From the NCBI RefSeq assembly GCF_000255115.2, contig NC_018068.1, positions 3,443,977 to 3,507,976 of the forward strand: a stretch of DNA of 64,000 bases, given 5' to 3'. This DNA is from Desulfosporosinus acidiphilus SJ4. Lineage in GTDB: Bacteria; Bacillota; Desulfitobacteriia; Desulfitobacteriales; Desulfitobacteriaceae. The notes under the pieces are model-generated. The model was not told the DNA's origin. It saw only the letters and a list, made by a program, of their open reading frames with translations, and searched no databases. Both the position numbers and the translations under genes were made by a program. Below are positions 1 through 64,000 of this stretch, piece by piece (positions within the stretch are counted from its first letter, which is position 1; each line of letters opens with the position of its first letter).

Positions 1-313
1 CAATCTGACGTGCAGCAAAATTCGAAGAAACAATTTGATTCAGCAAGTCACCGGCTAACATAAAATCAATCCGATCTTTGGTAATACCCGCTTCATCAAT
101 ACTTCCCTGCAAAGCTTCTTGGAGCATTTTGCTCTCCGCTAATTCCCAAGATTTTTCACCATTCAATTGATCTTTCCAAATCTTATTAAAGGTCTTGCCA
201 AGAGGACCTTGACCTTCTTTCGGGCCAACGACCGAATAAGACGCTAGAATAACCGGAGGGCTGCCAAACACCACGGTTTGGTTCCCCGCTCTTTTGGAAT
301 CCATATCACGCAT
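1..313 (-). CDS. spoVAD: Stage V sporulation protein AD, N-terminal part (cut by window edge)
   Basis: Translating the minus strand gives about 104 residues including VVGPKEGQGPLGKTF, SWELAESKM and FMLAGDLLNQ, all characteristic of SpoVAD. The protein has a thiolase-like fold and belongs to the SpoVA complex that moves dipicolinic acid into the forespore and out during germination. The rest lies left of the window. Two in-frame ATGs are possible (313 and 304); 313 follows a weak GAG-type ribosome site and was chosen. It lies 46 bp downstream of spoVAC on the same strand, as in the usual spoVA operon order. Confidence 0.93.
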   Translation of the reverse strand, partial: MRDMDSKRAGNQTVVFGSPPVILASYSVVGPKEGQGPLGKTFNKIWKDQLNGEKSWELAESKMLQEALQGSIDEAGITKDRIDFMLAGDLLNQIVSSNFAARQI

Positions 314-359
314 TCATCTCTATTCATGATCAAATTTGGAACAAATTCCCGGGTCACTA

Positions 360-827
360 TCAATGAATAAAATAAGCAATAACTCCGATAATGATAGAGG
401 CTGCAATACCATAGACGAGAACGGGACCGGCAACTGTAAACAGTTTCGCTCCAACTCCCTGGACATATCCTTCGCGTTTGAATTCCATAGCCGGTGAAAC
501 AATAGAATTAGCAAAACCAGTCACCGGAACAATCGAGCCGGCTCCCCCAAATTTACCAATCTCATCATAAACCCCCAAACCGGTCAACAGAGCCCCGAAA
601 AAAATCATAGTGGCAGTAGATGCATTGGAAGCCTCTGCACGGGTTAAGCCAATAAGGGAAAAGAAATTAATAATGACTTGTCCTATAGCACAAATTACTC
701 CGCCAACAAAGAATGCCCGCAAGATATTCTTAACAATAGTTGGCTTGGGAGTATAGCTTTTCGCTAGAGTTTTATAGTCTTCCGGTGAAATCGAAAGCGT
801 AGGTTCGCGGAGAGATTGATTCGTCAC
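360..827 (-). CDS. spoVAC: Stage V sporulation protein AC
   Basis: A 155-residue protein with several hydrophobic segments (about residues 35-58, 70-90 and 120-152) and the family features FFVGGVICAIGQ, GALLTGLGVYD, GAGSIVPVTGFANS and EFKREGYVQGVG. SpoVAC is an inner spore-membrane channel subunit for Ca-dipicolinate uptake and a mechanosensitive element during germination. The start is GTG, preceded by GGGAGGAAGCC. It heads the spoVAC-spoVAD operon and diverges from spoIIAA. In Bacillus, spoVA genes lie downstream of sigF on the same strand, so this is a rearranged version of the locus. A forespore (sigma-G) promoter is expected, but I could not place one with confidence. Confidence 0.95.
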   Translation of the reverse strand: MTNQSLREPTLSISPEDYKTLAKSYTPKPTIVKNILRAFFVGGVICAIGQVIINFFSLIGLTRAEASNASTATMIFFGALLTGLGVYDEIGKFGGAGSIVPVTGFANSIVSPAMEFKREGYVQGVGAKLFTVAGPVLVYGIAASIIIGVIAYFIH

Positions 828-921
828 TCAGGCTTCCTCCCTTTTATAGACTAATTTGTATTATTAATGAAAACGGTATAAATTATACTTTATACTTAAA
901 AATTCATATTGAACGCGACCA

Positions 922-986
922 TTCGACAGAGCTTGCCAAGAATTCTATAAAAAGCACGCAGGAAAATTATGGTTATTAGCCGAAAT
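922..986 (+). promoter_or_regulatory. Spo0A box and sigma-H-like promoter for spoIIA
   Basis: Within the 264-bp divergent gap, positions 922-929 read TTCGACAG, whose complement CTGTCGAA matches 7 of 8 bases of the 0A box TTGTCGAA. About 30 bp downstream is a sigma-H-like promoter: AGGAAAA at 960-966, a 15-bp spacer and GAAAT at 982-986. Spo0A~P and sigma-H drive spoIIA in Bacillus, so position and type of signal agree. The rest of 828-1091 is AT-rich, with a small AGAGAA/TTCTCT inverted repeat near 1001-1017. Confidence 0.55.
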
Positions 987-1097
987 CATAGTTTAAATAT
1001 GAGAGAATGAGTTTCTCTAAAATAAGTTTCAGCTTACTTTGTAAACAAAAATCAATACAGATTTTCTTAACAAACAGACAATTTAGGGGGGATGGTC

Positions 1098-1442
1098 TTG
1101 AACCTTGAGAAAAAGATAGAGCGCCTTACCCTGTTCTTACGCTTAGACGGAGAACTGGACATGCACACTTCAGATCTTGTAAGACAAGCTATCGACAAGG
1201 AAATTGAGAAAAGAGGCATTCGCACCGTAATTCTCAATCTCCAAAACGTTCAATTTATTGATAGTTCCGGATTAGGGGTTATTTTGGGGAGATATAAGAA
1301 ATTACTCTCCTTAGGAGGAAAACTTAAAATCAGTAATGTTCAGCCCCATGTTTATAAAATTATGGAGTTGTCAGGATTACCCAAAATAATTAATTTTTAC
1401 GAGGATGAAACTCATGCCTATGAGGAAGGAAGGAGAGCATAA
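1098..1442 (+). CDS. spoIIAA: Anti-sigma F factor antagonist
   Basis: A STAS-domain protein of 114 residues. The segment FIDSSGLGVILGRYK holds the serine phosphorylated by SpoIIAB, and the N-terminal RLDGELDMHTS is typical. Dephosphorylated SpoIIAA binds SpoIIAB and frees sigma-F in the forespore. An upstream in-frame ATG at 1092 abuts the GGGGGG ribosome site with no spacer, so TTG at 1098 is the likelier start. The stop overlaps the spoIIAB start (TAATG), implying coupled translation. First gene of spoIIAA-spoIIAB-sigF. Confidence 0.95.
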   Translation: MNLEKKIERLTLFLRLDGELDMHTSDLVRQAIDKEIEKRGIRTVILNLQNVQFIDSSGLGVILGRYKKLLSLGGKLKISNVQPHVYKIMELSGLPKIINFYEDETHAYEEGRRA

Positions 1443-1879
1443 TGAAATCAAATCAATTAGCCCTCACATTTTCAAGTATCGCCGAAAATGTTGGAATTGC
1501 GCGGTTGCTCATAGCTTCTGTCGGAGCCCAATTAGATCTGCCTCTTAATGATATCGAAGAACTTAAAGTCGCAGTTTCTGAGGCAGTTTCCAACGCCATC
1601 ATCCACGGTTACCATAACCGCTCTAATCATATTGTTTATCTCGAGTTAGAAGTGACTGACAGTACCCTCAAAATTGTTGTAAAAGATGAAGGATGTGGTA
1701 TTCCCAATGTTGAACAGGCTATGCAGCCCGCTTTTAGTACAGATCCGGAACGGATGGGTCTAGGCTTCGTCTTCATGCAATCGTTTATGGATGACCTTCA
1801 AGTCGACTCAACGGTTGACATTGGAACAACTGTAACCATGAAGAAGCAACTTAAACAAACGTCCAATGCTTCCCATTAG
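1442..1879 (+). CDS. spoIIAB: Anti-sigma F factor / serine kinase
   Basis: A 145-residue GHKL-type ATPase with an N-box EAVSNAIIHGYHN, a G1 box DEGCGIPN and a G2 region MGLGFVFMQSFMD. It binds and inhibits sigma-F and phosphorylates SpoIIAA with ATP, giving the partner switch that confines sigma-F activity to the forespore. Length and motifs are standard for the family. It overlaps spoIIAA by one base and lies 11 bp before sigF. Confidence 0.97.
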   Translation: MKSNQLALTFSSIAENVGIARLLIASVGAQLDLPLNDIEELKVAVSEAVSNAIIHGYHNRSNHIVYLELEVTDSTLKIVVKDEGCGIPNVEQAMQPAFSTDPERMGLGFVFMQSFMDDLQVDSTVDIGTTVTMKKQLKQTSNASH

Positions 1880-1890
1880 GAGGGCCGGAC

Positions 1891-2730
1891 ATGATTCAAC
1901 GACTAACGGATATGAATCTTCCTCACTTTCCGCTTCTCTCTGATGAAGAGATGATGGAAAATCTTCATGCTGCCAAGGAAGGAGACATAGAAGCCCGAGA
2001 GAGATTAATAAATTGCAACTTAAAACTTATTTTTAACCTAGTCCAGCGCTTTGCCCACAGAGGCTATGAACTGGAAGATCTCTTTCAGATAGGAACCATT
2101 GGGCTCATTAAAGCAATTGATAAATTTGACTTTTCCTATGGCGTAAAATTTTCAACCTATGCGGTGCCGATGATCATCGGAGAAATTCGACGTTTCCTTC
2201 GTGATGATCACCCTTTAAAGGTTCCACGCTCTTATAAAGAACTGGTATATAAAGTTAACCGCGCCAGAGATGAACTTTCTTCCAAATTAGGCCGCGAGGC
2301 GACTATCGGAGAAATTGCGGCTAATATTGGGGTTGATCGTGACGAGATCGTTGCCGCCCTGGAGGCCATTCAAAGCCCGACATCGATTTACGACACCCTC
2401 TACCAAGATGACTCCGATCCCATCTATGTGCTTGATCAACTCTCAGCCGAAAAAGGGACAGAGCCTGGCTGGTTTGATAAAATTGCTCTGAATGAAGTCT
2501 TGGATAAACTTCCTGAACGGGAAAAACGTGTTCTGTTAATGCGCTTTTTTGAAGATAAAACTCAAAGTCAAATTGCCGAAATTCTAAACCTCTCTCAAGT
2601 TCAGATATCCAGAATTGAGCGTGCAGCTCTCCTGAAAATTCGCGAATTATCCAAGGTCGATGAACGCTCAAATCAACGATCTGTTCCAGACTCTGAATCA
2701 GACACATCCTCTAAAAACGAACCCCATTAA
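1891..2730 (+). CDS. sigF: RNA polymerase sigma-F factor
   Basis: A sigma-70 family protein of 279 residues. Region 2 is visible at about residues 45-110 (LIFNLVQRFAHRGYELEDLF, then KFSTYAVPMIIGEIRRFLRDD). Region 3 follows (VPRSYKELVYKVN) and region 4 is near 205-250 (LPEREKRVLLMRFFEDKTQ, then SQVQISRIERAAL). It directs early forespore transcription. The polar tail after about residue 255 (SNQRSVPDSESDTSSKNEPH) looks like an extension relative to Bacillus SigF. Its stop codon overlaps that of convergent dacF, so no terminator separates them. Confidence 0.97.
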   Translation: MIQRLTDMNLPHFPLLSDEEMMENLHAAKEGDIEARERLINCNLKLIFNLVQRFAHRGYELEDLFQIGTIGLIKAIDKFDFSYGVKFSTYAVPMIIGEIRRFLRDDHPLKVPRSYKELVYKVNRARDELSSKLGREATIGEIAANIGVDRDEIVAALEAIQSPTSIYDTLYQDDSDPIYVLDQLSAEKGTEPGWFDKIALNEVLDKLPEREKRVLLMRFFEDKTQSQIAEILNLSQVQISRIERAALLKIRELSKVDERSNQRSVPDSESDTSSKNEPH

Positions 2731-3875
2731 TATCCGATTACTCCTTTGAGAGTACGGGTTATCTGTTCTGCTAAGCCGGCTTTGCCTACAGAATGATCAG
2801 CAATCAAATTGACACTGCTTTGTAAAACGTCATTCCGGTATAACAAAATTTCCCCAAGTTTTTGTCCTTTTTGAATGGGAGCACTCACTTCTGGGTTAAG
2901 CTTAGTCTCGACCCAGAAATTTTTATCATTTCCCTTTTCAATAGTAGCTCCGAAGGCCTTTTCAGTCACGGCATTGACACTGTCTTCCGTTCCTTTATGA
3001 ACTTTGACAACCCCCTCCTTCTCACCGACTGGGGCAAAGGATTTAAATTGATATTTGGCAAAACCGTAGTTATAAATTTTCATCGATTCAGCAAAATGCC
3101 CTCGAACCTGAGGAACTCCCATCACGACACAAATTAACCTCAGCCCATTCCTCTCAACCGTTGATGCCAGACAATATTTGGCTTCGTTAGTCCAGCCTGT
3201 TTTAAAGCCATCGGCACCCGGATACCACCAAAGGAGTTTATTGGTATTCCAGAGTTTAAACTTTCCATCACGTAAGTCATATTCTTTAATACTTGTCAAT
3301 TTTCGTATCAGCGGATATTTAAGAGTCTCTCGTGCAATCACCGCTAAATCATAAGCACTTGTATAATGCCCTTCGGCAGGTAACCCATAAGCATTAACAA
3401 AGTGAGTGTTTTTTAAGCCCAAGGCTTGAGCCTTTCGGTTCATCTCTTCCACAAAGGCTTCATGAGTTCCATCAATATGTTCTGCCACTGCGACACAACC
3501 ATCATTTGCAGAACCAACTGCAATGGCAATTAACATTTGCTCTAAGGTAAACGTTTCCCCTGGTTCAAGATAAATTTGAGATCCTCCTAATTTACTGGCA
3601 TTCTCACTAGCAGTGATTTTATCCGTCAGTTTTACCTTCCCTGAATCAATAGCTTCTGCAGCCACAAGCAACGTCATAAGTTTCGTTACACTGGCAGGCG
3701 GCAACTCTTTATGCATATCTTTTTCATAGAGAACCCGGCCCGATGCTGCATCCATCAGAACAGCGCTCGCTGCATCAGTCTCAATCTCTGCTCCCCAAAC
3801 GGAACGGACATTAGCAAAAGCTATATTGCTAAGTACAAGCATGAAAGCAAAAACAACAGCCAATCCTTTGCGCAT
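2727..3875 (-). CDS. dacF: D-alanyl-D-alanine carboxypeptidase, DacF type
   Basis: A secreted low-molecular-weight penicillin-binding protein of 382 residues: signal peptide (about residues 1-28), the active-site S-x-x-K in PPASVTKLMT, the SxN motif SAN in AVGSANDGC, the KTG motif in GFKTGWT, and a C-terminal beta-rich PBP5-C domain. It trims pentapeptide stems in peptidoglycan; the family includes forespore-expressed DacF, which adjusts cortex cross-linking. In Bacillus dacF precedes spoIIAA and is co-oriented; here it is inverted and overlaps the sigF stop by 4 bp. The symbol rests on motif type and location; DacA/DacB-like function cannot be excluded. Confidence 0.9.
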   Translation of the reverse strand: MRKGLAVVFAFMLVLSNIAFANVRSVWGAEIETDAASAVLMDAASGRVLYEKDMHKELPPASVTKLMTLLVAAEAIDSGKVKLTDKITASENASKLGGSQIYLEPGETFTLEQMLIAIAVGSANDGCVAVAEHIDGTHEAFVEEMNRKAQALGLKNTHFVNAYGLPAEGHYTSAYDLAVIARETLKYPLIRKLTSIKEYDLRDGKFKLWNTNKLLWWYPGADGFKTGWTNEAKYCLASTVERNGLRLICVVMGVPQVRGHFAESMKIYNYGFAKYQFKSFAPVGEKEGVVKVHKGTEDSVNAVTEKAFGATIEKGNDKNFWVETKLNPEVSAPIQKGQKLGEILLYRNDVLQSSVNLIADHSVGKAGLAEQITRTLKGVIGY

Positions 3876-3997
3876 CTTAACTCCTCCTCATTAAATTTGA
3901 TGTTATTATTCCCGAAAAGGAAAATTATATTGAAATGCGCATAAAGAAAACTGGGCTTGTAACGAACTTGCGAAAAACCTAGATGGCTACAAATAAC

Positions 3998-4044
3998 AAA
4001 AGGTGTTGTCACTTCACTACTACAGTGGAGTAACAACACCTTTA
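3998..4044. terminator. Long inverted repeat, probable terminator
   Basis: AAAGGTGTTGT and ACAACACCTTT form matched arms, with further pairing inside. On the minus strand the stem is followed by TTTTG, fitting a terminator for the gene ending at 4077. The symmetry may also stop plus-strand transcription. Confidence 0.7.
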
Positions 4045-4076
4045 TTAAATAATTAGACATGCAAAAGCGAATTATT

Positions 4077-4568
4077 CTATCTTAGGGAGCGTTTCGCGGG
4101 AACTTTCAAATCTCTTAATCCGTGCCAATAGCAAGGATTAAGGTAACACAAGCTCAATGCCGGATACCTCTTATGCCGAAGGACACATCCTCTGATGACC
4201 TGAACTCCCTGTTTCTCGCATTCCTCTTGAAAGGCTTGGCTCCATGTTTGCTCCTGAAACCAAATCTTTTCGGCCCCGGCAAGAATAACTTCTGAGACAA
4301 GTGACGGCAAATTTTCCGGCAGTAAGCAAGGCACAACGACCGTTACTTTACCCTTGAGTTCGGTTACACTTGGATATACTTTACTCCCATCAAGTCTTTT
4401 CAGATCATCTGCCACAGGATAGGCAAGGCAGCCAAATTCTTTTAAAGTCTTCCAGGTTTTCCAAGCATGTTTGTGAGTTTTAAACTTTTGGGCATTTCCC
4501 AAAACAGCGAACGTATCAGCCGTTGTAATCCCTTCGGTAAATGGAAAAATCGTTTTCTCTCGCACCAT
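4077..4568 (-). CDS. CoA-binding domain protein, function unknown
   Basis: A soluble 163-residue protein resembling the small Rossmann-fold CoA_binding (YccU-like) family. Visible features are TFAVLGNAQKFKTHKHAW with the nucleotide-fold start, VYPSVTELKGKVTVVVPCLLP in the middle, and AGAEKIWFQEQTWSQ followed by VIRGCVLRH near the end, the usual positions of a ligand-binding pocket. No partner function is known. It follows pdp by 67 bp on the same strand and is followed by a strong terminator hairpin. Reannotation as a divergent succinyl-CoA ligase-like domain would be equally consistent. Confidence 0.7.
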   Translation of the reverse strand: MVREKTIFPFTEGITTADTFAVLGNAQKFKTHKHAWKTWKTLKEFGCLAYPVADDLKRLDGSKVYPSVTELKGKVTVVVPCLLPENLPSLVSEVILAGAEKIWFQEQTWSQAFQEECEKQGVQVIRGCVLRHKRYPALSLCYLNPCYWHGLRDLKVPAKRSLR

Positions 4569-4635
4569 AAACTTCCTCCTCCCAGCGCCTTATTTATCAT
4601 ATACGTGGAGAAGAGAAATTTATGAATGGCTATGG

Positions 4636-5937
4636 TTAATGGATGACCTCATAAATGTACTGATGTGATTCGGGCATTATTTTGCTGAAAACATAGGCCT
4701 TATTAAATAGGTCAACAGCTTCTTCATGACCTTCGCTATTGGTGTGTAAAATACCAATAGTGTCTCCCACGTTGACCTTATCTCCAACTTTCTTCACCAT
4801 GGTGACCCCAGCAGAATAATCTATGGGATCTTCTTTCTCTTTTCTTCCCGCACCAAGCAGCATCGCTGTAATACCTATTTTTTCTGCATCAATCGCCGAA
4901 ACATATCCATCGGACAGTGCTTTTATTTCAGTATGGTATTTACTTTGCGGAAGCAGACTTGGGTTATCAACAACCTTCGAATTTCCGCCTTGGATTTCTA
5001 TCAGCTCTTTGAACTTTTCCACAGCCCGCCCTGTTTTAAGGATTTGGCTGAGTTCCGTGTAGGCAGTATCAAAGTCATCAAAGGCCCCCCCGAGAACCGT
5101 CATATAGGATGCCAGAGTCAAAGCTACAACCGTTTCGTCTTCTGCTCCCTGTCCTTTCAGGATTTCAATAGCTTCCTTGACCTCATTGGCGTTCCCTACT
5201 TCATGGCCAAGGGGTTGACTCATATCTGTTACAACAGCAATGGTTTTTCTATTCAATGATTTGCCTATTTCAACCATTGTCTTAGCTAGGTCAACAGCCT
5301 CAGCAATAGATTTCATAAAAGCTCCCGAACCAACCTTTACATCAAGTACAATACAATCGGCACCTGAGGCTATCTTTTTGCTCATAATACTACTGGCAAT
5401 CAAGGGAATGCTGTCTACAGTAGCCGTTACATCGCGCAGAGCATAAATCTTTTTATCTGCCGGCGTTAAATTAGAACTTTGGCTGACGATAGCCATCTTA
5501 TGCGTATTAACATTATGAATAAATGCTTCCCGATCTAAGACAGTATTAAAGCCTTCAATCGACTCTAATTTATCTATGGTGCCGCCGGTATGGCCTAATC
5601 CTCTTCCGGACATTTTAGCAACCGGCACCCCAACAGAGGCTACAAGGGGAATAATGACCAGACTGAGCTTATCGCCCACTCCGCCCGAGGAATGTTTATC
5701 AACTTTGATCCCGTGAATGGCTGATAAATCATTTCTATCTCCGGAATCCACAAATGCTGACGTCAGGTCGGCAATCTCTTGTTTGCTCATACCCTTAAAG
5801 TAAACAGCCATGAGCCATGCCGACATTTGATAGTCAGGGATTCCGCCTTTAACATATCCCTGTACTATCGTGTTAATTTCAGCGGCCGTTAGAGATTCCC
5901 CTCGTTTTTTCTTTTGGATTAAATCAACCATTCTCAT
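4636..5937 (-). CDS. pdp: Pyrimidine-nucleoside phosphorylase
   Basis: A 433-residue protein with the thymidine/pyrimidine phosphorylase signature MSGRGLGHTGGTIDKLESI near residue 108, the phosphate-binding KHSSGGVGDK, and KVGSGAFMKS. The N-terminal alpha domain begins MRMVDLIQKKKRG, normal for the family. It cleaves pyrimidine (deoxy)nucleosides with phosphate to base and (deoxy)ribose-1-phosphate. It lies 15 bp after deoB, whose enzyme converts that sugar phosphate to the 5-phosphate, so the two form a nucleoside-salvage unit. Start supported by GGAGTG upstream. Confidence 0.95.
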   Translation of the reverse strand: MRMVDLIQKKKRGESLTAAEINTIVQGYVKGGIPDYQMSAWLMAVYFKGMSKQEIADLTSAFVDSGDRNDLSAIHGIKVDKHSSGGVGDKLSLVIIPLVASVGVPVAKMSGRGLGHTGGTIDKLESIEGFNTVLDREAFIHNVNTHKMAIVSQSSNLTPADKKIYALRDVTATVDSIPLIASSIMSKKIASGADCIVLDVKVGSGAFMKSIAEAVDLAKTMVEIGKSLNRKTIAVVTDMSQPLGHEVGNANEVKEAIEILKGQGAEDETVVALTLASYMTVLGGAFDDFDTAYTELSQILKTGRAVEKFKELIEIQGGNSKVVDNPSLLPQSKYHTEIKALSDGYVSAIDAEKIGITAMLLGAGRKEKEDPIDYSAGVTMVKKVGDKVNVGDTIGILHTNSEGHEEAVDLFNKAYVFSKIMPESHQYIYEVIH

Positions 5938-5952
5938 ATAAAAATCACTCCA

Positions 5953-7125
5953 TCAACCATTTTTAATTTCAGCTAAGAAACTTTTTCCTGCAGGCAAAGG
6001 ATCAATTCCTAAAAACTCTGCAACGGTCGCCCCTAAATCGGCAAACGTCGGCCTTACGCCTAAGTTAACCCCACCTTTTATCCTGAGCCCATAAACGAGG
6101 AGAGGGACATACTCTCTCGTATGATCGGTTCCGGGAGTGGTCGGATCGCAGCCATGATCAGCTGTAATAATCAGTAAGTCGTCAGGTTTTAAACGTTTAA
6201 ATATCTCTGGCAAGCGTTGATCAAAATCCTTCAATGCTTGGGCATATCCTTCCGCATTATTTCTGTGACCATATACCATATCGAAATCTACAAGATTTGT
6301 CATAATCAAGCCATCATGTTCGTGGCCCATGTATTCTATGGTCTTATCAATGCCCTCCCTATTGTTTTTAGTTGGGCAAAAGTCAGTAATCCCCTTCCCT
6401 GCATAAATATCATGAATTTTTCCTACGGCATTAACTGTTAGGCCCTGTTCGGAAATATATTCCAGCAATGTTTTACGGGGAGGCTCTAAAGCAAAATCAT
6501 GCCGGTTTGCAGTTCGATAAAATTCGCCGGCTTGTCCGAGAAATGGGCGCGCAATCACTCGGCCAACTTGCAGATCTCCGGTCAGCATTTCACGGGCCGT
6601 CTGACAATAATGCATCAATTCCGGCAAAGGTACAACCTCTTCATGGGCAGCAATTTGAAAAACCGAATCCGCAGAGGTATAAACAATGAGTTTACCCGTT
6701 TTCACATGCTCCTCTCCCAAGCGCTGGATGATTTCTGTACCCGAAGCAACTTCATTGCCAATAACCCCCCGGCCGATTGCCTCTTCATAACGTTTAATAA
6801 ACTCCTGAGGAAATCCCTGGGGAAACGTCGGAAGAGCTCTCTCTAAAATAACTCCCGCTATTTCCCAATGGCCGCTGGTAGTATCCTTCCCTCGTGAGGC
6901 CTCAGCCATTTTGCCATAACAGCCTTTGGGGTGTGCCTGAGCTTGAACCCCTTTGATCTGATGAATGTTTCCCAGTCCGAGCATTTCAAGATTAGGAAGT
7001 TCTAATCCCCCCATATATTCGGCAATATTATGTAAAGTATTGCTCCCCGCATCACCATAATTACAAGCATCGGGCATTTCTCCGATTCCGACACTATCTA
7101 AGACAATAATAATACTGCGTGTCAC
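5953..7125 (-). CDS. deoB: Phosphopentomutase
   Basis: An alkaline-phosphatase superfamily enzyme of 390 residues that interconverts (deoxy)ribose-1- and 5-phosphate. Metal ligands lie in [15 protein letters not shown], in DTTSGHW (the catalytic threonine region), and in [19 protein letters not shown] near the C-terminus. The open frame extends 21 codons upstream, but GTG at 7125 is chosen: it follows GGAGGCGAG with proper spacing and gives the family N-terminus [10 protein letters not shown]. It sits between xerD and pdp, echoing the Bacillus xerD(ripX)-drm order. Confidence 0.95.
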
Positions 7126-7174
7126 TAGTCTCGCCTCCAAAATCGACTTGAAAAATAGCTTTAGTTGATTGAAT

Positions 7175-8071
7175 TCACCGCTCAGCACGGGGATGTGACT
7201 TATTAAAAACTTCTAACAAACGTTTTCTTGTCAAATGCGTGTATATCTGAGTTGTAGAAATGTCCGCATGTCCTAACAGTTCTTGCACGGAACGCAAATC
7301 AGCGCCGTGATCCAGCAAATGAGTTGCAAAACTATGTCGAAACATATGTGGGGAAACTTTCCTCGCAATATTATGGGAGACACCCCAATTATTTAAAATA
7401 AAGGATACTCCTTGACGAGTAAGAGGACGGCCGTGAGAATTTAAAAATAAAAAATCACTCGCCGTCTTAGAGCACATTCTCTTTCTTGGGCCATTAAGGT
7501 AACTCCTGACAGCCTCTATAGCAGGTTCTCCCAAAGGAACAATGCGTTCCTTATTTCCTTTACCTATACAGCGAATAAAACCAACGTCCAACGATATATC
7601 ATTGACACGGAGATTAATTAATTCCGAGACCCTCAAGCCGCTGCCATAGAGGATTTCCAGCATTGCAAGATCTCGATAAGCATAATCCGTTGATTCACTG
7701 ATTTTTAATAGTCTATCCATTGTCCCTTCAGGCAACACCTTCGGCAGAGATTGATTTAGCTTTGGTGTTACAAGATATTCGCTGGGATTATCAACCCTCT
7801 TTCCTTCATCTAAAAGAAACGCAAAAAAACCTCGTAACGTTGCATTGCACCTGGCAATACTTCGAGGAGACTTCCCCTGTTCTTTCCATTGAAAGAGAAA
7901 CAAGAAGAGGTCATTAGACTCGCAAGTTAAAATATCAGTTCCCCTTTGTTCCAGAAAAACAACAAGCTGACGCAAGTCACGCTCGTAGGCCTGACGAGTA
8001 TTCAAGGAAAGTCCCCGTTCGACGTGTAAATAAGTTAAGTACTGTTTCATAAGCTCTTCAGTGGAGGTCAT
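7175..8071 (-). CDS. xerD: Site-specific tyrosine recombinase XerD
   Basis: A 298-residue tyrosine recombinase. The N-terminal SAM-like domain ([20 protein letters not shown]) precedes a catalytic domain with arginine in [14 protein letters not shown], lysine in [12 protein letters not shown], HxxR in [18 protein letters not shown], and the nucleophile in STTQIYTHL. It works with XerC at dif to resolve chromosome dimers. Upstream is a YqzK-like gene and downstream deoB, the conserved Bacillus arrangement, which supports housekeeping XerD over a phage integrase. Confidence 0.95.
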
Positions 8072-8170
8072 TCAATCCCCTTCTTTGCTACCATACTCAG
8101 ATGCCTCATTTTTTGAATTCTACATCGGCAGGCGCTTTTCCTTGTTCCCTACGAACTTTGAAGGAAATTC

Positions 8171-8395
8171 TCACTCCTCCTTGGAAATAGGAAATAACTG
8201 CAATACAGATTTTGTCCATCCAGGTGCTTCAACCTTCATCGGATTTCCCAACGGCTTATTATCATTATGAAGCATTGATGAAATCCAAACATTGCAGATA
8301 ATGGCAAGCTTGGGAAGCAACACAGCGAGTAGAACCAGGAGGAGAAATACTCGACCCAAATATAAGAAAAAATCTCTCCAATATTTTTTTGGCAT
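8171..8395 (-). CDS. Small membrane protein, YqzK/DUF4227-like
   Basis: A 74-residue protein with one strong transmembrane helix (about residues 10-32, LYLGRVFLLLVLLAVLLPKL) and a C-terminal segment NKPLGNPMKVEAPGW. That segment resembles the conserved 'EPKGxAVKV' stretch of YqzK-type proteins encoded just upstream of xerD in Bacillus. The start follows AGGAGGTAGAGGC. The match is by pattern and position only; no function is known. Confidence 0.65.
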   Translation of the reverse strand: MPKKYWRDFFLYLGRVFLLLVLLAVLLPKLAIICNVWISSMLHNDNKPLGNPMKVEAPGWTKSVLQLFPISKEE

Positions 8396-8544
8396 GCCTC
8401 TACCTCCTATCCTTAAAGCCTATGCAGCTCCAGATTGTCCATATCCCTAAGGAAATCGCAAGTTCGTATCCTCCCGCCTTACTAAGGATACTATCGCATA
8501 GGCAAGCAAAGGGGCATAGGGGGGTGATGGTATAGTACGAAAAA

Positions 8545-8572
8545 GAGTGGAATCCACCTCAGGATTCCACTC
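8545..8572 (-). terminator. Rho-independent terminator of ald
   Basis: GAGTGGAATCC and GGATTCCACTC form an 11-bp stem with a 6-nt loop. On the minus strand it is followed by TTTTTC, about 50 bp after the ald stop. The remaining sequence from 8396 to 8540 shows no gene and presumably holds the promoter of the yqzK-like/xerD genes. Confidence 0.85.
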
Positions 8573-8623
8573 GGATTAACCTTAGCAGCTTATATTGCTT
8601 TTATCAAATACAAAGGTTAGAAA

Positions 8624-9739
8624 TTAGAGCAAAGCTTCTTCTAAAGGGGTATACATAATATTTAATGATTCGGCTACAGCTTTATAGGTTAGTTTACCCT
8701 TAATAACGTTAATCCCTTTGCGCAGAGATCGGTTTTCTTGAATCGCTTTAAAATATCCTTTATTGGCGATGTCCAAGGCATAACCCATCGTAACATTCGT
8801 CAAAGCAAAGGTTGAGGTCCTGGCAACAGCGCCTGGCATATTTGCTACAGAATAGTGCACCACACCGTGCCTAATGTAAACCGGATCACTATGGGTAGTA
8901 ACCCGATCAATGGTTTCGATACTTCCGCCTTGGTCGATAGCTACATCGACAATCACGCTGCCCGGGGTCATAGTTTTTACCATTTCTTCAGTGACCAAGT
9001 GCGGAGCACGAGCTCCGGGTATCAGCACAGCTCCAATGAGCAAATCTGCTCGGGCGACACTGACAGCAATATTATAAGGATTGGACATCAGAGTTTTAAC
9101 CCGACCGTTAAAAAGGTCATCAATTTCTCGAAGCCGCTGGGCACTCTTTTCAACCAAAATGACATTAGCGCCTAAGCCAACAGCCATTTTAGCAGCGTTT
9201 GTGCCAACAATCCCGCCGCCTATAATGGTAACTTTCGCCGGTGACACTCCGGGAACCCCACCTAATAACATTCCTTTTCCGCCGTAGTGTTTTTCCAGGA
9301 ATTGAGCGCCTATTTGAATTGACATGCGTCCGGCCACTTCGCTCATGGGAACCAACAGAGGCAAAGAACCATTATCCAGTTGAATCGTCTCATAGGCGAT
9401 TCCTACCACTTGTTTTTCCATAAGCGCTTTGGTTAGTTCCGGTTCATTAGCTAAATGTAAATAAGTAAAAAGAATTTGTCCGGGTTTGAAATAATCATAT
9501 TCAGAAGCTATAGGTTCCTTAACCTTGATGATCATATCCGCATTCCAAACGTCGGCCGCAGAATCCAAAATTTGGGCACCAGCCTTCATATACTCCTCAT
9601 CGGTGATTCCGCTGCCTTCTCCGGCAGATTTTTCCACGAGAACCTGATGTCCGGTCAAAGTAAAAGCGTGGACACCCGCTGGAGTAATAGCTACACGGTT
9701 TTCATTGTTTTTAATCTCTTTTGGTACTCCAATTAGCAT
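8624..9739 (-). CDS. ald: Alanine dehydrogenase
   Basis: A 371-residue NAD-dependent enzyme converting L-alanine to pyruvate and ammonia. It starts [19 protein letters not shown], then has the catalytic region [14 protein letters not shown], the dinucleotide-binding [19 protein letters not shown], and [13 protein letters not shown]. The open frame extends 25 codons upstream, but ATG at 9739 has GGAGGTTTGCATT in front and gives the family N-terminus; the upstream codons also run through the promoter. A near-perfect sigma-54 promoter lies 48 bp upstream, so expression should depend on an enhancer-binding activator. It feeds pyruvate and NADH into catabolism. Confidence 0.96.
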
Positions 9740-9786
9740 AATGCAAACCTCCATTTTAACATTATTCCTAACTTTGCTAATTATAA

Positions 9787-9802
9787 TGCAATTCTCGTGC
9801 CA
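9787..9802 (-). promoter_or_regulatory. Sigma-54 promoter of ald
   Basis: The minus strand reads TGGCACGAGAATTGCA. This matches the sigma-54 consensus TGGCACG-N4-TTGCW at every position, with exactly 10 bp between the GG and GC doublets. The predicted start, near 9776, leaves a leader of about 37 nt before the ald ATG. Confidence 0.9.
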
Positions 9803-9921
9803 GAAGCAAGCCAACTAATTTACTATCAAAAGATTATCGTTAGAAAGGCTAGTTCCAATCTGTTGTATAGAATTATCTCTAAGCATTTGAAGAATATGAA
9901 GGTTCTGAAGTCTTAAAAACC

Positions 9922-9971
9922 TGCATTTAATTGCATGCATTTTTATGCACTGCATTATCTTGCATGATTGA
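9922..9971. promoter_or_regulatory. Cluster of TGCA motifs, probable activator-binding region of ald
   Basis: Five TGCA motifs occur in about 45 bp (9922, 9932, 9936, 9951, 9961; a sixth partial at 9945). The stretch TGCAGTGCAT-AAAA-ATGCATGCA on the minus strand forms an imperfect inverted repeat. The edge word GCATGATTG at 9962-9970 recurs in the palindrome upstream of the leucine dehydrogenase operon. The distance from the sigma-54 promoter, about 170 bp, is typical of an upstream activating sequence. Confidence 0.5.
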
Positions 9972-9974
9972 ATA

Positions 9975-10574
9975 TTATAGTCCAAAAACTCGTACACCTA
10001 AAACCGATAAATAACCTTGAGTGACCCCTACAAATACCGCCCCAAGACAAACGAACGCCGCAGCAACCGTATAATACAGAAACTCTCTACGCAAGGATTC
10101 TCCTCGAGCTTTTCCCCTTAACAATAGAAATGAGAAGATCGTTGCTAAGCCTGCCCCCAAAAGCAGCAGCGGAATTCCCAGAAGAGCAGGCAATAATACG
10201 GTAATAACGATCAAACCAAGACCAAGCATTCCTTTAAAGCCAATAATAAAACTTATTGTGAAACCTAGAATGAAACCTCGTGTAAATACTATAAGATAAA
10301 TCAATGGGGCTCCGATGATGGTAAGTCCCAGAATCCATATTCCCGTCATAACTATGAAAACATCTCTCGCTAATTGTCCCAGAAATATAGGATTTAAATC
10401 TACCGGCTGATTTTTCAGAAGTGTATCGAGAAAATTCCCCAATTGAGAAGCTTCCGTCCCACCCAAAGCTTTAACCCCCAAGGCGCCAAACACTGCCCCT
10501 GCCAGGTAGACACCGGAAAGGGTTAGATAAATAACCCAATAGTTACGAATATGTTCACCTAGTTTCTTCCACAC
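9975..10574 (-). CDS. spoIIM: Stage II sporulation protein M
   Basis: A polytopic membrane protein of 199 residues with about five hydrophobic segments (near 14-34, 73-95, 100-125, 125-150 and 165-190). It contains RDVFIVMTGIWILG and IYLIVFTRGFILGFTIS, characteristic of SpoIIM. With SpoIID and SpoIIP it drives septal peptidoglycan remodelling and forespore engulfment. GTG start after GGAGGAACTGGC. In Bacillus spoIIM also sits near nudF, as here. Confidence 0.95.
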   Translation of the reverse strand: MWKKLGEHIRNYWVIYLTLSGVYLAGAVFGALGVKALGGTEASQLGNFLDTLLKNQPVDLNPIFLGQLARDVFIVMTGIWILGLTIIGAPLIYLIVFTRGFILGFTISFIIGFKGMLGLGLIVITVLLPALLGIPLLLLGAGLATIFSFLLLRGKARGESLRREFLYYTVAAAFVCLGAVFVGVTQGYLSVLGVRVFGL

Positions 10575-10607
10575 GCCAGTTCCTCCTTCCCTATCCTATA
10601 TGGAATT

Positions 10608-11780
10608 TTATTCCTTTCGGTCGGGAAGTATGTCCAAAACTCTGCCAAATTCACCGCCGCCACCGGAAATAAATCGCAAATCATTATGACGAGCCTTTAA
10701 AATCAAACGCGTTACTTTTTCACCGGCTACCGGGAGCAACTCAGCCTCAGTAACTTCATGCAGGACAGCCATTTCCGTTCCGAAACTGTTAAGTAATCGC
10801 TGATACATTTTAGGTCCGATTCCCGGGAGACGCATTAAGGGAACATGATAGACATAGCGCGACGGATCGTAATCCTTCACCGGTTGATCTGCAATACTTA
10901 CCAGGCGATCCAAAACACCCACGACAACGCGATGATCTCCGCAGACCGGACACGATAATTGAGGCGGGGCAGTTAAGACAACTTGTTCACAGCTTAAACA
11001 ATAGGTACGATGATATTTCCCTACTTTCGGAGGCAAACCATAATTTCGCACCGTTCCTACCGAGTTTTTCTTCAACAAATCACATAATCCCTTAAATGAG
11101 GATTCAACGCCTTCCAGTAAATTATATTCCCGGGCAACGTTAGCCAGGGAGTGAGCATCGGAATTACTAAATAAGACCACGTTCTCCAGTTCTCCAATAC
11201 TCTTAGCCATTGCTCTATCAGCACTCAAACCGATTTCCAGCGCCAGGGGAAGAACAGGCAAGACATCTGCCAAGCGGCGGCAGCAGTTGCCATAAATTCC
11301 TTTATGAGGAGTAAAGGCATGAGCAGGAAACCAAATCCCCTCGGCCCTGCGAACTGCTTCCAGCCACAGTTCAATTGGAAGATGCCCTTTCTGAGTGCTA
11401 AGCTGCCAATTCTTTATAGCAGGCCGTAATTCTTGAACATATCGTTCAACGTGGTCTATAGAGGGAAAATAGGCTAGAAAATGAGCATTCCCTTCCCCAA
11501 TTTGCAATTCAATTTCATGCCCCGGAATAATGATCAAGCCTCTTGCAGTATATCCGCCACCTGCCAGGGAAGAGAGTTGTCCTGCAGACAGCAGCGTTCT
11601 GAAATCACGCCGGACACCCTGTGAATGGGCATCTACAATCCCTATCAAGGTCAAACCTTTAACATTCCGAGCCATCTCTATAAGATTGGGAAGAGTCAGA
11701 GACCTCGAAGCAGTAACCTTGACATCCTTACCATCAAGACTTTGCCCAATATGAATATGTAAATCAGCATAAATCATCAA
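10608..11780 (-). CDS. EndoQ-like PHP-domain DNA repair nuclease
   Basis: A 390-residue protein with a PHP metal-dependent phosphoesterase domain: YADLHIHIG at residue 4, IVDAHSQGV near 50, IPGHEIE near 87 and FSNSDAHSLANV near 205. A four-cysteine zinc-binding motif follows (YCLSCEQ, then CPVCGDH, about 262-282). The C-terminal LPGIGPKMYQRLLNSFGTE is a helix-hairpin-helix-like DNA-binding element. This order matches endonuclease Q, which nicks 5' of deaminated bases such as deoxyinosine and uracil. The start overlaps the stop of the Nudix gene upstream. A nucleotide-pool hydrolase next to a deaminated-base nuclease suggests genome maintenance, but this is inference. Confidence 0.8.
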   Translation of the reverse strand: MMIYADLHIHIGQSLDGKDVKVTASRSLTLPNLIEMARNVKGLTLIGIVDAHSQGVRRDFRTLLSAGQLSSLAGGGYTARGLIIIPGHEIELQIGEGNAHFLAYFPSIDHVERYVQELRPAIKNWQLSTQKGHLPIELWLEAVRRAEGIWFPAHAFTPHKGIYGNCCRRLADVLPVLPLALEIGLSADRAMAKSIGELENVVLFSNSDAHSLANVAREYNLLEGVESSFKGLCDLLKKNSVGTVRNYGLPPKVGKYHRTYCLSCEQVVLTAPPQLSCPVCGDHRVVVGVLDRLVSIADQPVKDYDPSRYVYHVPLMRLPGIGPKMYQRLLNSFGTEMAVLHEVTEAELLPVAGEKVTRLILKARHNDLRFISGGGGEFGRVLDILPDRKE

Positions 11781-12313
11781 ATATGTCCCTCAGCCAACAA
11801 AATCCCCAGGATCGTTTTGGCATCTATAAACCCGTTATTTCGGGCAAGCTTTAACGCCTCGGCCCAAGGAATTCTTTCTAAAGCAATAAATTCATCATCA
11901 TCCATTGTCAACGGATCCCAGCTTAAATCACTTGCCAGAAAAACATGCATCACTTCGTCCGAAAAGCCTGGCGTGGTGTAAAACGTTGCGATTTCCTCCA
12001 TAGTTCCTCTATAACCGGTTTCTTCGCGCAGTTCTCTAATAGCACAAGCCAAAGGAGCTTCTTGAGGATCGATCTTTCCAGCGGGAATTTCCAAAGTTTC
12101 ACGGCCAACAGGATAACGAAACTGGCGAACCATAAGAAGTTCTTGTTCATACAAGGCAATAACAGCTACAGCTCCGGGATGCCTGACAATTTCCCGTAAC
12201 GCTTCCGTTCCATTGGGAAGCCTAACTCTATCACGTTCCAAACGGAGTAAGCGCCCTTCAAAAAGCACTTCCCCCTCAAGACGTGTTTCTGCTAGTTTTT
12301 TCTTTTCGTTCAT
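11777..12313 (-). CDS. nudF: Nudix hydrolase, ADP-ribose pyrophosphatase
   Basis: A 178-residue Nudix protein; the Nudix box starts at GKIDPQEAPLACAIRELREE and ends TGY. The N-terminal strands LFEGRLLRLERDRVRLPNG and VRQFRYPVGRETLEIPAG are typical of ADP-ribose pyrophosphatases. It hydrolyses ADP-ribose to AMP and ribose-5-phosphate. It is the first gene of a compact minus-strand set with the EndoQ-like gene and spoIIM, matching the Bacillus nudF-spoIIM neighbourhood. Start preceded by AAGGATAGATC. Confidence 0.9.
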   Translation of the reverse strand: MNEKKKLAETRLEGEVLFEGRLLRLERDRVRLPNGTEALREIVRHPGAVAVIALYEQELLMVRQFRYPVGRETLEIPAGKIDPQEAPLACAIRELREETGYRGTMEEIATFYTTPGFSDEVMHVFLASDLSWDPLTMDDDEFIALERIPWAEALKLARNNGFIDAKTILGILLAEGHI

Positions 12314-12409
12314 GATCTATCCTTCTTTCAGATGGTCTGTCACTATTTTATTCCATCTCGGTAAGGAATACAAAACAACAAAAATCTTTTTCCTTTTTCA
12401 AGTGGTCGG

Positions 12410-12443
12410 GTCGTAGCAAAACAACTTCAGAAAATAGTTCGTA
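12410..12443 (+). repeat. Possible relic of the IS1182-type terminus
   Basis: GTCGTAGCAAAACAAC, then AAAATAGTTCGTA, resembles the left end of the element at 21.4 kb (CCGTTGCAAAACGAAC, then AAAATAGTTCGCA). No transposase fragment lies beside it. Assigned by eye only. Confidence 0.35.
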
Positions 12444-12452
12444 AAAAAATGA

Positions 12453-12495
12453 GCCTAAAAGGACGTTAAAAATAATTAACGCCTTTCAGGCCTTT
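12453..12495. terminator. Bidirectional terminator after the oxidoreductase operon
   Basis: Arms GCCTaAAAGGaCGTTAA and TTAACGcCTTTcAGGC form a long stem. It has TTTTT on the plus-strand side and TTTTTTT on the minus-strand side. It is the first terminator-like structure after the stop of the gamma subunit at 12702. Confidence 0.75.
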
Positions 12496-12504
12496 TTCAT
12501 CAAA

Positions 12505-12690
12505 TCATAAGACTCCCACTTCTATCGGCGGAGCGGTCCCCGTCCCCTGCTTTGCTGGGGGTAGAGTCCATCCTTCAGCGCGATAGCATTTGTTTTTACT
12601 AGGCGCTTTCGGCGAAACTGTCCACAGGACACCTTCGTCGCCGAAGCCCCGATGTTCAGCAAATTCATTTTGCCACAACCCTTGGCAAAA
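12505..12690 (-). repeat. Dispersed repeat, copy 1: relic of a TnpB-type element right end
   Basis: This gene-free stretch aligns by eye with 52827-53003: TTCAGCGCGATAGCATTTGT is identical, followed by closely matching AGGCGCTTTC and CGAAACTGTCCACAG blocks. The edge near 12507 carries the hairpin arm GACTCCCACTTCTAT; the other arm is degraded. On the minus strand the inner part reads as a short protein-like tail (SCGQFRRKRL) shared with copy 2. A terminal hairpin preceded by a coding remnant resembles the right end of IS200/IS605-type tnpB elements. That assignment is inference. Confidence 0.55.
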
Positions 12691-12701
12691 ACCATCGTTC
12701 T

Positions 12702-13250
12702 CTATACAGCATTTTGAGCTAATTCAATCCCCAGTTCCAAGGCCTGGCGGTTGAGAGGAATAAGATGATAACGGTACTCCGGCAGGACTTTTTTAAGAGC
12801 ACCTACCACCGATTCCAAACTCACGGCACCTGTCAAGTGAATATATGCTCCAAGAATTATCATATTGGCTACTCGAGAGTTGTTAAATCTTTCATTGGCA
12901 ATTTCATCGGCAGGGATCTTTAAGACCTTAAGATCTTGCCGACTAGGTTCTATATCGATAAGGGAAGAATTGAGGAGCACCCATCCTCCGGGTCGAACGT
13001 CCTTTTCAAACTTCTCTAAAGACGGACGGTTAAGGACTATGAGGGTATTTGGTTCCGTAATGATCGGAGAACTGACTTCTGCATCGGATATGGTTACCGA
13101 ACAATTTGCCGTTCCCCCCCTCATTTCCGGACCATAAGAAGGAATCCAGCTCACAAACTTATTTTCCTCAAGTCCCGCATAGGCCAGCAATTGCCCCATT
13201 GACATAACCCCTTGCCCGCCGAAACCTGCCAGTATAATTTCCTGCAGCAT
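12702..13250 (-). CDS. vorC: 2-oxoacid:ferredoxin oxidoreductase, gamma subunit
   Basis: A 182-residue protein of the pyruvate/ketoisovalerate oxidoreductase gamma family, starting [20 protein letters not shown], with SYGPEMRGGTANCSV and LIVLNRPSLEKFE. In these enzymes the gamma domain helps bind coenzyme A. The start overlaps the beta-subunit stop (TAATG). Last gene of a delta-alpha-beta-gamma operon behind leucine dehydrogenase, so 2-oxoisovalerate/2-oxoisocaproate are the likely substrates; 2-oxoglutarate (KorC) remains possible. The symbol reflects that inference. Confidence 0.88.
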   Translation of the reverse strand: MLQEIILAGFGGQGVMSMGQLLAYAGLEENKFVSWIPSYGPEMRGGTANCSVTISDAEVSSPIITEPNTLIVLNRPSLEKFEKDVRPGGWVLLNSSLIDIEPSRQDLKVLKIPADEIANERFNNSRVANMIILGAYIHLTGAVSLESVVGALKKVLPEYRYHLIPLNRQALELGIELAQNAV

Positions 13251-13999
13251 TAGAATCCCCCCTCCTCAAGTAATTTTTTCACACCGAGGGGATAAACAGG
13301 AATCATCTTTTCACTTAACCATTTTAAGGCTTCCTTAGGAGTAAAACCCCAGTTCGTCGGACAGGTTGACAGAACTTCCACCATGGTAAACCCTTTGCCT
13401 GCCAGTTGAAGTTCAAAGGCTTTTTTGATTGCTTTTTTGGCTTTAGCGACCTCTTGAGGATTATGCACCGAAACACGGGCAATAAAAGCAGCGCCATCAA
13501 TGGTAGCAAGCATTTCCGACATTCTAATTGGATATCCTTGAGTCAATGGGTCTCGGCCTTGCGGAGAGGTCTGACTTACCTGTTCCAAGAGTGTAGTGGG
13601 GGCCATCTGTCCTCCCGTCATACCATAAATTGCGTTATTGACAAAAATCGTCGTGAATTTTTCCCCTCTGGTTGCAGCATGGATTATTTCTGCAGTTCCT
13701 ATGGAAGCCAGATCTCCATCACCCTGGTAAGTGAAAACAACCTTATCCGGGTGAACCCGCTTAATTCCAGTGGCCACTGCAGGAGCACGACCATGAGCTG
13801 CTTGCTGCATATCCAAATTAAAATAGTTATAGGCTAAAACCGAACATCCCACCGGAGAAACTCCGATAGTTTTTTCCCGAACCCCTAGTTCATCAATGAC
13901 TTCCGCCACAAGGCGGTGAATGATCCCATGAGTGCATCCCGGGCAATAGTGTGTCTTCGCAGAGGTTAGCGACTTCGGTCGTTCAAAAACGGTCATCAT
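13250..13999 (-). CDS. vorA: 2-oxoacid:ferredoxin oxidoreductase, beta subunit (TPP-binding)
   Basis: A 249-residue thiamine-diphosphate subunit. [18 protein letters not shown] holds two cysteines and [11 protein letters not shown] a third, the family's [4Fe-4S] ligands. [20 protein letters not shown] is the TPP/Mg site, followed by [18 protein letters not shown]. It decarboxylates the 2-oxoacid and passes electrons to ferredoxin. The start overlaps the alpha-subunit stop (ATGA), and the gamma start overlaps its stop, so the operon is tightly coupled. Confidence 0.92.
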
Positions 14000-15069
14000 G
14001 ATTCTTTCCCCTCCCGTTTCAGATTCACCAAGCGTTCAACCTCAGCCAGAACATCACGGGCTGCCGGAACCATGCCGCCAACTCGTCCATAATAATGCAC
14101 CGGCACTTTAAACTCCAAATTGTAGCGCACATCCTCAACCAGTTGGCCCGAGCTCATTTCTACCGTTAAAACGTTATTTGCATGGCTGCTGGCCTTTTGG
14201 AGAGCATCTTTGGGGAAAGGAAATAAAGTGATGGGCCGGAACAACCCGACTTTTATTCCTCGCTCTCTCCCTTGATCTACAACCGCTTTGGCCACCCGTG
14301 CTGCAGATCCGTAGCCAACAAGCAGCAATTCTGCATCGTCCGTTTTATAATTTTCCCACATAACTTCTTTGTTCATCCGTTCATATTTATCCTGTAGATG
14401 CAGATTATGTTTCTCGAGTTCGAGCGGATCCAGGAACAGTGAATTAATTAAATTCGGACTTCTTCCTTCTGCCCCGGTGGTTGCCCAAGGCTTGGACGGA
14501 ATTTCCAATTGTTGATCCTCCGGCGGCAGCTCAACCGCCTCCATCATCTGTCCGAGAATCCCATCTCCTAAGATCATCACCGGATTGCGGTATTCATCAG
14601 CAAGAGCAAAAGCTTTTCCCATTAAATCCACCATTTCTTGAATGGTAGCCGGAGCCAGGACGAGCATGCGATAGTCCCCATGTCCTCCGCCTTTGACGGC
14701 TTGAAAGTAATCAGATTGAGCCGGCTGAATACCCCCGAGTCCTGGACCACCGCGCTGCATGTTAACAATAACACAGGGAAGTTCTGCCCCGGCGATATAG
14801 GATATTCCTTCCTGTTTAAGGCTTATTCCGGGTCCCGAGGAAGAAGTCATGACCCGCGCCCCGCTCCCTGCAGCTCCATAAACCATATTAATTGCCGCAA
14901 TTTCTGATTCGGCTTGCACAAACACTCCGCCTACTTCAGGAAGCCGCTTAGCGAGATAATGGGGAATTTCATTTTGTGGAGTAATCGGATATCCGAAGAA
15001 AAAGCGGCAGCCGGCGCGTACCGCCGCCTCTGCCAGTGCTTCATTTCCCTTCAAGAGCACTTTGCCCAT
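13996..15069 (-). CDS. vorB: 2-oxoacid:ferredoxin oxidoreductase, alpha subunit
   Basis: A 357-residue protein of the PorA/KorA/VorB alpha type: [52 protein letters not shown], and a C-terminal [16 protein letters not shown]. It shares the TPP site with the beta subunit and binds the substrate side chain. The open frame continues upstream, but ATG at 15069 gives the family N-terminus [15 protein letters not shown] and is preceded by AAGGAGGAGAAGGC. It overlaps the ferredoxin-like delta subunit by 29 bp. Confidence 0.93.
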
Positions 15070-15283
15070 TTGCCTTCTCCTCCTTTCGCACCGTAATAAC
15101 AACGTCCGGGCACATTCTGGCACAGAACCCGCAAGAAATACATTTTTCCTGTTCCAGTACAACAGCAGGATGAAAGCCCATTGAATTCAGATGTTCGGCC
15201 ATAATAATGATATGTTTCGGACAAGCATCTGCACAAAGCTCACAACCCTTACAACGATCTTCCTCAAACTCAACTTTAAGCAT
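15041..15283 (-). CDS. vorD: 2-oxoacid:ferredoxin oxidoreductase, delta subunit (2[4Fe-4S])
   Basis: An 80-residue ferredoxin-like protein with two CxxCxxCxxxCP motifs: CKGCELCADACP and CISCGFCARMCP. It carries electrons from the alpha-beta core to external ferredoxin. It lies 50 bp after leucine dehydrogenase and overlaps the alpha subunit, making bcd-vorDBAC one transcription unit. The delta-first order is common in archaeal and clostridial enzymes of this type. Confidence 0.93.
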   Translation of the reverse strand: MLKVEFEEDRCKGCELCADACPKHIIIMAEHLNSMGFHPAVVLEQEKCISCGFCARMCPDVVITVRKEEKANGQSALEGK

Positions 15284-15332
15284 TTTTCCCCTCCTTCGCT
15301 AATCCCCAGGGAGGCTGACGAATTGTAATGGG

Positions 15333-16400
15333 CTATTTTCTAAGATAATTTGAACGGATTCGTCCCAAGCGTTGAATCCTCTCTTCAGCCATTCGATCAG
15401 CTGCTTTGTAGGTTGGAATATTCATTTGTTTAGCAATTTGCAGAACCTTTGCCACATTGTCATACACCGTATCAACCTTTTGCAAAGCCCTTTGATAGTC
15501 GTACCCTTCTAACTCGTCGGCAACATTAATAACTCCGCCGGCATTAATAACATAATCCGGTGCATAAAGAATCCCTAACTCGTGGAGTTTGTCCCCGTGA
15601 CGATCTTCGAGAAGCACATTATTAGCCGCACCGGCAATAACTTTAAATTTAAATTGAGGTATTGTCTTGTCATTGATAACTGCACCCATGGCGCAAGGAG
15701 CATATATATCGGCATCGACGCCAAAAATCTCTTCCGGTTCTACAACGGTGGCATCCATTTCATTGAGCACACGCTTAATTGCATCCTCATGAATGTCTGT
15801 TACGATAAGTTTAGCCCCTTCTTCCCGCAGATGCTTGGCCAAATAATAGCCGACATGCCCTAACCCCTGAATGGCAATAGTTTTTCCTTCCAAAGAATCG
15901 TCACCAAACATCTCTTTGGCTGCAGCTTTCATCCCTTTCCAAACACCTCGCGCAGTCATGGGAGAAGGGTCTCCTGAAGCACCGGAAGAAGACACACCGG
16001 TTACGAAATTAGATTCCAGATGCACCCAATCCATATCTCGAACGGTTGTACCCACATCTTCAGCCGTAATATAACGGCCATTCAGAGACTGTACATACCG
16101 CCCGAATGCACGGAATAACTCTTCGCTTTTTTGAGTTCGAGAATCCCCAATGATAACTGTTTTACCTCCACCAAGATTTAAACCGGCAGCAGCATTTTTA
16201 TAGGTCATCCCTCGCGCAAGTCTCAAAGCATCAAGAATCGCATCCTCTTCGCATTCATAATTCCACATCCGTGTTCCCCCAAGTGCGGGTCCCAAGGTTG
16301 TGTCATGAATACATATAATTGCTTTTAAACCTGAAGTCTCATCTTGACAAATCACCAATTGTTCATAATCGTATTTTTCCAAGTATTCAAAAATCTTCAC
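15333..16400 (-). CDS. bcd: Leucine (branched-chain amino acid) dehydrogenase
   Basis: A 355-residue Glu/Leu/Phe/Val dehydrogenase. It has [10 protein letters not shown], catalytic lysines in [20 protein letters not shown], a Rossmann fold at [20 protein letters not shown], and [11 protein letters not shown]. It oxidatively deaminates leucine, valine and isoleucine with NAD. GTG start after AAGGGGGAACAACA. It is first in the operon behind a sigma-54 promoter. Bacillus bcd is also sigma-54 (SigL) dependent, but there the next enzyme is the lipoamide-linked Bkd complex; here a ferredoxin-linked enzyme takes that role, as suits an anaerobe. Confidence 0.94.
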
Positions 16401-16449
16401 TGTTGTTCCCCCTTAGGTGATTTTTTATCGAATCGTTGCTAATGTTCAG

Positions 16450-16466
16450 TTGCAATTGAGGTGCCA
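16450..16466 (-). promoter_or_regulatory. Sigma-54 promoter of bcd-vor operon
   Basis: The minus strand reads TGGCACCTCAATTGCAA. It departs from TGGCACG-N4-TTGCW by one base, with exact 10-bp spacing between GG and GC. Transcription should start near 16440, about 40 nt before the GTG start of bcd. Confidence 0.9.
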
Positions 16467-16578
16467 GAAATATGTCAATTTAAAAAATTTTTTGTCTTCA
16501 AGCATATCCCGAGAAATGCCTGATATTACGGGCATTATGATTTTCAAGAGAAGGCGCTTGATCATGAAGATTATGTAA

Positions 16579-16636
16579 TATGTCTGCAAAAACAATCATG
16601 CTTGCAATTGTGTGCAAGCATGATTGTTCAGACATA
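16579..16636. promoter_or_regulatory. Large palindrome, probable activator-binding site (or terminator)
   Basis: Inner 16-bp arms AACAATCATGCTTGCA (16591-16606) and TGCAAGCATGATTGTT (16613-16628) are perfect complements around a 6-nt centre. They are flanked by outer arms TATGTCTG (16579) and CAGACATA (16629). The structure lies about 130-190 bp upstream of the bcd sigma-54 promoter, the usual place for an enhancer-binding protein. It also follows the regulator gene stop and is trailed on the minus strand by TTTTT, so a terminator role is possible. The rest of 16401-16698 shows no gene. Confidence 0.6.
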
Positions 16637-16698
16637 TATTTGCAATATTTTGCAAACTCGAGGCGTACTAAGTCAAGGCTCCTTAAAACGAGCAGGAC

Positions 16699-18429
16699 TC
16701 AAATTAAAGCATGTCGTTCCAGCTTATAATAAAAGTTGCGAATTGACATCTTTAACTGTTGAGCAGCTTTTGTTTTGTTGCCTCCGGTTCTTTGCAAAGC
16801 AGTAAGCAGCAAATTTCGCTCCCATTGCCTTTGCAGGGCTTCAAATCCCATAGTTTCTTCCTGAGATGAAATATCTTGCAACTCATGCATCCGCGATTCT
16901 ACGGGGTTCAAGTTGGGAAGCGGCAATACAGGCAAATGCTGCATCTCAACAACAGTTTCATTAATTTTCATATTAATGATCGCTCTGCCTAAAATATTCT
17001 CTAATTCCCGCACATTTCCCGGCCAGTGATAGCCTGTTAAAATCTGTAAGGCCTCCTGACTTATTTTTTCTACGCATCTGCCATATTCCTGATTAAAACC
17101 GGCAATCAAATGATGGACCAGTAAGGGGATATCTTCCTTCCGCTGTCGCAAAGGAGGAATAATAACCGGAACAACATTCAGTCGATAATACAAATCTTCA
17201 CGGAATCTCCCCGCCCTAAGTTCAGCTTCCAGATTGGCATTGGTTGCGGCGATGACACGTACATCAACATGAAAGGCCCTATTGTCTCCTACCCTGACGA
17301 TCTCTCGTTCCTGAAGCACCCGCAATAACTTCGCTTGGAGATTTAGGCTGATCTCTCCAATCTCATCAAGAAAAATAGTTCCCCCATTCGCTTCCTCGAA
17401 AAGGCCGATTTTCCCCCCGCGTTTTGCACCGGTAAAAGCCCCTTCAACGTAACCAAATAATTCACTTTCCAGCAAATTGTCTGCTAGGGCTGCACAATTG
17501 ACTCGAATAAATTGGCCTTTTTGACGATCACTGGAACGATGAATGGCGTGGGCAAACAATTCTTTGCCAGTACCGCTTTCCCCTCGCAGCAACACTGTTG
17601 CCGGCGTCCCGGCAGCACGTTCCGCTTGAGCTATCGCAGCCTTGATGGCATCACTTTCCCCGACAATATCACTGAAGGTGTATTTAGCCTCTAAATGGCG
17701 AATGATACGTTTTGCCCTTTCCAATTCTTCCGAGAGTTTATGAATTTCGGAGATATCGTGCAGTACTCCGACACTACCGCGAAATTGTCCGGATATCATG
17801 ATCGGAGCAACGTTAACAATGACTTCTTTCCTCTTTGGGCCAACTTTCATAAATACCCCTTTGACAGGCTGACGAGTTTTGGCCACTTTTAGATGCATGC
17901 TTTCTCCTTCCGCGATATCAACCGTCGGAGGTTTGCCCACAATCTCTTCTGATGTAAATCCTGTCAGTCTGGTATAGGCCTGATTAATTAAAAATCCAAA
18001 TCCATTCTCGTCTACTACGGAAATTGCATCTTGCGTAGAATCAATAATGGCAGTCAACAAGGTTCTAATTTCCTGCAGGGAATGTATCTTGGCTTTCAGC
18101 GTTTGATATTCGGTTAAATCCTGCAAAAATGCGACAGCTCCGATAATTCTTCCGAGGTCATCTTGAAACGGCAATCTACTGGCTATGAACATTTTGCTTC
18201 CCATTCTGCTGAATCTATTAAACTCCATCCTGCGGGAGTCTCGAATAGAAGGCAAAGGGTCATCCGGCACAATCTGCCACAAATCTTTGCCAAGAATCTC
18301 CTCAGAAGGAAACCCCATGAATTCTGCAGCTTGGGAATTGCAGATAACGATTTCATTTAGGAGATTAATTCCGATAATTGCTTGATTCGTCTCAGTTGCT
18401 ATTTTCTCTAGTTCATGCCGTTTGAACAT
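16699..18429 (-). CDS. bkdR: Sigma-54-dependent transcriptional activator, BkdR-like
   Basis: A 576-residue enhancer-binding protein. Two PAS domains span about residues 8-115 and 125-235. The AAA+ domain has Walker [19 protein letters not shown], the sigma-54 contact loop [10 protein letters not shown], Walker [12 protein letters not shown], and an arginine-finger region. A Fis-type helix-turn-helix closes it ([20 protein letters not shown]). ATG at 18429 was chosen because AAGGAGGCAGGT precedes it, although the frame is open 39 codons further. It sits immediately upstream of the sigma-54-controlled bcd-vor operon, as BkdR does in Bacillus, so it probably senses amino acids or their oxoacids. 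Its effector cannot be read from sequence. Confidence 0.9.
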
Positions 18430-18603
18430 ACCTGCCTCCTTATGTGAAACTTTTCCACAGTCAATCCTAATCAATAGTGACCACTGAGCGGTTTCTGAAT
18501 AGTCACTTTTATATTCGTTGTTGGTTTGCAGAATCCTGCCGGGCAATTTCTTGCACTAAGGTAGTAAGATTCTAGAACCATTTCTTGCGCTTAAAGACTA
18601 GCG

Positions 18604-18699
18604 CTATAATTGATAGTTAAAGGCATCTTCCGATAATAATTCTTTTAGACAGTTATTGGCTTCATCTCTTGAATTAAAATCTATCTCTTTTATATCCAT
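18604..18699 (-). CDS. Possible 31-residue small protein
   Basis: The 485-bp gap between spo0A and the activator contains a 32-codon reading frame starting MDIKEIDFNSRDEANNCLK and ending FNYQL, preceded by AGAGGTTCGT. It is polar, acidic and has no transmembrane segment. I recognise no family; it may be spurious. Nothing else gene-like is visible from 18430 to 18914 apart from the spo0A terminator. Confidence 0.25.
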   Translation of the reverse strand: MDIKEIDFNSRDEANNCLKELLSEDAFNYQL

Positions 18700-18806
18700 A
18701 CGAACCTCTGGATTAATATTTTATTTTTATTAAACATACCAATATAGTCTCCATATGAAACAATACTATCACGGTACAAAAAATACAATTATGGGTAATT
18801 AATAAA

Positions 18807-18840
18807 AAACATCTCCAAGTACTTCAACATAGAGATGTTT
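18807..18840 (-). terminator. Terminator of spo0A
   Basis: AAACATCTC and GAGATGTTT arms with a 16-nt loop. On the minus strand they are followed by TTTATT, about 75 bp after the spo0A stop. Confidence 0.75.
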
Positions 18841-18914
18841 GGGAAGAATTATTTGTTAAAATGAGAACTTAATCGAGTCCGATTCCTTGATTATCTATTG
18901 AATTCCGTTTCGAA

Positions 18915-19733
18915 TTAATACATCATCGACATACGAAGCTTATCGGCAACCATCGCCACAAATTCCGAATTCGTCGGTTTTCCCCGATCAATGTTGATAG
19001 TATATCCGAAAAAGCGGTTCATAAAGTCTACATTTCCCCGATCCCATGCTAATTCAATGGCATGGCGAATTGCTCTTTCTACACGACTGGGGGTCGTCTG
19101 GTATTTTTCCGCGATCATCGGGTACAGTTCTTTGGTAACAGCACCAAGTAAGGATACTTCCTGAACAACGCTGACAATCGCATCTCTCAGATATTGATAA
19201 CCTTTAACATGAGCCGGAACCCCCATTTGATGAATCATACGAGTTACTTCCACTTCGAGATTTTTGGAAGTCGGAGGAAGAATACTTGCAGAGATTGGTT
19301 GGGCACTTATAGTTTTATTGTTTGCCGCTGAATTTGAAAGTTGCGCAGAACTATCCGGGAAATCATCTTGCAGTTGACGTATGCGCTTTCCTAACGTTTC
19401 TAAATCAAATGGTTTAAGTATGTAATAATTAGCGCCTAAATTTACGGCTCGTTGAGTCATAGATTCTTGCCCAAAGGCAGTTAAGATAATAATTTTGGGT
19501 CTTGGAGTTATCACTTGAAGCTTTTCCAAAACTCCTAAACCATCCAAATGAGGCATTATAATATCTAGGAGTACTACATGGGGTTCCTCACGTGCAATTA
19601 ATTCAAGAGCCTCGTTCCCGTGATAAGCTACTCCTACAAGGCTCATATCCTCTTGCCGTTCAATAAAATCTTTAACAATTTCTACAAATTCCCGGTTGTC
19701 ATCTGCTAGTAAGACTCGAATAGGCCTTTGCAT
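18915..19733 (-). CDS. spo0A: Sporulation transcription factor Spo0A
   Basis: A 272-residue response regulator. The receiver domain has acidic pocket [13 protein letters not shown], phospho-acceptor aspartate in [13 protein letters not shown], and lysine in [12 protein letters not shown]. The C-terminal DNA-binding domain contains [20 protein letters not shown], the recognition region [17 protein letters not shown], and [18 protein letters not shown]. It is the master regulator of sporulation entry. ATG at 19733 follows GAGGAGGATCCTGGG; the open frame extends 41 codons further but through the regulatory region. It is downstream of spoIVB, the conserved Bacillus order. Confidence 0.98.
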
Positions 19734-19772
19734 CCCAGGATCCTCCTCATTCTCAAAAATTATGTAGCTATA

Positions 19773-19799
19773 ATTTCGACAATTGTTTTCCATACTCCT
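19773..19799 (-). promoter_or_regulatory. 0A box overlapping a sigma-H-like promoter of spo0A
   Basis: Positions 19775-19782 read TTGTCGAA on the minus strand, an exact 0A box, 42 bp before the spo0A start codon. It overlaps the -10-like GAAAT (19777-19773) of a sigma-H-like promoter whose -35-like AGGAGTA is at 19799-19793 with a 15-bp spacer, the same geometry as at spoIIA. Such a position would suit autoregulation. Confidence 0.6.
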
Positions 19800-19830
19800 T
19801 CTTTTATCAAAGATAAATCTGATATTATAT

Positions 19831-19861
19831 AAAAAAAGAAGCGACTCTTTAGTCACTTCTT
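19831..19861 (-). terminator. Terminator of spoIVB
   Basis: AAGAAGTGACT and AGTCGCTTCTT (one G-U pair) with a 4-nt loop, followed by TTTTTTT on the minus strand. It separates spoIVB from spo0A, as expected from their independent control in other spore formers. Confidence 0.9.
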
Positions 19862-19938
19862 ATCATTTTTCTATTAACAGAAAGTTTAACCTACCATCAA
19901 TTATATCTTTCTGCATCAACCAAACACTGCTGAGTGTC

Positions 19939-21219
19939 TCAGGCAGCCTCTTTATTATTTATACCTTCATTAATCATGTTTTGAATAAACACTCCGTATC
20001 CGCGAGTGGAGTCATTAACAAAAACATGAGTAACGGCGCCGATTAGTTTACCATTCTGAACAATTGGGCTGCCGCTCATGCCTTGAATGATACCGCCTGT
20101 AGCTTCCAACAGTCTTGGGTCCGTTACTCTGACGATCATATTTTTACTATCTGTCCGATTATACATAACACGATCAATATTGATATCAAATTCCTCAATT
20201 TTTTCCCCTTGGATTACGGTATAGATTTTGGCAGGTCCTTCTTTTACCTCTGATTCCCAACCCACTGGGATTGCTTCTTTATAATAGGGATTAGCAAGTT
20301 GCCCTCTGAGTTTGCCAAAAATGCCTGTGATGGTGTTTTTTTCAATAGTACCGGAAAATGAGGAGTTCGTGACAAATGAACCGATTTTTTCTCCAGGATG
20401 CCCACGCTTTCCTTTTTGAATTGCATAAATGGTTGAAGCCATAATTTTACCATTATAAACTTCTAGTTTCTGATTTGTGTCGGCATCTGTAATAACGTGT
20501 CCTAAAGCTCCATATTGTTTTGTCACCGGATCAATAAAAGAAAGTGTTCCAACTCCTGCTGCTTCGTCCCGAACGAATAATCCTACTCTATAGCGCCCTG
20601 TTTCCACACAAAATAAAGGTTTGATAAACTTCTCTAAAATTTGGCCTTGGTGTTTATAAATTACATGTGCCACTCCGTTTTCTTGGCCCGCCAAATTAAC
20701 GGCATTAGAAACATCTTGATCTGTGCGAACCTCTTGATTATTAATTTTCAAGAGAGTGTCTCCCACTTCGATGCCGGCCTCTTTAGCAGGAAATACTTTA
20801 TGTCCCGCTTTATCCTCAATTGCTGCTTGGCCTACTACCAAAACTCCTTTAGTCTGTAAAGAAACTCCAATAGATTGGCCGCCGGGAATGAGTTTCATCG
20901 GGGGCATAACTTCAATTTCACCGGAGCGAATAGGGAAAATCCCAAAGAGTTTATAAACCACGTCAATTTTTTCTGAAATCCCGGAATCTAATCCTCTGGA
21001 AGAAACTGAGATGGTCGGATTGGAAACGACTCTTTCTTCCTTAATAATTCGAGCCCATAATCCGTGAAACTGTGGTTCCAGTTGCTGATTTTGAGTAAGA
21101 TTTTGCTCAGGAAACTCCACGAACTGTTGGAACCCAGGATTCAGACATAGGAAGGTGCAGAACAAGAGGCCGAACAATACAAGGATTCTTGATTTTCTCA
21201 CTCTCTTATCACCCTCCAC
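19939..21219 (-). CDS. spoIVB: SpoIVB serine peptidase
   Basis: A 426-residue forespore-secreted protease. It has an N-terminal hydrophobic signal anchor (about 10-27), a PDZ domain (about 105-190, with VLVVGQAAIEDKAG and VGDTLLKINNQEVR), and a S55 peptidase domain. The catalytic histidine lies in QYGALGHVITDAD and the serine in GGIIQGMSGSPIVQNGKLIG. It cleaves SpoIVFA to trigger pro-sigma-K processing. GTG at 21219 or an in-frame GTG at 21201 could be the start; the latter has GGAGGG upstream. Normally next to recN, it is now separated from it by an insertion sequence. Confidence 0.96.
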   Translation of the reverse strand: MEGDKRVRKSRILVLFGLLFCTFLCLNPGFQQFVEFPEQNLTQNQQLEPQFHGLWARIIKEERVVSNPTISVSSRGLDSGISEKIDVVYKLFGIFPIRSGEIEVMPPMKLIPGGQSIGVSLQTKGVLVVGQAAIEDKAGHKVFPAKEAGIEVGDTLLKINNQEVRTDQDVSNAVNLAGQENGVAHVIYKHQGQILEKFIKPLFCVETGRYRVGLFVRDEAAGVGTLSFIDPVTKQYGALGHVITDADTNQKLEVYNGKIMASTIYAIQKGKRGHPGEKIGSFVTNSSFSGTIEKNTITGIFGKLRGQLANPYYKEAIPVGWESEVKEGPAKIYTVIQGEKIEEFDINIDRVMYNRTDSKNMIVRVTDPRLLEATGGIIQGMSGSPIVQNGKLIGAVTHVFVNDSTRGYGVFIQNMINEGINNKEAA

Positions 21220-21486
21220 TCTAGTCTCCCCATTTTTCTTCCATTTTCCTCATTTTAGAGTGTTTTATTAAGTTTAAGTGAATTCTAATCTTAAACTATC
21301 CAAATTTCTCGCATTTCATCCTGTAAATTTCGTACCATATTTTTAATCCTTGGCAACAATGACAACAAAATAAAAGGGGCCGTTGCAAAACGAACTAAAA
21401 TAGTTCGCAAGCAACGGCCCTTTTTCTTACTAAAAATAGAAAACTGCGGGTCCCAAAGAACTCGCAGTTAGCGTATAATTTAAGTT

Positions 21487-22446
21487 ATGCTAAAAACCAA
21501 ATTACACACTAAGAATTATAACGAATTAGGTGGACACTATCAATTAGCTTTGCCATTTAATTTTAACGTGTTAATACCAGAGGATGACTCCGTTCGACTA
21601 CTAAGCCACATTTTGGAGGGATTAAATTACGAAGCGTTGTATAAGGCCTACTCTTCCACTGGAAGAAAACCGGTAGTCGAACCCAAAATCCTGTTTAAAG
21701 TATTGACCTATGCCTATATGAATAACATTTACTCCAGCCGAAAAATTGAAGTCGCCTGTAAAAGAGACATTAACTTCATGTGGTTATTGGCAGGATGCAA
21801 AGCACCTGACCACAGCACCATTGCTCGATTCCGAAAAGACTATCTGAAGGAAGCCATAGAAGACCTCTTTTTCCAAATGGTAAAGCATTTACATGAGCTT
21901 GGTGAAGTAGAGTTTAAGAACCTCTTTGTCGATGGAACAAAAATTGAAGCCAGTGCTAACCGTTATACCTTTGTCTGGAAAAAAGTCGTTAACAAAAATG
22001 AGGCAAAGATGTTCTTGAAAATTCAGTCTTGTCTTGAGGAGATCAATTTGACCTATTTAAAGGACTTCAACGTAACCAAAGAGACGTTACTTAAGGATCT
22101 TAAGACTGCTATCTCTTACCTAGAAGAAAAATGTCAGCAAGAGCAGATTGAATTTGTTCACGGTATTGGAAAACGGAAATCAAAGCTGCAGAAATTTATA
22201 GAAAGCCTGAAGGAATTCTATACCCGGCAAGAAAAGTACAATGCACATCACCAATTCTTCGAAGGAAGAAATAGCTACTCTAAGACCGATCCTGATGCAA
22301 CGTTCATGCATATGAAAGATGATCATATGCGCAATGCTCAGTTAAAGCCGGCTTACAATGTCCAGATTGGCGTGGAAAGCGAATATGTAACAGGGGTTGG
22401 GATCTTCCAGGATCGTAACGACATAGCCACATTAATTCCTTTTTAA
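21487..22446 (+). pseudogene. IS1182-type transposase, N-terminal part (frameshifted)
   Basis: The 319 residues include the DUF772-like N-terminal region ([20 protein letters not shown], then [19 protein letters not shown]) and the first catalytic aspartate region [17 protein letters not shown]. The frame ends NDIATLIPF followed by TAA inside a run of five Ts. Restoring one T continues IPFLNMLES into the next frame, so the two frames are halves of one transposase of about 530 residues. Either a one-base deletion inactivated it, or a -1 ribosomal shift occurs. Confidence 0.85.
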
Positions 22447-22448
22447 AT

Positions 22449-23090
22449 ATGCTTGAATCAAAACTACAGGCGCATTATGAGAATGTTACCGCAGACTCTG
22501 GTTATGAGAGCGAAGAGAACTATCTTTATCTCGAAGGAAAACATCAGACCTGCTACATAAAGCCACAGACCTATGAACAATGGAAAAAGAAGAGCTTCAA
22601 AAAAGATATTAGTAAGCGAGAAAACATGGCTTACAATGCGGAAATCGATGAATACACGTGTCATAATGGAAAACAACTCAAACCCGTTGGAATCACTCAT
22701 CGAACATCAGCAACCGGTTACCAGTCCGAAATAACAGTCTATGAATGTGAAGACTGCAGTGACTGTCCGTGTAAAAGTCGCTGTACAAAAGCTAAAGGCA
22801 ATCGACGAATGCAAGTATCCAAAACGTTTGTGGCCAAACGCCAGATCTCGTATAGAAACATCACAACCAAAGAAGGAATACTGCTAAGAGTAAATCGGTC
22901 CATACAGGTTGAAGGAGCCTTTGGGGTCCTCAAAAATGACTATAACTTCAACCGCTTTCTAACACGAGGCAAAAACAGTGTGAAAACTGAATTTATGCTG
23001 CTGTGTTTTGGGTATAACGTGAATAAACTTCACTCTAAAATACAAAATGAACGAATTGGGAAACCCCTTCATCCACTAAAAACCGCATAA
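22449..23090 (+). pseudogene. IS1182-type transposase, C-terminal part (frameshifted)
   Basis: The 213 residues continue the catalytic domain. NVTADSGYESEENYLYLE supplies the second aspartate region, a cysteine-rich stretch CEDCSDCPCKSRCTKAKGNR follows, and VNRSIQVEGAFGVLKNDYNF contains the final glutamate. The first half is in another frame. An ATG at 22449 opens this frame, but no good ribosome site precedes it, so independent expression is unlikely. Confidence 0.85.
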
Positions 23091-23263
23091 AAAGGAGAGA
23101 AAAACGGCCTAATCCTGAAGGCTTATTTTGTTATACTCAAATTTAAGAAGAAAGTAGAGATTAAGCATTTCAATCAAACCAATAAATATCTTTCAAGGGA
23201 AAAAGAAAAAGGGAGCATCGCTTGCTACTTTAGAAAAGTAGTTTTGCGACACCTCCTCGAAAG

Positions 23264-23412
23264 TTATTAAAGAAAACTTAGCTGGCGTCAAGCTTCCGGC
23301 GAGAGCGGCAGCTAAGTTGCACTAATGCTAGAAGACGAAGACACTGTCTTTGCACGAATTAGCTCTTCTTGCAGTATACAACCAAAGGTTGTACTTTCTG
23401 ATAGTACAAAAA
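23264..23412. repeat. Dispersed intergenic repeat B, copy 1
   Basis: It shares AAAGAAAACTTAGCTGGCG (23269-23287) exactly with copy 2 at 32839, then a 34-bp unit beginning GACACTGTCTT (here once) and a terminal inverted repeat TTGTACT/AGTACAA (23389-23409). The two arms of that hairpin change together between copies. It lies between the insertion sequence and the recN stop, filling the gene-free stretch from 23256 to 23414; 23091-23255 is the right end of the insertion sequence. Confidence 0.6.
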
Positions 23413-23414
23413 AA

Positions 23415-25082
23415 TTAATGATTCTTTCGGCAACGTTCATACAGTTCTTGGGCGTGCTGCCGGGTGATCTCTTCCTCACCCCCGAGCATTCGCGCCAGCT
23501 CTTTAAGCCTTTCTGCCTCTGATAAAACATTTACCCTAGTACGAGTTCTTTCAGTCTCTACATCCTTCACTATCCCATAATGGACTTCCGCAAAAGCAGC
23601 TACTTGAGCAGCGTGTGTAATGCAAAAGACCTGTTTATCCTGAGCTATTTTGGCAAGTTTTTCTCCAACTTTATGGATAGTTCTTCCGCCAACGCCGCTG
23701 TCAACTTCATCGAAAATAAAAGTACCTACTGATTCCACTTTAGCCAACAAACTTTTCAAAGCCAGCATTAGTCGAGACATTTCCCCTCCCGAGGCAACCT
23801 TGCTCAATGGTTTGGGAGGTTCTCCCGGATTGGCTGAGAAATAAAATTCCAGCGATTCTGCTCCCTCCAACGTGGGCTCCATAAAGGGGGTGAAGCGCAC
23901 TTCGAAAACACTTCTTTCTAAACCCAAATCGGCTAACTCGCTTATTAAACCTTTCTCAATCCGTTCTGCTTCTTCCTGTCTCTTTTGGCTGAGTTTCCGG
24001 GCTAAAGTCTCATAAGTCTGGCGGGCTTTTTTCTTATCTTCCTGAATTACTTCAAACTGTTCTTGATAATGAGTGATTTGCTCCAGTTCATTAAGCAATT
24101 CTGATCGTTTAACTAGAACTTCATCGAGAGTTGTACCGTACTTGCGAAGCTTTGCGAGTTGAATGAGACGTTCCTCAATTTGATCAAGTCTGCCGGGTTC
24201 AAATTCCAGGTTGTCTTTGTACCTGCGAACTTGATCCGCCAGGTCTTCTGCCGCGTAATATATCGATTCTATAGCTTCCGAAAGTTTCAGATCCTCATCC
24301 CAACGCCCTAATTCCTGAAGAGCCTTCAATGTATTTGCCAATGAATCAATCGCCGCCGGTTTACCAGCCGAACCTTCATACAGAGATGTATAAGCTTCGG
24401 TTATCAAGCTTGTAATACGTTCAGCGTTATTTAAGCGTTTTTTCTCTTGAATCAAGTCCTCTTCTTCCCCATATTGCGGATTAACATTATTGATTTCTTC
24501 GATTTGATAACGTAAGATTTCTTCCCTTTTGCTGCGGTCTGCTTCCGAAATCGACAATTCCCTTTCTTGTCGCAGGATCGTTTGATAAGCCTTTGCAGCA
24601 TTTTTCACTAGAGAAAGATCATCCTGAAGTCCGCCTAAAGCATCTAAAAGTTTACGGTGATTATCCGAATTGAAGAGCGACAAATTTTCAATTTGACCAT
24701 GGATATCCACGAGTCCTTCACAGAGGGAACGATACAGGGTAAGGGGAATTGTCCGACCTTGGACACGGCAGACATTTTTGCCGGAGGAATTGATTTCACG
24801 ATAGAGAAACAATTGACCGTCTTCCGCCGGATAGCCGGCATCCTCAAGCCTTTGCAGACAATCCTGACCTAAGTCTCCAAACACTCCTTCAATTTTAGCC
24901 TGGTTTTCTCCATGACGTAAAAGTTCAGAATTTGCACGTCCGCCCAAGAGGACTCCTAAGGCGTCAATCAGCATCGATTTCCCGGCTCCGGTTTCCCCGG
25001 TAAATACCGTCAAACCCTGTTCAAGGGTTAAGCGTACGTCTTCCATCAATCCGAAGTTTTCAACATGCAACTCTTCAAGCAT
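23415..25082 (-). CDS. recN: DNA repair protein RecN
   Basis: A 555-residue SMC-like ATPase. N-terminal MLEELHVENFGLMEDVRL leads to Walker A FTGETGAGKSMLIDALG. A long coiled-coil middle (about 150-400) precedes the ABC signature KVASGGEMSRLMLALKSLL and Walker B GTFIFDEVDSGVGGRT, then CITHAAQVAAFAE. It assembles early at double-strand breaks. It follows argR by 11 bp on the same strand, the Bacillus argR(ahrC)-recN order. Confidence 0.97.
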   Translation of the reverse strand: MLEELHVENFGLMEDVRLTLEQGLTVFTGETGAGKSMLIDALGVLLGGRANSELLRHGENQAKIEGVFGDLGQDCLQRLEDAGYPAEDGQLFLYREINSSGKNVCRVQGRTIPLTLYRSLCEGLVDIHGQIENLSLFNSDNHRKLLDALGGLQDDLSLVKNAAKAYQTILRQERELSISEADRSKREEILRYQIEEINNVNPQYGEEEDLIQEKKRLNNAERITSLITEAYTSLYEGSAGKPAAIDSLANTLKALQELGRWDEDLKLSEAIESIYYAAEDLADQVRRYKDNLEFEPGRLDQIEERLIQLAKLRKYGTTLDEVLVKRSELLNELEQITHYQEQFEVIQEDKKKARQTYETLARKLSQKRQEEAERIEKGLISELADLGLERSVFEVRFTPFMEPTLEGAESLEFYFSANPGEPPKPLSKVASGGEMSRLMLALKSLLAKVESVGTFIFDEVDSGVGGRTIHKVGEKLAKIAQDKQVFCITHAAQVAAFAEVHYGIVKDVETERTRTRVNVLSEAERLKELARMLGGEEEITRQHAQELYERCRKNH

Positions 25083-25093
25083 AATCTCCCCCC

Positions 25094-25546
25094 CTATCCG
25101 AGCAAGGTTGTCAACCGTTCTAAAACCACCGCTACAGCTTCCTTGGGCTTGATGACGAGAAGTATTGTATCATCGCCTGCTACGGTTCCAATCACTTCAT
25201 CCCAGTTCGTATTATCCATCACAGCCGCTAAAGCATGGGCATTTCCCGGTATGGTTCGAATTACGATCAGACTTTCAGTATCATTCATGGAGATTACAGT
25301 TTCCCGCAATAAGCGTTTAAGACGGTCCTGGAGATTTGTCGGATGTACCTCGGTGGGAATTGCATAACGATAGTCGTCATCTGCGGTAGGAATTTTAATT
25401 AAACCCATTTCCTTAATATCTCTGGAAACCGTTGCCTGTGTCACCTCAAAGCCTGCACTATGTAATTTATACGCTAAATCTTCCTGGGTTCGAATAATCT
25501 CCTTAGTGATAATTTCTTGAATTTTCATCTGGCGACGAGCTTTCAT
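25094..25546 (-). CDS. argR: Arginine repressor
   Basis: A 150-residue ArgR/AhrC protein. The N-terminal winged helix shows IITKEIIRTQEDLAYKLHSA and VTQATVSRDIKEMGL. The C-terminal arginine-binding hexamer domain contains GNAHALAAVMDNTNWDEVIG and GTVAGDDTILLV. It represses arginine synthesis and activates catabolism. The first ATG follows AGGAGGCAAATAG. Its place between tlyA/nadK and recN is conserved in spore formers; no arginine genes are nearby. Confidence 0.95.
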   Translation of the reverse strand: MKARRQMKIQEIITKEIIRTQEDLAYKLHSAGFEVTQATVSRDIKEMGLIKIPTADDDYRYAIPTEVHPTNLQDRLKRLLRETVISMNDTESLIVIRTIPGNAHALAAVMDNTNWDEVIGTVAGDDTILLVIKPKEAVAVVLERLTTLLG

Positions 25547-25629
25547 CTATTTGCCTCCTGTTTCCTTGCATAATTCAAGAATATTAGCCAAATCATCCCA
25601 TTAACACACCATATCCCATAATTCCAGGT

Positions 25630-26448
25630 TTACTCATGCCAACGATCCCTTAACTTCTCTCGAACAACTTGGGGAAAACTTCGATTTCCTAAACGGATCA
25701 GTTGGGCCCGAATTGCAGCTTTTTGGATAATTACCGATTCACCCGAACGCAGTTTGATACTATTCCGCCCATCAAAACTAACGAGACATTGTTCCCCGCT
25801 CGATAATGAGATTTGGATTTCTTCTTGATCAGAAACAAGCATCGGGCGAGCAGACAGAGAATGCGCTGCTAAAGGCGTCAGAAGAATTGCCTGAACATTA
25901 GGACTGAGAATCGGGCCGCCGGCAGATAAGGAATATGCAGTAGAACCTGTGGGCGTCGAAACAATCAAGCCGTCTGCCGGGTAACTAACTGACGGTTCAC
26001 CGGAAAGATTTGCTTGGAGAGTGATGATTCCCTCCTGACTCTCTCGTGAGAAAACCACGTCATTTAAAGCCAATTGCATATTAACTTCGTTGCTGTTCCG
26101 TTGAATCACTGCTTTTAACATTAAACGTTCTTGGATTTCATAATCCAGATTGAGTATTTTCTCTAGAGCCTGAAAAACATCAACTTTTTCAATCTCACAC
26201 AAAAAACCTAAACGACCGAAATTTACACCCATCACAGGAATTCCATGGGGTGCGCTTTCACGGGCCGCCTCTAGAAGAGTTCCATCCCCGCCCAAGGAAA
26301 TAAGAAAACTAGTTTTGTGTTTAATAATTTCAGGCCAGCGCGACAGAACGTTCCAGTCACGGCGCTGAAACCAGTCTTTTATCTCCTGAGCCAATTGAAT
26401 TGCTTCCGGTTTGCTTTTATTGAGCCATAAACCTACGACTCTCTCCAT
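25630..26448 (-). CDS. nadK: NAD kinase
   Basis: A 272-residue ATP-NAD kinase that makes NADP. It has the signature FLISLGGDGTLLEAARES, NFGRLGFLCEIE, and STPTGSTAYSLSAGGPI. It begins 3 bp after tlyA, and its product supports the NADP-linked enzymes nearby. Start ATG with a conventional ribosome site. Confidence 0.96.
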   Translation of the reverse strand: MERVVGLWLNKSKPEAIQLAQEIKDWFQRRDWNVLSRWPEIIKHKTSFLISLGGDGTLLEAARESAPHGIPVMGVNFGRLGFLCEIEKVDVFQALEKILNLDYEIQERLMLKAVIQRNSNEVNMQLALNDVVFSRESQEGIITLQANLSGEPSVSYPADGLIVSTPTGSTAYSLSAGGPILSPNVQAILLTPLAAHSLSARPMLVSDQEEIQISLSSGEQCLVSFDGRNSIKLRSGESVIIQKAAIRAQLIRLGNRSFPQVVREKLRDRWHE

Positions 26449-26451
26449 TTA

Positions 26452-27261
26452 TCATTCCGTCTCTTTCTGAGCCTCTTCAACAAGACGCTCCAGCTCATTC
26501 TTCCAATTAATTCCGGGCAACGCCATTTGTTTTAACCAAGCAAGATATTCAATATTACCCTCGGGACCACGAATTGGTGAAAAGTCCAAACCAAAGACTT
26601 GAAAGCCCGAACTTTCCGCTTGATTCAGAACATTCGTGAGGACTTGTCTATGTACCAGGAGGTCTTTTACAACGCCCTTTTTACCCACATGCTCTCTGCC
26701 TGCTTCAAATTGCGGCTTGATTAGGGTGAGCACCTGTCCATTATCTTTCAAAATTTCTTTCATGGCTGGAAAAATTTTAGTTATTGAAATAAAAGCCACA
26801 TCAGAAACAACCCAATCCGCTTGTTCAGGTAAAGAATCCTTCGTTAAATAGCGAGCATTCACTCGTTCCATGGAGACTACCCGCGGATCAGTACGCAGCT
26901 TCCAGTCTAACTGTCCATACCCTACGTCTACTGCATAAACGCGTTTAGCCCCATTTTGCAAAGCACAATCAGTAAATCCACCAGTGGACGCCCCAATATC
27001 AACAACGATCTGATCATTAAATTGAAGCGAAAATGTTTCAACAGCTTTGGCTAATTTGAGTCCTCCTCTTGAAACAAAAGGCAAGAGTACCCCTTTTATT
27101 TCAATCAGGGAATTATCCGATAATTCTACTCCGGGTTTATCGACACGCTGCCCGCCTACAAACACGCTCCCAGCCATAATCATGGCCTTTGCTTTCTCGC
27201 GGCTCGCTGCTAAGTTGTTTTTCACCATTAGAACGTCAATTCGTTCTTTTCCTTTTGACAA
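26452..27261 (-). CDS. tlyA: TlyA family rRNA methyltransferase / hemolysin-like protein
   Basis: A 269-residue protein. The N-terminal S4 RNA-binding domain (about 1-60, ERIDVLMVKNNLAASREKAK) precedes an FtsJ-like SAM methyltransferase domain with VVDIGASTGGFTDCALQ and VSDVAFISI. The family 2'-O-methylates rRNA cytidines. In Bacillus the orthologue yqxC lies between dxs and ahrC, the same place as here. Confidence 0.93.
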   Translation of the reverse strand: MSKGKERIDVLMVKNNLAASREKAKAMIMAGSVFVGGQRVDKPGVELSDNSLIEIKGVLLPFVSRGGLKLAKAVETFSLQFNDQIVVDIGASTGGFTDCALQNGAKRVYAVDVGYGQLDWKLRTDPRVVSMERVNARYLTKDSLPEQADWVVSDVAFISITKIFPAMKEILKDNGQVLTLIKPQFEAGREHVGKKGVVKDLLVHRQVLTNVLNQAESSGFQVFGLDFSPIRGPEGNIEYLAWLKQMALPGINWKNELERLVEEAQKETE

Positions 27262-27285
27262 TAGTATTTTCTCGTCCCTTCATCC

Positions 27286-27331
27286 AATCGTGAGACTACC
27301 ACTTCTATAAGTGGGAGTAGTCCCCACTCGT
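27286..27331 (-). repeat. Hairpin relic of the TnpB-type right end
   Basis: The 75-bp gap between dxs and tlyA holds ACTACCACTTCTATAAGTGG followed by GAGTAGT. It is a hairpin of the same sequence family as those at 12511, 52831 and 61266 and in the same orientation. No coding relic is attached. It might now serve as a transcription-attenuating stem. Confidence 0.5.
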
Positions 27332-27336
27332 TGAGT

Positions 27337-29247
27337 TCACTTACCGACTGACACTTTATCCGCGGATTTTGGGATGCTGTGAACTATGTTTAACCGTTCT
27401 GCCGCCTGGATGATTCCTTTAACTGACAATCCCTGAGACATCTGCAGCTGCGGAATCGAGCCCTGTTCAACAAAGCCGGTATAACCAAGACGTTCAACGT
27501 TAACCCCTTGTATTCCCTCTTCTTCTAATAGCTCAAGAATAGCGCTGCCCATACCGCCCTTTAATACATGATCTTCAATTGTGATAAGATTTTTGGTTTG
27601 ACGAGCGTAATAGAGGATTAATTCACGATCAAGAGGCGTAATAAAACGCAAGTTAATCACTGCCGCGTCAATACCCCGGTGCCTTAGTTCCTGCGCAGCC
27701 GATAGACAAGTATGAACTGTAGGACCAATACCGATCAACGTCACATCACTGCCCTCGCGCAGTACTTCACCCTTGCCGATAGGAATCTCCCTCAGCGGTT
27801 CCTCCAAGGGAACGCCCTGTCCCGCAGATCTCGGGTAACGGAGAGCGATCGGCCCGTCATAGTTGATTGCTGTATAGAGCATATGGCGCAATTCATTCTC
27901 ATCCTTGGGAGCCATAAAGACTAAATTTGGAATGATTCTAAAAAATGCAATATCAAAAACACCGTGATGGGTTGGTCCGTCATCTCCTACAACCCCAGCG
28001 CGATCAATGGCTAAGACAACATTAGCGTTTTGCAGGCAAACATCATGGAGAACCTGATCATAGGCTCGTTGATAAAACGTAGAATAAATAGCAACGACTG
28101 GTTTAAGGCCTCCGAAGGCTAATCCGGCAGCAAACGTCACGGCATGTTGTTCGGCAATGCCCACATCAAAAAAACGATCCGGGAACTTTGCCGCGAAATC
28201 CTTGAGGCCTGTCCCGCTTGGCATAGCAGCACTTATGGCAACAATTTTAGGATTTTCCTTACCTAAAGTACAAAGCGTATCCCCAAAAATTGCCGTATAG
28301 GTTGGGGGAGCCGGCTTTTTAATAATCTTGCCGTTTTCCGGATTGAAAGGACCCACTCCGTGGAAGACATCAGGATTGTCTTCGGCAGGTTTAAACCCTT
28401 TTCCCTTGCAGGTCACTACATGAACAAGCACTGGACCCTTTTTATGTTTTGCTTGATCTAAAACTTCTTCTAATAAGGCCTGATCGTGGCCATCAATCGG
28501 ACCCAGATAGGTAAACCCTAGTTCTTCAAAGATCAGCCCCGGGACCAACAAATATTTCAAGCTATCTTTAGCTTTAGCAACCATCTTAGCAACTTTGGAA
28601 CCAATTCCGGGAATACGTTTTAACAGCTCCTCAATTTCTTCTTTACGTTTATCATAAAGCGGATCTGTCCTTAACCGATTGAGATAGGAAGACATCGCCC
28701 CAACATTTGGAGAAATGGACATTTCATTATCATTAAGAATTACGATGATATTTGTTTCGGTATGACCTGCATGATTTAAGGCCTCAAAGGCCATTCCGCC
28801 GGTCATAGCTCCATCTCCGATGACTGCAACGACGTGGTGATGTTCTCTTAAAACATCCCGAGCTTTGGCAAAGCCAACGGCTGCTGAAATTGATGTACTG
28901 GAATGACCTGTTTCAAAGCAATCGTGGACGCTCTCAGACCGTTTGGGAAAACCTGAGATTCCTTGATATTGTCTTATCGTAGAAAATCTATCAAAACGAC
29001 CTGTCAATAATTTATGAACATAGGTTTGATGGCCGACATCCCAGATGAGCTTGTCATTTGGGCTGTCAAATATCCTATGTAAGGCTATTGTCAGTTCAAC
29101 AACACCTAGATTAGGAGCTAAATGCCCGCCATTTTTCGAGATCACATCAATCATTTGCTTTCGAATCTCTTGAGCTAGAGTGTTAAGCTCGGTAAAATCC
29201 AACGAGCGCAAATCTTTTGGCTCATGAATTTTTTCGAGTAGTCCCAT
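27337..29247 (-). CDS. dxs: 1-deoxy-D-xylulose-5-phosphate synthase
   Basis: A 636-residue TPP enzyme. It has [16 protein letters not shown], the TPP motif [35 protein letters not shown], and the transketolase pyrimidine domain with [17 protein letters not shown]. It condenses pyruvate and glyceraldehyde-3-phosphate, the entry to the MEP isoprenoid route, and lies near ispA as in Bacillus. Its start overlaps the end of the upstream membrane-protein gene by 26 bp. Confidence 0.97.
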
Positions 29248-29836
29248 CCTTTTTGCCCCCTCGTTTTTTCGGTCCAGTCAGATTCCAACCCGTAATTTGT
29301 TCGAAAGCTGCGATAATACTCCCAACCCAGGCAATAATTGTATTGGCTTCTTGCATAGCCAGAGATTTACCTATTGCTTTACCGGTAACGGTGATCGAAG
29401 CCACCAAGGCCAGTATAATCGTCGTTAGCCAAATTTCTTTCGTTCCAAAGTGCGGATACAACCGGACAATATCTATAACAATCGCTGCTGCCAAAACTCC
29501 GCTTAATGTTCCCGTAATGTCCCCCACTACATCATTCGCCATATTTGCCACCAGGTCGGCATGCCGTACAAGAAAAACTGCTTGCCGCGCACCCTTTACC
29601 CGGTTGGCAGCTCTGGCATGGTGAGGGGCTTCCTGAGCCGCTGTAGCAGCAATCCCAATAATATCAAAAACAATATGGACTCCTATTACCGTTAAAAGCA
29701 ATAAAGCTGCAACCCACAATGAAGAGGTCTTGCGTATCAAGAGCTCAGAACTCACCCCTACGGCGGCCGCGATTAAAAAACTTCCAACAAAGACAAGGCC
29801 AAGGTGTTTCCAGCTTTTACGTTTGCGAACTGCCAA
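29222..29836 (-). CDS. Conserved membrane protein of unknown function
   Basis: I do not recognise this 204-residue protein. It has about four hydrophobic segments (near 12-30, 38-60, 110-128 and 140-160). Between the second and third is a soluble stretch [20 protein letters not shown], then [21 protein letters not shown], rich in small residues. The C-terminus is basic. TTG start after AAGGAGG. It sits between dxs and the PAP2-like gene and overlaps dxs, so an isoprenoid or undecaprenyl-related role is conceivable but unproven. Confidence 0.75.
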
Positions 29837-29862
29837 CGATCTATAGACCTCCTTAAACCAAC

Positions 29863-30303
29863 TCAGATCAACAGCCCCACAATTATCCCTACGAGAACAC
29901 CTCCGAAGACCTCTAGGGGAGTATGCCCTATAAGTTCTTTTAAGCGATCTTGGGCCAGATCCGATCCTTGTGACAATCTCTCAACCAATTGATTAAGAAC
30001 TTCTGCTTGTTTGCCTGCTTCTCGCCTGACTCCTGCCGCATCATATAATACAACCATGCCATAAACAGCGGAAACTGCAAATATTGGAGAATTCCAGCCG
30101 TAATATTTCCCGATCCCTAAAGCCAAAGCGCTGACTGTAGCTGAATGAGAACTGGGAAACCCTCCGGAACTCCATATAAGTTGGAAATCAAGTTTGCCGG
30201 CTGCTATCAGGCTAATGACGACTTTCAAAAGTTGGGCGGCCAGCCAAGCCGTGACAGCTGAAATAAGTATCGTATTATAAAATATTCCCGGGAAAATTGG
30301 CAT
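29863..30303 (-). CDS. Divergent PAP2 family membrane protein
   Basis: A 146-residue protein of the DUF212/divergent PAP2 type: SSGGFPSSHSATVSALALG matches the acid-phosphatase core, then VVLYDAAGVRREAGKQAEVLN. Three to four hydrophobic helices. ATG at 30303 follows AGAGGGTGCTACT; 25 upstream codons in frame overlap the ispA end and are excluded. The family includes probable lipid phosphate phosphatases, and its place next to ispA fits polyprenyl metabolism, by inference. Confidence 0.85.
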   Translation of the reverse strand: MPIFPGIFYNTILISAVTAWLAAQLLKVVISLIAAGKLDFQLIWSSGGFPSSHSATVSALALGIGKYYGWNSPIFAVSAVYGMVVLYDAAGVRREAGKQAEVLNQLVERLSQGSDLAQDRLKELIGHTPLEVFGGVLVGIIVGLLI

Positions 30304-30316
30304 AGTAGCACCCTCT

Positions 30317-31192
30317 TTAATGCTGGCGTTGCTCGATATAGACCGCAAGTTCACTGAGAAAAGAAAAGTTTCTCTCAAACAGTTTTAGCGCAGATTGAGC
30401 TCTTTGAGTTTGAGCGTGTAACTGGTGTTTTGCTTCTTCAAGCCCCAATAAAGAGACATAAGTGGATTTCCCTTGGCGCAGATCGCTTCCGGCAGGCTTA
30501 CCGAGGGTCTCACTATCTCCGATAACATCTAAAATATCATCTTTAATTTGAAAAGCCAAACCTAGAGCTTGAGCATAATTAGTTAAAGCCTCAATCTGCT
30601 CTTCACTCCCGCCTGCTAAAATTCCGCCGAGACGGGCGGAAGCTATTAATAAAGCACCCGTCTTAGCTTTATGTATTTCTTCAATCTCCGTCAAGGATAA
30701 CTTTTTCTCTTCCCCGGCAATGTCTAGGACTTGTCCTCCCACCATCCCGTTTTTCCCTGCAGCCGCAGCAACTTCCCGGATCACTCGAAGCTGCTTTTCG
30801 GGCTGACCGAGAATAGGGTCGGCCAAAAATTCAAAAGCATACGTTAGCAAACCGTCTCCGGCTAAAATTGCATTTGCTTCTCCAAACACCTTATGATTGG
30901 ATAATCTTCCCCTTCTATAGTCGTCATTATCCATGGCCGGTAAATCGTCATGAATCAAAGAATAGGTATGTATTAATTCCAAGGCGATGGCGGCAGGCAG
31001 AATCTTCTCCGGGTTACCGCCCACTGCTTCTGCTGCAGCTAAGGCTAAAACCGGCCGAATACGTTTTCCTCCTCCGACTAAAGAATAAGACATACTCTCA
31101 CTTAAGGTATCCTTCCCCCAAGGTATTTGGGCCAGATGCTCCTCAATCATGGACAAATAGCGTTGGAAGGTTTCATTAAACACCGCTCTCAT
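30317..31192 (-). CDS. ispA: Polyprenyl (farnesyl/geranylgeranyl) diphosphate synthase
   Basis: A 291-residue short-chain prenyltransferase with first aspartate-rich motif SLIHDDLPAMDNDDYRRG, second motif FQIKDDILDVIGD, and GGGKRIRPVLALAAAEAVGG. It condenses IPP with DMAPP or GPP. It overlaps xseB by 4 bp, the standard xseA-xseB-ispA-dxs arrangement. Confidence 0.95.
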   Translation of the reverse strand: MRAVFNETFQRYLSMIEEHLAQIPWGKDTLSESMSYSLVGGGKRIRPVLALAAAEAVGGNPEKILPAAIALELIHTYSLIHDDLPAMDNDDYRRGRLSNHKVFGEANAILAGDGLLTYAFEFLADPILGQPEKQLRVIREVAAAAGKNGMVGGQVLDIAGEEKKLSLTEIEEIHKAKTGALLIASARLGGILAGGSEEQIEALTNYAQALGLAFQIKDDILDVIGDSETLGKPAGSDLRQGKSTYVSLLGLEEAKHQLHAQTQRAQSALKLFERNFSFLSELAVYIEQRQH

Positions 31193-31500
31193 CCTTTCAC
31201 ATCATAGCTGACAGGTTGATATTGTAATTGCCCGTCGGGGTCTTCAAGCAGAACTTGCATTTGCTTTTCTGCCTGATTCAGTACCGTTGAACAATGCTGG
31301 ACAAGAGCCACACCGACTTTAAAATATTCCAAGGCCTTTTCCAGAGGAAGATCTTTTTGTTCCAGAGCTTTAACGATAGATTCTAATCGTTCAAACCCTG
31401 ATTCTAAAGAGATCGTTTCGTTTCCTTCCAGAATATTCATATTGATCGTATCGGCCAATCCTTCAGAGAAGTCCCCTTTTCCTTCTTCAAATGCCATCAT
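31189..31500 (-). CDS. xseB: Exodeoxyribonuclease VII small subunit
   Basis: A 103-residue protein whose core FERLESIVKALEQKDLPLEK and LEYFKVGVALVQHCSTVLNQ is the XseB helical bundle. The N-terminal 25 residues (MMAFEEGKGDFSEGLADTIN) are longer than in most homologues, but ATG at 31500 has AAGGAGATAAA directly upstream. Overlaps xseA and ispA by 4 bp each. Confidence 0.93.
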   Translation of the reverse strand: MMAFEEGKGDFSEGLADTINMNILEGNETISLESGFERLESIVKALEQKDLPLEKALEYFKVGVALVQHCSTVLNQAEKQMQVLLEDPDGQLQYQPVSYDVKG

Positions 31501-32702
31501 TTTATCTCCTTCTCTGTTACCTTACAACTTAAACGTCCCTCGCTGAGCTGAACATAAATCTGGTCCTGCAGCTCAACATGCGCAGCTGAACGAAGAAGTT
31601 TCCCTTCTTCGTCATAGGCTAAAGAATAGCCTCGGCCTAAAATTGTTAACGGGCTCAATAAATCCAATTTTGCCGCCAATAGTTTTAGTATACCATTTTT
31701 CTCATTGACAAATCTAGTCATACCCTCTTGGAGGCGCATATGAAGGGTATCCAGGCGCTGGCGATTCTGGTCTATTCTCCAAAACGGATCTCTTAGGGGA
31801 CCTTTATTGGCGATCCCCGCCAGATGTTGCCGTTTACGTTCAATTTGCGCCTCCAATCCGCTCCGCAATCGAGCACGAAATTGCTCTATCTGAAACTCCA
31901 AATCAATCAGTATGGGAACCGCAAGTTCGGCGGCCGCCGAAGGTGTTGGAGCTCTTAAGTCAGCCACATAGTCAGAAATAGTCACGTCGGTCTCATGTCC
32001 AACTGCTGAAATAATAGGGATTCTGGAAGCAGCAATGGATCTGGCAACAATTTCTGTATTAAAGGCCCACAACTCTTCCAAAGACCCTCCGCCTCTGCCA
32101 ATGATAATTACATCCACTGCCTCCGAGCGATTCAGGCGGGCTATAGCTTGGGCAATCTCTTGAGGGGCTGCTTCACCTTGTACTGCCGCCGGTGCCAATA
32201 GCCATGGCATCTTCGGATGACGACGCCCCATGACATTAATAATATCTCGAATAACTGCTCCGGTGGGACTTGTTACAATTCCAATACGGCGAGGATAAGC
32301 AGGAATCTTTTTTTTACGTTCCTGTTCAAACAGTCCCTCTTCAGCAAGCTTTTTCTTCAGTTGTTCAAAGGCTAAATAGAGCTGTCCGAGTCCACTCGGT
32401 TCCATTTCTTCAGCATAAAATTGAATTGTACCCTCACGATCGTAGATGCGAAGATTACCTCGCACTATCACTTTCATTCCATCTGAAGGCACGAAACGGA
32501 CTCTTTCGGCACGGCTTTTAAACATAACTCCTTTAAGACTGGAAAACTCATCTTTCAAGGTGAAATACCAGTGTCCGGAGGCACGATGATTCTTGAAGTT
32601 GGAAAGTTCACCGCTAATCCAACAATTTTGAAAATCCTTTCGTTCTTGGAGAACCTGGCCTATTTGACCGACAAGTTCTGAAACTGACCATATTTTGGGC
32701 AC
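31497..32702 (-). CDS. xseA: Exodeoxyribonuclease VII large subunit
   Basis: A 401-residue protein. The N-terminal OB fold shows FQNCWISGELSNFKNHRASG and HWYFTLKDEFSSLKGVMF. The catalytic domain has IGIVTSPTGAVIRDIINV, VIIIGRGGGSLEELWAFN and SAVGHETDVTISDYVADLRA. It degrades single-stranded DNA with XseB. GTG at 32702 is preferred because GAGGTGAAAGAT precedes it; an upstream GTG at 32711 lacks space for a ribosome site. Confidence 0.95.
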   Translation of the reverse strand: MPKIWSVSELVGQIGQVLQERKDFQNCWISGELSNFKNHRASGHWYFTLKDEFSSLKGVMFKSRAERVRFVPSDGMKVIVRGNLRIYDREGTIQFYAEEMEPSGLGQLYLAFEQLKKKLAEEGLFEQERKKKIPAYPRRIGIVTSPTGAVIRDIINVMGRRHPKMPWLLAPAAVQGEAAPQEIAQAIARLNRSEAVDVIIIGRGGGSLEELWAFNTEIVARSIAASRIPIISAVGHETDVTISDYVADLRAPTPSAAAELAVPILIDLEFQIEQFRARLRSGLEAQIERKRQHLAGIANKGPLRDPFWRIDQNRQRLDTLHMRLQEGMTRFVNEKNGILKLLAAKLDLLSPLTILGRGYSLAYDEEGKLLRSAAHVELQDQIYVQLSEGRLSCKVTEKEIK

Positions 32703-32838
32703 ATCTTTCACCTCGAGATTATTATACCATTAGAAAACTGGCCTGAGTCAAGTTCGTTAGGGCAGAAGCCGTTACTCGCACTAAAACACGTTTCCCACTA
32801 GGCAGCAAAACCGCAGAGCGGCTGAGTGGTTTAATAGC

Positions 32839-32974
32839 AAAGAAAACTTAGCTGGCGCTCACACGAAGACACTGCCTTCGCACGAATAAGCATACTTGCA
32901 GACACTGTCATCGCACAAATTAACGCTTCTTGCAGTCTACAGCCAAAAGTTATACTTTCTTCTAGTATGAAAAA
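32839..32974. repeat. Dispersed intergenic repeat B, copy 2
   Basis: It begins with the same 19-bp AAAGAAAACTTAGCTGGCG as copy 1 and then carries two tandem units of 33 and 34 bp (32868-32900 and 32901-32934), both starting GACACTG and ending CTTGCA. It ends with TTATACT and AGTATGA (32950-32970). The region 32703-33099 has no gene: besides this repeat it holds a CCACT/AGTGG stem near 32798-32830 and the fchA terminator. Confidence 0.6.
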
Positions 32975-32997
32975 GGGATAAGGACTTGCCTTACCCC
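32975..32997 (-). terminator. Terminator of folD-fchA
   Basis: On the minus strand GGGTAAGG-CAAGT-CCTTATCCC forms a stem (one G-U pair) followed by TTTTTC, about 100 bp after the fchA stop. It abuts repeat B. Confidence 0.75.
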
Positions 32998-33099
32998 CAG
33001 AGTAACTATCAAAACTTTAAAATGAATTGACCCATAGTCCCCCACCAAAGCCCCGAGAATTTAGGATTAGGTTCAGTTCAGCTTTGATGAACCGCTTCA

Positions 33100-33735
33100 T
33101 TATAGCCTGCTTTGCACCACTGCGACAGTGTCAGCGCAAATAGCAGCAGCTTGTTCAAACAATCGAGTCCGTTCGGCCTTCACGCGTTCTTGATAATCCT
33201 GATCCTTAATCTGTGGAAGGTTAATATCTACACTAAGCATTGCTGATTTTAAGGCATTTTCCGCTAAATAGGCTGCTACCCCGACATCACTGATAGCTCC
33301 TTTATTACCAATGGGAGCTAGTTCCTGAGCCAATTGCAGTACTTTGAAACAATTTTGGGCAATCCCCAAAGGTGTATCAGTTGCCGAGACAAGAACTTCT
33401 TGTAATTTACCGGTCCGTAAAGCTTTCTCTTCTTCAGTACCTTTCGGTAACTTCAAAACGCCCATGAAGTTGGAAAACTCCGCTATATCTTGACTCAGTC
33501 CTTTTTTTAGTAATTCTAAAACCATCTCGGCCTGCGACAGGATCTCTTTAACTCTTGGCTCAACGTCTTTGTATTTTTCCTTGCCAATGGTCAGATTAGC
33601 AACCATACAGGTCATTGAGGCTGCAAGAGCACCTACATAGGCAGAAACGCTCCCACCGCCCGGTGTTGGCGAAGAGCTGGCCGACACCGTTAAAAATTCC
33701 TCAGTAGTCCATTGCCAAATTTGCTTGGAGTCCAT
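33100..33735 (-). CDS. fchA: Formiminotetrahydrofolate cyclodeaminase / methenyl-THF cyclohydrolase family
   Basis: A 211-residue helical protein of the FTCD-C family. TPGGGSVSAYVGALAASMTC is the folate-binding loop; ANLTIGKEKYKDVE and AALAYLAENALKSAMLSVDIN-like segments follow. In acetogens and other anaerobes FchA converts methenyl-THF to formyl-THF. The start overlaps the folD stop (TAATG), linking it to one-carbon flow. Whether it acts as cyclohydrolase or deaminase cannot be decided here. Confidence 0.88.
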   Translation of the reverse strand: MDSKQIWQWTTEEFLTVSASSSPTPGGGSVSAYVGALAASMTCMVANLTIGKEKYKDVEPRVKEILSQAEMVLELLKKGLSQDIAEFSNFMGVLKLPKGTEEEKALRTGKLQEVLVSATDTPLGIAQNCFKVLQLAQELAPIGNKGAISDVGVAAYLAENALKSAMLSVDINLPQIKDQDYQERVKAERTRLFEQAAAICADTVAVVQSRL

Positions 33736-34586
33736 TAAAGTTTACCCCCTTGTAAGACAATCCCTTTGAGAACGTTGCGCATAATTAAAGCAGTTGTCAA
33801 TGAGCCAACGCCGCCAGGTACAGGAGAAATCAAATCAGCTGCCTCTTGAACGGCTTCGAAATCCACATCGCCGCATATTCCTTCCGGCGTCTCATTAATT
33901 CCTGCATCAACGACAATAGCTCCTGGCTTAACCATATCCTTTTTAATCAATTTAGCGCGTCCAACAGCAGCAATTAAGATATCGGCCTGACGAGTAAAGG
34001 CTCCAAGATCAGGAGTTTTAGAGTGGCAAATCGTTACCGTAGCATTGTGCTTCAGAATTAGAAAGACCAGCGGCTTACCAACAGTCTCTCCCCGCCCGAC
34101 AATCACCGTATGTTTCCCTGCAATTTGCACGCCTGAGCGTAAAAGTAACTCGATGCAGCTTTGCGGAGTTGCCGGAAACAGTCCTTCCTCTCCGCTCAAA
34201 ATATATCCGCGATTAATAGGATGTACTCCATCAACATCCTTATCCGGTCGTACTGCCGCCATGATCTTTTCTTTGGAAATACCTTTTGGTAAAGGAAGTT
34301 CTATCATGATCCCATGAACACTCTGATCTTCATTGAGTTTTTCAATCTGAGCCAGAACATCGGCTTCCGGTGTACTGCCTGGCAGGGCAAACAACTCAAA
34401 GGCCATACCCAAACTTTCACTGACTTTTTGCTTTGAACGAGCATAGACCACAGAAGCCGGATCATCTCCAACCAAAATTACAGCAAGTTTAGGTTGAATA
34501 CCTTTTTCTTTCCACTGAACAATTTCCTCGCGAATCTCTTCCTTGAGAATTTTAGCGACAGCTTTTCCATCTAATAGTTGAGCCAA
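33735..34586 (-). CDS. folD: Bifunctional methylene-THF dehydrogenase / methenyl-THF cyclohydrolase
   Basis: A 283-residue FolD. VGDDPASVVYARSKQKVSES contains the catalytic lysine and tyrosine region; GIMIELPLPKGISKEK and PDKDVDGVHPIN are signatures. TVIVGRGETVGKPLVFLILK is the nucleotide fold and PVPGGVGSLTTALIM ends it. TTG at 34586 is the start, preceded by GAAAGGAGTGTTTCA. The upstream gap 34587-34803 holds no gene. Confidence 0.95.
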   Translation of the reverse strand: MAQLLDGKAVAKILKEEIREEIVQWKEKGIQPKLAVILVGDDPASVVYARSKQKVSESLGMAFELFALPGSTPEADVLAQIEKLNEDQSVHGIMIELPLPKGISKEKIMAAVRPDKDVDGVHPINRGYILSGEEGLFPATPQSCIELLLRSGVQIAGKHTVIVGRGETVGKPLVFLILKHNATVTICHSKTPDLGAFTRQADILIAAVGRAKLIKKDMVKPGAIVVDAGINETPEGICGDVDFEAVQEAADLISPVPGGVGSLTTALIMRNVLKGIVLQGGKL

Positions 34587-34762
34587 TTGAAACACTCCTT
34601 TCAAATCTCTGCTCAAATTAGCAGCCGGTTCAAGCTTTTTGCATTTCTTTCTATAGCTTTGACCAACGCCTTTTGTGATTAAGTTTGGAAGTCATAAGTA
34701 CGTTCAAATTTATGCTTTAATTTAAATATTATAAAAAAACTGAAATCTTTCTTCCTAAAGAT

Positions 34763-34794
34763 AGGCTGAATTAGCAGGAACTAAATTCAGCCTA
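34763..34794. terminator. Inverted repeat after nfnB, probable terminator
   Basis: AGGCTGAATT and AATTCAGCCT arms with an 11-nt loop, 10 bp beyond the stop of the 463-residue gene. The downstream T-run is weak. Confidence 0.6.
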
Positions 34795-34803
34795 ACATTA
34801 CAA

Positions 34804-36195
34804 TTATTTTGTTTTGAGATAAGCATCAATACCGGCTGCTGCCTTTTTACCGGCTCCCATGGCCAGAATAACTGTCGCTGCACCCGTAACAATGTCCCCG
34901 CCGGCAAAAACACCGGGTTTCGAAGTCATAAGCGTTTCAGGATCTGCAACAATATTGCCACGTTTGTTTAATTCCAACCCCGGAGTAGAGGTGGTTACTA
35001 AAGGATTGGGACCTTGGCCGATTGCCACCACCACTGTATCCATCTCGATCTCAAATTCCGAACCGGGAATCGGCACTGGGGATCGTCGTCCAGAGGCATC
35101 CGGTTCTCCCAATTCATAACGCAAGCAGGTTAAACTCTTAACCCAACTGCGTTCATCTCCCTCAATAGAAACCGGATTCGTCAGAAGACGGAATTGAATC
35201 CCTTCTTCTTCAGCATGCTCGAGTTCTTCTTTCCGAGCCGGCATTTCATCACGGGAACGGCGATAAATAATGTAGACATTTTCAGCCCCTAAACGTAAAG
35301 CAGTGCGAGCTGAATCCATAGCTACATTTCCTGCGCCAAGCACAGCCACATTCTTGCCAACTTTAACGGGGGTAGCATAGTCGGGGAATTTATAGCCCTT
35401 CATTAAATTAGTTCTTGTCAAAAACTCATTGGCAGAGTAAACCCCGTTGAGATTTTCTCCGGGTATATTCATGAAATAGGGAAGCCCAGCGCCGGTCCCA
35501 ATAAATACCGCATCATAGCCGTTTTCCATGAGTTCATCGACGGAGGTTACTTTTCCTACAACTTGATTAGTGAGGATTTCAACCCCCATCTTTTTTAAGG
35601 TATCGATTTCCGTTTGCACAATGTCCTTTGGCAGACGGAACTGAGGAATTCCATACATCAGAACTCCCCCGGCAACATGCAATGCCTCAAAAACAGTCAC
35701 TGCATGCCCTGCTTTGGCTAAATCACCGGCACATGCTAAACCCGCCGGTCCGGCACCGATAATCGCAACTCGTTTACCGCTGGGTTCAACTTTTTCTATT
35801 TGAGCAGCTTTCGATTTCATGCCGAAATCTGCGGCAAAACGCTCCAGACGTCCAATGGCCACAGATTCTCCTTTAATGCCCAGAATACACTTACTCTCGC
35901 ACTGGCTTTCTTGAGGGCAAACACGTCCGCAAACGGCTGGCAATGAATTTTTAACTTTTAAAATTCTAGCGGCTTCCTCAAAATTTTCCTCAGCAATTTG
36001 TTTAACAAAATCCGGAATAAGCACTTCGACAGGGCATCCAGTGCGACATAAAGGTTTTTTGCACTGCAAGCATCGTTTTGCTTCTTCTACCGCCATTTCT
36101 TGAGTATAGCCCAAAGCGACTTCTTCAAAGTTGTGTGCTCTGACCTTAGAATCTTGGCAGGGCATTTCGTGACGGGGTATTTTATTCGCAGCCAT
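34804..36195 (-). CDS. nfnB: NADPH-dependent FeS flavoprotein, NfnB/GltA type
   Basis: A 463-residue protein. Two cysteine clusters near the N-terminus (CLQCKKPLCRTGCP and CGRVCPQESQCESKC) bind [4Fe-4S]. An FAD fold follows (VAIIGAGPAGLACAGDLAKA) and an NADP fold (VAVLGAGNVAMDSARTALRL), ending GVFAGGDIVTGAATVILAMG. With NfnA it can perform electron-bifurcating NADH-dependent reduced ferredoxin:NADP oxidoreduction. No glutamate synthase large subunit is present, so the glutamate synthase label often given is unlikely. Overlaps nfnA (TAATG). Confidence 0.85.
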   Translation of the reverse strand: MAANKIPRHEMPCQDSKVRAHNFEEVALGYTQEMAVEEAKRCLQCKKPLCRTGCPVEVLIPDFVKQIAEENFEEAARILKVKNSLPAVCGRVCPQESQCESKCILGIKGESVAIGRLERFAADFGMKSKAAQIEKVEPSGKRVAIIGAGPAGLACAGDLAKAGHAVTVFEALHVAGGVLMYGIPQFRLPKDIVQTEIDTLKKMGVEILTNQVVGKVTSVDELMENGYDAVFIGTGAGLPYFMNIPGENLNGVYSANEFLTRTNLMKGYKFPDYATPVKVGKNVAVLGAGNVAMDSARTALRLGAENVYIIYRRSRDEMPARKEELEHAEEEGIQFRLLTNPVSIEGDERSWVKSLTCLRYELGEPDASGRRSPVPIPGSEFEIEMDTVVVAIGQGPNPLVTTSTPGLELNKRGNIVADPETLMTSKPGVFAGGDIVTGAATVILAMGAGKKAAAGIDAYLKTK

Positions 36196-37037
36196 TAGTG
36201 ATGCCCCCCTTCATGATGACATTCTAAGCGAGCCTTAGCCCGATTCTCTTCATCCTTGTAAAAAGCGAGACGTTTCATTGCTAAATCAAAATCTACTAAA
36301 TGGCCATCAAACTCAGGGCCATCTACACAAGCAAATTTCGTTTCATTGCCGACACTGACGCGGCAAGCACCACACATGCCGGTTCCATCAACCATGATCG
36401 GGTTCATACTGACAATGGTCTTTAACCCCAAAGGCCGAGTATACTCCACAACTGCTTTCATCATAATCATGGGACCTATTGCCCAGATGGCATCAACTTT
36501 ATGTCCGTCACTTAAGACTTTAGCTAAACCATCAGTGACAAATCCTTTAACGCCGGCACTTCCATCATTGGTAGCTATGACTACTTCATTGCTCACAGCA
36601 CGCATTTCGTCTTCCAAAATCAAAAGATCGGCACTTCTGGAACCCAAAACTGAAATCACATGATTTCCGGCATCTTTCAGACCCCGAGCAATTGGGTGAA
36701 TTGGGGCAATCCCAAGGCCGCCTCCAATACAGACAACCGTACCATATTTTTCAATTTCAGAAGCAACCCCCAGCGGGCCGACAAAATCTTGAAACTCATC
36801 CCCTTCATTCATCTGGGTGATGATCGCCGACGAGTATCCCACATCTTGGACAACAATCGTAATCGTACCTTTTTCACGATTAAAATCCATGACGGTCAGC
36901 GGAATTCGCTCGCCAACTTCATCAACCCGGACAATTACGAACTGTCCGGGTTCAACCTTAGCAGCCACAGCCGCAGCTTCGACTTCCAGCAAGGCAATGC
37001 CTTGAGCCAAAAGTCTTTTTTTAACAATGCGGTACAT
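36195..37037 (-). CDS. nfnA: FAD/NAD(P)- and 2Fe-2S-binding reductase, NfnA type
   Basis: A 280-residue ferredoxin-NADP reductase-like protein. The FAD region has PGQFVIVRVDEVGERIPLT, the NAD region CIGGGLGIAPIHPIARGLK, and the C-terminal cluster ligands lie in GTGMCGACRVSVGNETKFAC. It pairs with NfnB; related sulfide dehydrogenase SudA or PyrK-type proteins are alternatives. ATG at 37037 follows GAGGAGGAGTCAA. Nothing recognisable in 37038-37208. Confidence 0.85.
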   Translation of the reverse strand: MYRIVKKRLLAQGIALLEVEAAAVAAKVEPGQFVIVRVDEVGERIPLTVMDFNREKGTITIVVQDVGYSSAIITQMNEGDEFQDFVGPLGVASEIEKYGTVVCIGGGLGIAPIHPIARGLKDAGNHVISVLGSRSADLLILEDEMRAVSNEVVIATNDGSAGVKGFVTDGLAKVLSDGHKVDAIWAIGPMIMMKAVVEYTRPLGLKTIVSMNPIMVDGTGMCGACRVSVGNETKFACVDGPEFDGHLVDFDLAMKRLAFYKDEENRAKARLECHHEGGHH

Positions 37038-37208
37038 TTGACTCCTCCTCAATGTCCAGAATATTTAACTAGCATTTTATTTATTTATTCGATATGTTCT
37101 AGGCAATATCCTTCCGAAATATGTTAGTTAAAGGTATATAAAAAAATCATTGATTAAAGTATTAAAACTCATATCTATTATTTACATAATCAGTTTAGAA
37201 CATTTATT

Positions 37209-37658
37209 TTATTGGCTATTAGATCCTTCATCAAGCCCTTTAGTATTTCCTTTCGCCACACTGTCTACAATTCTGTCAAGGATTCCATTAACGAACTTGG
37301 CTGACTCTTCCCCGCCAAAACGTTTTGCCAATTCAATCGCTTCATTGAGACTGACTCTGCCAGGGATATCGGGACGAAAGAGGATTTCGCAAGTAGCTAT
37401 ACGCATCACATTGCGGTCAACATTAGCCATTCGCTTAATTCCCCAGCCTTGGGCGAACGAAGCAATGGTTTCATCAATCTGTTCTAAGTGGGCAATGGTT
37501 TCATCAACAAGCTCCCGAGCAAAAACCTTACTACTCTCAGGGACTTCAAATTCTTCCGCCCAACGTTGAACTTCTGCTGAAGGAGATAAAGGTTCTTTCG
37601 TTAAGTCTCTTTGGAAAAGAACCTGCAATGCTGTTTCACGGGCTAATCTTCGGCTCAA
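37209..37658 (-). CDS. nusB: Transcription antitermination factor NusB
   Basis: A 149-residue helical protein. RRLARETALQVLFQRDL, then VDRNVMRIATCEILF and VSLNEAIELAKRFGGEESAK followed by FVNGILDRI are NusB signatures. It takes part in rRNA antitermination with NusE. TTG start after AGGAGGAATATCC. It follows the asp23/amaP group, as in Bacillus (yqhY-nusB). Confidence 0.95.
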   Translation of the reverse strand: MSRRLARETALQVLFQRDLTKEPLSPSAEVQRWAEEFEVPESSKVFARELVDETIAHLEQIDETIASFAQGWGIKRMANVDRNVMRIATCEILFRPDIPGRVSLNEAIELAKRFGGEESAKFVNGILDRIVDSVAKGNTKGLDEGSNSQ

Positions 37659-37672
37659 GGATATTCCTCCTA

Positions 37673-37918
37673 TTATTTGTTGATAGTTTTTTTCAGCCAG
37701 GCCATGATATCCTGATGGTCATCTTGGCGTTTTCCAATGATAAATCCCAGAAGTACAAATAAAGTGAGTACCATTGTCCGCCAAAAGCCAAGGGTTACCG
37801 CCAATAACCCCGTAACAAATCCGATTGAAGTTCCAATCAGCTTGCCGGGATGGTTATTTAAAGCCCAAACGATAAATCCAGTGAGTTTCTCTCCCAAGTT
37901 GTGCCAAAAGTCACTCAT
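37673..37918 (-). CDS. DUF2273 small membrane protein
   Basis: An 81-residue protein with two hydrophobic helices (about 27-44 and 47-63, LIGTSIGFVTGLLAVTLG and RTMVLTLFVLLGFIIG) and a basic, polar tail. Such proteins accompany AmaP and Asp23 in Firmicutes. Its ATG overlaps the amaP stop. Role unknown; it probably helps anchor envelope-stress proteins. Confidence 0.85.
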   Translation of the reverse strand: MSDFWHNLGEKLTGFIVWALNNHPGKLIGTSIGFVTGLLAVTLGFWRTMVLTLFVLLGFIIGKRQDDHQDIMAWLKKTINK

Positions 37919-38433
37919 CGAACGCGTGCCGTGCGTACTCTTTCTAATCGCCGCACGAACACTTTCACCTCAATTACACTTATACCGGTATATAATTCTA
38001 CATCTTGCTTGACCTTTTCTTTCAGTTTCTTTGAAGTCTGGGGTATTAGGATGCCCTGCTCATATTGACATGATACTATTATTTGGAGGCCTGATTCTCG
38101 TTCTCTAAGCTTTGATTGAACTTGCATAACTCCTGAAATGGCTGTCGCACTGCGGGCAATAATCTCTTCGAGTGCTTCCTGAGAAATGCGCACCTCCCCA
38201 TCGCTGCCGGAAGAAGTGCGAAAGGTACGATCATTATTATCTTGCGGTCTAACGAGTAGGAGTAATCCTCCTAAAAGCAAAAAAACGGCCACAACTAAGC
38301 TCTCCAAGGGATTCCATTTTAACCAGTGGAGCCCCTGAAGCAGTAAATCATAAGGGAGCCCCCACCCTGTGGCCATGGCAAATATCCAAAGTGCCCCCAG
38401 AACCATGAGAACTCCCAAAATAAAGGCTAACAA
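37915..38433 (-). CDS. amaP: Alkaline shock response membrane anchor protein AmaP
   Basis: A 172-residue protein with two N-terminal transmembrane helices (about 3-20 and 44-62) and a C-terminal Asp23-like domain (GEVRISQEALEEIIARSATA, then VEVKVFVRRLERVR). It anchors Asp23 at the membrane. TTG start after AAAGGAGGACGACAC. It forms an asp23-amaP-DUF2273 set. Confidence 0.85.
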   Translation of the reverse strand: MLAFILGVLMVLGALWIFAMATGWGLPYDLLLQGLHWLKWNPLESLVVAVFLLLGGLLLLVRPQDNNDRTFRTSSGSDGEVRISQEALEEIIARSATAISGVMQVQSKLRERESGLQIIVSCQYEQGILIPQTSKKLKEKVKQDVELYTGISVIEVKVFVRRLERVRTARVR

Positions 38434-38487
38434 GTGTCGTCCTCCTTTCAGAAGCCCCCCCTGGAATTTCCAGAGGGGGCATTTTCT

Positions 38488-38883
38488 TTACTTCAGACGA
38501 AAGTCTTCTTCTTTGCTTTCCAATACCGGTTTAAAATTAACTCCTTGCACATGTACATTGGCCTCAACAACAGCAAGACCTGTCATACTCTCAATGGCTT
38601 CCTTTACTGCTTCTTGTACCTTATAAGCAACTTCTGGAATTGATACGCCATACTCCACAACAATAAAGAGATCTACGGCAACCTCATGTTCGCCAACCTC
38701 AACCTTGACCCCTTTGGATAAGTTCTTATTTCTGCCTAACATCTGAGCAAGGTCTCCCACAAAACCTCCGCTCATGCCAACGACACCCTCAACCTCTGAA
38801 GCTGCTAATCCGGCAATGACCTCTACAACTTCGTCGGCAATTCGGATAGAACCGAGAGAGTTTTCCGTTTCCAGACTTTCCAT
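38488..38883 (-). CDS. Asp23/Gls24 family envelope stress protein
   Basis: A 131-residue Asp23 domain: GSIRIADEVVEVIAGLAASE, VEGVVGMSGGF, VAVDLFIVVEYGVSIPEVAY and VVEANVHVQGVNF. The Bacillus orthologue YqhY lies between accC and nusB, the same position as here, and has been tied to control of acetyl-CoA carboxylase. Only the location supports that link in this genome. Confidence 0.92.
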   Translation of the reverse strand: MESLETENSLGSIRIADEVVEVIAGLAASEVEGVVGMSGGFVGDLAQMLGRNKNLSKGVKVEVGEHEVAVDLFIVVEYGVSIPEVAYKVQEAVKEAIESMTGLAVVEANVHVQGVNFKPVLESKEEDFRLK

Positions 38884-39041
38884 TTCTTCACCTCCAGATA
38901 AACTGAATCTAATATAGTTCCAATCCGAGTTAGATTAGTCCAATATAATATAATACAAGACAAGATAAAATAGAATGATATGGCAAAAAATCATCCAATT
39001 CCCATGGTTCGCTAATCGTTGCTATTATAACAAATCAAGGG

Positions 39042-39072
39042 CATTCTGGCAAAGATTATTGTAATAATCTTT
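39042..39072 (-). terminator. Inverted repeat after accC
   Basis: The minus strand has AAAGATTATT-AC-AATAATCTTT, a 10-bp AT-rich palindrome about 50 bp after the accC stop. It lacks a strong T-run, so termination is uncertain. Positions 38884-39040 show nothing else recognisable. Confidence 0.4.
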
Positions 39073-39126
39073 AAGAATACCCCTTCGTCATTCATCATTG
39101 TTTCTGCCTAATCTTTAATTCTCAAC

Positions 39127-40473
39127 CTACTCTCCGAGAATCCGCCGTTGAATAAAATTCGTATAGACTTCCCCTCGGCGGTAGAAAGCATTTTCTAAAA
39201 CTTTCAAATGAAACGGAATTGTCGTGTGAATTCCTTCAATCACGAATTCCTCCAGGGCACGTTTCATTCTTTGTATAGCTTCTTCCCGAGTAGCACCCCA
39301 AACAATCAGTTTTCCGACCATGGAATCGTAGTAAGGAGAAACTGTATAGCCCTGATAGGCAGCACTGTCAACCCGTACTCCCGGGCCACCCGGTGCATGA
39401 TATATTTTTAGAGTACCCGGTGAGGGCATGAAGTTCTTATCCGGATTTTCAGCATTAATTCTGCATTCTATAGCCCAGCCGCGAATTTCAATGTCCTCCT
39501 GGGTATATCCTAACGGCTCACCGGCTGCTAAACGAATTTGTTCTTTAACCAGATCAAGTCCCGTTACAAGTTCTGTTACCGGGTGCTCTACTTGGATTCT
39601 TGTATTCATTTCAATGAAATAAAAGTTTCCGTGCCGGTCTAACAGAAATTCAATGGTCCCAGCATTGGAATAGTTTGCTGATTTAGCAGCTTTTACTGCT
39701 ACTGAGCCCATTTTAGCTCTTAACTCAGGCGTTAGGGCGCTAGACGGTGCTTCTTCCAAAAGTTTCTGGTGACGGCGCTGTAAAGAACAATCCCTTTCAC
39801 CGAGATGTACAACCTCACCGTATTTGTCAGCTAATATTTGAATTTCAATATGCCTGGGTTCTTCAACGTATTTTTCCAGGTAGACATCGGAATTGCCAAA
39901 AGCGGCCTGAGCCTCTGTTTGAGCCGCCTGAATTGCTTTACTCAGTTCCTTAGCATTCTGAGCAACCCGCATTCCCTTACCACCGCCTCCAGCTGAGGCT
40001 TTAATCAAAACGGGATAACCTATACTATCAGCAACAGTTTCCGCCATCTGATCATCTTTAATGATGTCTTTAGATCCGGGAACCACCGGCACTCCGGCAT
40101 CAATCATAGTTTTTCTGGCGATGGCTTTATCTCCCATCGTCTCAATGGCATGGGAAGACGGTCCAATAAACGTTATCCCACAAGACTCACAAATCTCGGC
40201 AAACCGAGCATTTTCTGATAAAAACCCATATCCGGGGTGAATAGCGTCAACACCCGTCAATTCAGCAGCACTAATGATGTTAGGAATATTCAAATAGCTT
40301 TTGACGCTTGCCGCTGGGCCTACGCAAACTGCCTCATCGGCGGCCTTTACGTGTAAAGATTCTCGATCTCCTTCGGAAAATACAGCAACCGTCTCAATAT
40401 CTAGTTCATGACACGCACGAATGACACGAAGGGCAATTTCTCCGCGGTTTGCAACCAGGATTTTTTTAAACAT
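39127..40473 (-). CDS. accC: Biotin carboxylase
   Basis: A 448-residue ATP-grasp enzyme. [20 protein letters not shown] begins the biotin carboxylase N-domain, [13 protein letters not shown] follows, then the glycine-rich loop [34 protein letters not shown], and [16 protein letters not shown] with the catalytic residues. It carboxylates biotin on the carrier domain encoded just upstream. It lies 11 bp after the carboxyltransferase/AccB fusion, so the two could form either acetyl-CoA carboxylase parts or a two-subunit pyruvate carboxylase. Confidence 0.96.
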
Positions 40474-40484
40474 GCCTTTTCTCC

Positions 40485-40964
40485 TTATTTTTCAATGATG
40501 AACAGCGGCTGACCATACTCAACGGGTTGCCCATTCTCTACTAAGATTTTAATTAACTTTCCTTCAACATCGGACTCAATTTCGTTCATTAACTTCATAG
40601 CTTCTATAATGCAAACAGGCTGTCCGATACTAATTTGCTGCCCCACTTCCACATACGGTGCTGCATCCGGCGAGGAAGCATGATAAAATGTTCCGACCAT
40701 CGGAGCAGTTATAGTTTCCGTATTTTGCTGGCCGACAGGATCTGAAGATGCAACGGGAGCTTCCGCAATTAGTTCAGCCTGAACATTTGAGGCTGCGGCA
40801 ATAGTCTTAGATTCCTGACGGACAGGAGCCGCTGCCGGAACGCTTGGAGGAAAATTCATCCCCTTGCGGATGGCAATTTTTACACCATCACTTTCCAGGT
40901 TTAACTCACTTATTTCTGTTTCATCAATTATTTTAATTAATTCTTTGATTTCCTTTAAATTCAT
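40485..40964 (-). CDS. accB: Internal start producing free AccB biotin carrier (nested in the fusion)
   Basis: Inside the fusion, TAAGGAGGAT (40980-40971) precedes an in-frame ATG at 40964 by 8 nt, an ideal ribosome binding site. The resulting 159-residue product [17 protein letters not shown]... is a full-length AccB with a biotinyl domain ([10 protein letters not shown]). This fits the conserved accB-accC order in spore formers. Translation from this site is inferred from sequence alone. Confidence 0.65.
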
Positions 40965-42431
40965 TTTTGAATCCTCCTTAGCTAATCCCGTGGTCCAGAT
41001 TTCCTTCGCTGCTTTCGTTTCCTTTACTGCGCTAGCTGCGGTTTTAATTTCGCTGTTGGGTATGATTCCATTTTTCCTCTCTTCAAAAAACTTCTTAGCG
41101 ATTTGAGGAAAAATAGCAAAACTCATAATATCTTCCGGAGAACGGGCTAATCCTAAGCTATCACGTTTGGCCTTCTCCATCCCCGGTTCTAAATTGTCAG
41201 CCGGACGCTCGAATAATGGCTTCTCATTGCCAATAATCTTTTTCTGAATATCATGATTGATGGAAGCCGGCGGACGTCCATAGAGACCACGCACATAAGC
41301 CTTTACTTCGCCAGGCACTAATTTATATCTTGCCCCGCTCAAAACATTTAATACAGCTTGGGTCCCAACAATTTGACTTGTCGGTGTAACTAAAGGCGGA
41401 TAGCCTAACTCTGCCCGAACCTTGGGAATTTCATTTAAAACATCATGAATGCGGTCAAGGGCCCTTTGTTCCTCCAATTGAGACACCAAATTCGAGATCA
41501 TTCCGCCAGGAACTTGATGTTCAAAAACTCTCATATCGGATATCCGGGTAATCCCACGCTCAAAGCCACGGCTTTTGCGCAAGGCTTCAAAGTAATTGGC
41601 TATGTGGAATAGATTTCTAAGATTTAGACCACTGTCATAGTCCGAATCTTGAAAAGCCCTGACCACTGTTTCAACAGGAGGTTGACTTGCTCCAAAAGCT
41701 AAAGGAACACTGGCCGTATCGATGACATCAACTCCCGCTTCCGCCGCCTTCAGATAAGCTCCTACTGCCATTCCTCCAATGTAGTGACTGTGCAAATGAA
41801 TCATAATCCCCAATTTCTTTTTTAAGAGGGAAACTAACTCATAGGCTCTAAACGGCGTAAGCAGTCCAGCCATATCTTTTATACAAATGGAATCCGCTCC
41901 CAGTTCAGCAAGAGCCGTCGCTGTTTCCAGATAATGATCTATCGTGTGAACCGGACTCATGGTATAAACGACGGATGCTTGAACATGAGCTCCGGCCTTT
42001 TTGGCAGCTTCCATGGGAACAACCATATTTCTCACATCATTAAGAGCATCAAAAATCCGGATAATATCAATTCCATTCTTCACACTGAGGGAAACAAACT
42101 CTCGTACCACATCATCCGGGTAATGCTGATAGCCTACTAACGACTGGGCCCTAAGAAGCATTTGCAAGGGAGTTTTATGCACACGACGTTTAATCTCACG
42201 CAAACGTTCCCAGGGATCTTCGCCTAAAAAACGCAAACAGACATCAAAGGTTGCTCCTCCCCATACTTCGAGAGAAAAATACCCTGCCTCGTCGATCTCT
42301 TCTAAAATCGGCAGCATATCCTCTGTACGCATACGAGTAGCCCAAAGGCTTTGATGAGCATCCCTAAGTGTCGTATCAGTAATCTTAATCGGTTTCACTG
42401 CCGTTACCCCTCTCTCTTTACCCATTAACAT
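40485..42431 (-). CDS. OadA/PycB-type carboxyltransferase fused to an AccB biotin carrier
   Basis: A 648-residue protein. Residues 1-470 are a PYC/OadA carboxyltransferase: [20 protein letters not shown], the metal/biotin region [20 protein letters not shown], and [16 protein letters not shown]. Residues 490-648 match AccB from its own start: [19 protein letters not shown], a Pro/Ala linker, and the biotin site [24 protein letters not shown] is the AccB form rather than the usual OadA form. With AccC it could act as pyruvate carboxylase (or an oxaloacetate decarboxylase alpha chain, though no beta/gamma subunits are here). An internal ribosome site can also yield free AccB. Confidence 0.9.
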
Positions 42432-42740
42432 TTCTCAATAGGGTAAGATTTTTCTTAATCTTAAGACAATACTTTACCTAAGTAAAACATATGTCTTATT
42501 ATATGGGGCAACGTTTCCATTTTCAACGCACAGATGTTAAGTATATTGTATTTTGCGCCGGCCTAGCTGTACTGACCTTAGGTACTGATCCTTAAATTGA
42601 TGCTTGCATTGTCTGTCTCGAAAAATTCCAGATGGAACTTTGTGCTCCTTAACTTAACATAGAGTTTAGTCCAATTCTACTAATTCGAGCTTAATGATAA
42701 TTTTCCTGCTCAAAGACAGAACTTTAAATTTTCAGCCAAC
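42432..42740. other. Intergenic region upstream of the carboxylase operon
   Basis: About 309 bp without a gene between the spoIIIAH stop and the fusion gene start. It should hold the minus-strand promoter of the carboxylase operon and the spoIIIA 3' end. I see a TACTGA direct repeat near 42570-42590 and no clear terminator hairpin. Confidence 0.5.
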
Positions 42741-43307
42741 TTACTTCTTCGCTGATATCATAATCTTATCCAACCTTACTTTGGTGACGCGGACAACAAC
42801 ATCTTGGATAATGCTTATCTCATCGGGCGTTAAACCTGAAGAATAAACAATCACTGTGACATTGTCCGGACAGACGTCGGTTACAAGATCTTTAAACCCC
42901 TTGATTTTTAGGAGATTTTCGATTTCATCCTCTTTTTGGATTTTCCTGCTCAATTCGAGCCATTGTTCCTGAGCCTTAATCTTAGTTTTTTCCACGCTTG
43001 AATTTAGCAACTCAGAGAGCATTGATTTCGTTTCCTGACGAAACTGATCGCGCTTTAGGCGATAATTTACGAAGTAATTTTCTCCAGTGCCATCCGGTTG
43101 GATGGGCTCATATTGAATTTTGACAGAAGAATCAATAACGGAATTGCCAGGATATTCTTCAAAATTTGCTGCAGACTGAGAGGGGGATTTTGCCCATACC
43201 CATAAGGCTCCTATGATCAGTACCAAACCTGCGATTAATCTCAGTAATTTCCACAATTTGAAATTATTATTAATTAAAATTACGGGCTTTCTTAACCCTC
43301 TGTTCAT
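42741..43307 (-). CDS. spoIIIAH: Stage III sporulation protein AH
   Basis: A 188-residue protein with one N-terminal transmembrane helix (about 22-40, LLRLIAGLVLIIGALWVWAK) and a C-terminal ring-building domain (VTDVCPDNVTVIVYSSGLTP, then VVRVTKVRLDKIMI). It forms the mother-cell ring that pairs with forespore SpoIIQ in the feeding channel. ATG overlaps the spoIIIAG stop. Last gene of the operon. Confidence 0.93.
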   Translation of the reverse strand: MNRGLRKPVILINNNFKLWKLLRLIAGLVLIIGALWVWAKSPSQSAANFEEYPGNSVIDSSVKIQYEPIQPDGTGENYFVNYRLKRDQFRQETKSMLSELLNSSVEKTKIKAQEQWLELSRKIQKEDEIENLLKIKGFKDLVTDVCPDNVTVIVYSSGLTPDEISIIQDVVVRVTKVRLDKIMISAKK

Positions 43308-43870
43308 TGCTCTCCCCCCATTGGGACCACAGTGATTTTGGCGCTGGGAATACTAAGGAGAGTTTGAACTGCGGTGTGGATCGCTTCCCTTACCTTGGGA
43401 TCCCTTGCTCCTTCGGCAATCACCAGAACTCCGGCTACCTCAGGACGGTCTTCCATCACCATGACAGGCATAGAGGAACCGTTCGGCATAACCACCTGAT
43501 TGTTCTCAGTTTCCTGGGTTGTTTCTCGGGTTCCCCCAGTTTTATCCGTCTCTTTAGAGGTGTTTTTGGTGACACTTTGGTTGCGGGCATATTCTGTCTT
43601 CAGCCCGGTTGAGAGACTTACGGATACTTGAACCTTCCCCACTCCATCCATTAATGACAGATTGGCCCGTAGTTTACTCTCCAACTCTTTTTCTAAGGCA
43701 GAAATTTTCGTACCCGAGGTGGCAACCAAGGAGCTTGCTGGCGCGGTTTGCGTACTTTGAATTTGATTTCCCGGTCCTCGGCCTAAATAGATAAAAGACA
43801 TCCCCACAGCCACTAAGGCTACTAATCCTATCAAAGTTTTTTCCGAAGAAATGAAATTTGTTAATTTCAC
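43304..43870 (-). CDS. spoIIIAG: Stage III sporulation protein AG
   Basis: A 188-residue protein with an N-terminal helix (about 15-33, LIGLVALVAVGMSFIYLG) and a ring domain (LESKLRANLSLMDGVGKVQV, then VAGVLVIAEGARDPKVREAI). It forms large rings of the engulfment-stage channel. GTG at 43870 follows GAGAGGAGGCTGTTATTT; an in-frame start at 43936 overlapping spoIIIAF is less likely. Confidence 0.93.
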   Translation of the reverse strand: MKLTNFISSEKTLIGLVALVAVGMSFIYLGRGPGNQIQSTQTAPASSLVATSGTKISALEKELESKLRANLSLMDGVGKVQVSVSLSTGLKTEYARNQSVTKNTSKETDKTGGTRETTQETENNQVVMPNGSSMPVMVMEDRPEVAGVLVIAEGARDPKVREAIHTAVQTLLSIPSAKITVVPMGGEQ

Positions 43871-43919
43871 AAATAACAGCCTCCTCTCAAAATAACCCTG
43901 CTTTAATTTTCCCGAGCTT

Positions 43920-44498
43920 TCAATGTTCTTGAACATGGATTAATTCTTTGGACAAGCTCATCAAAGTAGAAATCTTATCTCGTACTTCCTCACATCGTGT
44001 CGATTGTGATTCAGCAACGGACTCAGAACCGATTTTTATGGGCTGAACAGATTGTATTTCAGCGTTATCCGGCGTCAACGTCACCTTAATGTTGGAAATT
44101 TTGGGCTGGTCGGTAATACCTCCTCCCCCATCAACAAAATCAATGTCCACTACAGCAGATTTAACGCCTTTAGTTCCTAGGGCTAATGCCTGGACCTGGT
44201 TTTCAAGTATCTGGCGATATTGCCCTTGTACAGCATCACGTCCAACATTTATTCCTTGTCCTTCAGCAATGGTTGGAAGATCTTGGGGGACTACAGTTGA
44301 CCACGCAGGGACCTCCATGGTCAACGGAACGTGTAAAAAAGAAGTTATCGGAGCAAGTACTGCTGAAATCACAAATAGTCCCATAACCATCTGGACAAAA
44401 CTCCTCATGGATTTATTGGGCAGAAGCATTTCCAGAAAGGTAGCCACTAGTAAGATAAAGGCTAGATTGCGCACTAAGTTTTGTAACGTCTGCATCAT
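43920..44498 (-). CDS. spoIIIAF: Stage III sporulation protein AF
   Basis: A 192-residue protein with two hydrophobic N-terminal helices (about 8-26 and 33-53, LAFILLVATFLEMLLP and MVMGLFVISAVLAPI) and a soluble ring-like domain ending NAEIQSVQPIKIG. It is a component of the SpoIIIA-SpoIIQ channel. ATG at 44498 follows GAGGAGGTGC; the TTG four codons upstream overlaps this ribosome site. Confidence 0.93.
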   Translation of the reverse strand: MMQTLQNLVRNLAFILLVATFLEMLLPNKSMRSFVQMVMGLFVISAVLAPITSFLHVPLTMEVPAWSTVVPQDLPTIAEGQGINVGRDAVQGQYRQILENQVQALALGTKGVKSAVVDIDFVDGGGGITDQPKISNIKVTLTPDNAEIQSVQPIKIGSESVAESQSTRCEEVRDKISTLMSLSKELIHVQEH

Positions 44499-44506
44499 GC
44501 ACCTCC

Positions 44507-45688
44507 TCAATGCAACATCACAGATAAGGTTCCCGTTCCAATGACCACTGCTATGGTCATAAAAAACATAATTCCCACCGAGGCAACGGTTACTAAGATA
44601 AAGATTAAACTTTTCGACATATCCTGGAGGCTGTCTGCCAGACCTTTTTCGCCAAGCGGTTCAATCAAAGCGGCAGAAATCCGAAACACAAGGATCATGG
44701 TTAGAAGTTTAATCAGCGGGCCTAGACAAATGATGATGATCGCTAACAAAGCAATGATGCCCACTGCATTTTTTAATAACAGGCCAGATGTTACGACCAA
44801 TTCCACAGCATCTTTAAAAAACTTCCCCACAACCGGAACAAGATCTGCAGAATATTTGGCAGTCCTAAAGGCAACGCTGTCGGCTACCCCGCCCGTAACT
44901 CCCTGGACACTCATAACTCCAATGAAAATGGTCAGAACCACTCCCAGAGATACTTTGCCTACGAATTCAAAGAGCCCTGCTAACTTACTGAGTTTAAATT
45001 CCTTGGAAATTTGATTAAAGAGCTTTAATACTGCCGCCAGAAAAAAAAGTGGGAGGATAACCGTTTTAATGATCGTGGCCAAGACGGTTAAACTGCCCAA
45101 GATGAGCGGTTTAAACAGCGCTGCACTGGTAATATTCCCCATCGTAATTAATAAGGTCATCATGACCGGAAAGAGTGTTTGCATCAAGCCAACCATTTGG
45201 TCAATAACCCCGCCGGCAATGGTCAATGCCTCGCGAAAAGACGTAAGGGCAATGGTGAGTAGAACAAGATAGGTCATAACTTGACCCGTTTTGCCGACAT
45301 TGCCGCTGAAAGCTGTTTGCAGCTGTCCTAAAATTCCGCCTAACGCCGCGAGCACCAGCAGTTTTCCGATAAGGGGGACATTTTTAGAGATCTCCCGTAC
45401 TAAAACTCCAAGGAGCATCTGGCCGAATTTTTCCGGCGACAAATTTAATTTTCCGCTCTTTAAGTCTTCAAACATTTGACCCAAGGAAAAACCGGACACC
45501 CCCCTTTGGGTATCTTGATCCAATTGATCTAAAAATCCCCGCAGCTGACTCAAATCAATCTGTTGGGAGAGGTCCGGCTTGGGCAGCTGTGAGGGATTAT
45601 CAGCCGCCAAAACAGGAGAAGTTGTCCCACCTAGTAAGACAATAAAAAAGAGAATCACTTTGACAATAGATACCCTCAACTGCATCAC
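44507..45688 (-). CDS. spoIIIAE: Stage III sporulation protein AE
   Basis: A 393-residue polytopic protein: an N-terminal signal-like segment (about 5-28), a short soluble region with FSLGQMFEDLKSGKLNLSPE, and several membrane helices (for example LLVLAALGGILGQLQTAFSG, MMTLLITMGNITSAALFKPL). It is the largest membrane subunit of the mother-cell side of the channel. Starts 2 bp after spoIIIAD. Confidence 0.95.
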   Translation of the reverse strand: MMQLRVSIVKVILFFIVLLGGTTSPVLAADNPSQLPKPDLSQQIDLSQLRGFLDQLDQDTQRGVSGFSLGQMFEDLKSGKLNLSPEKFGQMLLGVLVREISKNVPLIGKLLVLAALGGILGQLQTAFSGNVGKTGQVMTYLVLLTIALTSFREALTIAGGVIDQMVGLMQTLFPVMMTLLITMGNITSAALFKPLILGSLTVLATIIKTVILPLFFLAAVLKLFNQISKEFKLSKLAGLFEFVGKVSLGVVLTIFIGVMSVQGVTGGVADSVAFRTAKYSADLVPVVGKFFKDAVELVVTSGLLLKNAVGIIALLAIIIICLGPLIKLLTMILVFRISAALIEPLGEKGLADSLQDMSKSLIFILVTVASVGIMFFMTIAVVIGTGTLSVMLH

Positions 45689-45689
45689 C

Positions 45690-46076
45690 TCACGGAACGA
45701 GTCTGACTAAGGACTCTGTTATGGCTACAATGATGGGAATCGCTAATACAACAACCCCAACTTTGGCCGCTATTTCAATTTTTGTTGCTAAGGCTCCCTC
45801 CCCTGCATCTCGGCAAATTTGTGCTCCGAATTCTGCAAGATAGGCTACACCGACGATTTTCAGGACGATCAGCAAATAATAGGAACTAATGTTAGCTTGA
45901 TCAGCCAACGTTTGAAGCAGATTAATAATTACTTTGATTTTGCTGAGAATCATTATAAATATTGTGGCACCGGCTAGAATTGAGAGTTGTAAAGCTATTT
46001 CAGGGCGAAACTGTTTTAAGACTACACTTATTACAGTCACAATAAGAGCTAGTCCCACGATTTGCCATATTTCCAC
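45690..46076 (-). CDS. spoIIIAD: Stage III sporulation protein AD
   Basis: A 128-residue membrane protein with about four helices (EIWQIVGLALIVTVISVVL, IALQLSILAGATIFIMILSK, YYLLIVLKIVGVAYLAEFGA, VGVVVLAIPIIVAITESLV). It contains the conserved AQICRDAGEGALATKIEIAA. Small SpoIIIA membrane subunit, 11 bp after spoIIIAC. Confidence 0.95.
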   Translation of the reverse strand: MEIWQIVGLALIVTVISVVLKQFRPEIALQLSILAGATIFIMILSKIKVIINLLQTLADQANISSYYLLIVLKIVGVAYLAEFGAQICRDAGEGALATKIEIAAKVGVVVLAIPIIVAITESLVRLVP

Positions 46077-46087
46077 ATTTTGGCCCC

Positions 46088-46285
46088 CTAATATAGGTTA
46101 AAAACGCTTTTAACTAAGGTGAATAATTCCCCGATGGATTGGACTACGATGTAGAGTACCACGATAACCCCAATAATCGTTACGCCTTGAGCCATCTCAC
46201 TCCGGCCGGATTGATTTAAGACAGAAGCTAACACGCCGACTAAAATTCCAATTCCCGCCACTGTAATGATTAGGTTAAAGCTCAT
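46088..46285 (-). CDS. spoIIIAC: Stage III sporulation protein AC
   Basis: A 65-residue protein with two helices (NLIITVAGIGILVGVLASVL and VTIIGVIVVLYIVVQSIGEL). The sequence SGRSEMAQGVTIIG between them is typical. ATG at 46285 is chosen; an upstream frame extension would run into spoIIIAB. Small membrane subunit of the channel. Confidence 0.95.
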   Translation of the reverse strand: MSFNLIITVAGIGILVGVLASVLNQSGRSEMAQGVTIIGVIVVLYIVVQSIGELFTLVKSVFNLY

Positions 46286-46305
46286 TCTTTCGACTCCTCT
46301 CTTGG

Positions 46306-46815
46306 TTATATTAAAATCAGCACTCCTGCAACTCCACAGAGAAATCCCAAATAAGACCACATTTTTGCCTGTTTTTCAGCCCATATTCCCACTTGATCTT
46401 TTAACATAGAGAGCTGACGCGAGACTAGTTGGAGTTGTTTGTGCTGCTCATGACTGTCTGATCGTCCTAAACCTTTGCCTATGTCGCGAATCACCCTCCA
46501 ATCCTCCTGCTTTAGGCAAAAGCGGGAACTTTGAAGAACAATTTCTTCATTCCATGCAGTGCTTGCCGGTTCCCCTCGTTCCAAACGTTTCTGAAGTTCG
46601 GAAAAGAAACTTTGCCAGGGAGCACCGGTTCGTTCTTTTAAGACTGAAAATGCTTCCGGCAAAGGGGTTGACCCCCAAACTATTTCCGTATCTAAAAGAG
46701 TGAGAGCAACCAGAAATTCCCGCAATTCCTCCGGCCTGCGGCGAATTCGCTGGGCAAGCCATAGCCCCATTGAACCGCAGCCGGCAATCAGAGCTATACA
46801 TCCGAATAGCATCAT
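46306..46815 (-). CDS. spoIIIAB: Stage III sporulation protein AB
   Basis: A 169-residue protein with N-terminal and C-terminal hydrophobic segments (about 3-20 and 151-168) and a helical middle (RPEELREFLVALTLLDTEIV, LPEAFSVLKERTGAPWQSFF) resembling GspF-type domains. It overlaps the spoIIIAA stop by one base. Confidence 0.93.
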   Translation of the reverse strand: MMLFGCIALIAGCGSMGLWLAQRIRRRPEELREFLVALTLLDTEIVWGSTPLPEAFSVLKERTGAPWQSFFSELQKRLERGEPASTAWNEEIVLQSSRFCLKQEDWRVIRDIGKGLGRSDSHEQHKQLQLVSRQLSMLKDQVGIWAEKQAKMWSYLGFLCGVAGVLILI

Positions 46816-47837
46816 TACAGGCTCCTCCCCGTTTTCAGGTCATAAACCCCTTCGATGGTTCCCGGACCTGTTTGTCTGCTCAGCACCACCAGACGTTCGA
46901 ACACTCCATCCTCAAGCAAATAAGATAAGGTGGGTCTGGTTTTAGCTTCTTCTAAGGAACTAGCGTGAGCTGTACATAAAATTCGCACACCTGTGCGCAA
47001 GGCATCTTTTAAAGCTTCAATCTCATCGTGATGCCCCAGCTCATCCATGACCACCACTTGAGGCGCCATAGAACGAATGAGCATGGTCATGCCATATACC
47101 TTGGGGCATCCGTCCAGCACATCTGTTCGGCAGCCAAGATTATAAGAAGGCAGCCCCTTATTCATGCCGGCCAGTTCTCCGCGTTCATCAATTACTCCCA
47201 CGCTCTGTCCTTCAAGTCCCATCTGGGGAACACCGTTACTTATTAAACGGATTAAGTCACGCAGAAGGGTCGTTTTTCCGGCTCGAGGGGCGGAAATTAC
47301 CAGAGTGTGATAAAGTGTACCATCCTTTCTGCATATCTTTGGCAAAACTCTTAGACTATGTCCTTGATAATCGCGGGCCAAGCGAACATTCAAAGAAGAA
47401 ATATGCTTTAATTTTTGTACTTCCCCTTTTTGCAGGATTGCCTCTCCAGTAACCCCGACACGATTTCCTCCGGGAAGGGTCAAAAAGCCTTGTTTTAAAT
47501 CTTCTTCAACTGCATAAACTGAACTTTGAGTCATCTTGTCTAACGTCGCTGTCAAGTCCTCCTGGGTAATGCAATAGGCGTTGCTGGGCGATGTGATTTT
47601 TCCTTCACTGTTAAAAAACAGATCTTTCCCAGACGTTCTAAGCATGAACGGCTGACCAACACGCAAACGTATTTCTTCTACTTCCAGCAGCTCAAAATCC
47701 TGAATTTGCTTCAATATTGCCCTAATTGTTTCTCCAAACCACCTATCCATAGTCTCCCATCCCGGAGACTTCTGCCCAGACCTTGCAGGCAGCGCTTTTT
47801 GGGCTTGGCTGACAGATAATTGATAATGCAGCGACAC
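46815..47837 (-). CDS. spoIIIAA: Stage III sporulation protein AA (ATPase)
   Basis: A 340-residue secretion-type ATPase: EEIRLRVGQPFMLR near the N-terminus, Walker A ISAPRAGKTTLLRDLIRLI, VGVIDERGELAG, and Walker B-like QVVVMDELGHHDEIEALKDA. It powers the SpoIIIA channel. GTG at 47837 follows AAGGGGGGCAAAGAC; an ATG at 47750 would also retain all conserved parts, so the first 29 residues are uncertain. First gene of the eight-gene operon. Confidence 0.94.
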   Translation of the reverse strand: MSLHYQLSVSQAQKALPARSGQKSPGWETMDRWFGETIRAILKQIQDFELLEVEEIRLRVGQPFMLRTSGKDLFFNSEGKITSPSNAYCITQEDLTATLDKMTQSSVYAVEEDLKQGFLTLPGGNRVGVTGEAILQKGEVQKLKHISSLNVRLARDYQGHSLRVLPKICRKDGTLYHTLVISAPRAGKTTLLRDLIRLISNGVPQMGLEGQSVGVIDERGELAGMNKGLPSYNLGCRTDVLDGCPKVYGMTMLIRSMAPQVVVMDELGHHDEIEALKDALRTGVRILCTAHASSLEEAKTRPTLSYLLEDGVFERLVVLSRQTGPGTIEGVYDLKTGRSL

Positions 47838-47859
47838 GTCTTTGCCCCCCTTAATTGAA

Positions 47860-47892
47860 GGTATGTCTCACTTGGCAATTTTAGACATACCT
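47860..47892 (-). promoter_or_regulatory. Inverted repeat overlapping a possible sigma-E promoter of spoIIIA
   Basis: AGGTATGTC (47860-47868) and GACATACCT (47884-47892) are perfect 9-bp arms. On the minus strand the downstream arm supplies CATACCTT, similar to the sigma-E -10 CATACAAT, 25 bp before the spoIIIAA start. The -35 match (TCTAAAAT) is weak, so promoter identity is tentative. Confidence 0.4.
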
Positions 47893-47918
47893 GAAGGGGA
47901 AAAAGTATTTCTCCAGAA

Positions 47919-47947
47919 AAAAACGAGTGCATGATTTCATGCACTCG
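47919..47947 (-). terminator. Terminator of rnjA
   Basis: CGAGTGCATG-AAAT-CATGCACTCG on the minus strand, followed by TTTTTTTC. It insulates the spoIIIA operon from rnjA. Confidence 0.9.
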
Positions 47948-47955
47948 AAAAATAC

Positions 47956-48020
47956 GTAGCTCCCACGCAAGCAAGTGAGCGAGCCTCGGAATGCTGAGTG
48001 AACGATGTGGGCGAAGCTAC
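47956..48020. repeat. 65-bp structured element with inverted ends
   Basis: GTAGCTCCCAC at the left pairs with GTGGGCGAAGCTAC at the right, with a smaller CTCGG/CTGAG stem inside. It lies between the rnjA stop and its terminator, so it is probably transcribed as the rnjA 3' untranslated region. Function unknown. Confidence 0.4.
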
Positions 48021-48045
48021 CCGACCCGAGAAACAGATGCAATCC

Positions 48046-49719
48046 TTATATTGAAAGCAAAACCGGCAAAATCATGGGCCGCCGGTGAGTCTTCTCCCAA
48101 AAATAATTCCCCAGACTATCCCGAAGGGTTGATTTTAAGTTCATCCACTCTATTTGATCTCTTTCAAGCTGAGCCGTCAATGTTTGAATTCCTACTTTTT
48201 GAGCTCCTTCAACTAATTCCCCGGCTTCTTTCATAAAAGTGAACCCTCGCGAGATAATATCGAGACCGGATAATAAAGTGTAGGGCTTGCCTTTAGAGAT
48301 CGCTGCTATTAATACAACAACCCCGTCTTGAGCCAACTGCTGGCGATCTCGGAGGACAATTTGACCCACATCTCCGATGCCCAAACCGTCAATATTCACA
48401 CTACCTGCTTCGGCATTCAGGCCAAACCCCATCCCGTCTGCCGAAAGTTCGACTCGGGAGCCAAGCTGAGTTATCGCTATATCCTTGTCTTCATAGCCTA
48501 AGGTATGTCCTATTCTGCGCAGGGCCACCTGATGCCGTATTTCTCCGTGATGAGGGATCAGATAACGAGGGCGAGCGAGCCGGATAATCAGTTTCAGCTC
48601 TTCCTGGTTAGCGTGACCTGATACATGAACTTGCCCCATCTCTTTAGTTACAACTTCCGCTCCAATTTGATAGAGATGATTAATCGTTTTACCAACAAGT
48701 TTTTCGTTTCCGGGTATAGGCGTTGCGGCGATGATCACCATATCACCAACCTCAACCTTAATTTGCCGGTGACTTCCGGTGGCCATTCGCGTCAAAGCCG
48801 CCAGAGGTTCTCCCTGACTTCCCGTAGTAAGAACCAATAAACCCGAAGGGGAAATATTCTCAACGTCCGAACTTTCAACTAGAATCTCCGGATAGGGTAG
48901 TCTTAGATATCCCATCTCAATGGATGTCCGAACAACGCTTTCCATGCTCCTGCCGACAACGCAAACCTTTCGGCCAATATCCGCTGCAGCATTAATGGCC
49001 TGCTGAATCCGATGGACATTAGAGGCAAAGGAAGCCAAAATAATTTTTCCTTCCGCACGTTCAAACCAATCACATAAAGTTTTCCCCACAACCCGCTCGG
49101 ACATTGTAACTCCAGGTCGCTCCGCATTGGTGGAATCACAGATTAGGGCCAGAATTCCTTCTTCCCCCCAAGCAGCAAGTTTGCCAAGATCCATATTCTG
49201 ACCATCAATAGGGGTATAATCAACCTTAAAGTCACCCGTGTAAACCACTCTGCCCACTGGGGTCAGCAGAGAATAACCTACGGCATCGGGAATACTGTGC
49301 GTCACTCGAAAAGCTTCCACCTGAAAAGCCCCGGCTTGGACAAGTTCTCCAGGTTCAATAATATGAATTAAGGATTCCGGATAGGGAGCACGTTCTTGAA
49401 ATTTCGCCATGACTAAACCAATGGTTAATTTTGTTCCGTAGATAGGAATATTCAGTTTCGGCAAAATGAAGGGAAGCCCGCCAATATGGTCTTCATGACC
49501 ATGGGTGATAAACAATCCTTTAATACGCTCGCGATTTTTTTCTAAATAGGATATATCAGGGATCACAAGATCAATCCCTAACAACTCTTCTCCCGGAAAT
49601 TTCACTCCTCCGTCAATCACAACGATTGATTCGTCATACTCAAAAACAAGCAGGTTTTTCCCGATTTCTCCGGTTCCTCCCAGCGGAATTACACTAAGTT
49701 TTGAAGTTTTGAGAGACAA
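48046..49719 (-). CDS. rnjA: Ribonuclease J
   Basis: A 557-residue metallo-beta-lactamase/beta-CASP nuclease. LSVIPLGGTGEIGKNLLVFE starts it, followed by the metal site FITHGHEDHIGGLPFILPKL, VYTGDFKVDYTPID, CDSTNAERPGVTMSE, and the beta-CASP histidine region HVSGHANQEELK and LIPHHGEIRH. It performs 5'-3' exonuclease and endonuclease RNA decay. TTG at 49719 lies 9 nt after AGGAGGTG; the open frame goes 8 codons further. Its ribosome site lies in the arm of a long hairpin. Confidence 0.93.
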   Translation of the reverse strand: MSLKTSKLSVIPLGGTGEIGKNLLVFEYDESIVVIDGGVKFPGEELLGIDLVIPDISYLEKNRERIKGLFITHGHEDHIGGLPFILPKLNIPIYGTKLTIGLVMAKFQERAPYPESLIHIIEPGELVQAGAFQVEAFRVTHSIPDAVGYSLLTPVGRVVYTGDFKVDYTPIDGQNMDLGKLAAWGEEGILALICDSTNAERPGVTMSERVVGKTLCDWFERAEGKIILASFASNVHRIQQAINAAADIGRKVCVVGRSMESVVRTSIEMGYLRLPYPEILVESSDVENISPSGLLVLTTGSQGEPLAALTRMATGSHRQIKVEVGDMVIIAATPIPGNEKLVGKTINHLYQIGAEVVTKEMGQVHVSGHANQEELKLIIRLARPRYLIPHHGEIRHQVALRRIGHTLGYEDKDIAITQLGSRVELSADGMGFGLNAEAGSVNIDGLGIGDVGQIVLRDRQQLAQDGVVVLIAAISKGKPYTLLSGLDIISRGFTFMKEAGELVEGAQKVGIQTLTAQLERDQIEWMNLKSTLRDSLGNYFWEKTHRRPMILPVLLSI

Positions 49720-49726
49720 ACAAAAA

Positions 49727-49775
49727 CACCTCCTGTAAGACAACTAAGTACATTTAGTTTGTCCCGCAGGAGGTG
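49727..49775 (-). promoter_or_regulatory. Hairpin covering the rnjA ribosome binding site
   Basis: On the minus strand CACCTCCTG and CAGGAGGTG are perfect complements, enclosing further pairing of ACAAACTAA with TTAGTTGT around a short loop. The 3' arm contains the rnjA Shine-Dalgarno AGGAGG, and a TTTTTGTTTG run follows. The stem could be the efp terminator, a translational switch for rnjA, or both. Confidence 0.65.
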
Positions 49776-49788
49776 ATAACATGTTTAA

Positions 49789-50346
49789 TTATGCCCGTTG
49801 AACGTAGTTTCCTGTCCTTGTGTCAATGATGAGTACATCTCCTTCATTGACAAAGAAAGGCACTTGCACAACAGCGCCGGTTTCCAAGGTTGCAGGTTTC
49901 GTTCCCCCGGTAGCCGTGTCTCCTTTAACTCCCGGTTCCGTAAATGTCACAAGGAGTTGAACCGTGTTGGGTACATCAACTCCGATAACCTGTGTATCAA
50001 AGAAAAGAACCCCCAAGTTCATATTTTCCTTAAGCCATTTTACACCATCACCAATTTGGCTTTCCGTTAAGGAAACTTGCTCATAAGTCTCGTTATCCAT
50101 AGCGATATAATGGTCCGAGTCTTTATAAAGGTACTGCATGTCACGTCGCTCCACATGAGCCGTATTGACTTTTTCACCGGCATTAAACTTACGTTCAACA
50201 ACCCCGCCGGTTTTAACATTTTTTAATTTTGTCCGGACAAATGCCGCTCCCTTACCCGGCTTAACATGTTGGAACTCAACCACCGAAAAAACGTCTCCAT
50301 CAATTTCAATGGTCATGCCTGTCTTAAAATCGTTCGAAGAAATCAT
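49789..50346 (-). CDS. efp: Elongation factor P
   Basis: A 185-residue EF-P with three beta-barrel domains: [40 protein letters not shown] (the modifiable loop lysine is in HVKPGKGAA), and C-terminal [20 protein letters not shown] and [20 protein letters not shown]. It relieves stalling at polyproline. It follows a peptidase gene by 109 bp, the conserved pepQ-efp order. Confidence 0.97.
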
Positions 50347-50455
50347 AAATCAATCGTTCCCCCTAAATATTCTTTTGTACAAACGAAAGTATAACTTCCG
50401 GATAACCCAAGTGCAACTGGTTCTTGCAAATTAAACCTCGAAAAGGATACTTTAA

Positions 50456-51517
50456 TCAATTTAAGAGAATTAATTCTTTTGGAGCCTGGGTCAAGACTTC
50501 ACAACCATCTTCGGTCACTAACACCATATCTTCAATGCGAATACCGCCCCAATCAGGAATATAAATTCCCGGCTCTACGGTAAGAACCATCCCGGGTTCT
50601 AAAACGCGCTCTTCCCGCTGATTAAAATTTGGACCTTCATGAATAGCCAAACCCACGGAATGTCCCAAACCATGCCCAAAGTTTTCTCCGTAGCCCGCTT
50701 CCTCAATGATTTTTCGTGCTGCGGCGTCGACTTCTTTTCCGGTCCGTCCCGGTGCCACAGCAGCAATCCCGGCTCGCTGAGCGTTCAATACCAACGCATA
50801 GAGTTCCCGCTGCTTCTCCGAAGGGTCACCCAGAAAAATAGTCCGCGTGATATCTGAACAGTATCCTCGATAAATTGCTCCAAAGTCCATGGTAAGGAAC
50901 TCTCCGTCTTTTATCTTCTTCGGACTTGCTGTGCCGTGGGGCATGGCACCTCGGATACCTGAAGCCACGATAAACTCGAAGGAACCTCCGCTAGCACCCA
51001 AACGGCGCATCGAAAACTCTAAATTTAGGCCGACTTCCTCTTCGGTCTGTCCGATTTCGAGGCTCTTTAAGACTTCAGAAAAAGCCTTATCGGCAATTTG
51101 AACAGCTTGTCTAATTAAGGGAATCTCCTGATCATCCTTGACGGAGCGTAGATCGGTGACAAGGCCTGGCATGGAGATGAGTTGAGCCTGTGTAAATGAC
51201 TGTTTTAGTTTTTCATAATCTGCAAAGGTAATGAAGTCTCCCTCAAACCCCACTCGCCGGGATTGAAGTCCCATTTCCGCCATCATCATAAAGTGATCAT
51301 GACCGGTTTTGACAATTTCAAAATCAGGTGATTGTTCTTTAGCTTGTTCTATGTACCTGAAATCTGTTAACAAATAAGACCTATCAAGCGTAATGATCAA
51401 TGATGCTTCGCCCCCGGAAAAACCGCTTAAATATCTTCCGTTTTCGGGACGAAGGACAACAAACGTATCAATGCTTTCCTCCCGCATTCGTTGGCGCATC
51501 CGTTCTAGTCTGGTCAA
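50456..51517 (-). CDS. pepQ: Xaa-Pro peptidase (M24B family)
   Basis: A 353-residue pita-bread metallopeptidase. The five metal ligands lie in LTMDFGAIYRGYCSDITRTI, GHGLGHSVGLAIHEGP, MVLTVEPGIYI and GGIRIEDMVLV. The N-terminal creatinase-like domain includes LSGFSGGEASLIITLDRSYL. It releases N-terminal residues before proline or splits X-Pro dipeptides; which one cannot be told, so the symbol is approximate. TTG at 51517 lies behind AAAGGAGGTTGCATCA and within 18 bp of the aroQ stop. Confidence 0.88.
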   Translation of the reverse strand: MTRLERMRQRMREESIDTFVVLRPENGRYLSGFSGGEASLIITLDRSYLLTDFRYIEQAKEQSPDFEIVKTGHDHFMMMAEMGLQSRRVGFEGDFITFADYEKLKQSFTQAQLISMPGLVTDLRSVKDDQEIPLIRQAVQIADKAFSEVLKSLEIGQTEEEVGLNLEFSMRRLGASGGSFEFIVASGIRGAMPHGTASPKKIKDGEFLTMDFGAIYRGYCSDITRTIFLGDPSEKQRELYALVLNAQRAGIAAVAPGRTGKEVDAAARKIIEEAGYGENFGHGLGHSVGLAIHEGPNFNQREERVLEPGMVLTVEPGIYIPDWGGIRIEDMVLVTEDGCEVLTQAPKELILLN

Positions 51518-51534
51518 TGATGCAACCTCCTTTA

Positions 51535-51978
51535 TCATTGTGACCGTCCAATTTGATAGTTAATTGCATATCGCATAGCCAGGGTATAACTGGCTGCTCC
51601 CAATCCTGATATTTGACCCAGACAAACCGGTGCAATCAGAGACGTCTCTCGAAAGGATTCGCGAGCGTGAATATTCGAAAGATGAACCTCCACAGCGGGA
51701 ACCTTTACACCGCTGATAGCATCTCGAATTGCATAACTGGTATGGGTCCAAGCCCCAGGATTAAGAATTAGAAAATCTTCTGAAGTTAAAGCTTGAATCC
51801 AATCAAGCAAATCTCCTTCATGATTTGTTTGCCGGCATTCGGCCCTGAGTCCTGCCTGCTTTGCCATTTCAAGCAGCTCCTGGTTGATTTCTGCTAAAGT
51901 TTGCATACCGTAATGCTGCGGCTCACGTACTCCCAACAAGTTTAAGTTAGGTCCATGAAAAACATAAATATTTGCCAA
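51535..51978 (-). CDS. aroQ: 3-dehydroquinate dehydratase, type II
   Basis: A 147-residue flavodoxin-fold enzyme. FHGPNLNLLGVREPQHYG carries the catalytic tyrosine, TNHEGDLLDWIQ, ILNPGAWTHTSYAIRDAI, and EVHLSNIHARESFRETSLIA follow. Third step of the shikimate pathway. aroB and aroK lie 10 kb further on the same strand, with the pilus operon inserted between. Confidence 0.96.
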   Translation of the reverse strand: MANIYVFHGPNLNLLGVREPQHYGMQTLAEINQELLEMAKQAGLRAECRQTNHEGDLLDWIQALTSEDFLILNPGAWTHTSYAIRDAISGVKVPAVEVHLSNIHARESFRETSLIAPVCLGQISGLGAASYTLAMRYAINYQIGRSQ

Positions 51979-52100
51979 TTTTCATCACTTCCTCATTCCC
52001 CAACCAAAATATTATCATAATTTAGGACTATAGCAAAGTATTTAAATCGCTAGCCGTTGTTAAACTAATTTATTCCTTGTAGGTTACTATTCCAAACCAA

Positions 52101-52120
52101 AACCTCCGCTATACGGAGGC
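52101..52120 (-). terminator. Terminator after the LysM gene
   Basis: CCTCCG-TATAG-CGGAGG followed by TTTTGGTTTG on the minus strand, about 60 bp past the LysM gene stop. Confidence 0.75.
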
Positions 52121-52176
52121 AAGGGTCTCATTGCGATATTGTTTTAACAAGTTGCTCTGAAACTATGAGATTCACT

Positions 52177-52722
52177 CTAGCGCGTTGGAATCTGGGGGGG
52201 CGTTTGAAAAGGTTGAGAGGGCTGAGAAGCCTGCTGCTGTACCTTTGTCTGCACCGTAGCTTGCGGTGAAGCTTTAATCTGTTCGGCGCTGTCGCCGCTG
52301 ACTAAACGCGGTGATAGTACAATATCTAAATTGCTGATCATAATCTGTAATTCAGTCGGGCCTCCTTCACCGGCAGGTTGGACTTTGCGAATCTCGGTGC
52401 GGGGAAGAATGAAATGAAGTTCATGGGGAACATTCGGTTCTCCGATTCGTCTCAGACGAAAACGCACTCCCTCAACTTCCATTTCCACATCATCAAGATA
52501 ATCTCCTGCAAATTCCTGCCCATGTCCAACTCGTATATCTGCATATTGTTCTTTGCCTTTGATATTTCCTTTGAGCTCAGGAAGAACAATTTTTTCCCCA
52601 ATCTGAAGTTTCAAGGGATCAAGGTTCGGATTGGCCCGCATAAAATCGTCACAGGTGCACCCCATACGCTGTGACAAACCATAAAAATTATCTCCAGGTC
52701 GAAGAATGTATTCTTTAACCAC
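52177..52722 (-). CDS. LysM-domain protein, possible spore envelope protein
   Basis: A 181-residue protein without a signal peptide. The LysM domain is at about 1-47 (KEYILRPGDNFYGLSQRMGC, then ANPNLDPLKLQIGEKIVLPE). A middle domain of unknown type (YADIRVGHGQEFAGDYLDDV, FRLRRIGEPNVPHELHFILP) is followed by a Gln/Pro-rich tail. GTG at 52722 follows AGGAGGGATTTCT. Cytosolic LysM proteins in spore formers (SafA, SpoVID) act in coat attachment, which is plausible but unproven here. Confidence 0.75.
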   Translation of the reverse strand: MVKEYILRPGDNFYGLSQRMGCTCDDFMRANPNLDPLKLQIGEKIVLPELKGNIKGKEQYADIRVGHGQEFAGDYLDDVEMEVEGVRFRLRRIGEPNVPHELHFILPRTEIRKVQPAGEGGPTELQIMISNLDIVLSPRLVSGDSAEQIKASPQATVQTKVQQQASQPSQPFQTPPQIPTR

Positions 52723-52826
52723 AGAAATCCCTCCTCTTGCTAACATATGTTAGAGAGGGAATGTCAAGTTCCATATTATCCCATTTTTGCAGAGATACAT
52801 AATTCATAATTGATAATTTATCCACT

Positions 52827-53003
52827 CATAAGACTCCCTCTTCTACAAGTGGGAGTAGTTCCCCTACCATGCTCTGGTGTGGGTAGATTCCAGCCTTCAG
52901 CGCGATAGCATTTGTTATTGGCTAGGCGCTTTCGCCGAAACTGTCCACAGAACACTTTCGTCACCGCAGCCCTGAGGTCCGGATTTAGTCGAAACAAGTT
53001 CAT
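52827..53003 (-). repeat. Dispersed repeat, copy 2: relic of a TnpB-type element right end
   Basis: It begins with the intact hairpin GACTCCCTCTTCTACAAGTG, then GGAGTAG, and continues with the blocks shared with 12505-12690 (TTCAGCGCGATAGCATTTGT; CCGAAACTGTCCACAG). A reading frame on the minus strand gives CGQFRRKRLANNKCYRAEGW, of which CGQFRRKRL is also in copy 1. It reaches the pilO stop codon. 52747-52826 holds nothing further. Confidence 0.6.
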
Positions 53004-53539
53004 TCCGTGGGCAAAAAATAAATTTGCAGCAGCACCACTCCCCCATCCGGCTCTAAGTTAACTTCTTGAATAGTAATCTCTTCACAGGTATCTTCAATAT
53101 ATTTGAGCTGAGAAATAATTACTTCCCTATTTCCCTGCAGATGCAAGCGCAGGAGGGCATAATCCAGAGCGGTTCCTTTAGAAACTTCACGATTGTCCGA
53201 TCCAAATCGTTCTATATTAAGGGCACTCACTTCAACTCCTGCCTTCAGCAAACGGCTCCGACATTCTTCTGCAATATCTAAACAATGATCTCTGGATGGG
53301 ATCACCGGAGCGGTATCTTTTGGCTTGATCTGAAGCAATGACTCCCAGTATTTCTTCTCCTCTTGCAGATTTTGGAAGTTTTGATAGGCTGGGCGCCAAA
53401 ACAGACTAAACTCTAAAAGAATTATGGCAGATAGAACAGCAACGCAAGGCTTAATAGTTTTCAGGAATGATTGCTTAAACATAAGAAAAAACGTTGTCAT
53501 CAGATGCCCAGCAGGTTTTCTATTTGAGAAAAAAGACAA
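53000..53539 (-). CDS. pilO: PilO-like type IV pilus assembly protein
   Basis: A 179-residue protein with one transmembrane helix (about 29-48, LKTIKPCVAVLSAIILLEFS), a short coiled coil (YQNFQNLQEEKKYWESLLQI), and a PilO/GspM-like ferredoxin-fold end (LKYIEDTCEEITIQEVNLEP). It should pair with the PilN domain of the preceding gene as the inner-membrane alignment complex. TTG at 53539 has GGGAGGGGTATTCC upstream; GTG at 53566 is the alternative. A dispersed repeat begins at its stop codon. Confidence 0.75.
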   Translation of the reverse strand: MSFFSNRKPAGHLMTTFFLMFKQSFLKTIKPCVAVLSAIILLEFSLFWRPAYQNFQNLQEEKKYWESLLQIKPKDTAPVIPSRDHCLDIAEECRSRLLKAGVEVSALNIERFGSDNREVSKGTALDYALLRLHLQGNREVIISQLKYIEDTCEEITIQEVNLEPDGGVVLLQIYFLPTE

Positions 53540-53571
53540 GGAATACCCCTCCCTGCTTGAACTCACTCCGG

Positions 53572-55026
53572 TCAGCTATCAGCACTTTTTCGACTTGCAC
53601 TCAAAGAAAATTCAATATGCTCAGGCGACGTTGACGTATAGCCTCTCAAAACAGGCCGATTCCAATCTAACTTTCGAAGTCCCTGAATTAAGGATTGAAT
53701 ACACTCGATATCTGATGCTCTGCCGGTTAAGGAAAGATTGCCTTGTCGGTAGTCTAATGTTTGGATTGTCAGCCGCGGCTCTAACAACGCTTGTATTTGC
53801 CGCAGAGAGCCGCCAATTCTTCCGGAATGGCTTCGGGCAATTCCCCAGGATCTGGTCAATTCTTGCTGTTGTCTAAGTTGAGCTTCAATTTTATAACCCT
53901 TTTGGGAAAGTCTACGATTTTCTTGTTGCAAGACGGAGGTCTTCTGATGAAACGACAGCCAAAAACTGTTCCCGATAATTAGAAAAGCCATGAGGATAAC
54001 TACCAAGCGTTGATACCTAAGTTGTACCTTTAAACTCTTCTCGGGTTGTCTCCCTAGGTTAAGTAACATAGATTTTTGGAAAATCCGAATTGCATAGGCT
54101 ATGGCCGGTTCTGCAAAACCATTATTTTCTCCAAGTATCCTTAACCAGACTTCAGGAACAGAGGTTAGCTTGGCCTGTTCCACCAATGCAGCGTTATCTG
54201 CCTGCAAAATACTTTTGGCCAAGCTCTCCAGAGCCGGATTGCCGCTCCAAACAATCCGCCGCAAATTTAATCCAGGAGGCTGAGCATTAAAATACAAGAG
54301 AAAGCGGCGAATCTCTTTGACCTGCTCCTCTGAATAGTTATAGATATCCGGATTATTTTCCTCATTGTTATCAATCTCAACTGCCGGTTTTGCTGAAGAC
54401 AGAAATCGTACACTTTCAGGAACCTGCCCATGAAACAATGCAACTTGCAGCCCTCCCAAGTCCTCTTGTAAGTATAGTACATCCTCGCCGCTGATAAAGC
54501 CTAACCCTTGACCTAAAACTGCCCAAGAGAAATTAACCCCGCCTACTCTTATCCCTGCTTGTTTAAAAACTGCAAGGTACTGGGCAAGAATTTCTTGACG
54601 CAATGCTCCTAATAAAATGGTCAGGCTATCGTGTCTTTCCTCTTCAAGGATAAGATAATCATAGTACAGAAGTCCAGAGCTGCTCGGCACTTCTTCAGCA
54701 ACTAAGAGAGCTATTGCCGATTCCCTATGATGTTTGGCAAGCCAAGGGATTTTATAAGAACGAACAAATCCTGATTGTAAAGGTATCGCTAAAAAGGCCT
54801 GGTAACCCTTGCAAGAGTTTTCTGCCCGATAATCGATTAAATACTGTAAAAGTGCAGCTTCATCACGAACAATCCCTTGTTCAAGGATGCCTGGTATTTG
54901 TATACGGTCAAACTTGACCCATGAAGAACAATGACTCCGTTTAAGACTTGCAAACAGGGGGAGGGATACTTTAAAAACGTGAAGTTCGTGTTCCGTGATT
55001 TCAAATATGACTGATTTCATACCCAC
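53572..55026 (-). CDS. PilM-PilN fusion, type IV pilus inner-membrane complex
   Basis: A 484-residue protein. Residues 1-300 resemble the actin-like PilM (AFLAIPLQSGFVRSYKIPWL, VAEEVPSSSGLLYYDYLILE, FKQAGIRVGGVNFSWAVLGQ). Residues 325-484 resemble PilN: transmembrane helix LVVILMAFLIIGNSFWLSFH, coiled coil LQQENRRLSQKGYKIEAQLR, and LTIQTLDYRQGNLSLTGRAS. These are usually two genes whose products bind through the PilN N-terminal tail. No internal stop separates them here. The pilO gene follows. Confidence 0.8.
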   Translation of the reverse strand: MGMKSVIFEITEHELHVFKVSLPLFASLKRSHCSSWVKFDRIQIPGILEQGIVRDEAALLQYLIDYRAENSCKGYQAFLAIPLQSGFVRSYKIPWLAKHHRESAIALLVAEEVPSSSGLLYYDYLILEEERHDSLTILLGALRQEILAQYLAVFKQAGIRVGGVNFSWAVLGQGLGFISGEDVLYLQEDLGGLQVALFHGQVPESVRFLSSAKPAVEIDNNEENNPDIYNYSEEQVKEIRRFLLYFNAQPPGLNLRRIVWSGNPALESLAKSILQADNAALVEQAKLTSVPEVWLRILGENNGFAEPAIAYAIRIFQKSMLLNLGRQPEKSLKVQLRYQRLVVILMAFLIIGNSFWLSFHQKTSVLQQENRRLSQKGYKIEAQLRQQQELTRSWGIARSHSGRIGGSLRQIQALLEPRLTIQTLDYRQGNLSLTGRASDIECIQSLIQGLRKLDWNRPVLRGYTSTSPEHIEFSLSASRKSADS

Positions 55027-55043
55027 CGGTCACCTCCGAAAGG

Positions 55044-55832
55044 CTATTTAAACCATGCCCAATACCAGTCGAAGATCCTCGTTCCCCACCATAAAGTCAG
55101 AACAGCACCTAAGGAAAGATACGGGCCAAAAGGGATCTGTTGGCGAAATCCCCTATGACCCAGCCAAAGAATCACTAACCCAACGATTGCCCCCACTAGG
55201 CTTCCCAGAAAAACAGCAAGGAAGATTCCCGGAAATCCTAAAAAGGCACCTAAAGCTGCCACCAATTTAACATCTCCAAGCCCCATGCCTTGAGGATGAA
55301 TTCGGGTAATAAGCCAAAAAAAGCCGCCGGCTCCCAGGGAACTAAGAATACTCTCCCATCCTGATGGATACCCGGGTATAATAAAGCCCCCAATCAAACC
55401 CAGCCCCCAGAGCGGAAGCGTCAAAACATCCGGTAAACGATAGGTGTCAAAATCAATAAACGTTAAAGCAATTAAGGATGCAGTAAACACGAGATTTAAT
55501 CCTATTCTCGCCGGATGAAAACCCATTAAAAAGCCCAATGTACCCGTCAAAGAGAAGAGTAAACCCGTAAGAAGTTCTACCCCGGGATAGCGCCAAGAAA
55601 CTTTTGTCCGGCAGTTCAAGCATCGTCCCCCTTGGATTATAAAACTAACAATAGGGATGAGTTCCCAGGCCCGAAGAGCATGTCCGCATTTTGGGCAGTG
55701 AGAACCCGGTGAAATGATCGATTCACCTTTAGGAACACGATAGATGACAACATTTAAAAAACTGCCGATGATGATGCCTCCCAGACCGAACATCAAAGCA
55801 ATACTAATCAAAAACGTTACCCCTTTTCTCAC
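55044..55832 (-). CDS. pilD: Prepilin peptidase / N-methyltransferase
   Basis: A 262-residue membrane protein. It has GSFLNVVIYRVPKGESIISP, the paired CxxC motifs CPKCGH and CLNCRT in the N-terminal methyltransferase region, and the two catalytic aspartates in TFIDFDTYRLPDVLTL and GMGLGDVKLVAALGAFLG. It cleaves the leader of the pilins in this operon and methylates the new N-terminus. Confidence 0.95.
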   Translation of the reverse strand: MRKGVTFLISIALMFGLGGIIIGSFLNVVIYRVPKGESIISPGSHCPKCGHALRAWELIPIVSFIIQGGRCLNCRTKVSWRYPGVELLTGLLFSLTGTLGFLMGFHPARIGLNLVFTASLIALTFIDFDTYRLPDVLTLPLWGLGLIGGFIIPGYPSGWESILSSLGAGGFFWLITRIHPQGMGLGDVKLVAALGAFLGFPGIFLAVFLGSLVGAIVGLVILWLGHRGFRQQIPFGPYLSLGAVLTLWWGTRIFDWYWAWFK

Positions 55833-55874
55833 TCACTCTCTGAATTAAAGAAAACATGGCCAGCGGCTGCTTTC

Positions 55875-56387
55875 TTAATCGGCCGAAGTCCAAAGTATAT
55901 TTTTTAAATCCTCATCATAAGCGCGAACTTCAGCCGCCAAGCCGTCAGAGGACAAATAGATCATCACCGTTTTAATGGTTTCATTATCTTTTGGCTCCGA
56001 AATCCGATAAAGGGTTTTATCGGTAGCATCGATCGTTAATTCAGCAACACCAAACCCCTTGTTTCCATCTGCAACGGCTTGTTGAGTCGTTTTTTTATCC
56101 AGTTTTCCAATATATTTTGGTATTAGTTTTGAACAAACCACTTCACCACTGGAATCTACGGATAATTCACTAATTTTCGGATACGCTCCGTTTTCCACTT
56201 GATAACGATCCAGTGCTGCTTTAACCTGATGAGCAGTGGCCACATCGGCCTTTTTCCTGGCTAATGCCGTACTTAATGTTATTTTCGGAATAATCACTGC
56301 GGCAATAATACCCATAATAATGATGACGGCCATAACTTCGATGAGTGTAAATCCATTCTCGCGGGGAATATCATTCATCGTTCTCAT
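55875..56387 (-). CDS. Type IV prepilin / major pseudopilin
   Basis: A 170-residue protein with a prepilin leader and cleavage site ENG-FTLIEVMAVIIIMGI; glutamate at +5 is present. The helix continues into TALARKKADVATAHQVKAAL and a soluble domain (YQVENGAYPKISELSVDSSG) of GspG/PilA style. ATG at 56387 lies behind AGGAGGATGGAGCA. Position after pilC and before pilD suggests the main pilus subunit of this operon. Confidence 0.88.
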   Translation of the reverse strand: MRTMNDIPRENGFTLIEVMAVIIIMGIIAAVIIPKITLSTALARKKADVATAHQVKAALDRYQVENGAYPKISELSVDSSGEVVCSKLIPKYIGKLDKKTTQQAVADGNKGFGVAELTIDATDKTLYRISEPKDNETIKTVMIYLSSDGLAAEVRAYDEDLKNILWTSAD

Positions 56388-56452
56388 TGCTCCATCCTCC
56401 TACCAGGATATTCGTAAACCATCATTAGAAAACAACGCTCGTTCATTCTGGA

Positions 56453-57652
56453 TTACTCCAGATATGAACTAAGATTAAAAATAGGGACCATAACTCCCCC
56501 TGCCACTAATCCAATAAGTCCTGCCAAAATGAGAATCAGGGCAGGTCCAAGCAATTGGGTAAATTGTTTAAGCTGATATTCAAGATCCGTTCGCAATAAT
56601 TGCGAAATATGGGAGAACATTTTATCGAGTTGTCCGGCTTCTTCGGCAATGGCGATCATCTCTGTTTTTTCCTTGGGAAAAATCTTACTTGCGGATAAAA
56701 CATCGACTATGGGATTACCTTGCTTGACACTTTGCATTAGCAGTTCTGTCAAAGTCAACATTTCCGAAGTTTGCAGCGTTCCCGATGTCAAACGCAGTCC
56801 TTCTAACAAGGGAATTCCCGTCATTAACAAACGACCTAAGATATTTGTGAATTGTACTAAATCTTTGAGAAGATATACTTTTCCGAGATACGGAAGATAC
56901 CTCACCTTACCTTTAAGATATTGCTGCCAACGGTTTAGTTTCCAAACCTTACTGCTAAGCAACACTGCTATGAGTAGAGCAGCTGTCACTTGCAAAATTA
57001 CAGGTAATTTTCGACCAACTACAAAAATGACTTTGGTCAATACCGGCAATTCAACATCCATACTTGCAAAAAGCCTCTCATACATTGGAAGTACACCTAG
57101 GGAAAGACCGCAGAGCACAAGGAGAACAGCCAGTAATAAGAGGCTAGGATAGGTGAGTGCGGTTCTTATTTTCTGTCGGAAAGCATCGTCTTGTTCTAAT
57201 TCTACCGCGACTTCGTTTAAAATCTTTGCCAAGCTTCCCGAATGCTCTCCTGCTTTTATCATTGCCAATACATAAGAGCTGGGAGGGGATTTAAGCTGTT
57301 GAAGGGCTTCTGATAAATCACACCCCGCCAATACGGAATCCTTAACGTTTAACCATTGTTTTTGTTCAAAGGATACGTTTCCTCTCGGCGAGGTCATTAT
57401 TTCCAGAGCCTGGAGCAAGGGAATCCCCGCTTCCAATAAAGAATACAGGTGACGTGCGAAACGACTCCACTTTATCCCGGAGCGCTGCAATAAACCTCTA
57501 AGGCATATCTTCTGCGGTTTGATTATAACCGGAAAATATCCTTCTTTCTTAAGCAGCTTTTGAACTTCAAAGGTGTTGTTTCCGAGCCAACGACCGGTTT
57601 TTAAAGCTCCTTGAGCATTAACAGCCCGCCATAGAAACCAGTGCTTACTCAT
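56453..57652 (-). CDS. pilC: Type IV pilus inner-membrane platform protein PilC
   Basis: A 399-residue GspF-family protein with two homologous helical domains (FARHLYSLLEAGIPLLQALE and FTNILGRLLMTGIPLLEGLR) and three transmembrane segments (about 165-188, 215-235, 365-390). It is the platform for the PilB and PilT motors. ATG overlaps the pilT stop. Confidence 0.94.
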   Translation of the reverse strand: MSKHWFLWRAVNAQGALKTGRWLGNNTFEVQKLLKKEGYFPVIIKPQKICLRGLLQRSGIKWSRFARHLYSLLEAGIPLLQALEIMTSPRGNVSFEQKQWLNVKDSVLAGCDLSEALQQLKSPPSSYVLAMIKAGEHSGSLAKILNEVAVELEQDDAFRQKIRTALTYPSLLLLAVLLVLCGLSLGVLPMYERLFASMDVELPVLTKVIFVVGRKLPVILQVTAALLIAVLLSSKVWKLNRWQQYLKGKVRYLPYLGKVYLLKDLVQFTNILGRLLMTGIPLLEGLRLTSGTLQTSEMLTLTELLMQSVKQGNPIVDVLSASKIFPKEKTEMIAIAEEAGQLDKMFSHISQLLRTDLEYQLKQFTQLLGPALILILAGLIGLVAGGVMVPIFNLSSYLE

Positions 57653-58695
57653 CTCCGAAAACCATCAGCACTTTGCAGTTTTTCCTGAACAACGTCATAC
57701 TCTACCAATCCTTTGTGAACAAGGTCAAGAATGGCCTTGTCCATAGTTTGCATACCAAGTTTACTGTTTGTCTGAATCACTGTGGGGAGTTGATGAGTTT
57801 TGCCCTCGCGAATAAGACTGCGAATTGCCGGAGTTGCCAGCATGACCTCAATGGCTGCAACCCGCCCCTGATGATCAGCTCTTGGAAATAGCTGCTGAGA
57901 TATAATACCTTGCAGCACCGCAGCCAGCTGAACGCGAATTTGTTGCTGCTGATAAGGCGGAAAAACGTCAATCATTCGATCTACTGATTGAGTGGCGTCA
58001 TTGGTATGCAGAGTACTAAAGACTAAGTGGCCGGTTTCAGCTGCTGTCACTGCAGTGGAAATCGTTTCTAGATCCCTCATTTCTCCTACTAAAATCACAT
58101 CGGGATCCTGCCGCAGAACTGAGCGCAAAGCCAGAGAAAAAGAATTTGTATCGCAGCCAATCTCCCGTTGATTAACTAAACTTAATTGATGCTTATGTAA
58201 ATACTCAATGGGATCTTCAATCGTCATAATGTGACAAGATCTCGTCCGGTTAATATAGTCAATCAAGGAGGCAAGAGTTGTGGATTTTCCACTCCCGGTG
58301 GGACCTGTTACCAGAACTAAGCCTTTAGTCAAGCGGGCTAAGTCAAGGCTCACTTCCGGGAGACCGAGACTTTCCGGAGTAGGAATGACATAAGGAATCA
58401 AGCGAATAACAAATCCGATAGAGCCTCTTTGCCGATAAGCATTGACCCGATATCGCCCTACTCTCGGCAAACTATATGAAAAATCTAACTCTCCTAATTC
58501 CAGGAAGCGTTTTCTTTGGGTCTCGTTCATTAGGGAATAGGTAAAGGTTTCTAAATCAAGTGAAGACAGTTTATCCGTTCCTAACGGCATCAAAGAACCA
58601 TCGACCCGAAGAACCGGAGGGCTTTCTGCTGTTAAATGGATATCGGACGCCCTCTTTTCTGCAGCGACTTGACAAAGTTCTTCCAACAAAAGCAC
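57649..58695 (-). CDS. pilT: Twitching motility ATPase PilT
   Basis: A 348-residue retraction ATPase: ASDIHLTAESPPVLRVDGSL, Walker A VTGPTGSGKSTTLASLIDYI, Asp box IMTIEDPIEYLHKHQ, Walker B RQDPDVILVGEMRDLETIST, and His box VFSTLHTNDATQSVDRMIDV. It depolymerises the pilus. GTG start after AAGAGGAGAGAATACC. Its presence implies a retractile pilus. Confidence 0.95.
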   Translation of the reverse strand: MLLLEELCQVAAEKRASDIHLTAESPPVLRVDGSLMPLGTDKLSSLDLETFTYSLMNETQRKRFLELGELDFSYSLPRVGRYRVNAYRQRGSIGFVIRLIPYVIPTPESLGLPEVSLDLARLTKGLVLVTGPTGSGKSTTLASLIDYINRTRSCHIMTIEDPIEYLHKHQLSLVNQREIGCDTNSFSLALRSVLRQDPDVILVGEMRDLETISTAVTAAETGHLVFSTLHTNDATQSVDRMIDVFPPYQQQQIRVQLAAVLQGIISQQLFPRADHQGRVAAIEVMLATPAIRSLIREGKTHQLPTVIQTNSKLGMQTMDKAILDLVHKGLVEYDVVQEKLQSADGFRR

Positions 58696-58709
58696 GGTAT
58701 TCTCTCCTC

Positions 58710-60365
58710 TTAACCTTCTGTTTCAGAAGTCGTAAAAAGCACTTCTTCAATGGTTGTTAAACCTTGGGCAACCTTCAAAAGACCATCTTCATAAATCGTC
58801 AACATACCAGATAGAGTTGCTTGTCGTTCTATATCCTGAGAATTGTGCCGGGCAAGAATAAGTTCCCTAATTTCCTGATTATAAGGCAAAAACTCATGAA
58901 TACCGATTCTTCCTCTAAACCCGATTCCCAAGCATTTAGGACATCCCTGCGAATGATACAACTGCTTGATTGCAGCCGGTAACCGAAGGGCTTTCTTTTC
59001 TATGTCTGAAACGTTGGAACTCTTCTTGCAAACGTCACATAAGCGACGTACCAGGCGTTGTGAGAGGACACCTGTTACAGCGGAAGCCAGGAGATACGGT
59101 TCGATACCCATATCCAAGAGACGAACTAAAGCTTCAGCAGCCGTATTGGTATGCAGCGTAGACAGTACTAAGTGGCCCGTCAGAGAAGCGGTAATTGCAA
59201 TCCGAGCCGTTTCTTCATCGCGTATCTCGCCAATCATAATAACATCGGGATCCTGCCGCAAAATATGCCTCAAGCCAACTGCAAAACTAAGTCCCGCCGG
59301 GAGATTGACCTGGACCTGGTTAATCCCCGGAAGTTGATATTCAACAGGCTCCTCAATTGAGATAATGTTCTGCTCCTCAGCATTTAATTCGCGCAGAAGT
59401 GCATAAAGGGTTGTCGTTTTACCGCTACCGGTAGGGCCGACCACTAAAATCAAACCATTCGGATGCTTCAATAACCCTTGAACTCCTGCTTTAACCTCCG
59501 AACGCATCCCCAGTTCTTCTAAAGAACGCTGTGCCATCTCAGGATCAAGAATACGGACGACAATTTTCTCTCCATGAACCGTCGGCAAGGAAGACATACG
59601 CAAATCAACACGCCGGGACCCGGCACTAAAAGACATTCGCCCGTCCTGGGGAATCCTCCGTTCAGCAACATCCATATTAGACATTACCTTCAGGGAAGAA
59701 ATAACCGTTCGAGCCATTTGGCTCGAGAGAGTATGTTTTTTGATGAGTTTACCGTCAATGCGATAACGAACTACAAAATCATTCTGATGCGGTTCCCAGT
59801 GAATATCACTGACTGCCTCAATCACTGCCTCTTGAAGCAGGGAGTACACTAATCTGAGGGTCGGAGCATCTTCTTCCCAGCTAATAGATTCCGAAGTTTC
59901 TTTCCCAGCGTTCATTTCTCGATGGAACTGATCCGTAAGATGGGTTAATTGAGCCACAGATTGTTCTACCGTCAAATGCTGGCGGATGGCGGTTTGTATA
60001 TCCTCTTTCCGTGCATAAAACGGAACAATTTCCATTCCGGTCATGATCCGAATCGTTCGTAGTGCCTGTTCATTTGTAGGGTCTGACATAGCAACGTTTA
60101 AGATTCCATCGTGACATTGATAGGGTATAAGGGTATAACGACGTGCCGTTTCTTCAGGAATTAAACGAACAACCTCCGGGTCAAATGTGACTTGAGTCAG
60201 CGAAACCTCAGGAATACCCAAGAACTTTCGCAGCACCTCATCCAACGTCTCTTCTTGAGCTAAGAATCCGCTCCGTCTAAGATCGTCTCCGCCGCTATCC
60301 TCAGCCAATAGCATTTTTAATTCATCAGTAAGCTCTTGAAAGCTTAAATAAGAATTGTTCATCAT
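58710..60365 (-). CDS. pilB: Type IV pilus assembly ATPase PilB
   Basis: A 551-residue GspE-family ATPase. The N1 domain (about 20-130) is followed by VSDIHWEPHQNDFVVRYRID, Walker A VVGPTGSGKTTTLYALLREL, Asp box IISIEEPVEYQLPGINQVQV, Walker B LRQDPDVIMIGEIRDEETAR, and His box. A tetracysteine zinc site is formed by CDVCKKS and CPKCLGIGFRGRIG. ATG at 60365 shares bases with the upstream stop (TAATG). Confidence 0.95.
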   Translation of the reverse strand: MMNNSYLSFQELTDELKMLLAEDSGGDDLRRSGFLAQEETLDEVLRKFLGIPEVSLTQVTFDPEVVRLIPEETARRYTLIPYQCHDGILNVAMSDPTNEQALRTIRIMTGMEIVPFYARKEDIQTAIRQHLTVEQSVAQLTHLTDQFHREMNAGKETSESISWEEDAPTLRLVYSLLQEAVIEAVSDIHWEPHQNDFVVRYRIDGKLIKKHTLSSQMARTVISSLKVMSNMDVAERRIPQDGRMSFSAGSRRVDLRMSSLPTVHGEKIVVRILDPEMAQRSLEELGMRSEVKAGVQGLLKHPNGLILVVGPTGSGKTTTLYALLRELNAEEQNIISIEEPVEYQLPGINQVQVNLPAGLSFAVGLRHILRQDPDVIMIGEIRDEETARIAITASLTGHLVLSTLHTNTAAEALVRLLDMGIEPYLLASAVTGVLSQRLVRRLCDVCKKSSNVSDIEKKALRLPAAIKQLYHSQGCPKCLGIGFRGRIGIHEFLPYNQEIRELILARHNSQDIERQATLSGMLTIYEDGLLKVAQGLTTIEEVLFTTSETEG

Positions 60366-60916
60366 TACTGATGTAACTCCTGATAACTCTGAATAATCCA
60401 TTTTCCTGTTTCTTTTTGAAGTATCTCCTCAACTTTGCGAACGGCTAGACCAGAATGGCCTTCGGAAGTCACTCTGTACCCACCATCAAGACGATGAATC
60501 GAAATCCTGGCCTGCCCCGTATCGAATAGTACCTCTCCTTGACTCAGCCCATAATCAGACTGTAAATGTACCTTCGCCCATTCAATTCCTCCTTCAGCGA
60601 CATAGAGGGCTTGCAGGCTCTGAACCTCTCTCCTGACCATTCTCTTCTCGATCGTTGCCTTTAAATAAACTTCCATTCCCCAAGCCGAAAAAGCAGACAG
60701 CAACAAAAGGACAAGAAGGCTTACATAACCTTTGGTACGACGCTTAGGGAAGAGAACTTCGAGTAAACACGCTGGCGAACAATCGATTGCCAAGTTCCGT
60801 TTCGCCCTCCGACACTTGCCTTTAGCGAAATTTCCCACAATCCCGGCCCTACCTCCAAACATTCCCAACTTGTCAAGTAACTTGCTATGGGCTGGGCTAC
60901 TCCTCGATGCTGCCAA
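60365..60916 (-). CDS. PilX-like minor pilus protein (start uncertain)
   Basis: The recognisable part is about 115 residues: KGYVSLLVLLLLSAFSAWGM is a pilin-like N-terminal helix, then LQALYVAEGGIEWAKVHLQS, typical of PilX-type minor pilins. The frame stays open to an ATG at 60916, but the added 60 residues overlap the pilW-like gene and look unlike a leader. No ATG, GTG or TTG lies just before KGYVSLL, so the true start is unresolved; re-initiation from the upstream stop is possible. Confidence 0.6.
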   Translation of the reverse strand: MAASRSSPAHSKLLDKLGMFGGRAGIVGNFAKGKCRRAKRNLAIDCSPACLLEVLFPKRRTKGYVSLLVLLLLSAFSAWGMEVYLKATIEKRMVRREVQSLQALYVAEGGIEWAKVHLQSDYGLSQGEVLFDTGQARISIHRLDGGYRVTSEGHSGLAVRKVEEILQKETGKWIIQSYQELHQ

Positions 60917-61240
60917 TAAAGATCCTGGGTGCCGTCATAATCTAAATCAGCAATAAAGTATGCATCCAAAGTCGGCTCAGGATTGTCCTCATCAATGATT
61001 GGCAAGATTTTTAGCTCGCAAGTCTCTTGGACCCACAGCACAGTTTTTGCCCGCCGAATCTCATCAGTTACTGTTTTACCGGCAGTCATAAGAGCATATT
61101 GAGCCTCTAATTGACTCGTTAAGGCTCGAGTTCCCCCCCCATAGTTCTGTCAAAAGATTCAAGGCGCTGATCAAAAAAATTCCGGCAATCAGTAAGGCAG
61201 TGAGAACCTCCAAAAGAGTGAAGCCATCTTCTCTCCTCAT
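60721..61240 (-). pseudogene. PilW-like minor pilin, frameshifted at a run of eight Gs
   Basis: From ATG at 61240 the minus strand encodes MRREDGFTLLEVLTALLIAG, a clear prepilin leader and helix, then stops after 54 residues. The frame change falls at eight consecutive Gs (C8 at 61133-61140). With seven Gs the protein continues ELWGGTRALTSQLEAQYALM into the frame that ends at 60721, giving about 172 residues. Whether this is a mutation, a sequencing error or a slipping on/off switch cannot be told from one sequence. Neighbouring pilins are on both sides. Confidence 0.75.
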
Positions 61241-61265
61241 AATTTTCAAGTTATCCCCATCTTAG

Positions 61266-61294
61266 GCCCCCACTTCTATAAATGAGGGTTACTC
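61266..61294 (-). repeat. Hairpin relic of the TnpB-type right end
   Basis: CCCCCACTTCTATAAATGAG and the following GG resemble the hairpins at 12511, 27290 and 52831 in the same orientation, but the stem is imperfect. It spans the stop codon of the PilV-like gene. Confidence 0.35.
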
Positions 61295-61681
61295 CACCTG
61301 AAATAAGCTTTCAATTTGATAGTTTTCCGGGCTTCCCCGATCAACCCAGCGCACCTCAACCTTAACTCTCAACAGTTGTGGCACATGATCCCAGTTCGAA
61401 TAAATCAGCCAATGAAAGGTTCCTTCATCGCCCTCTACAGTTTCCCCCGGCAAACAAACCCGTTGATTGATATTATCCTTCCAGCTTCGAGCAGCTAACT
61501 GGTCCAACCTTTTTTGAGCAAGATTTGCTGCTCCCAGCAGATATGCTGACTGATGGGTTTCAGCCAGGGCTTCTTCGTATAACCCATAAAGCACTGCAAA
61601 ACCTAAGGAAAAAAGGAAGACTGCCAATAATACATCCAATAAGATATAACCTGGAGAAAATCGATAGTGTCGTATTGTTAT
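61289..61681 (-). CDS. PilV-like minor pilin with non-standard start
   Basis: The full reading frame contains a prepilin-like leader and helix: RHYRFSPG-YILLDVLLAVFLF, then LAETHQSAYLLGAANLAQKR and a soluble domain ending ENYQIESLFQVE. No ATG, GTG or TTG precedes the leader. A strong AAAAGGAGG lies 11 nt before an ATA at 61681, the proposed start (130 residues). The first conventional codon, TTG at 61639, would delete the leader. The stop overlaps a relic hairpin. Confidence 0.65.
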   Translation of the reverse strand: MTIRHYRFSPGYILLDVLLAVFLFSLGFAVLYGLYEEALAETHQSAYLLGAANLAQKRLDQLAARSWKDNINQRVCLPGETVEGDEGTFHWLIYSNWDHVPQLLRVKVEVRWVDRGSPENYQIESLFQVE

Positions 61682-61806
61682 CTTTTTAAAAACCTCCTTT
61701 TCCTTTTTTAATTTTCTCAGTCATTGCCTGATGAAGACTTATTTTGACAATAATTTGTGTTGCAGTGAATTCGTTCAGCTAAGCTGAACACCGGGGCTTG
61801 CCTTTA

Positions 61807-62163
61807 TTATTTTATGACCTGTCCTAAACTGTTAAGTTGATAACCCGACTCGGAATAGGGACTTATGGGAATCGCTTGTAAGTAAGGCCCCCGCCATCCC
61901 TTAATGCTCCTTGGCCATTGAACTAAATCCGAGATACTAACTGGGAAAGTTCCCACGTCAATCCGGTAGAGCTGAACGGCACCTTCAATCTTTTCTATAT
62001 TCGCTAAATCAATTTGTGATCTTACATATGTTGCTGAGGAGGAAAAATGCGGAACAACCACCGATAAAAGAATTCCCATCAAGCCAAGAACCAGCATAAG
62101 TTCCCAAAGGGTACACCCCATTTCTGAGCCGTTCACTCTTTTTAGCCCTAGAATCCTATTCAT
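61807..62163 (-). CDS. GspG/PilA-like pseudopilin
   Basis: A 118-residue protein with a prepilin motif SEMG-CTLWELMLVLGLMGIL (glutamate at +5) and a GspG-type domain: LANIEKIEGAVQLYRIDVGT, then FPVSISDLVQ and GWRGPYLQAIPISPY. First gene of the pilus operon. ATG lies behind GAGGAGACGAAATTAC. The 143 bp to the next gene hold a GTTCAGCT-A-AGCTGAAC palindrome near 61774. Confidence 0.85.
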   Translation of the reverse strand: MNRILGLKRVNGSEMGCTLWELMLVLGLMGILLSVVVPHFSSSATYVRSQIDLANIEKIEGAVQLYRIDVGTFPVSISDLVQWPRSIKGWRGPYLQAIPISPYSESGYQLNSLGQVIK

Positions 62164-62466
62164 CGTAATTTCGTCTCCTCAGATCGATGATTACCTCTAT
62201 TTTCCTTTAAACTTCTCTTAATCTTTTCTCTTAATCTTCTCTATCCATTACAAAACTCCTTTTGTCATCGACATATCCTTATTGTATGTATGTTTATTAA
62301 CTGTTCTTTCTCATTTTCCTACGGTATAGTTGCTTTTGCATCATACTACGTCAATAACTAACAAAAGATCCGGCAAGAATTTAATATTCAAGCCAGATCT
62401 TCCAAACAACGACGTTTTTGGGGATTAATTTTAGTAAAAGCTTTAGATACTTATTTCCAGGTGGTT
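62164..62466. other. Intergenic region upstream of the pilus operon
   Basis: About 300 bp without a gene. It contains the aroB terminator at 62364-62400 and, at 62212-62242, tandem copies of AAGATTAAGAGAA (minus strand) just upstream of the first pilin. I looked for a cyclic-di-GMP riboswitch and did not find one. Confidence 0.5.
62364..62400 (-). terminator. Terminator of aroB
   Basis: On the minus strand AAGATCTGGC pairs with GCCGGATCTT (one mismatch pair) with further pairing inside, followed by TTTG. Confidence 0.7.
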
Positions 62467-63561
62467 TTAATTATCTTCAAGGATGACCTTCTGCCAAGCG
62501 TCCAGAATCTCTTCATCCTTGCATTCTTTAGAAACTACTGCATTCCCAATCCCTTGAGGTAAAATAAGAATTTTGCGGCCTCCTTGATTTTTCTTATCTG
62601 TCTCCATGCGCTGCAATAATGCGTGAGGATCTTGCCGGGAAATCGACGTAGGTAAATCATAACATCGGAGTACTTGTTTGATCCTTTCCACCTCATTTAG
62701 AGTGATCAAGCCCTTAGCATTGGCCAAGAAGGCAGCAGCAACAATACCAATACTAACTCCTTGCCCATGAGTCACTCCCCGATAGTTCATCTCTGTTTCC
62801 AAAGCATGCCCGAAACTATGTCCCAGATTCAATAACCGGCGAATTCCTTGTTCCCGCTCATCCTGAGATACAACACGAACTTTAATAGAAGCGGACCGCG
62901 CCACCATCTCACGCCAGATTACAGGGTCTCTCCGCTTAATGCTGTCTGCTTGAGTTTCGAAAAAGCTGAAGAAATCGGAATCCGTAATTAAAGCATGTTT
63001 AATACTTTCCGCCAAACCGTTCTCAACTTCAATCCAAGGCAGACTGTCTAAAGTCCTGAAATCTGTCCAAACAGCCACCGGAGGATGAAAAGCTCCCAGA
63101 ATATTCTTTCCCGCAGGGTGATTCACAGCAACTTTACCGCCTATGCTGCTATCAACCTGGGCCAACAGCGTGGTAGGAACTTGAATCAAACGAATACCCC
63201 GCATATAAACGCTTGCAAAGAAACCGGCCAGATCTCCGATAACCCCGCCGCCCAGAGCAATTACCAGCGTCTTGCGATCTGCCCCAAAACCAAGAGCATC
63301 GGTTGTCAGCCTGCTCAACCGATCTAAAGATTTCTCCTCTTCTCCGGCAGGAACGATCATTAAATCAACAGTATAATCCCCTAACCCTGTCATGAGTCGT
63401 TCCAGATAGAGGTCTGCAACTTTCTTGTGCGAGATGACAAGAATTTGCTCAACTTTATCAGGCAGGGAGTGAATATAACCTCCCAAATCCTCGAGAGCTG
63501 CCCCTAAATAAACGGGATATTTCCGGTCCGCTGAGACCTCAATCTTTTCTGGTAAACTCAT
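62467..63561 (-). CDS. aroB: 3-dehydroquinate synthase
   Basis: A 364-residue NAD- and metal-dependent enzyme: VIALGGGVIGDLAGFFASVY, RGIRLIQVPTTLLAQVDSSI, GGKVAVNHPAGKNILGAFHP, and the metal histidines in LLNLGHSFGHALETEMNY and THGQGVSIGIV. Second step of the shikimate pathway. ATG at 63561 follows GGAAGGATGGCTATTC. It overlaps the end of aroK by 23 bp. Confidence 0.96.
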   Translation of the reverse strand: MSLPEKIEVSADRKYPVYLGAALEDLGGYIHSLPDKVEQILVISHKKVADLYLERLMTGLGDYTVDLMIVPAGEEEKSLDRLSRLTTDALGFGADRKTLVIALGGGVIGDLAGFFASVYMRGIRLIQVPTTLLAQVDSSIGGKVAVNHPAGKNILGAFHPPVAVWTDFRTLDSLPWIEVENGLAESIKHALITDSDFFSFFETQADSIKRRDPVIWREMVARSASIKVRVVSQDEREQGIRRLLNLGHSFGHALETEMNYRGVTHGQGVSIGIVAAAFLANAKGLITLNEVERIKQVLRCYDLPTSISRQDPHALLQRMETDKKNQGGRKILILPQGIGNAVVSKECKDEEILDAWQKVILEDN

Positions 63562-64000
63562 GAATAGCCATCCTTCCCAATTGAGCAAGAATTTCGCTCA
63601 CAACTTCATCAATGGATCTGATTGTCGTGTCAATGGTAAAATCCGCCTTGCCATAGAACGGTTGCCGTTCTAAAAAAAGCGTTTTAATTTCTTCAGGAGA
63701 GCTTCTAAGAAGCGGCCGGTCATTTTTATGACCAATTCGTTGGAGAATCACTTCTAAAGGAGCATAAAGGCTGACAATGATCCCATTTTGGGCCAACACT
63801 TCCCAGTTTATAGGATTGAGAACTGTCCCTCCACCGGTGGCAATGACAATTTCCTCGGTCTGAGCCAGTCTGGTGACAACAATACTTTCTTCAGACCGGA
63901 AGCGAGTCTCGCCATACCGCCGAAAAATTTCACTAACACTCAATTCTGTAACGTCTCCGATTTCTGCATCCGTATCGACAAAATTCCAGGATAAGGCCTG
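63539..64000 (-). CDS. aroK: Shikimate kinase, N-terminus beyond the window
   Basis: About 153 residues are visible. FVDTDAEIGDVTELSVSEIF is the shikimate-binding DT-D region, then GETRFRSEES, VIATGGGTVLNPINWEVLAQ, VSLYAPLEVILQRIG and RPLLRSSPEEIKTLFLERQP (lid). The Walker A end is cut off. It phosphorylates shikimate at the 3-hydroxyl and overlaps aroB, forming an aroK-aroB unit. Confidence 0.93.
   Translation of the reverse strand, partial: QALSWNFVDTDAEIGDVTELSVSEIFRRYGETRFRSEESIVVTRLAQTEEIVIATGGGTVLNPINWEVLAQNGIIVSLYAPLEVILQRIGHKNDRPLLRSSPEEIKTLFLERQPFYGKADFTIDTTIRSIDEVVSEILAQLGRMAIHEFTRKD

Follow-up and report, generated by a model that had tools for sequence, protein, structure and literature searches.

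A carboxyltransferase–AccB fusion gene with a conserved internal start, predicted to supply both a fused and a free biotin carrier

Organization of the fusion locus

The window analysed here, a 64,000-nucleotide stretch of the Desulfosporosinus acidiphilus SJ4 genome (NC_018068.1, positions 3,443,977 to 3,507,976), carries on its minus strand a single uninterrupted reading frame in which a PycB/OadA-type carboxyltransferase (CT) continues in frame into a complete AccB; the biotin carboxylase gene accC lies directly downstream (Table 1). The CT part takes up about the N-terminal 470 residues, and the HMGL-like, PYC_OADA and biotinyl domains follow one another in the order expected of a PycB protein, and an adjacent biotin carboxylase is expected of PycB as well. 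Residues Q27, R94, K185, H214 and H216 of the CT are invariant in 44 aligned fusions, and D19 and the T349-P-T-S stretch are kept in at least 90% of them; these residues presumably have the catalytic roles of their counterparts in PYC and 5S structures. Translation of the fused protein probably begins at GTG 42398 and not at ATG 42431, because a start codon (GTG, ATG or TTG) recurs at that position, taken as six codons before a T-x-x-x-LRD-like motif, in 45 of the 86 fusions with enough 5′ sequence, the host fusion included. Counted from this GTG, the fused protein would have 637 amino acids and a mass of 70.4 kDa.

Table 1. Features of the fusion locus, in window coordinates.
Feature	Position	Strand	Basis
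CT–AccB fusion ORF	40485..42431	-	648 aa from first ATG; frame reading and domain matches
Likely translation start (GTG) of the fused protein	42396..42398	-	Start codon at the equivalent position in 45/86 fusions
PycB/OadA-type carboxyltransferase	41028..42389	-	Profile search of the fusion: HMGL-like match, residues 15-279; PYC_OADA match, residues 302-468
Interdomain linker, residues 474-489	40965..41012	-	Low confidence in structure model
Internal Shine–Dalgarno (SD) sequence AAGGAGGAT	40971..40979	-	GGAGG 8 nt from inner start
Internal start ATG, AccB Met1 (fusion residue 490)	40962..40964	-	Conserved codon and SD
Complete AccB, 159 aa, 17.1 kDa, predicted free as well as fused	40485..40964	-	TIGR00531; 4hr7_B alignment
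Predicted biotin attachment, Lys613 in EAMKLM	40593..40595	-	Invariant in 44/44 aligned fusions
accC, biotin carboxylase, directly downstream	39127..40473	-	TIGR00514, 763.9 bits (cut-off 626.5)

An earlier note on this DNA had described a CT joined in frame to a complete AccB, and profile searches bear this out: residues 490–648 span the entire AccB model TIGR00531 (positions 1–156) and score 172.5 bits against a cut-off of 115.2, and 44 of 44 aligned fusions match the same model at E ≤ 1e-20. Residues 1–158 of the AccB part align with residues 21–176 of the AccB chain 4hr7_B, without gaps through the SSPDAAPYV stretch, which we take to be the AccB 'thumb'. The lysine of the EAMKLM motif is the predicted biotin site, and its combination with the thumb points to a carrier of the AccB type. 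A profile search of the host genome (4.99 Mb, 99.99% complete) gave five TIGR00531 matches, of which the fusion alone lies above the cut-off; a separate accB elsewhere, named in the earlier note as counter-evidence, did not appear at that threshold.

AAGGAGGAT and an ATG sit exactly at the AccB junction. The DNA ahead of AccB Met1 reads TAAGGAGGAT TCAAAA ATG, with TAAGGAGGAT at 40980–40971 and the ATG at 40964–40962. The sequence that had been read earlier as a strong internal ribosome site is present, and its spacing of 8 nt holds for GGAGG, whereas the ten-base motif as then quoted lies 6 nt from the ATG. In a structure model, residues 474–491 have pLDDT values below 50, the CT and the biotinyl domain are mostly confident and the AccB N-terminal helix reaches only about 55–58; the model places the inner start at a domain boundary and otherwise adds little.

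The fusion is flanked upstream by spoIIIAH, and accC is followed by an Asp23-family gene, flanks that we take to be the Bacillota accB–accC neighbourhood as known from B. subtilis; the locus therefore looks like this usual setting with a CT added before accB. The product of accC is the predicted partner of both the fused and the free carrier. A plasmid search with the fusion returned 14 records, all below 60% identity, one of them spanning 80% of the query.

Distribution of the fusion and conservation of its internal start

The fusion is widespread and not local. A fusion ORF of at least 517 amino acids occurs in 38 of the 45 genomes of the host's family (f1), in 3/3 genomes of a second family of the same order (f2) and in 8/9 genomes of family f4. 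The f1 genomes that lack it have either partial AccB matches only (G022 and G028) or no AccB at E ≤ 1e-20 (G024, G033, G063, G067 and G068). A third family of the order (f3) has no fusion: 20 of its 25 genomes match at E ≤ 1e-20, all with short frames. In the eight f3 genomes for which coordinates were compared (G037, G039, G041, G042, G044, G054, G055 and G056), about 2.8 kb separate the stand-alone accB from accA, and accC follows accB at the loci that were read; this arrangement differs from the spoIIIAH–asp23 setting. A sample of 398 genomes from the phylum gave an AccB match at E ≤ 1e-25 in 228; among the 150 of these that were listed, 90 are fused and 60 stand-alone. Many other families have the fusion too, and named relatives that carry it include Desulfosporosinus, Thermincola, Syntrophomonas, Coriobacteriia and Candidatus Aquicultor.

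The earlier note suggested that a stop codon was lost between two once-separate genes. That the fusion in this genome is a recent accident, or two genes joined by an assembly error, has almost no chance of being the explanation: the distribution just described rules it out, and a CT gene upstream was found at 0 of 32 stand-alone accB loci (20 searched over up to 4 kb and 12 over 1.5 kb, out of the 60 stand-alone rows listed, with two fusion loci as positive controls). The unfused neighbour state is therefore not seen in these loci, and a lost-stop origin of the fusion is unsupported.

Conservation of the internal start was assessed on 142 extracted fusion ORFs, from which removal of 11 near-duplicates left 131 non-redundant sequences. 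The main set of 128 omits three distant sequences (L089, L090 and L100) that have neither SD nor start codon at this position; L167, with a broken model alignment, and L019, a contig-edge fragment too short to count in which SD and ATG are present, were dropped before counting. AccB codon 1 is a start codon in 125 of the 128 fusions (125/131 with the three distant ones), as ATG in 77, TTG in 24 and GTG in 24, although the sequences are related and the gene counts are hence not independent. A FastTree phylogeny built from the CT domains of all 131 requires at least 23 changes of the codon label, of which 5 switch between start and non-start.

Where AccB codon 1 encodes leucine it is TTG in 24 of 26 genes, against 21.5% of leucine codons elsewhere in the same genes; where it encodes valine it is GTG in 24/24, against 31.6% elsewhere; isoleucine is found there in 0/128. 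An SD of at least 5 nt precedes the codon in 119/128 genes and one of at least 6 nt in 104/128, compared with means of 58 (maximum 75) and 27 (maximum 41) when the same peptides were recoded synonymously with each gene's own codon usage in 500 draws. Start codon and SD occur jointly in 117 genes against 41 by recoding (maximum 58). Compared with the best SD of the gene's own start, the internal SD is longer in 67 of 84 cases, equal in 7 and shorter in 10. A conserved SD and start codon at the domain boundary are what internal initiation would be expected to leave.

The six residues before the inner start form 83 different hexapeptides in 117 genes, the SD–start spacing is 8 nt in 92 of them, and in 12 the SD falls in a different reading frame, so it is the nucleotides more than the peptide that are conserved. 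Some peptide constraint is possible, since residues −5 and −4 are partly conserved, most often as K and E (82 and 99 of 128). This pair by itself favours AAGGAG, which gives some footing to an account in which translation yields the fused protein alone, with an AccB domain that works for its own CT as well as for AccA/AccD; the SD-like stretch would then be a side effect of a charged linker of the KED type or of ribosomes pausing between the domains. In principle, a complete AccB tail might still have access to AccA/AccD. We judge this account quite improbable. The same peptides, recoded, yield the longer SD in far fewer genes than observed, the use of start codons for leucine or valine in 48 of 50 genes is explained neither by a pause nor by the peptide, and the spacing is typical of an initiation site. 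Linkers of CT–BCCP fusions with another carrier type also argue against it: an SD of at least 7 nt with a start codon was found in 1/14 of these against 94/128 here, and one of at least 6 nt in 4/14 against 108/128, with a shorter linker searched in the controls (64 versus 108 codons). The 14 controls include L100, and 51 further CT ORFs without a biotin site were left out. Comparative evidence for internal initiation that would make free AccB besides CT–AccB is, on these counts, strong.

The mRNA is less strongly folded around the inner start than on average over the gene (mean z +1.15, positive in 123/128), also when matched for GC content (mean z +0.62, positive in 86/118). The effect extends across the first 20 codons of AccB instead of centring on the inner start, so RNA accessibility gives the internal start weak support.

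Three genes in the set of 128 lack a start codon at AccB codon 1. In L059 (CTG) an ATG stands one codon earlier and in L192 (AGT) a GTG three codons earlier, each after GGAGG, and in both the start with its SD is merely shifted. The third, L235 (CTA), is a second fusion copy in genome G002; its inner start is lost, and the 600 bases downstream of it contain no accC.

Several other sequences are worth recording in their own right. G002 (7% contamination) has three AccB copies among L235, L014 and L254: a normal fusion with accC, the fusion L235 without inner SD and start, and a stand-alone accB. This last copy keeps GGAGG and an ATG, is preceded by a short in-frame stretch similar to the fusion linker, and adjoins genes that by eye resemble a ketosynthase and a reductase. 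The distant L089, L090 and L100 are CT–AccB-like fusions of Actinomycetota/Thermoleophilia and Kiritimatiellae with CAG or CGC at codon 1 and no SD, apparently a non-dual version of the fusion. Among the controls, L131 (Chloroflexi), L124 and L152 (methanogens) and L112 (Planctomycetales) have a linker start codon with an SD of 6–8 nt, either by chance or as additional dual cases.

Carboxylase partners and the reaction of the fused form

Among the NCBIfam models that the fusion matches over its full length, the domain-type PycB model PRK09282 scores best (871 bits, cut-off 402). It stays below the cut-offs of the PycB equivalogs PRK14041 (626 of 734 bits) and PRK14042 (538 of 1182), of the oadA equivalog (712 of 756.5) and of the transcarboxylase 5S equivalog PRK12330 (515.5 of 827). 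The best PDB match of the CT is 5ks8_C, a pyruvate carboxylase subunit beta, at 508.5 bits, with OadA (2nx9) at 485 and transcarboxylase 5S (1rqb) at 430 bits. The closeness of these scores and the position below both the oadA and the PycB equivalog cut-offs, along with a separate full-length PYC in the host genome, would suit a fused form that is an oxaloacetate decarboxylase or an enzyme akin to transcarboxylase 5S, with the inner start used all the same. We consider this unlikely. The best full-length match is PycB, the partner accC lies directly downstream as a carboxylase would have it, and OadB (PF03977) gave 0 matches in the host genome, with the same model matching in 2/14 control genomes. 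A sodium-pumping decarboxylase of the OadA type was accordingly rejected for the host, because OadB is absent.

The scarcity of full-length PYC points the same way. In a PF02436 search of the 150 AccB genomes listed, out of 228 that match, full-length PYC was found in 2 of 90 fusion genomes, leaving 88 without, and in 12 of 60 stand-alone-AccB genomes (Fisher p = 0.0003, without correction for kinship); this difference agrees with a fused form acting as pyruvate carboxylase. Within the host's genus, fusion genomes such as G001, G004, G006 and G027 are without full-length PYC and others, including the host genome (G000), have it.

To see how far one biotin carboxylase might serve two carboxylases, 28 fusion genomes picked for completeness, and not as a random draw, were compared. 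Exactly one biotin-carboxylase domain (E ≤ 1e-10) is present in 18 of them, in all 18 cases within about 1.5 kb of the fusion, and each of these 18 genomes has one AccB match at the search thresholds. AccA (E ≤ 1e-50) is found in 25/28, including 15 of the 18. In these 15 genomes the fusion gene and its AccC must supply acetyl-CoA carboxylase, because they hold the sole AccB match and the sole biotin carboxylase and AccA is present; in the single-AccC genomes, the same gene and AccC probably also supply a two-subunit pyruvate carboxylase. Three genomes of genus g39 (G093, G310 and G438) show no AccA at E ≤ 1e-50 and keep the fusion, the inner SD and ATG and the single AccC; a free AccB there would need another partner, as AccA is missing at that threshold.

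The host genome encodes accD and accA (C3:1830787–1832347), a separate 1155-amino-acid pyruvate carboxylase and five biotin-carboxylase domains, so that anaplerosis has another candidate beside this locus and neither role of AccC needs the fusion locus exclusively in this organism. At C3:437761–439980 the same genome also has a 1115-amino-acid frame with biotin-carboxylase, biotinyl and acyl-CoA carboxyltransferase domains, an unusual single-chain carboxylase.

The proposed two-product gene and related systems

We propose, as the likely reading of the comparative sequence data, that the locus is a conserved two-product gene that makes CT–AccB and free AccB, both served by AccC. Ribosomes that start at the gene's own start, probably GTG 42398, would produce CT–AccB, and those that start at 40964 would produce free AccB. 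The neighbouring AccC would carboxylate biotin on the two carriers alike. CT–AccB with AccC would then act as a two-subunit pyruvate carboxylase that converts pyruvate to oxaloacetate, and free AccB with AccC and the unlinked AccA/AccD as an acetyl-CoA carboxylase that provides malonyl-CoA for fatty acids. The earlier note had already suggested that one locus yields a fused and a free carrier and lets accC serve two enzymes. The conserved inner start and SD, the lack of a second host AccB over the cut-off and the single biotin carboxylase in 18/28 genomes give that part of it strong comparative support; its anaplerotic role has to be qualified, as anaplerosis is not exclusive to the locus in this host.

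Since the AccB N-terminal part is present in both products, free AccB and CT–AccB might further share one AccC in a mixed assembly. Carboxybiotin would be passed there between the pyruvate and acetyl-CoA sites, and oxaloacetate made or consumed at the CT would tune malonyl-CoA synthesis directly. We offer this as a doubtful extension of the two-product proposal; if true, it would be a living counterpart of the ancestral carboxylase that has been proposed, with a single promiscuous biotin carboxylase and run by one two-product gene.

Bacterial acetyl-CoA carboxylase has an accB–accC operon, for example in Bacillus subtilis. The present locus resembles that operon in having accC after accB between spoIIIAH and an Asp23-family gene and in an AccB that aligns with 4hr7_B, and differs in that a CT is attached to the AccB N terminus and no separate gene encodes AccB. 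With the two-subunit pyruvate carboxylase PycA + PycB (5ks8) it shares a separate biotin carboxylase beside a CT–BCCP subunit; however, its carrier part is a full AccB (TIGR00531) in place of the short one of PycB, its biotin carboxylase belongs to the AccC type (TIGR00514) and the inner start is conserved.

Internal in-frame starts are known from other genes, CcmM among them. In SctQ/YscQ/HrcQ of type III secretion, an in-frame inner start yields the C-terminal domain SctQ-C as a separate functional subunit (PMC4295842, PMC8553256). There, one gene gives a full-length protein and a C-terminal subunit, as is predicted for our case; the SctQ products share one complex, whereas two enzymes would each take one product of the gene described here. 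In the sections available to us, Lombard and Moreira (2011) discuss two-subunit pyruvate carboxylases and propose an early cell in which one BC subunit served both a CT–BCCP protein (PYC) and an independent BCCP with a CoA carboxyltransferase (PMC3199775). That ancestor has in common with the present proposal one biotin carboxylase for two carboxylases; it is a reconstruction, however, and those sections contain no mention of an AccB-type fusion or of an inner start. Inner in-frame starts that give a C-terminal subunit are therefore known, and the portion of the open-access PMC literature covered here contained no description of an AccB-type fusion, of its inner start or of this gene design.

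If the two-product reading is right, a large group of anaerobes would obtain its fatty-acid biotin carrier from a start hidden within what the best curated model labels as a gene for pyruvate carboxylase subunit B. Entry into the TCA cycle and entry into lipid synthesis would be linked both physically and translationally. These bacteria would also provide a present-day case of a single biotin carboxylase for two carboxylases, as proposed for early cells (PMC3199775).
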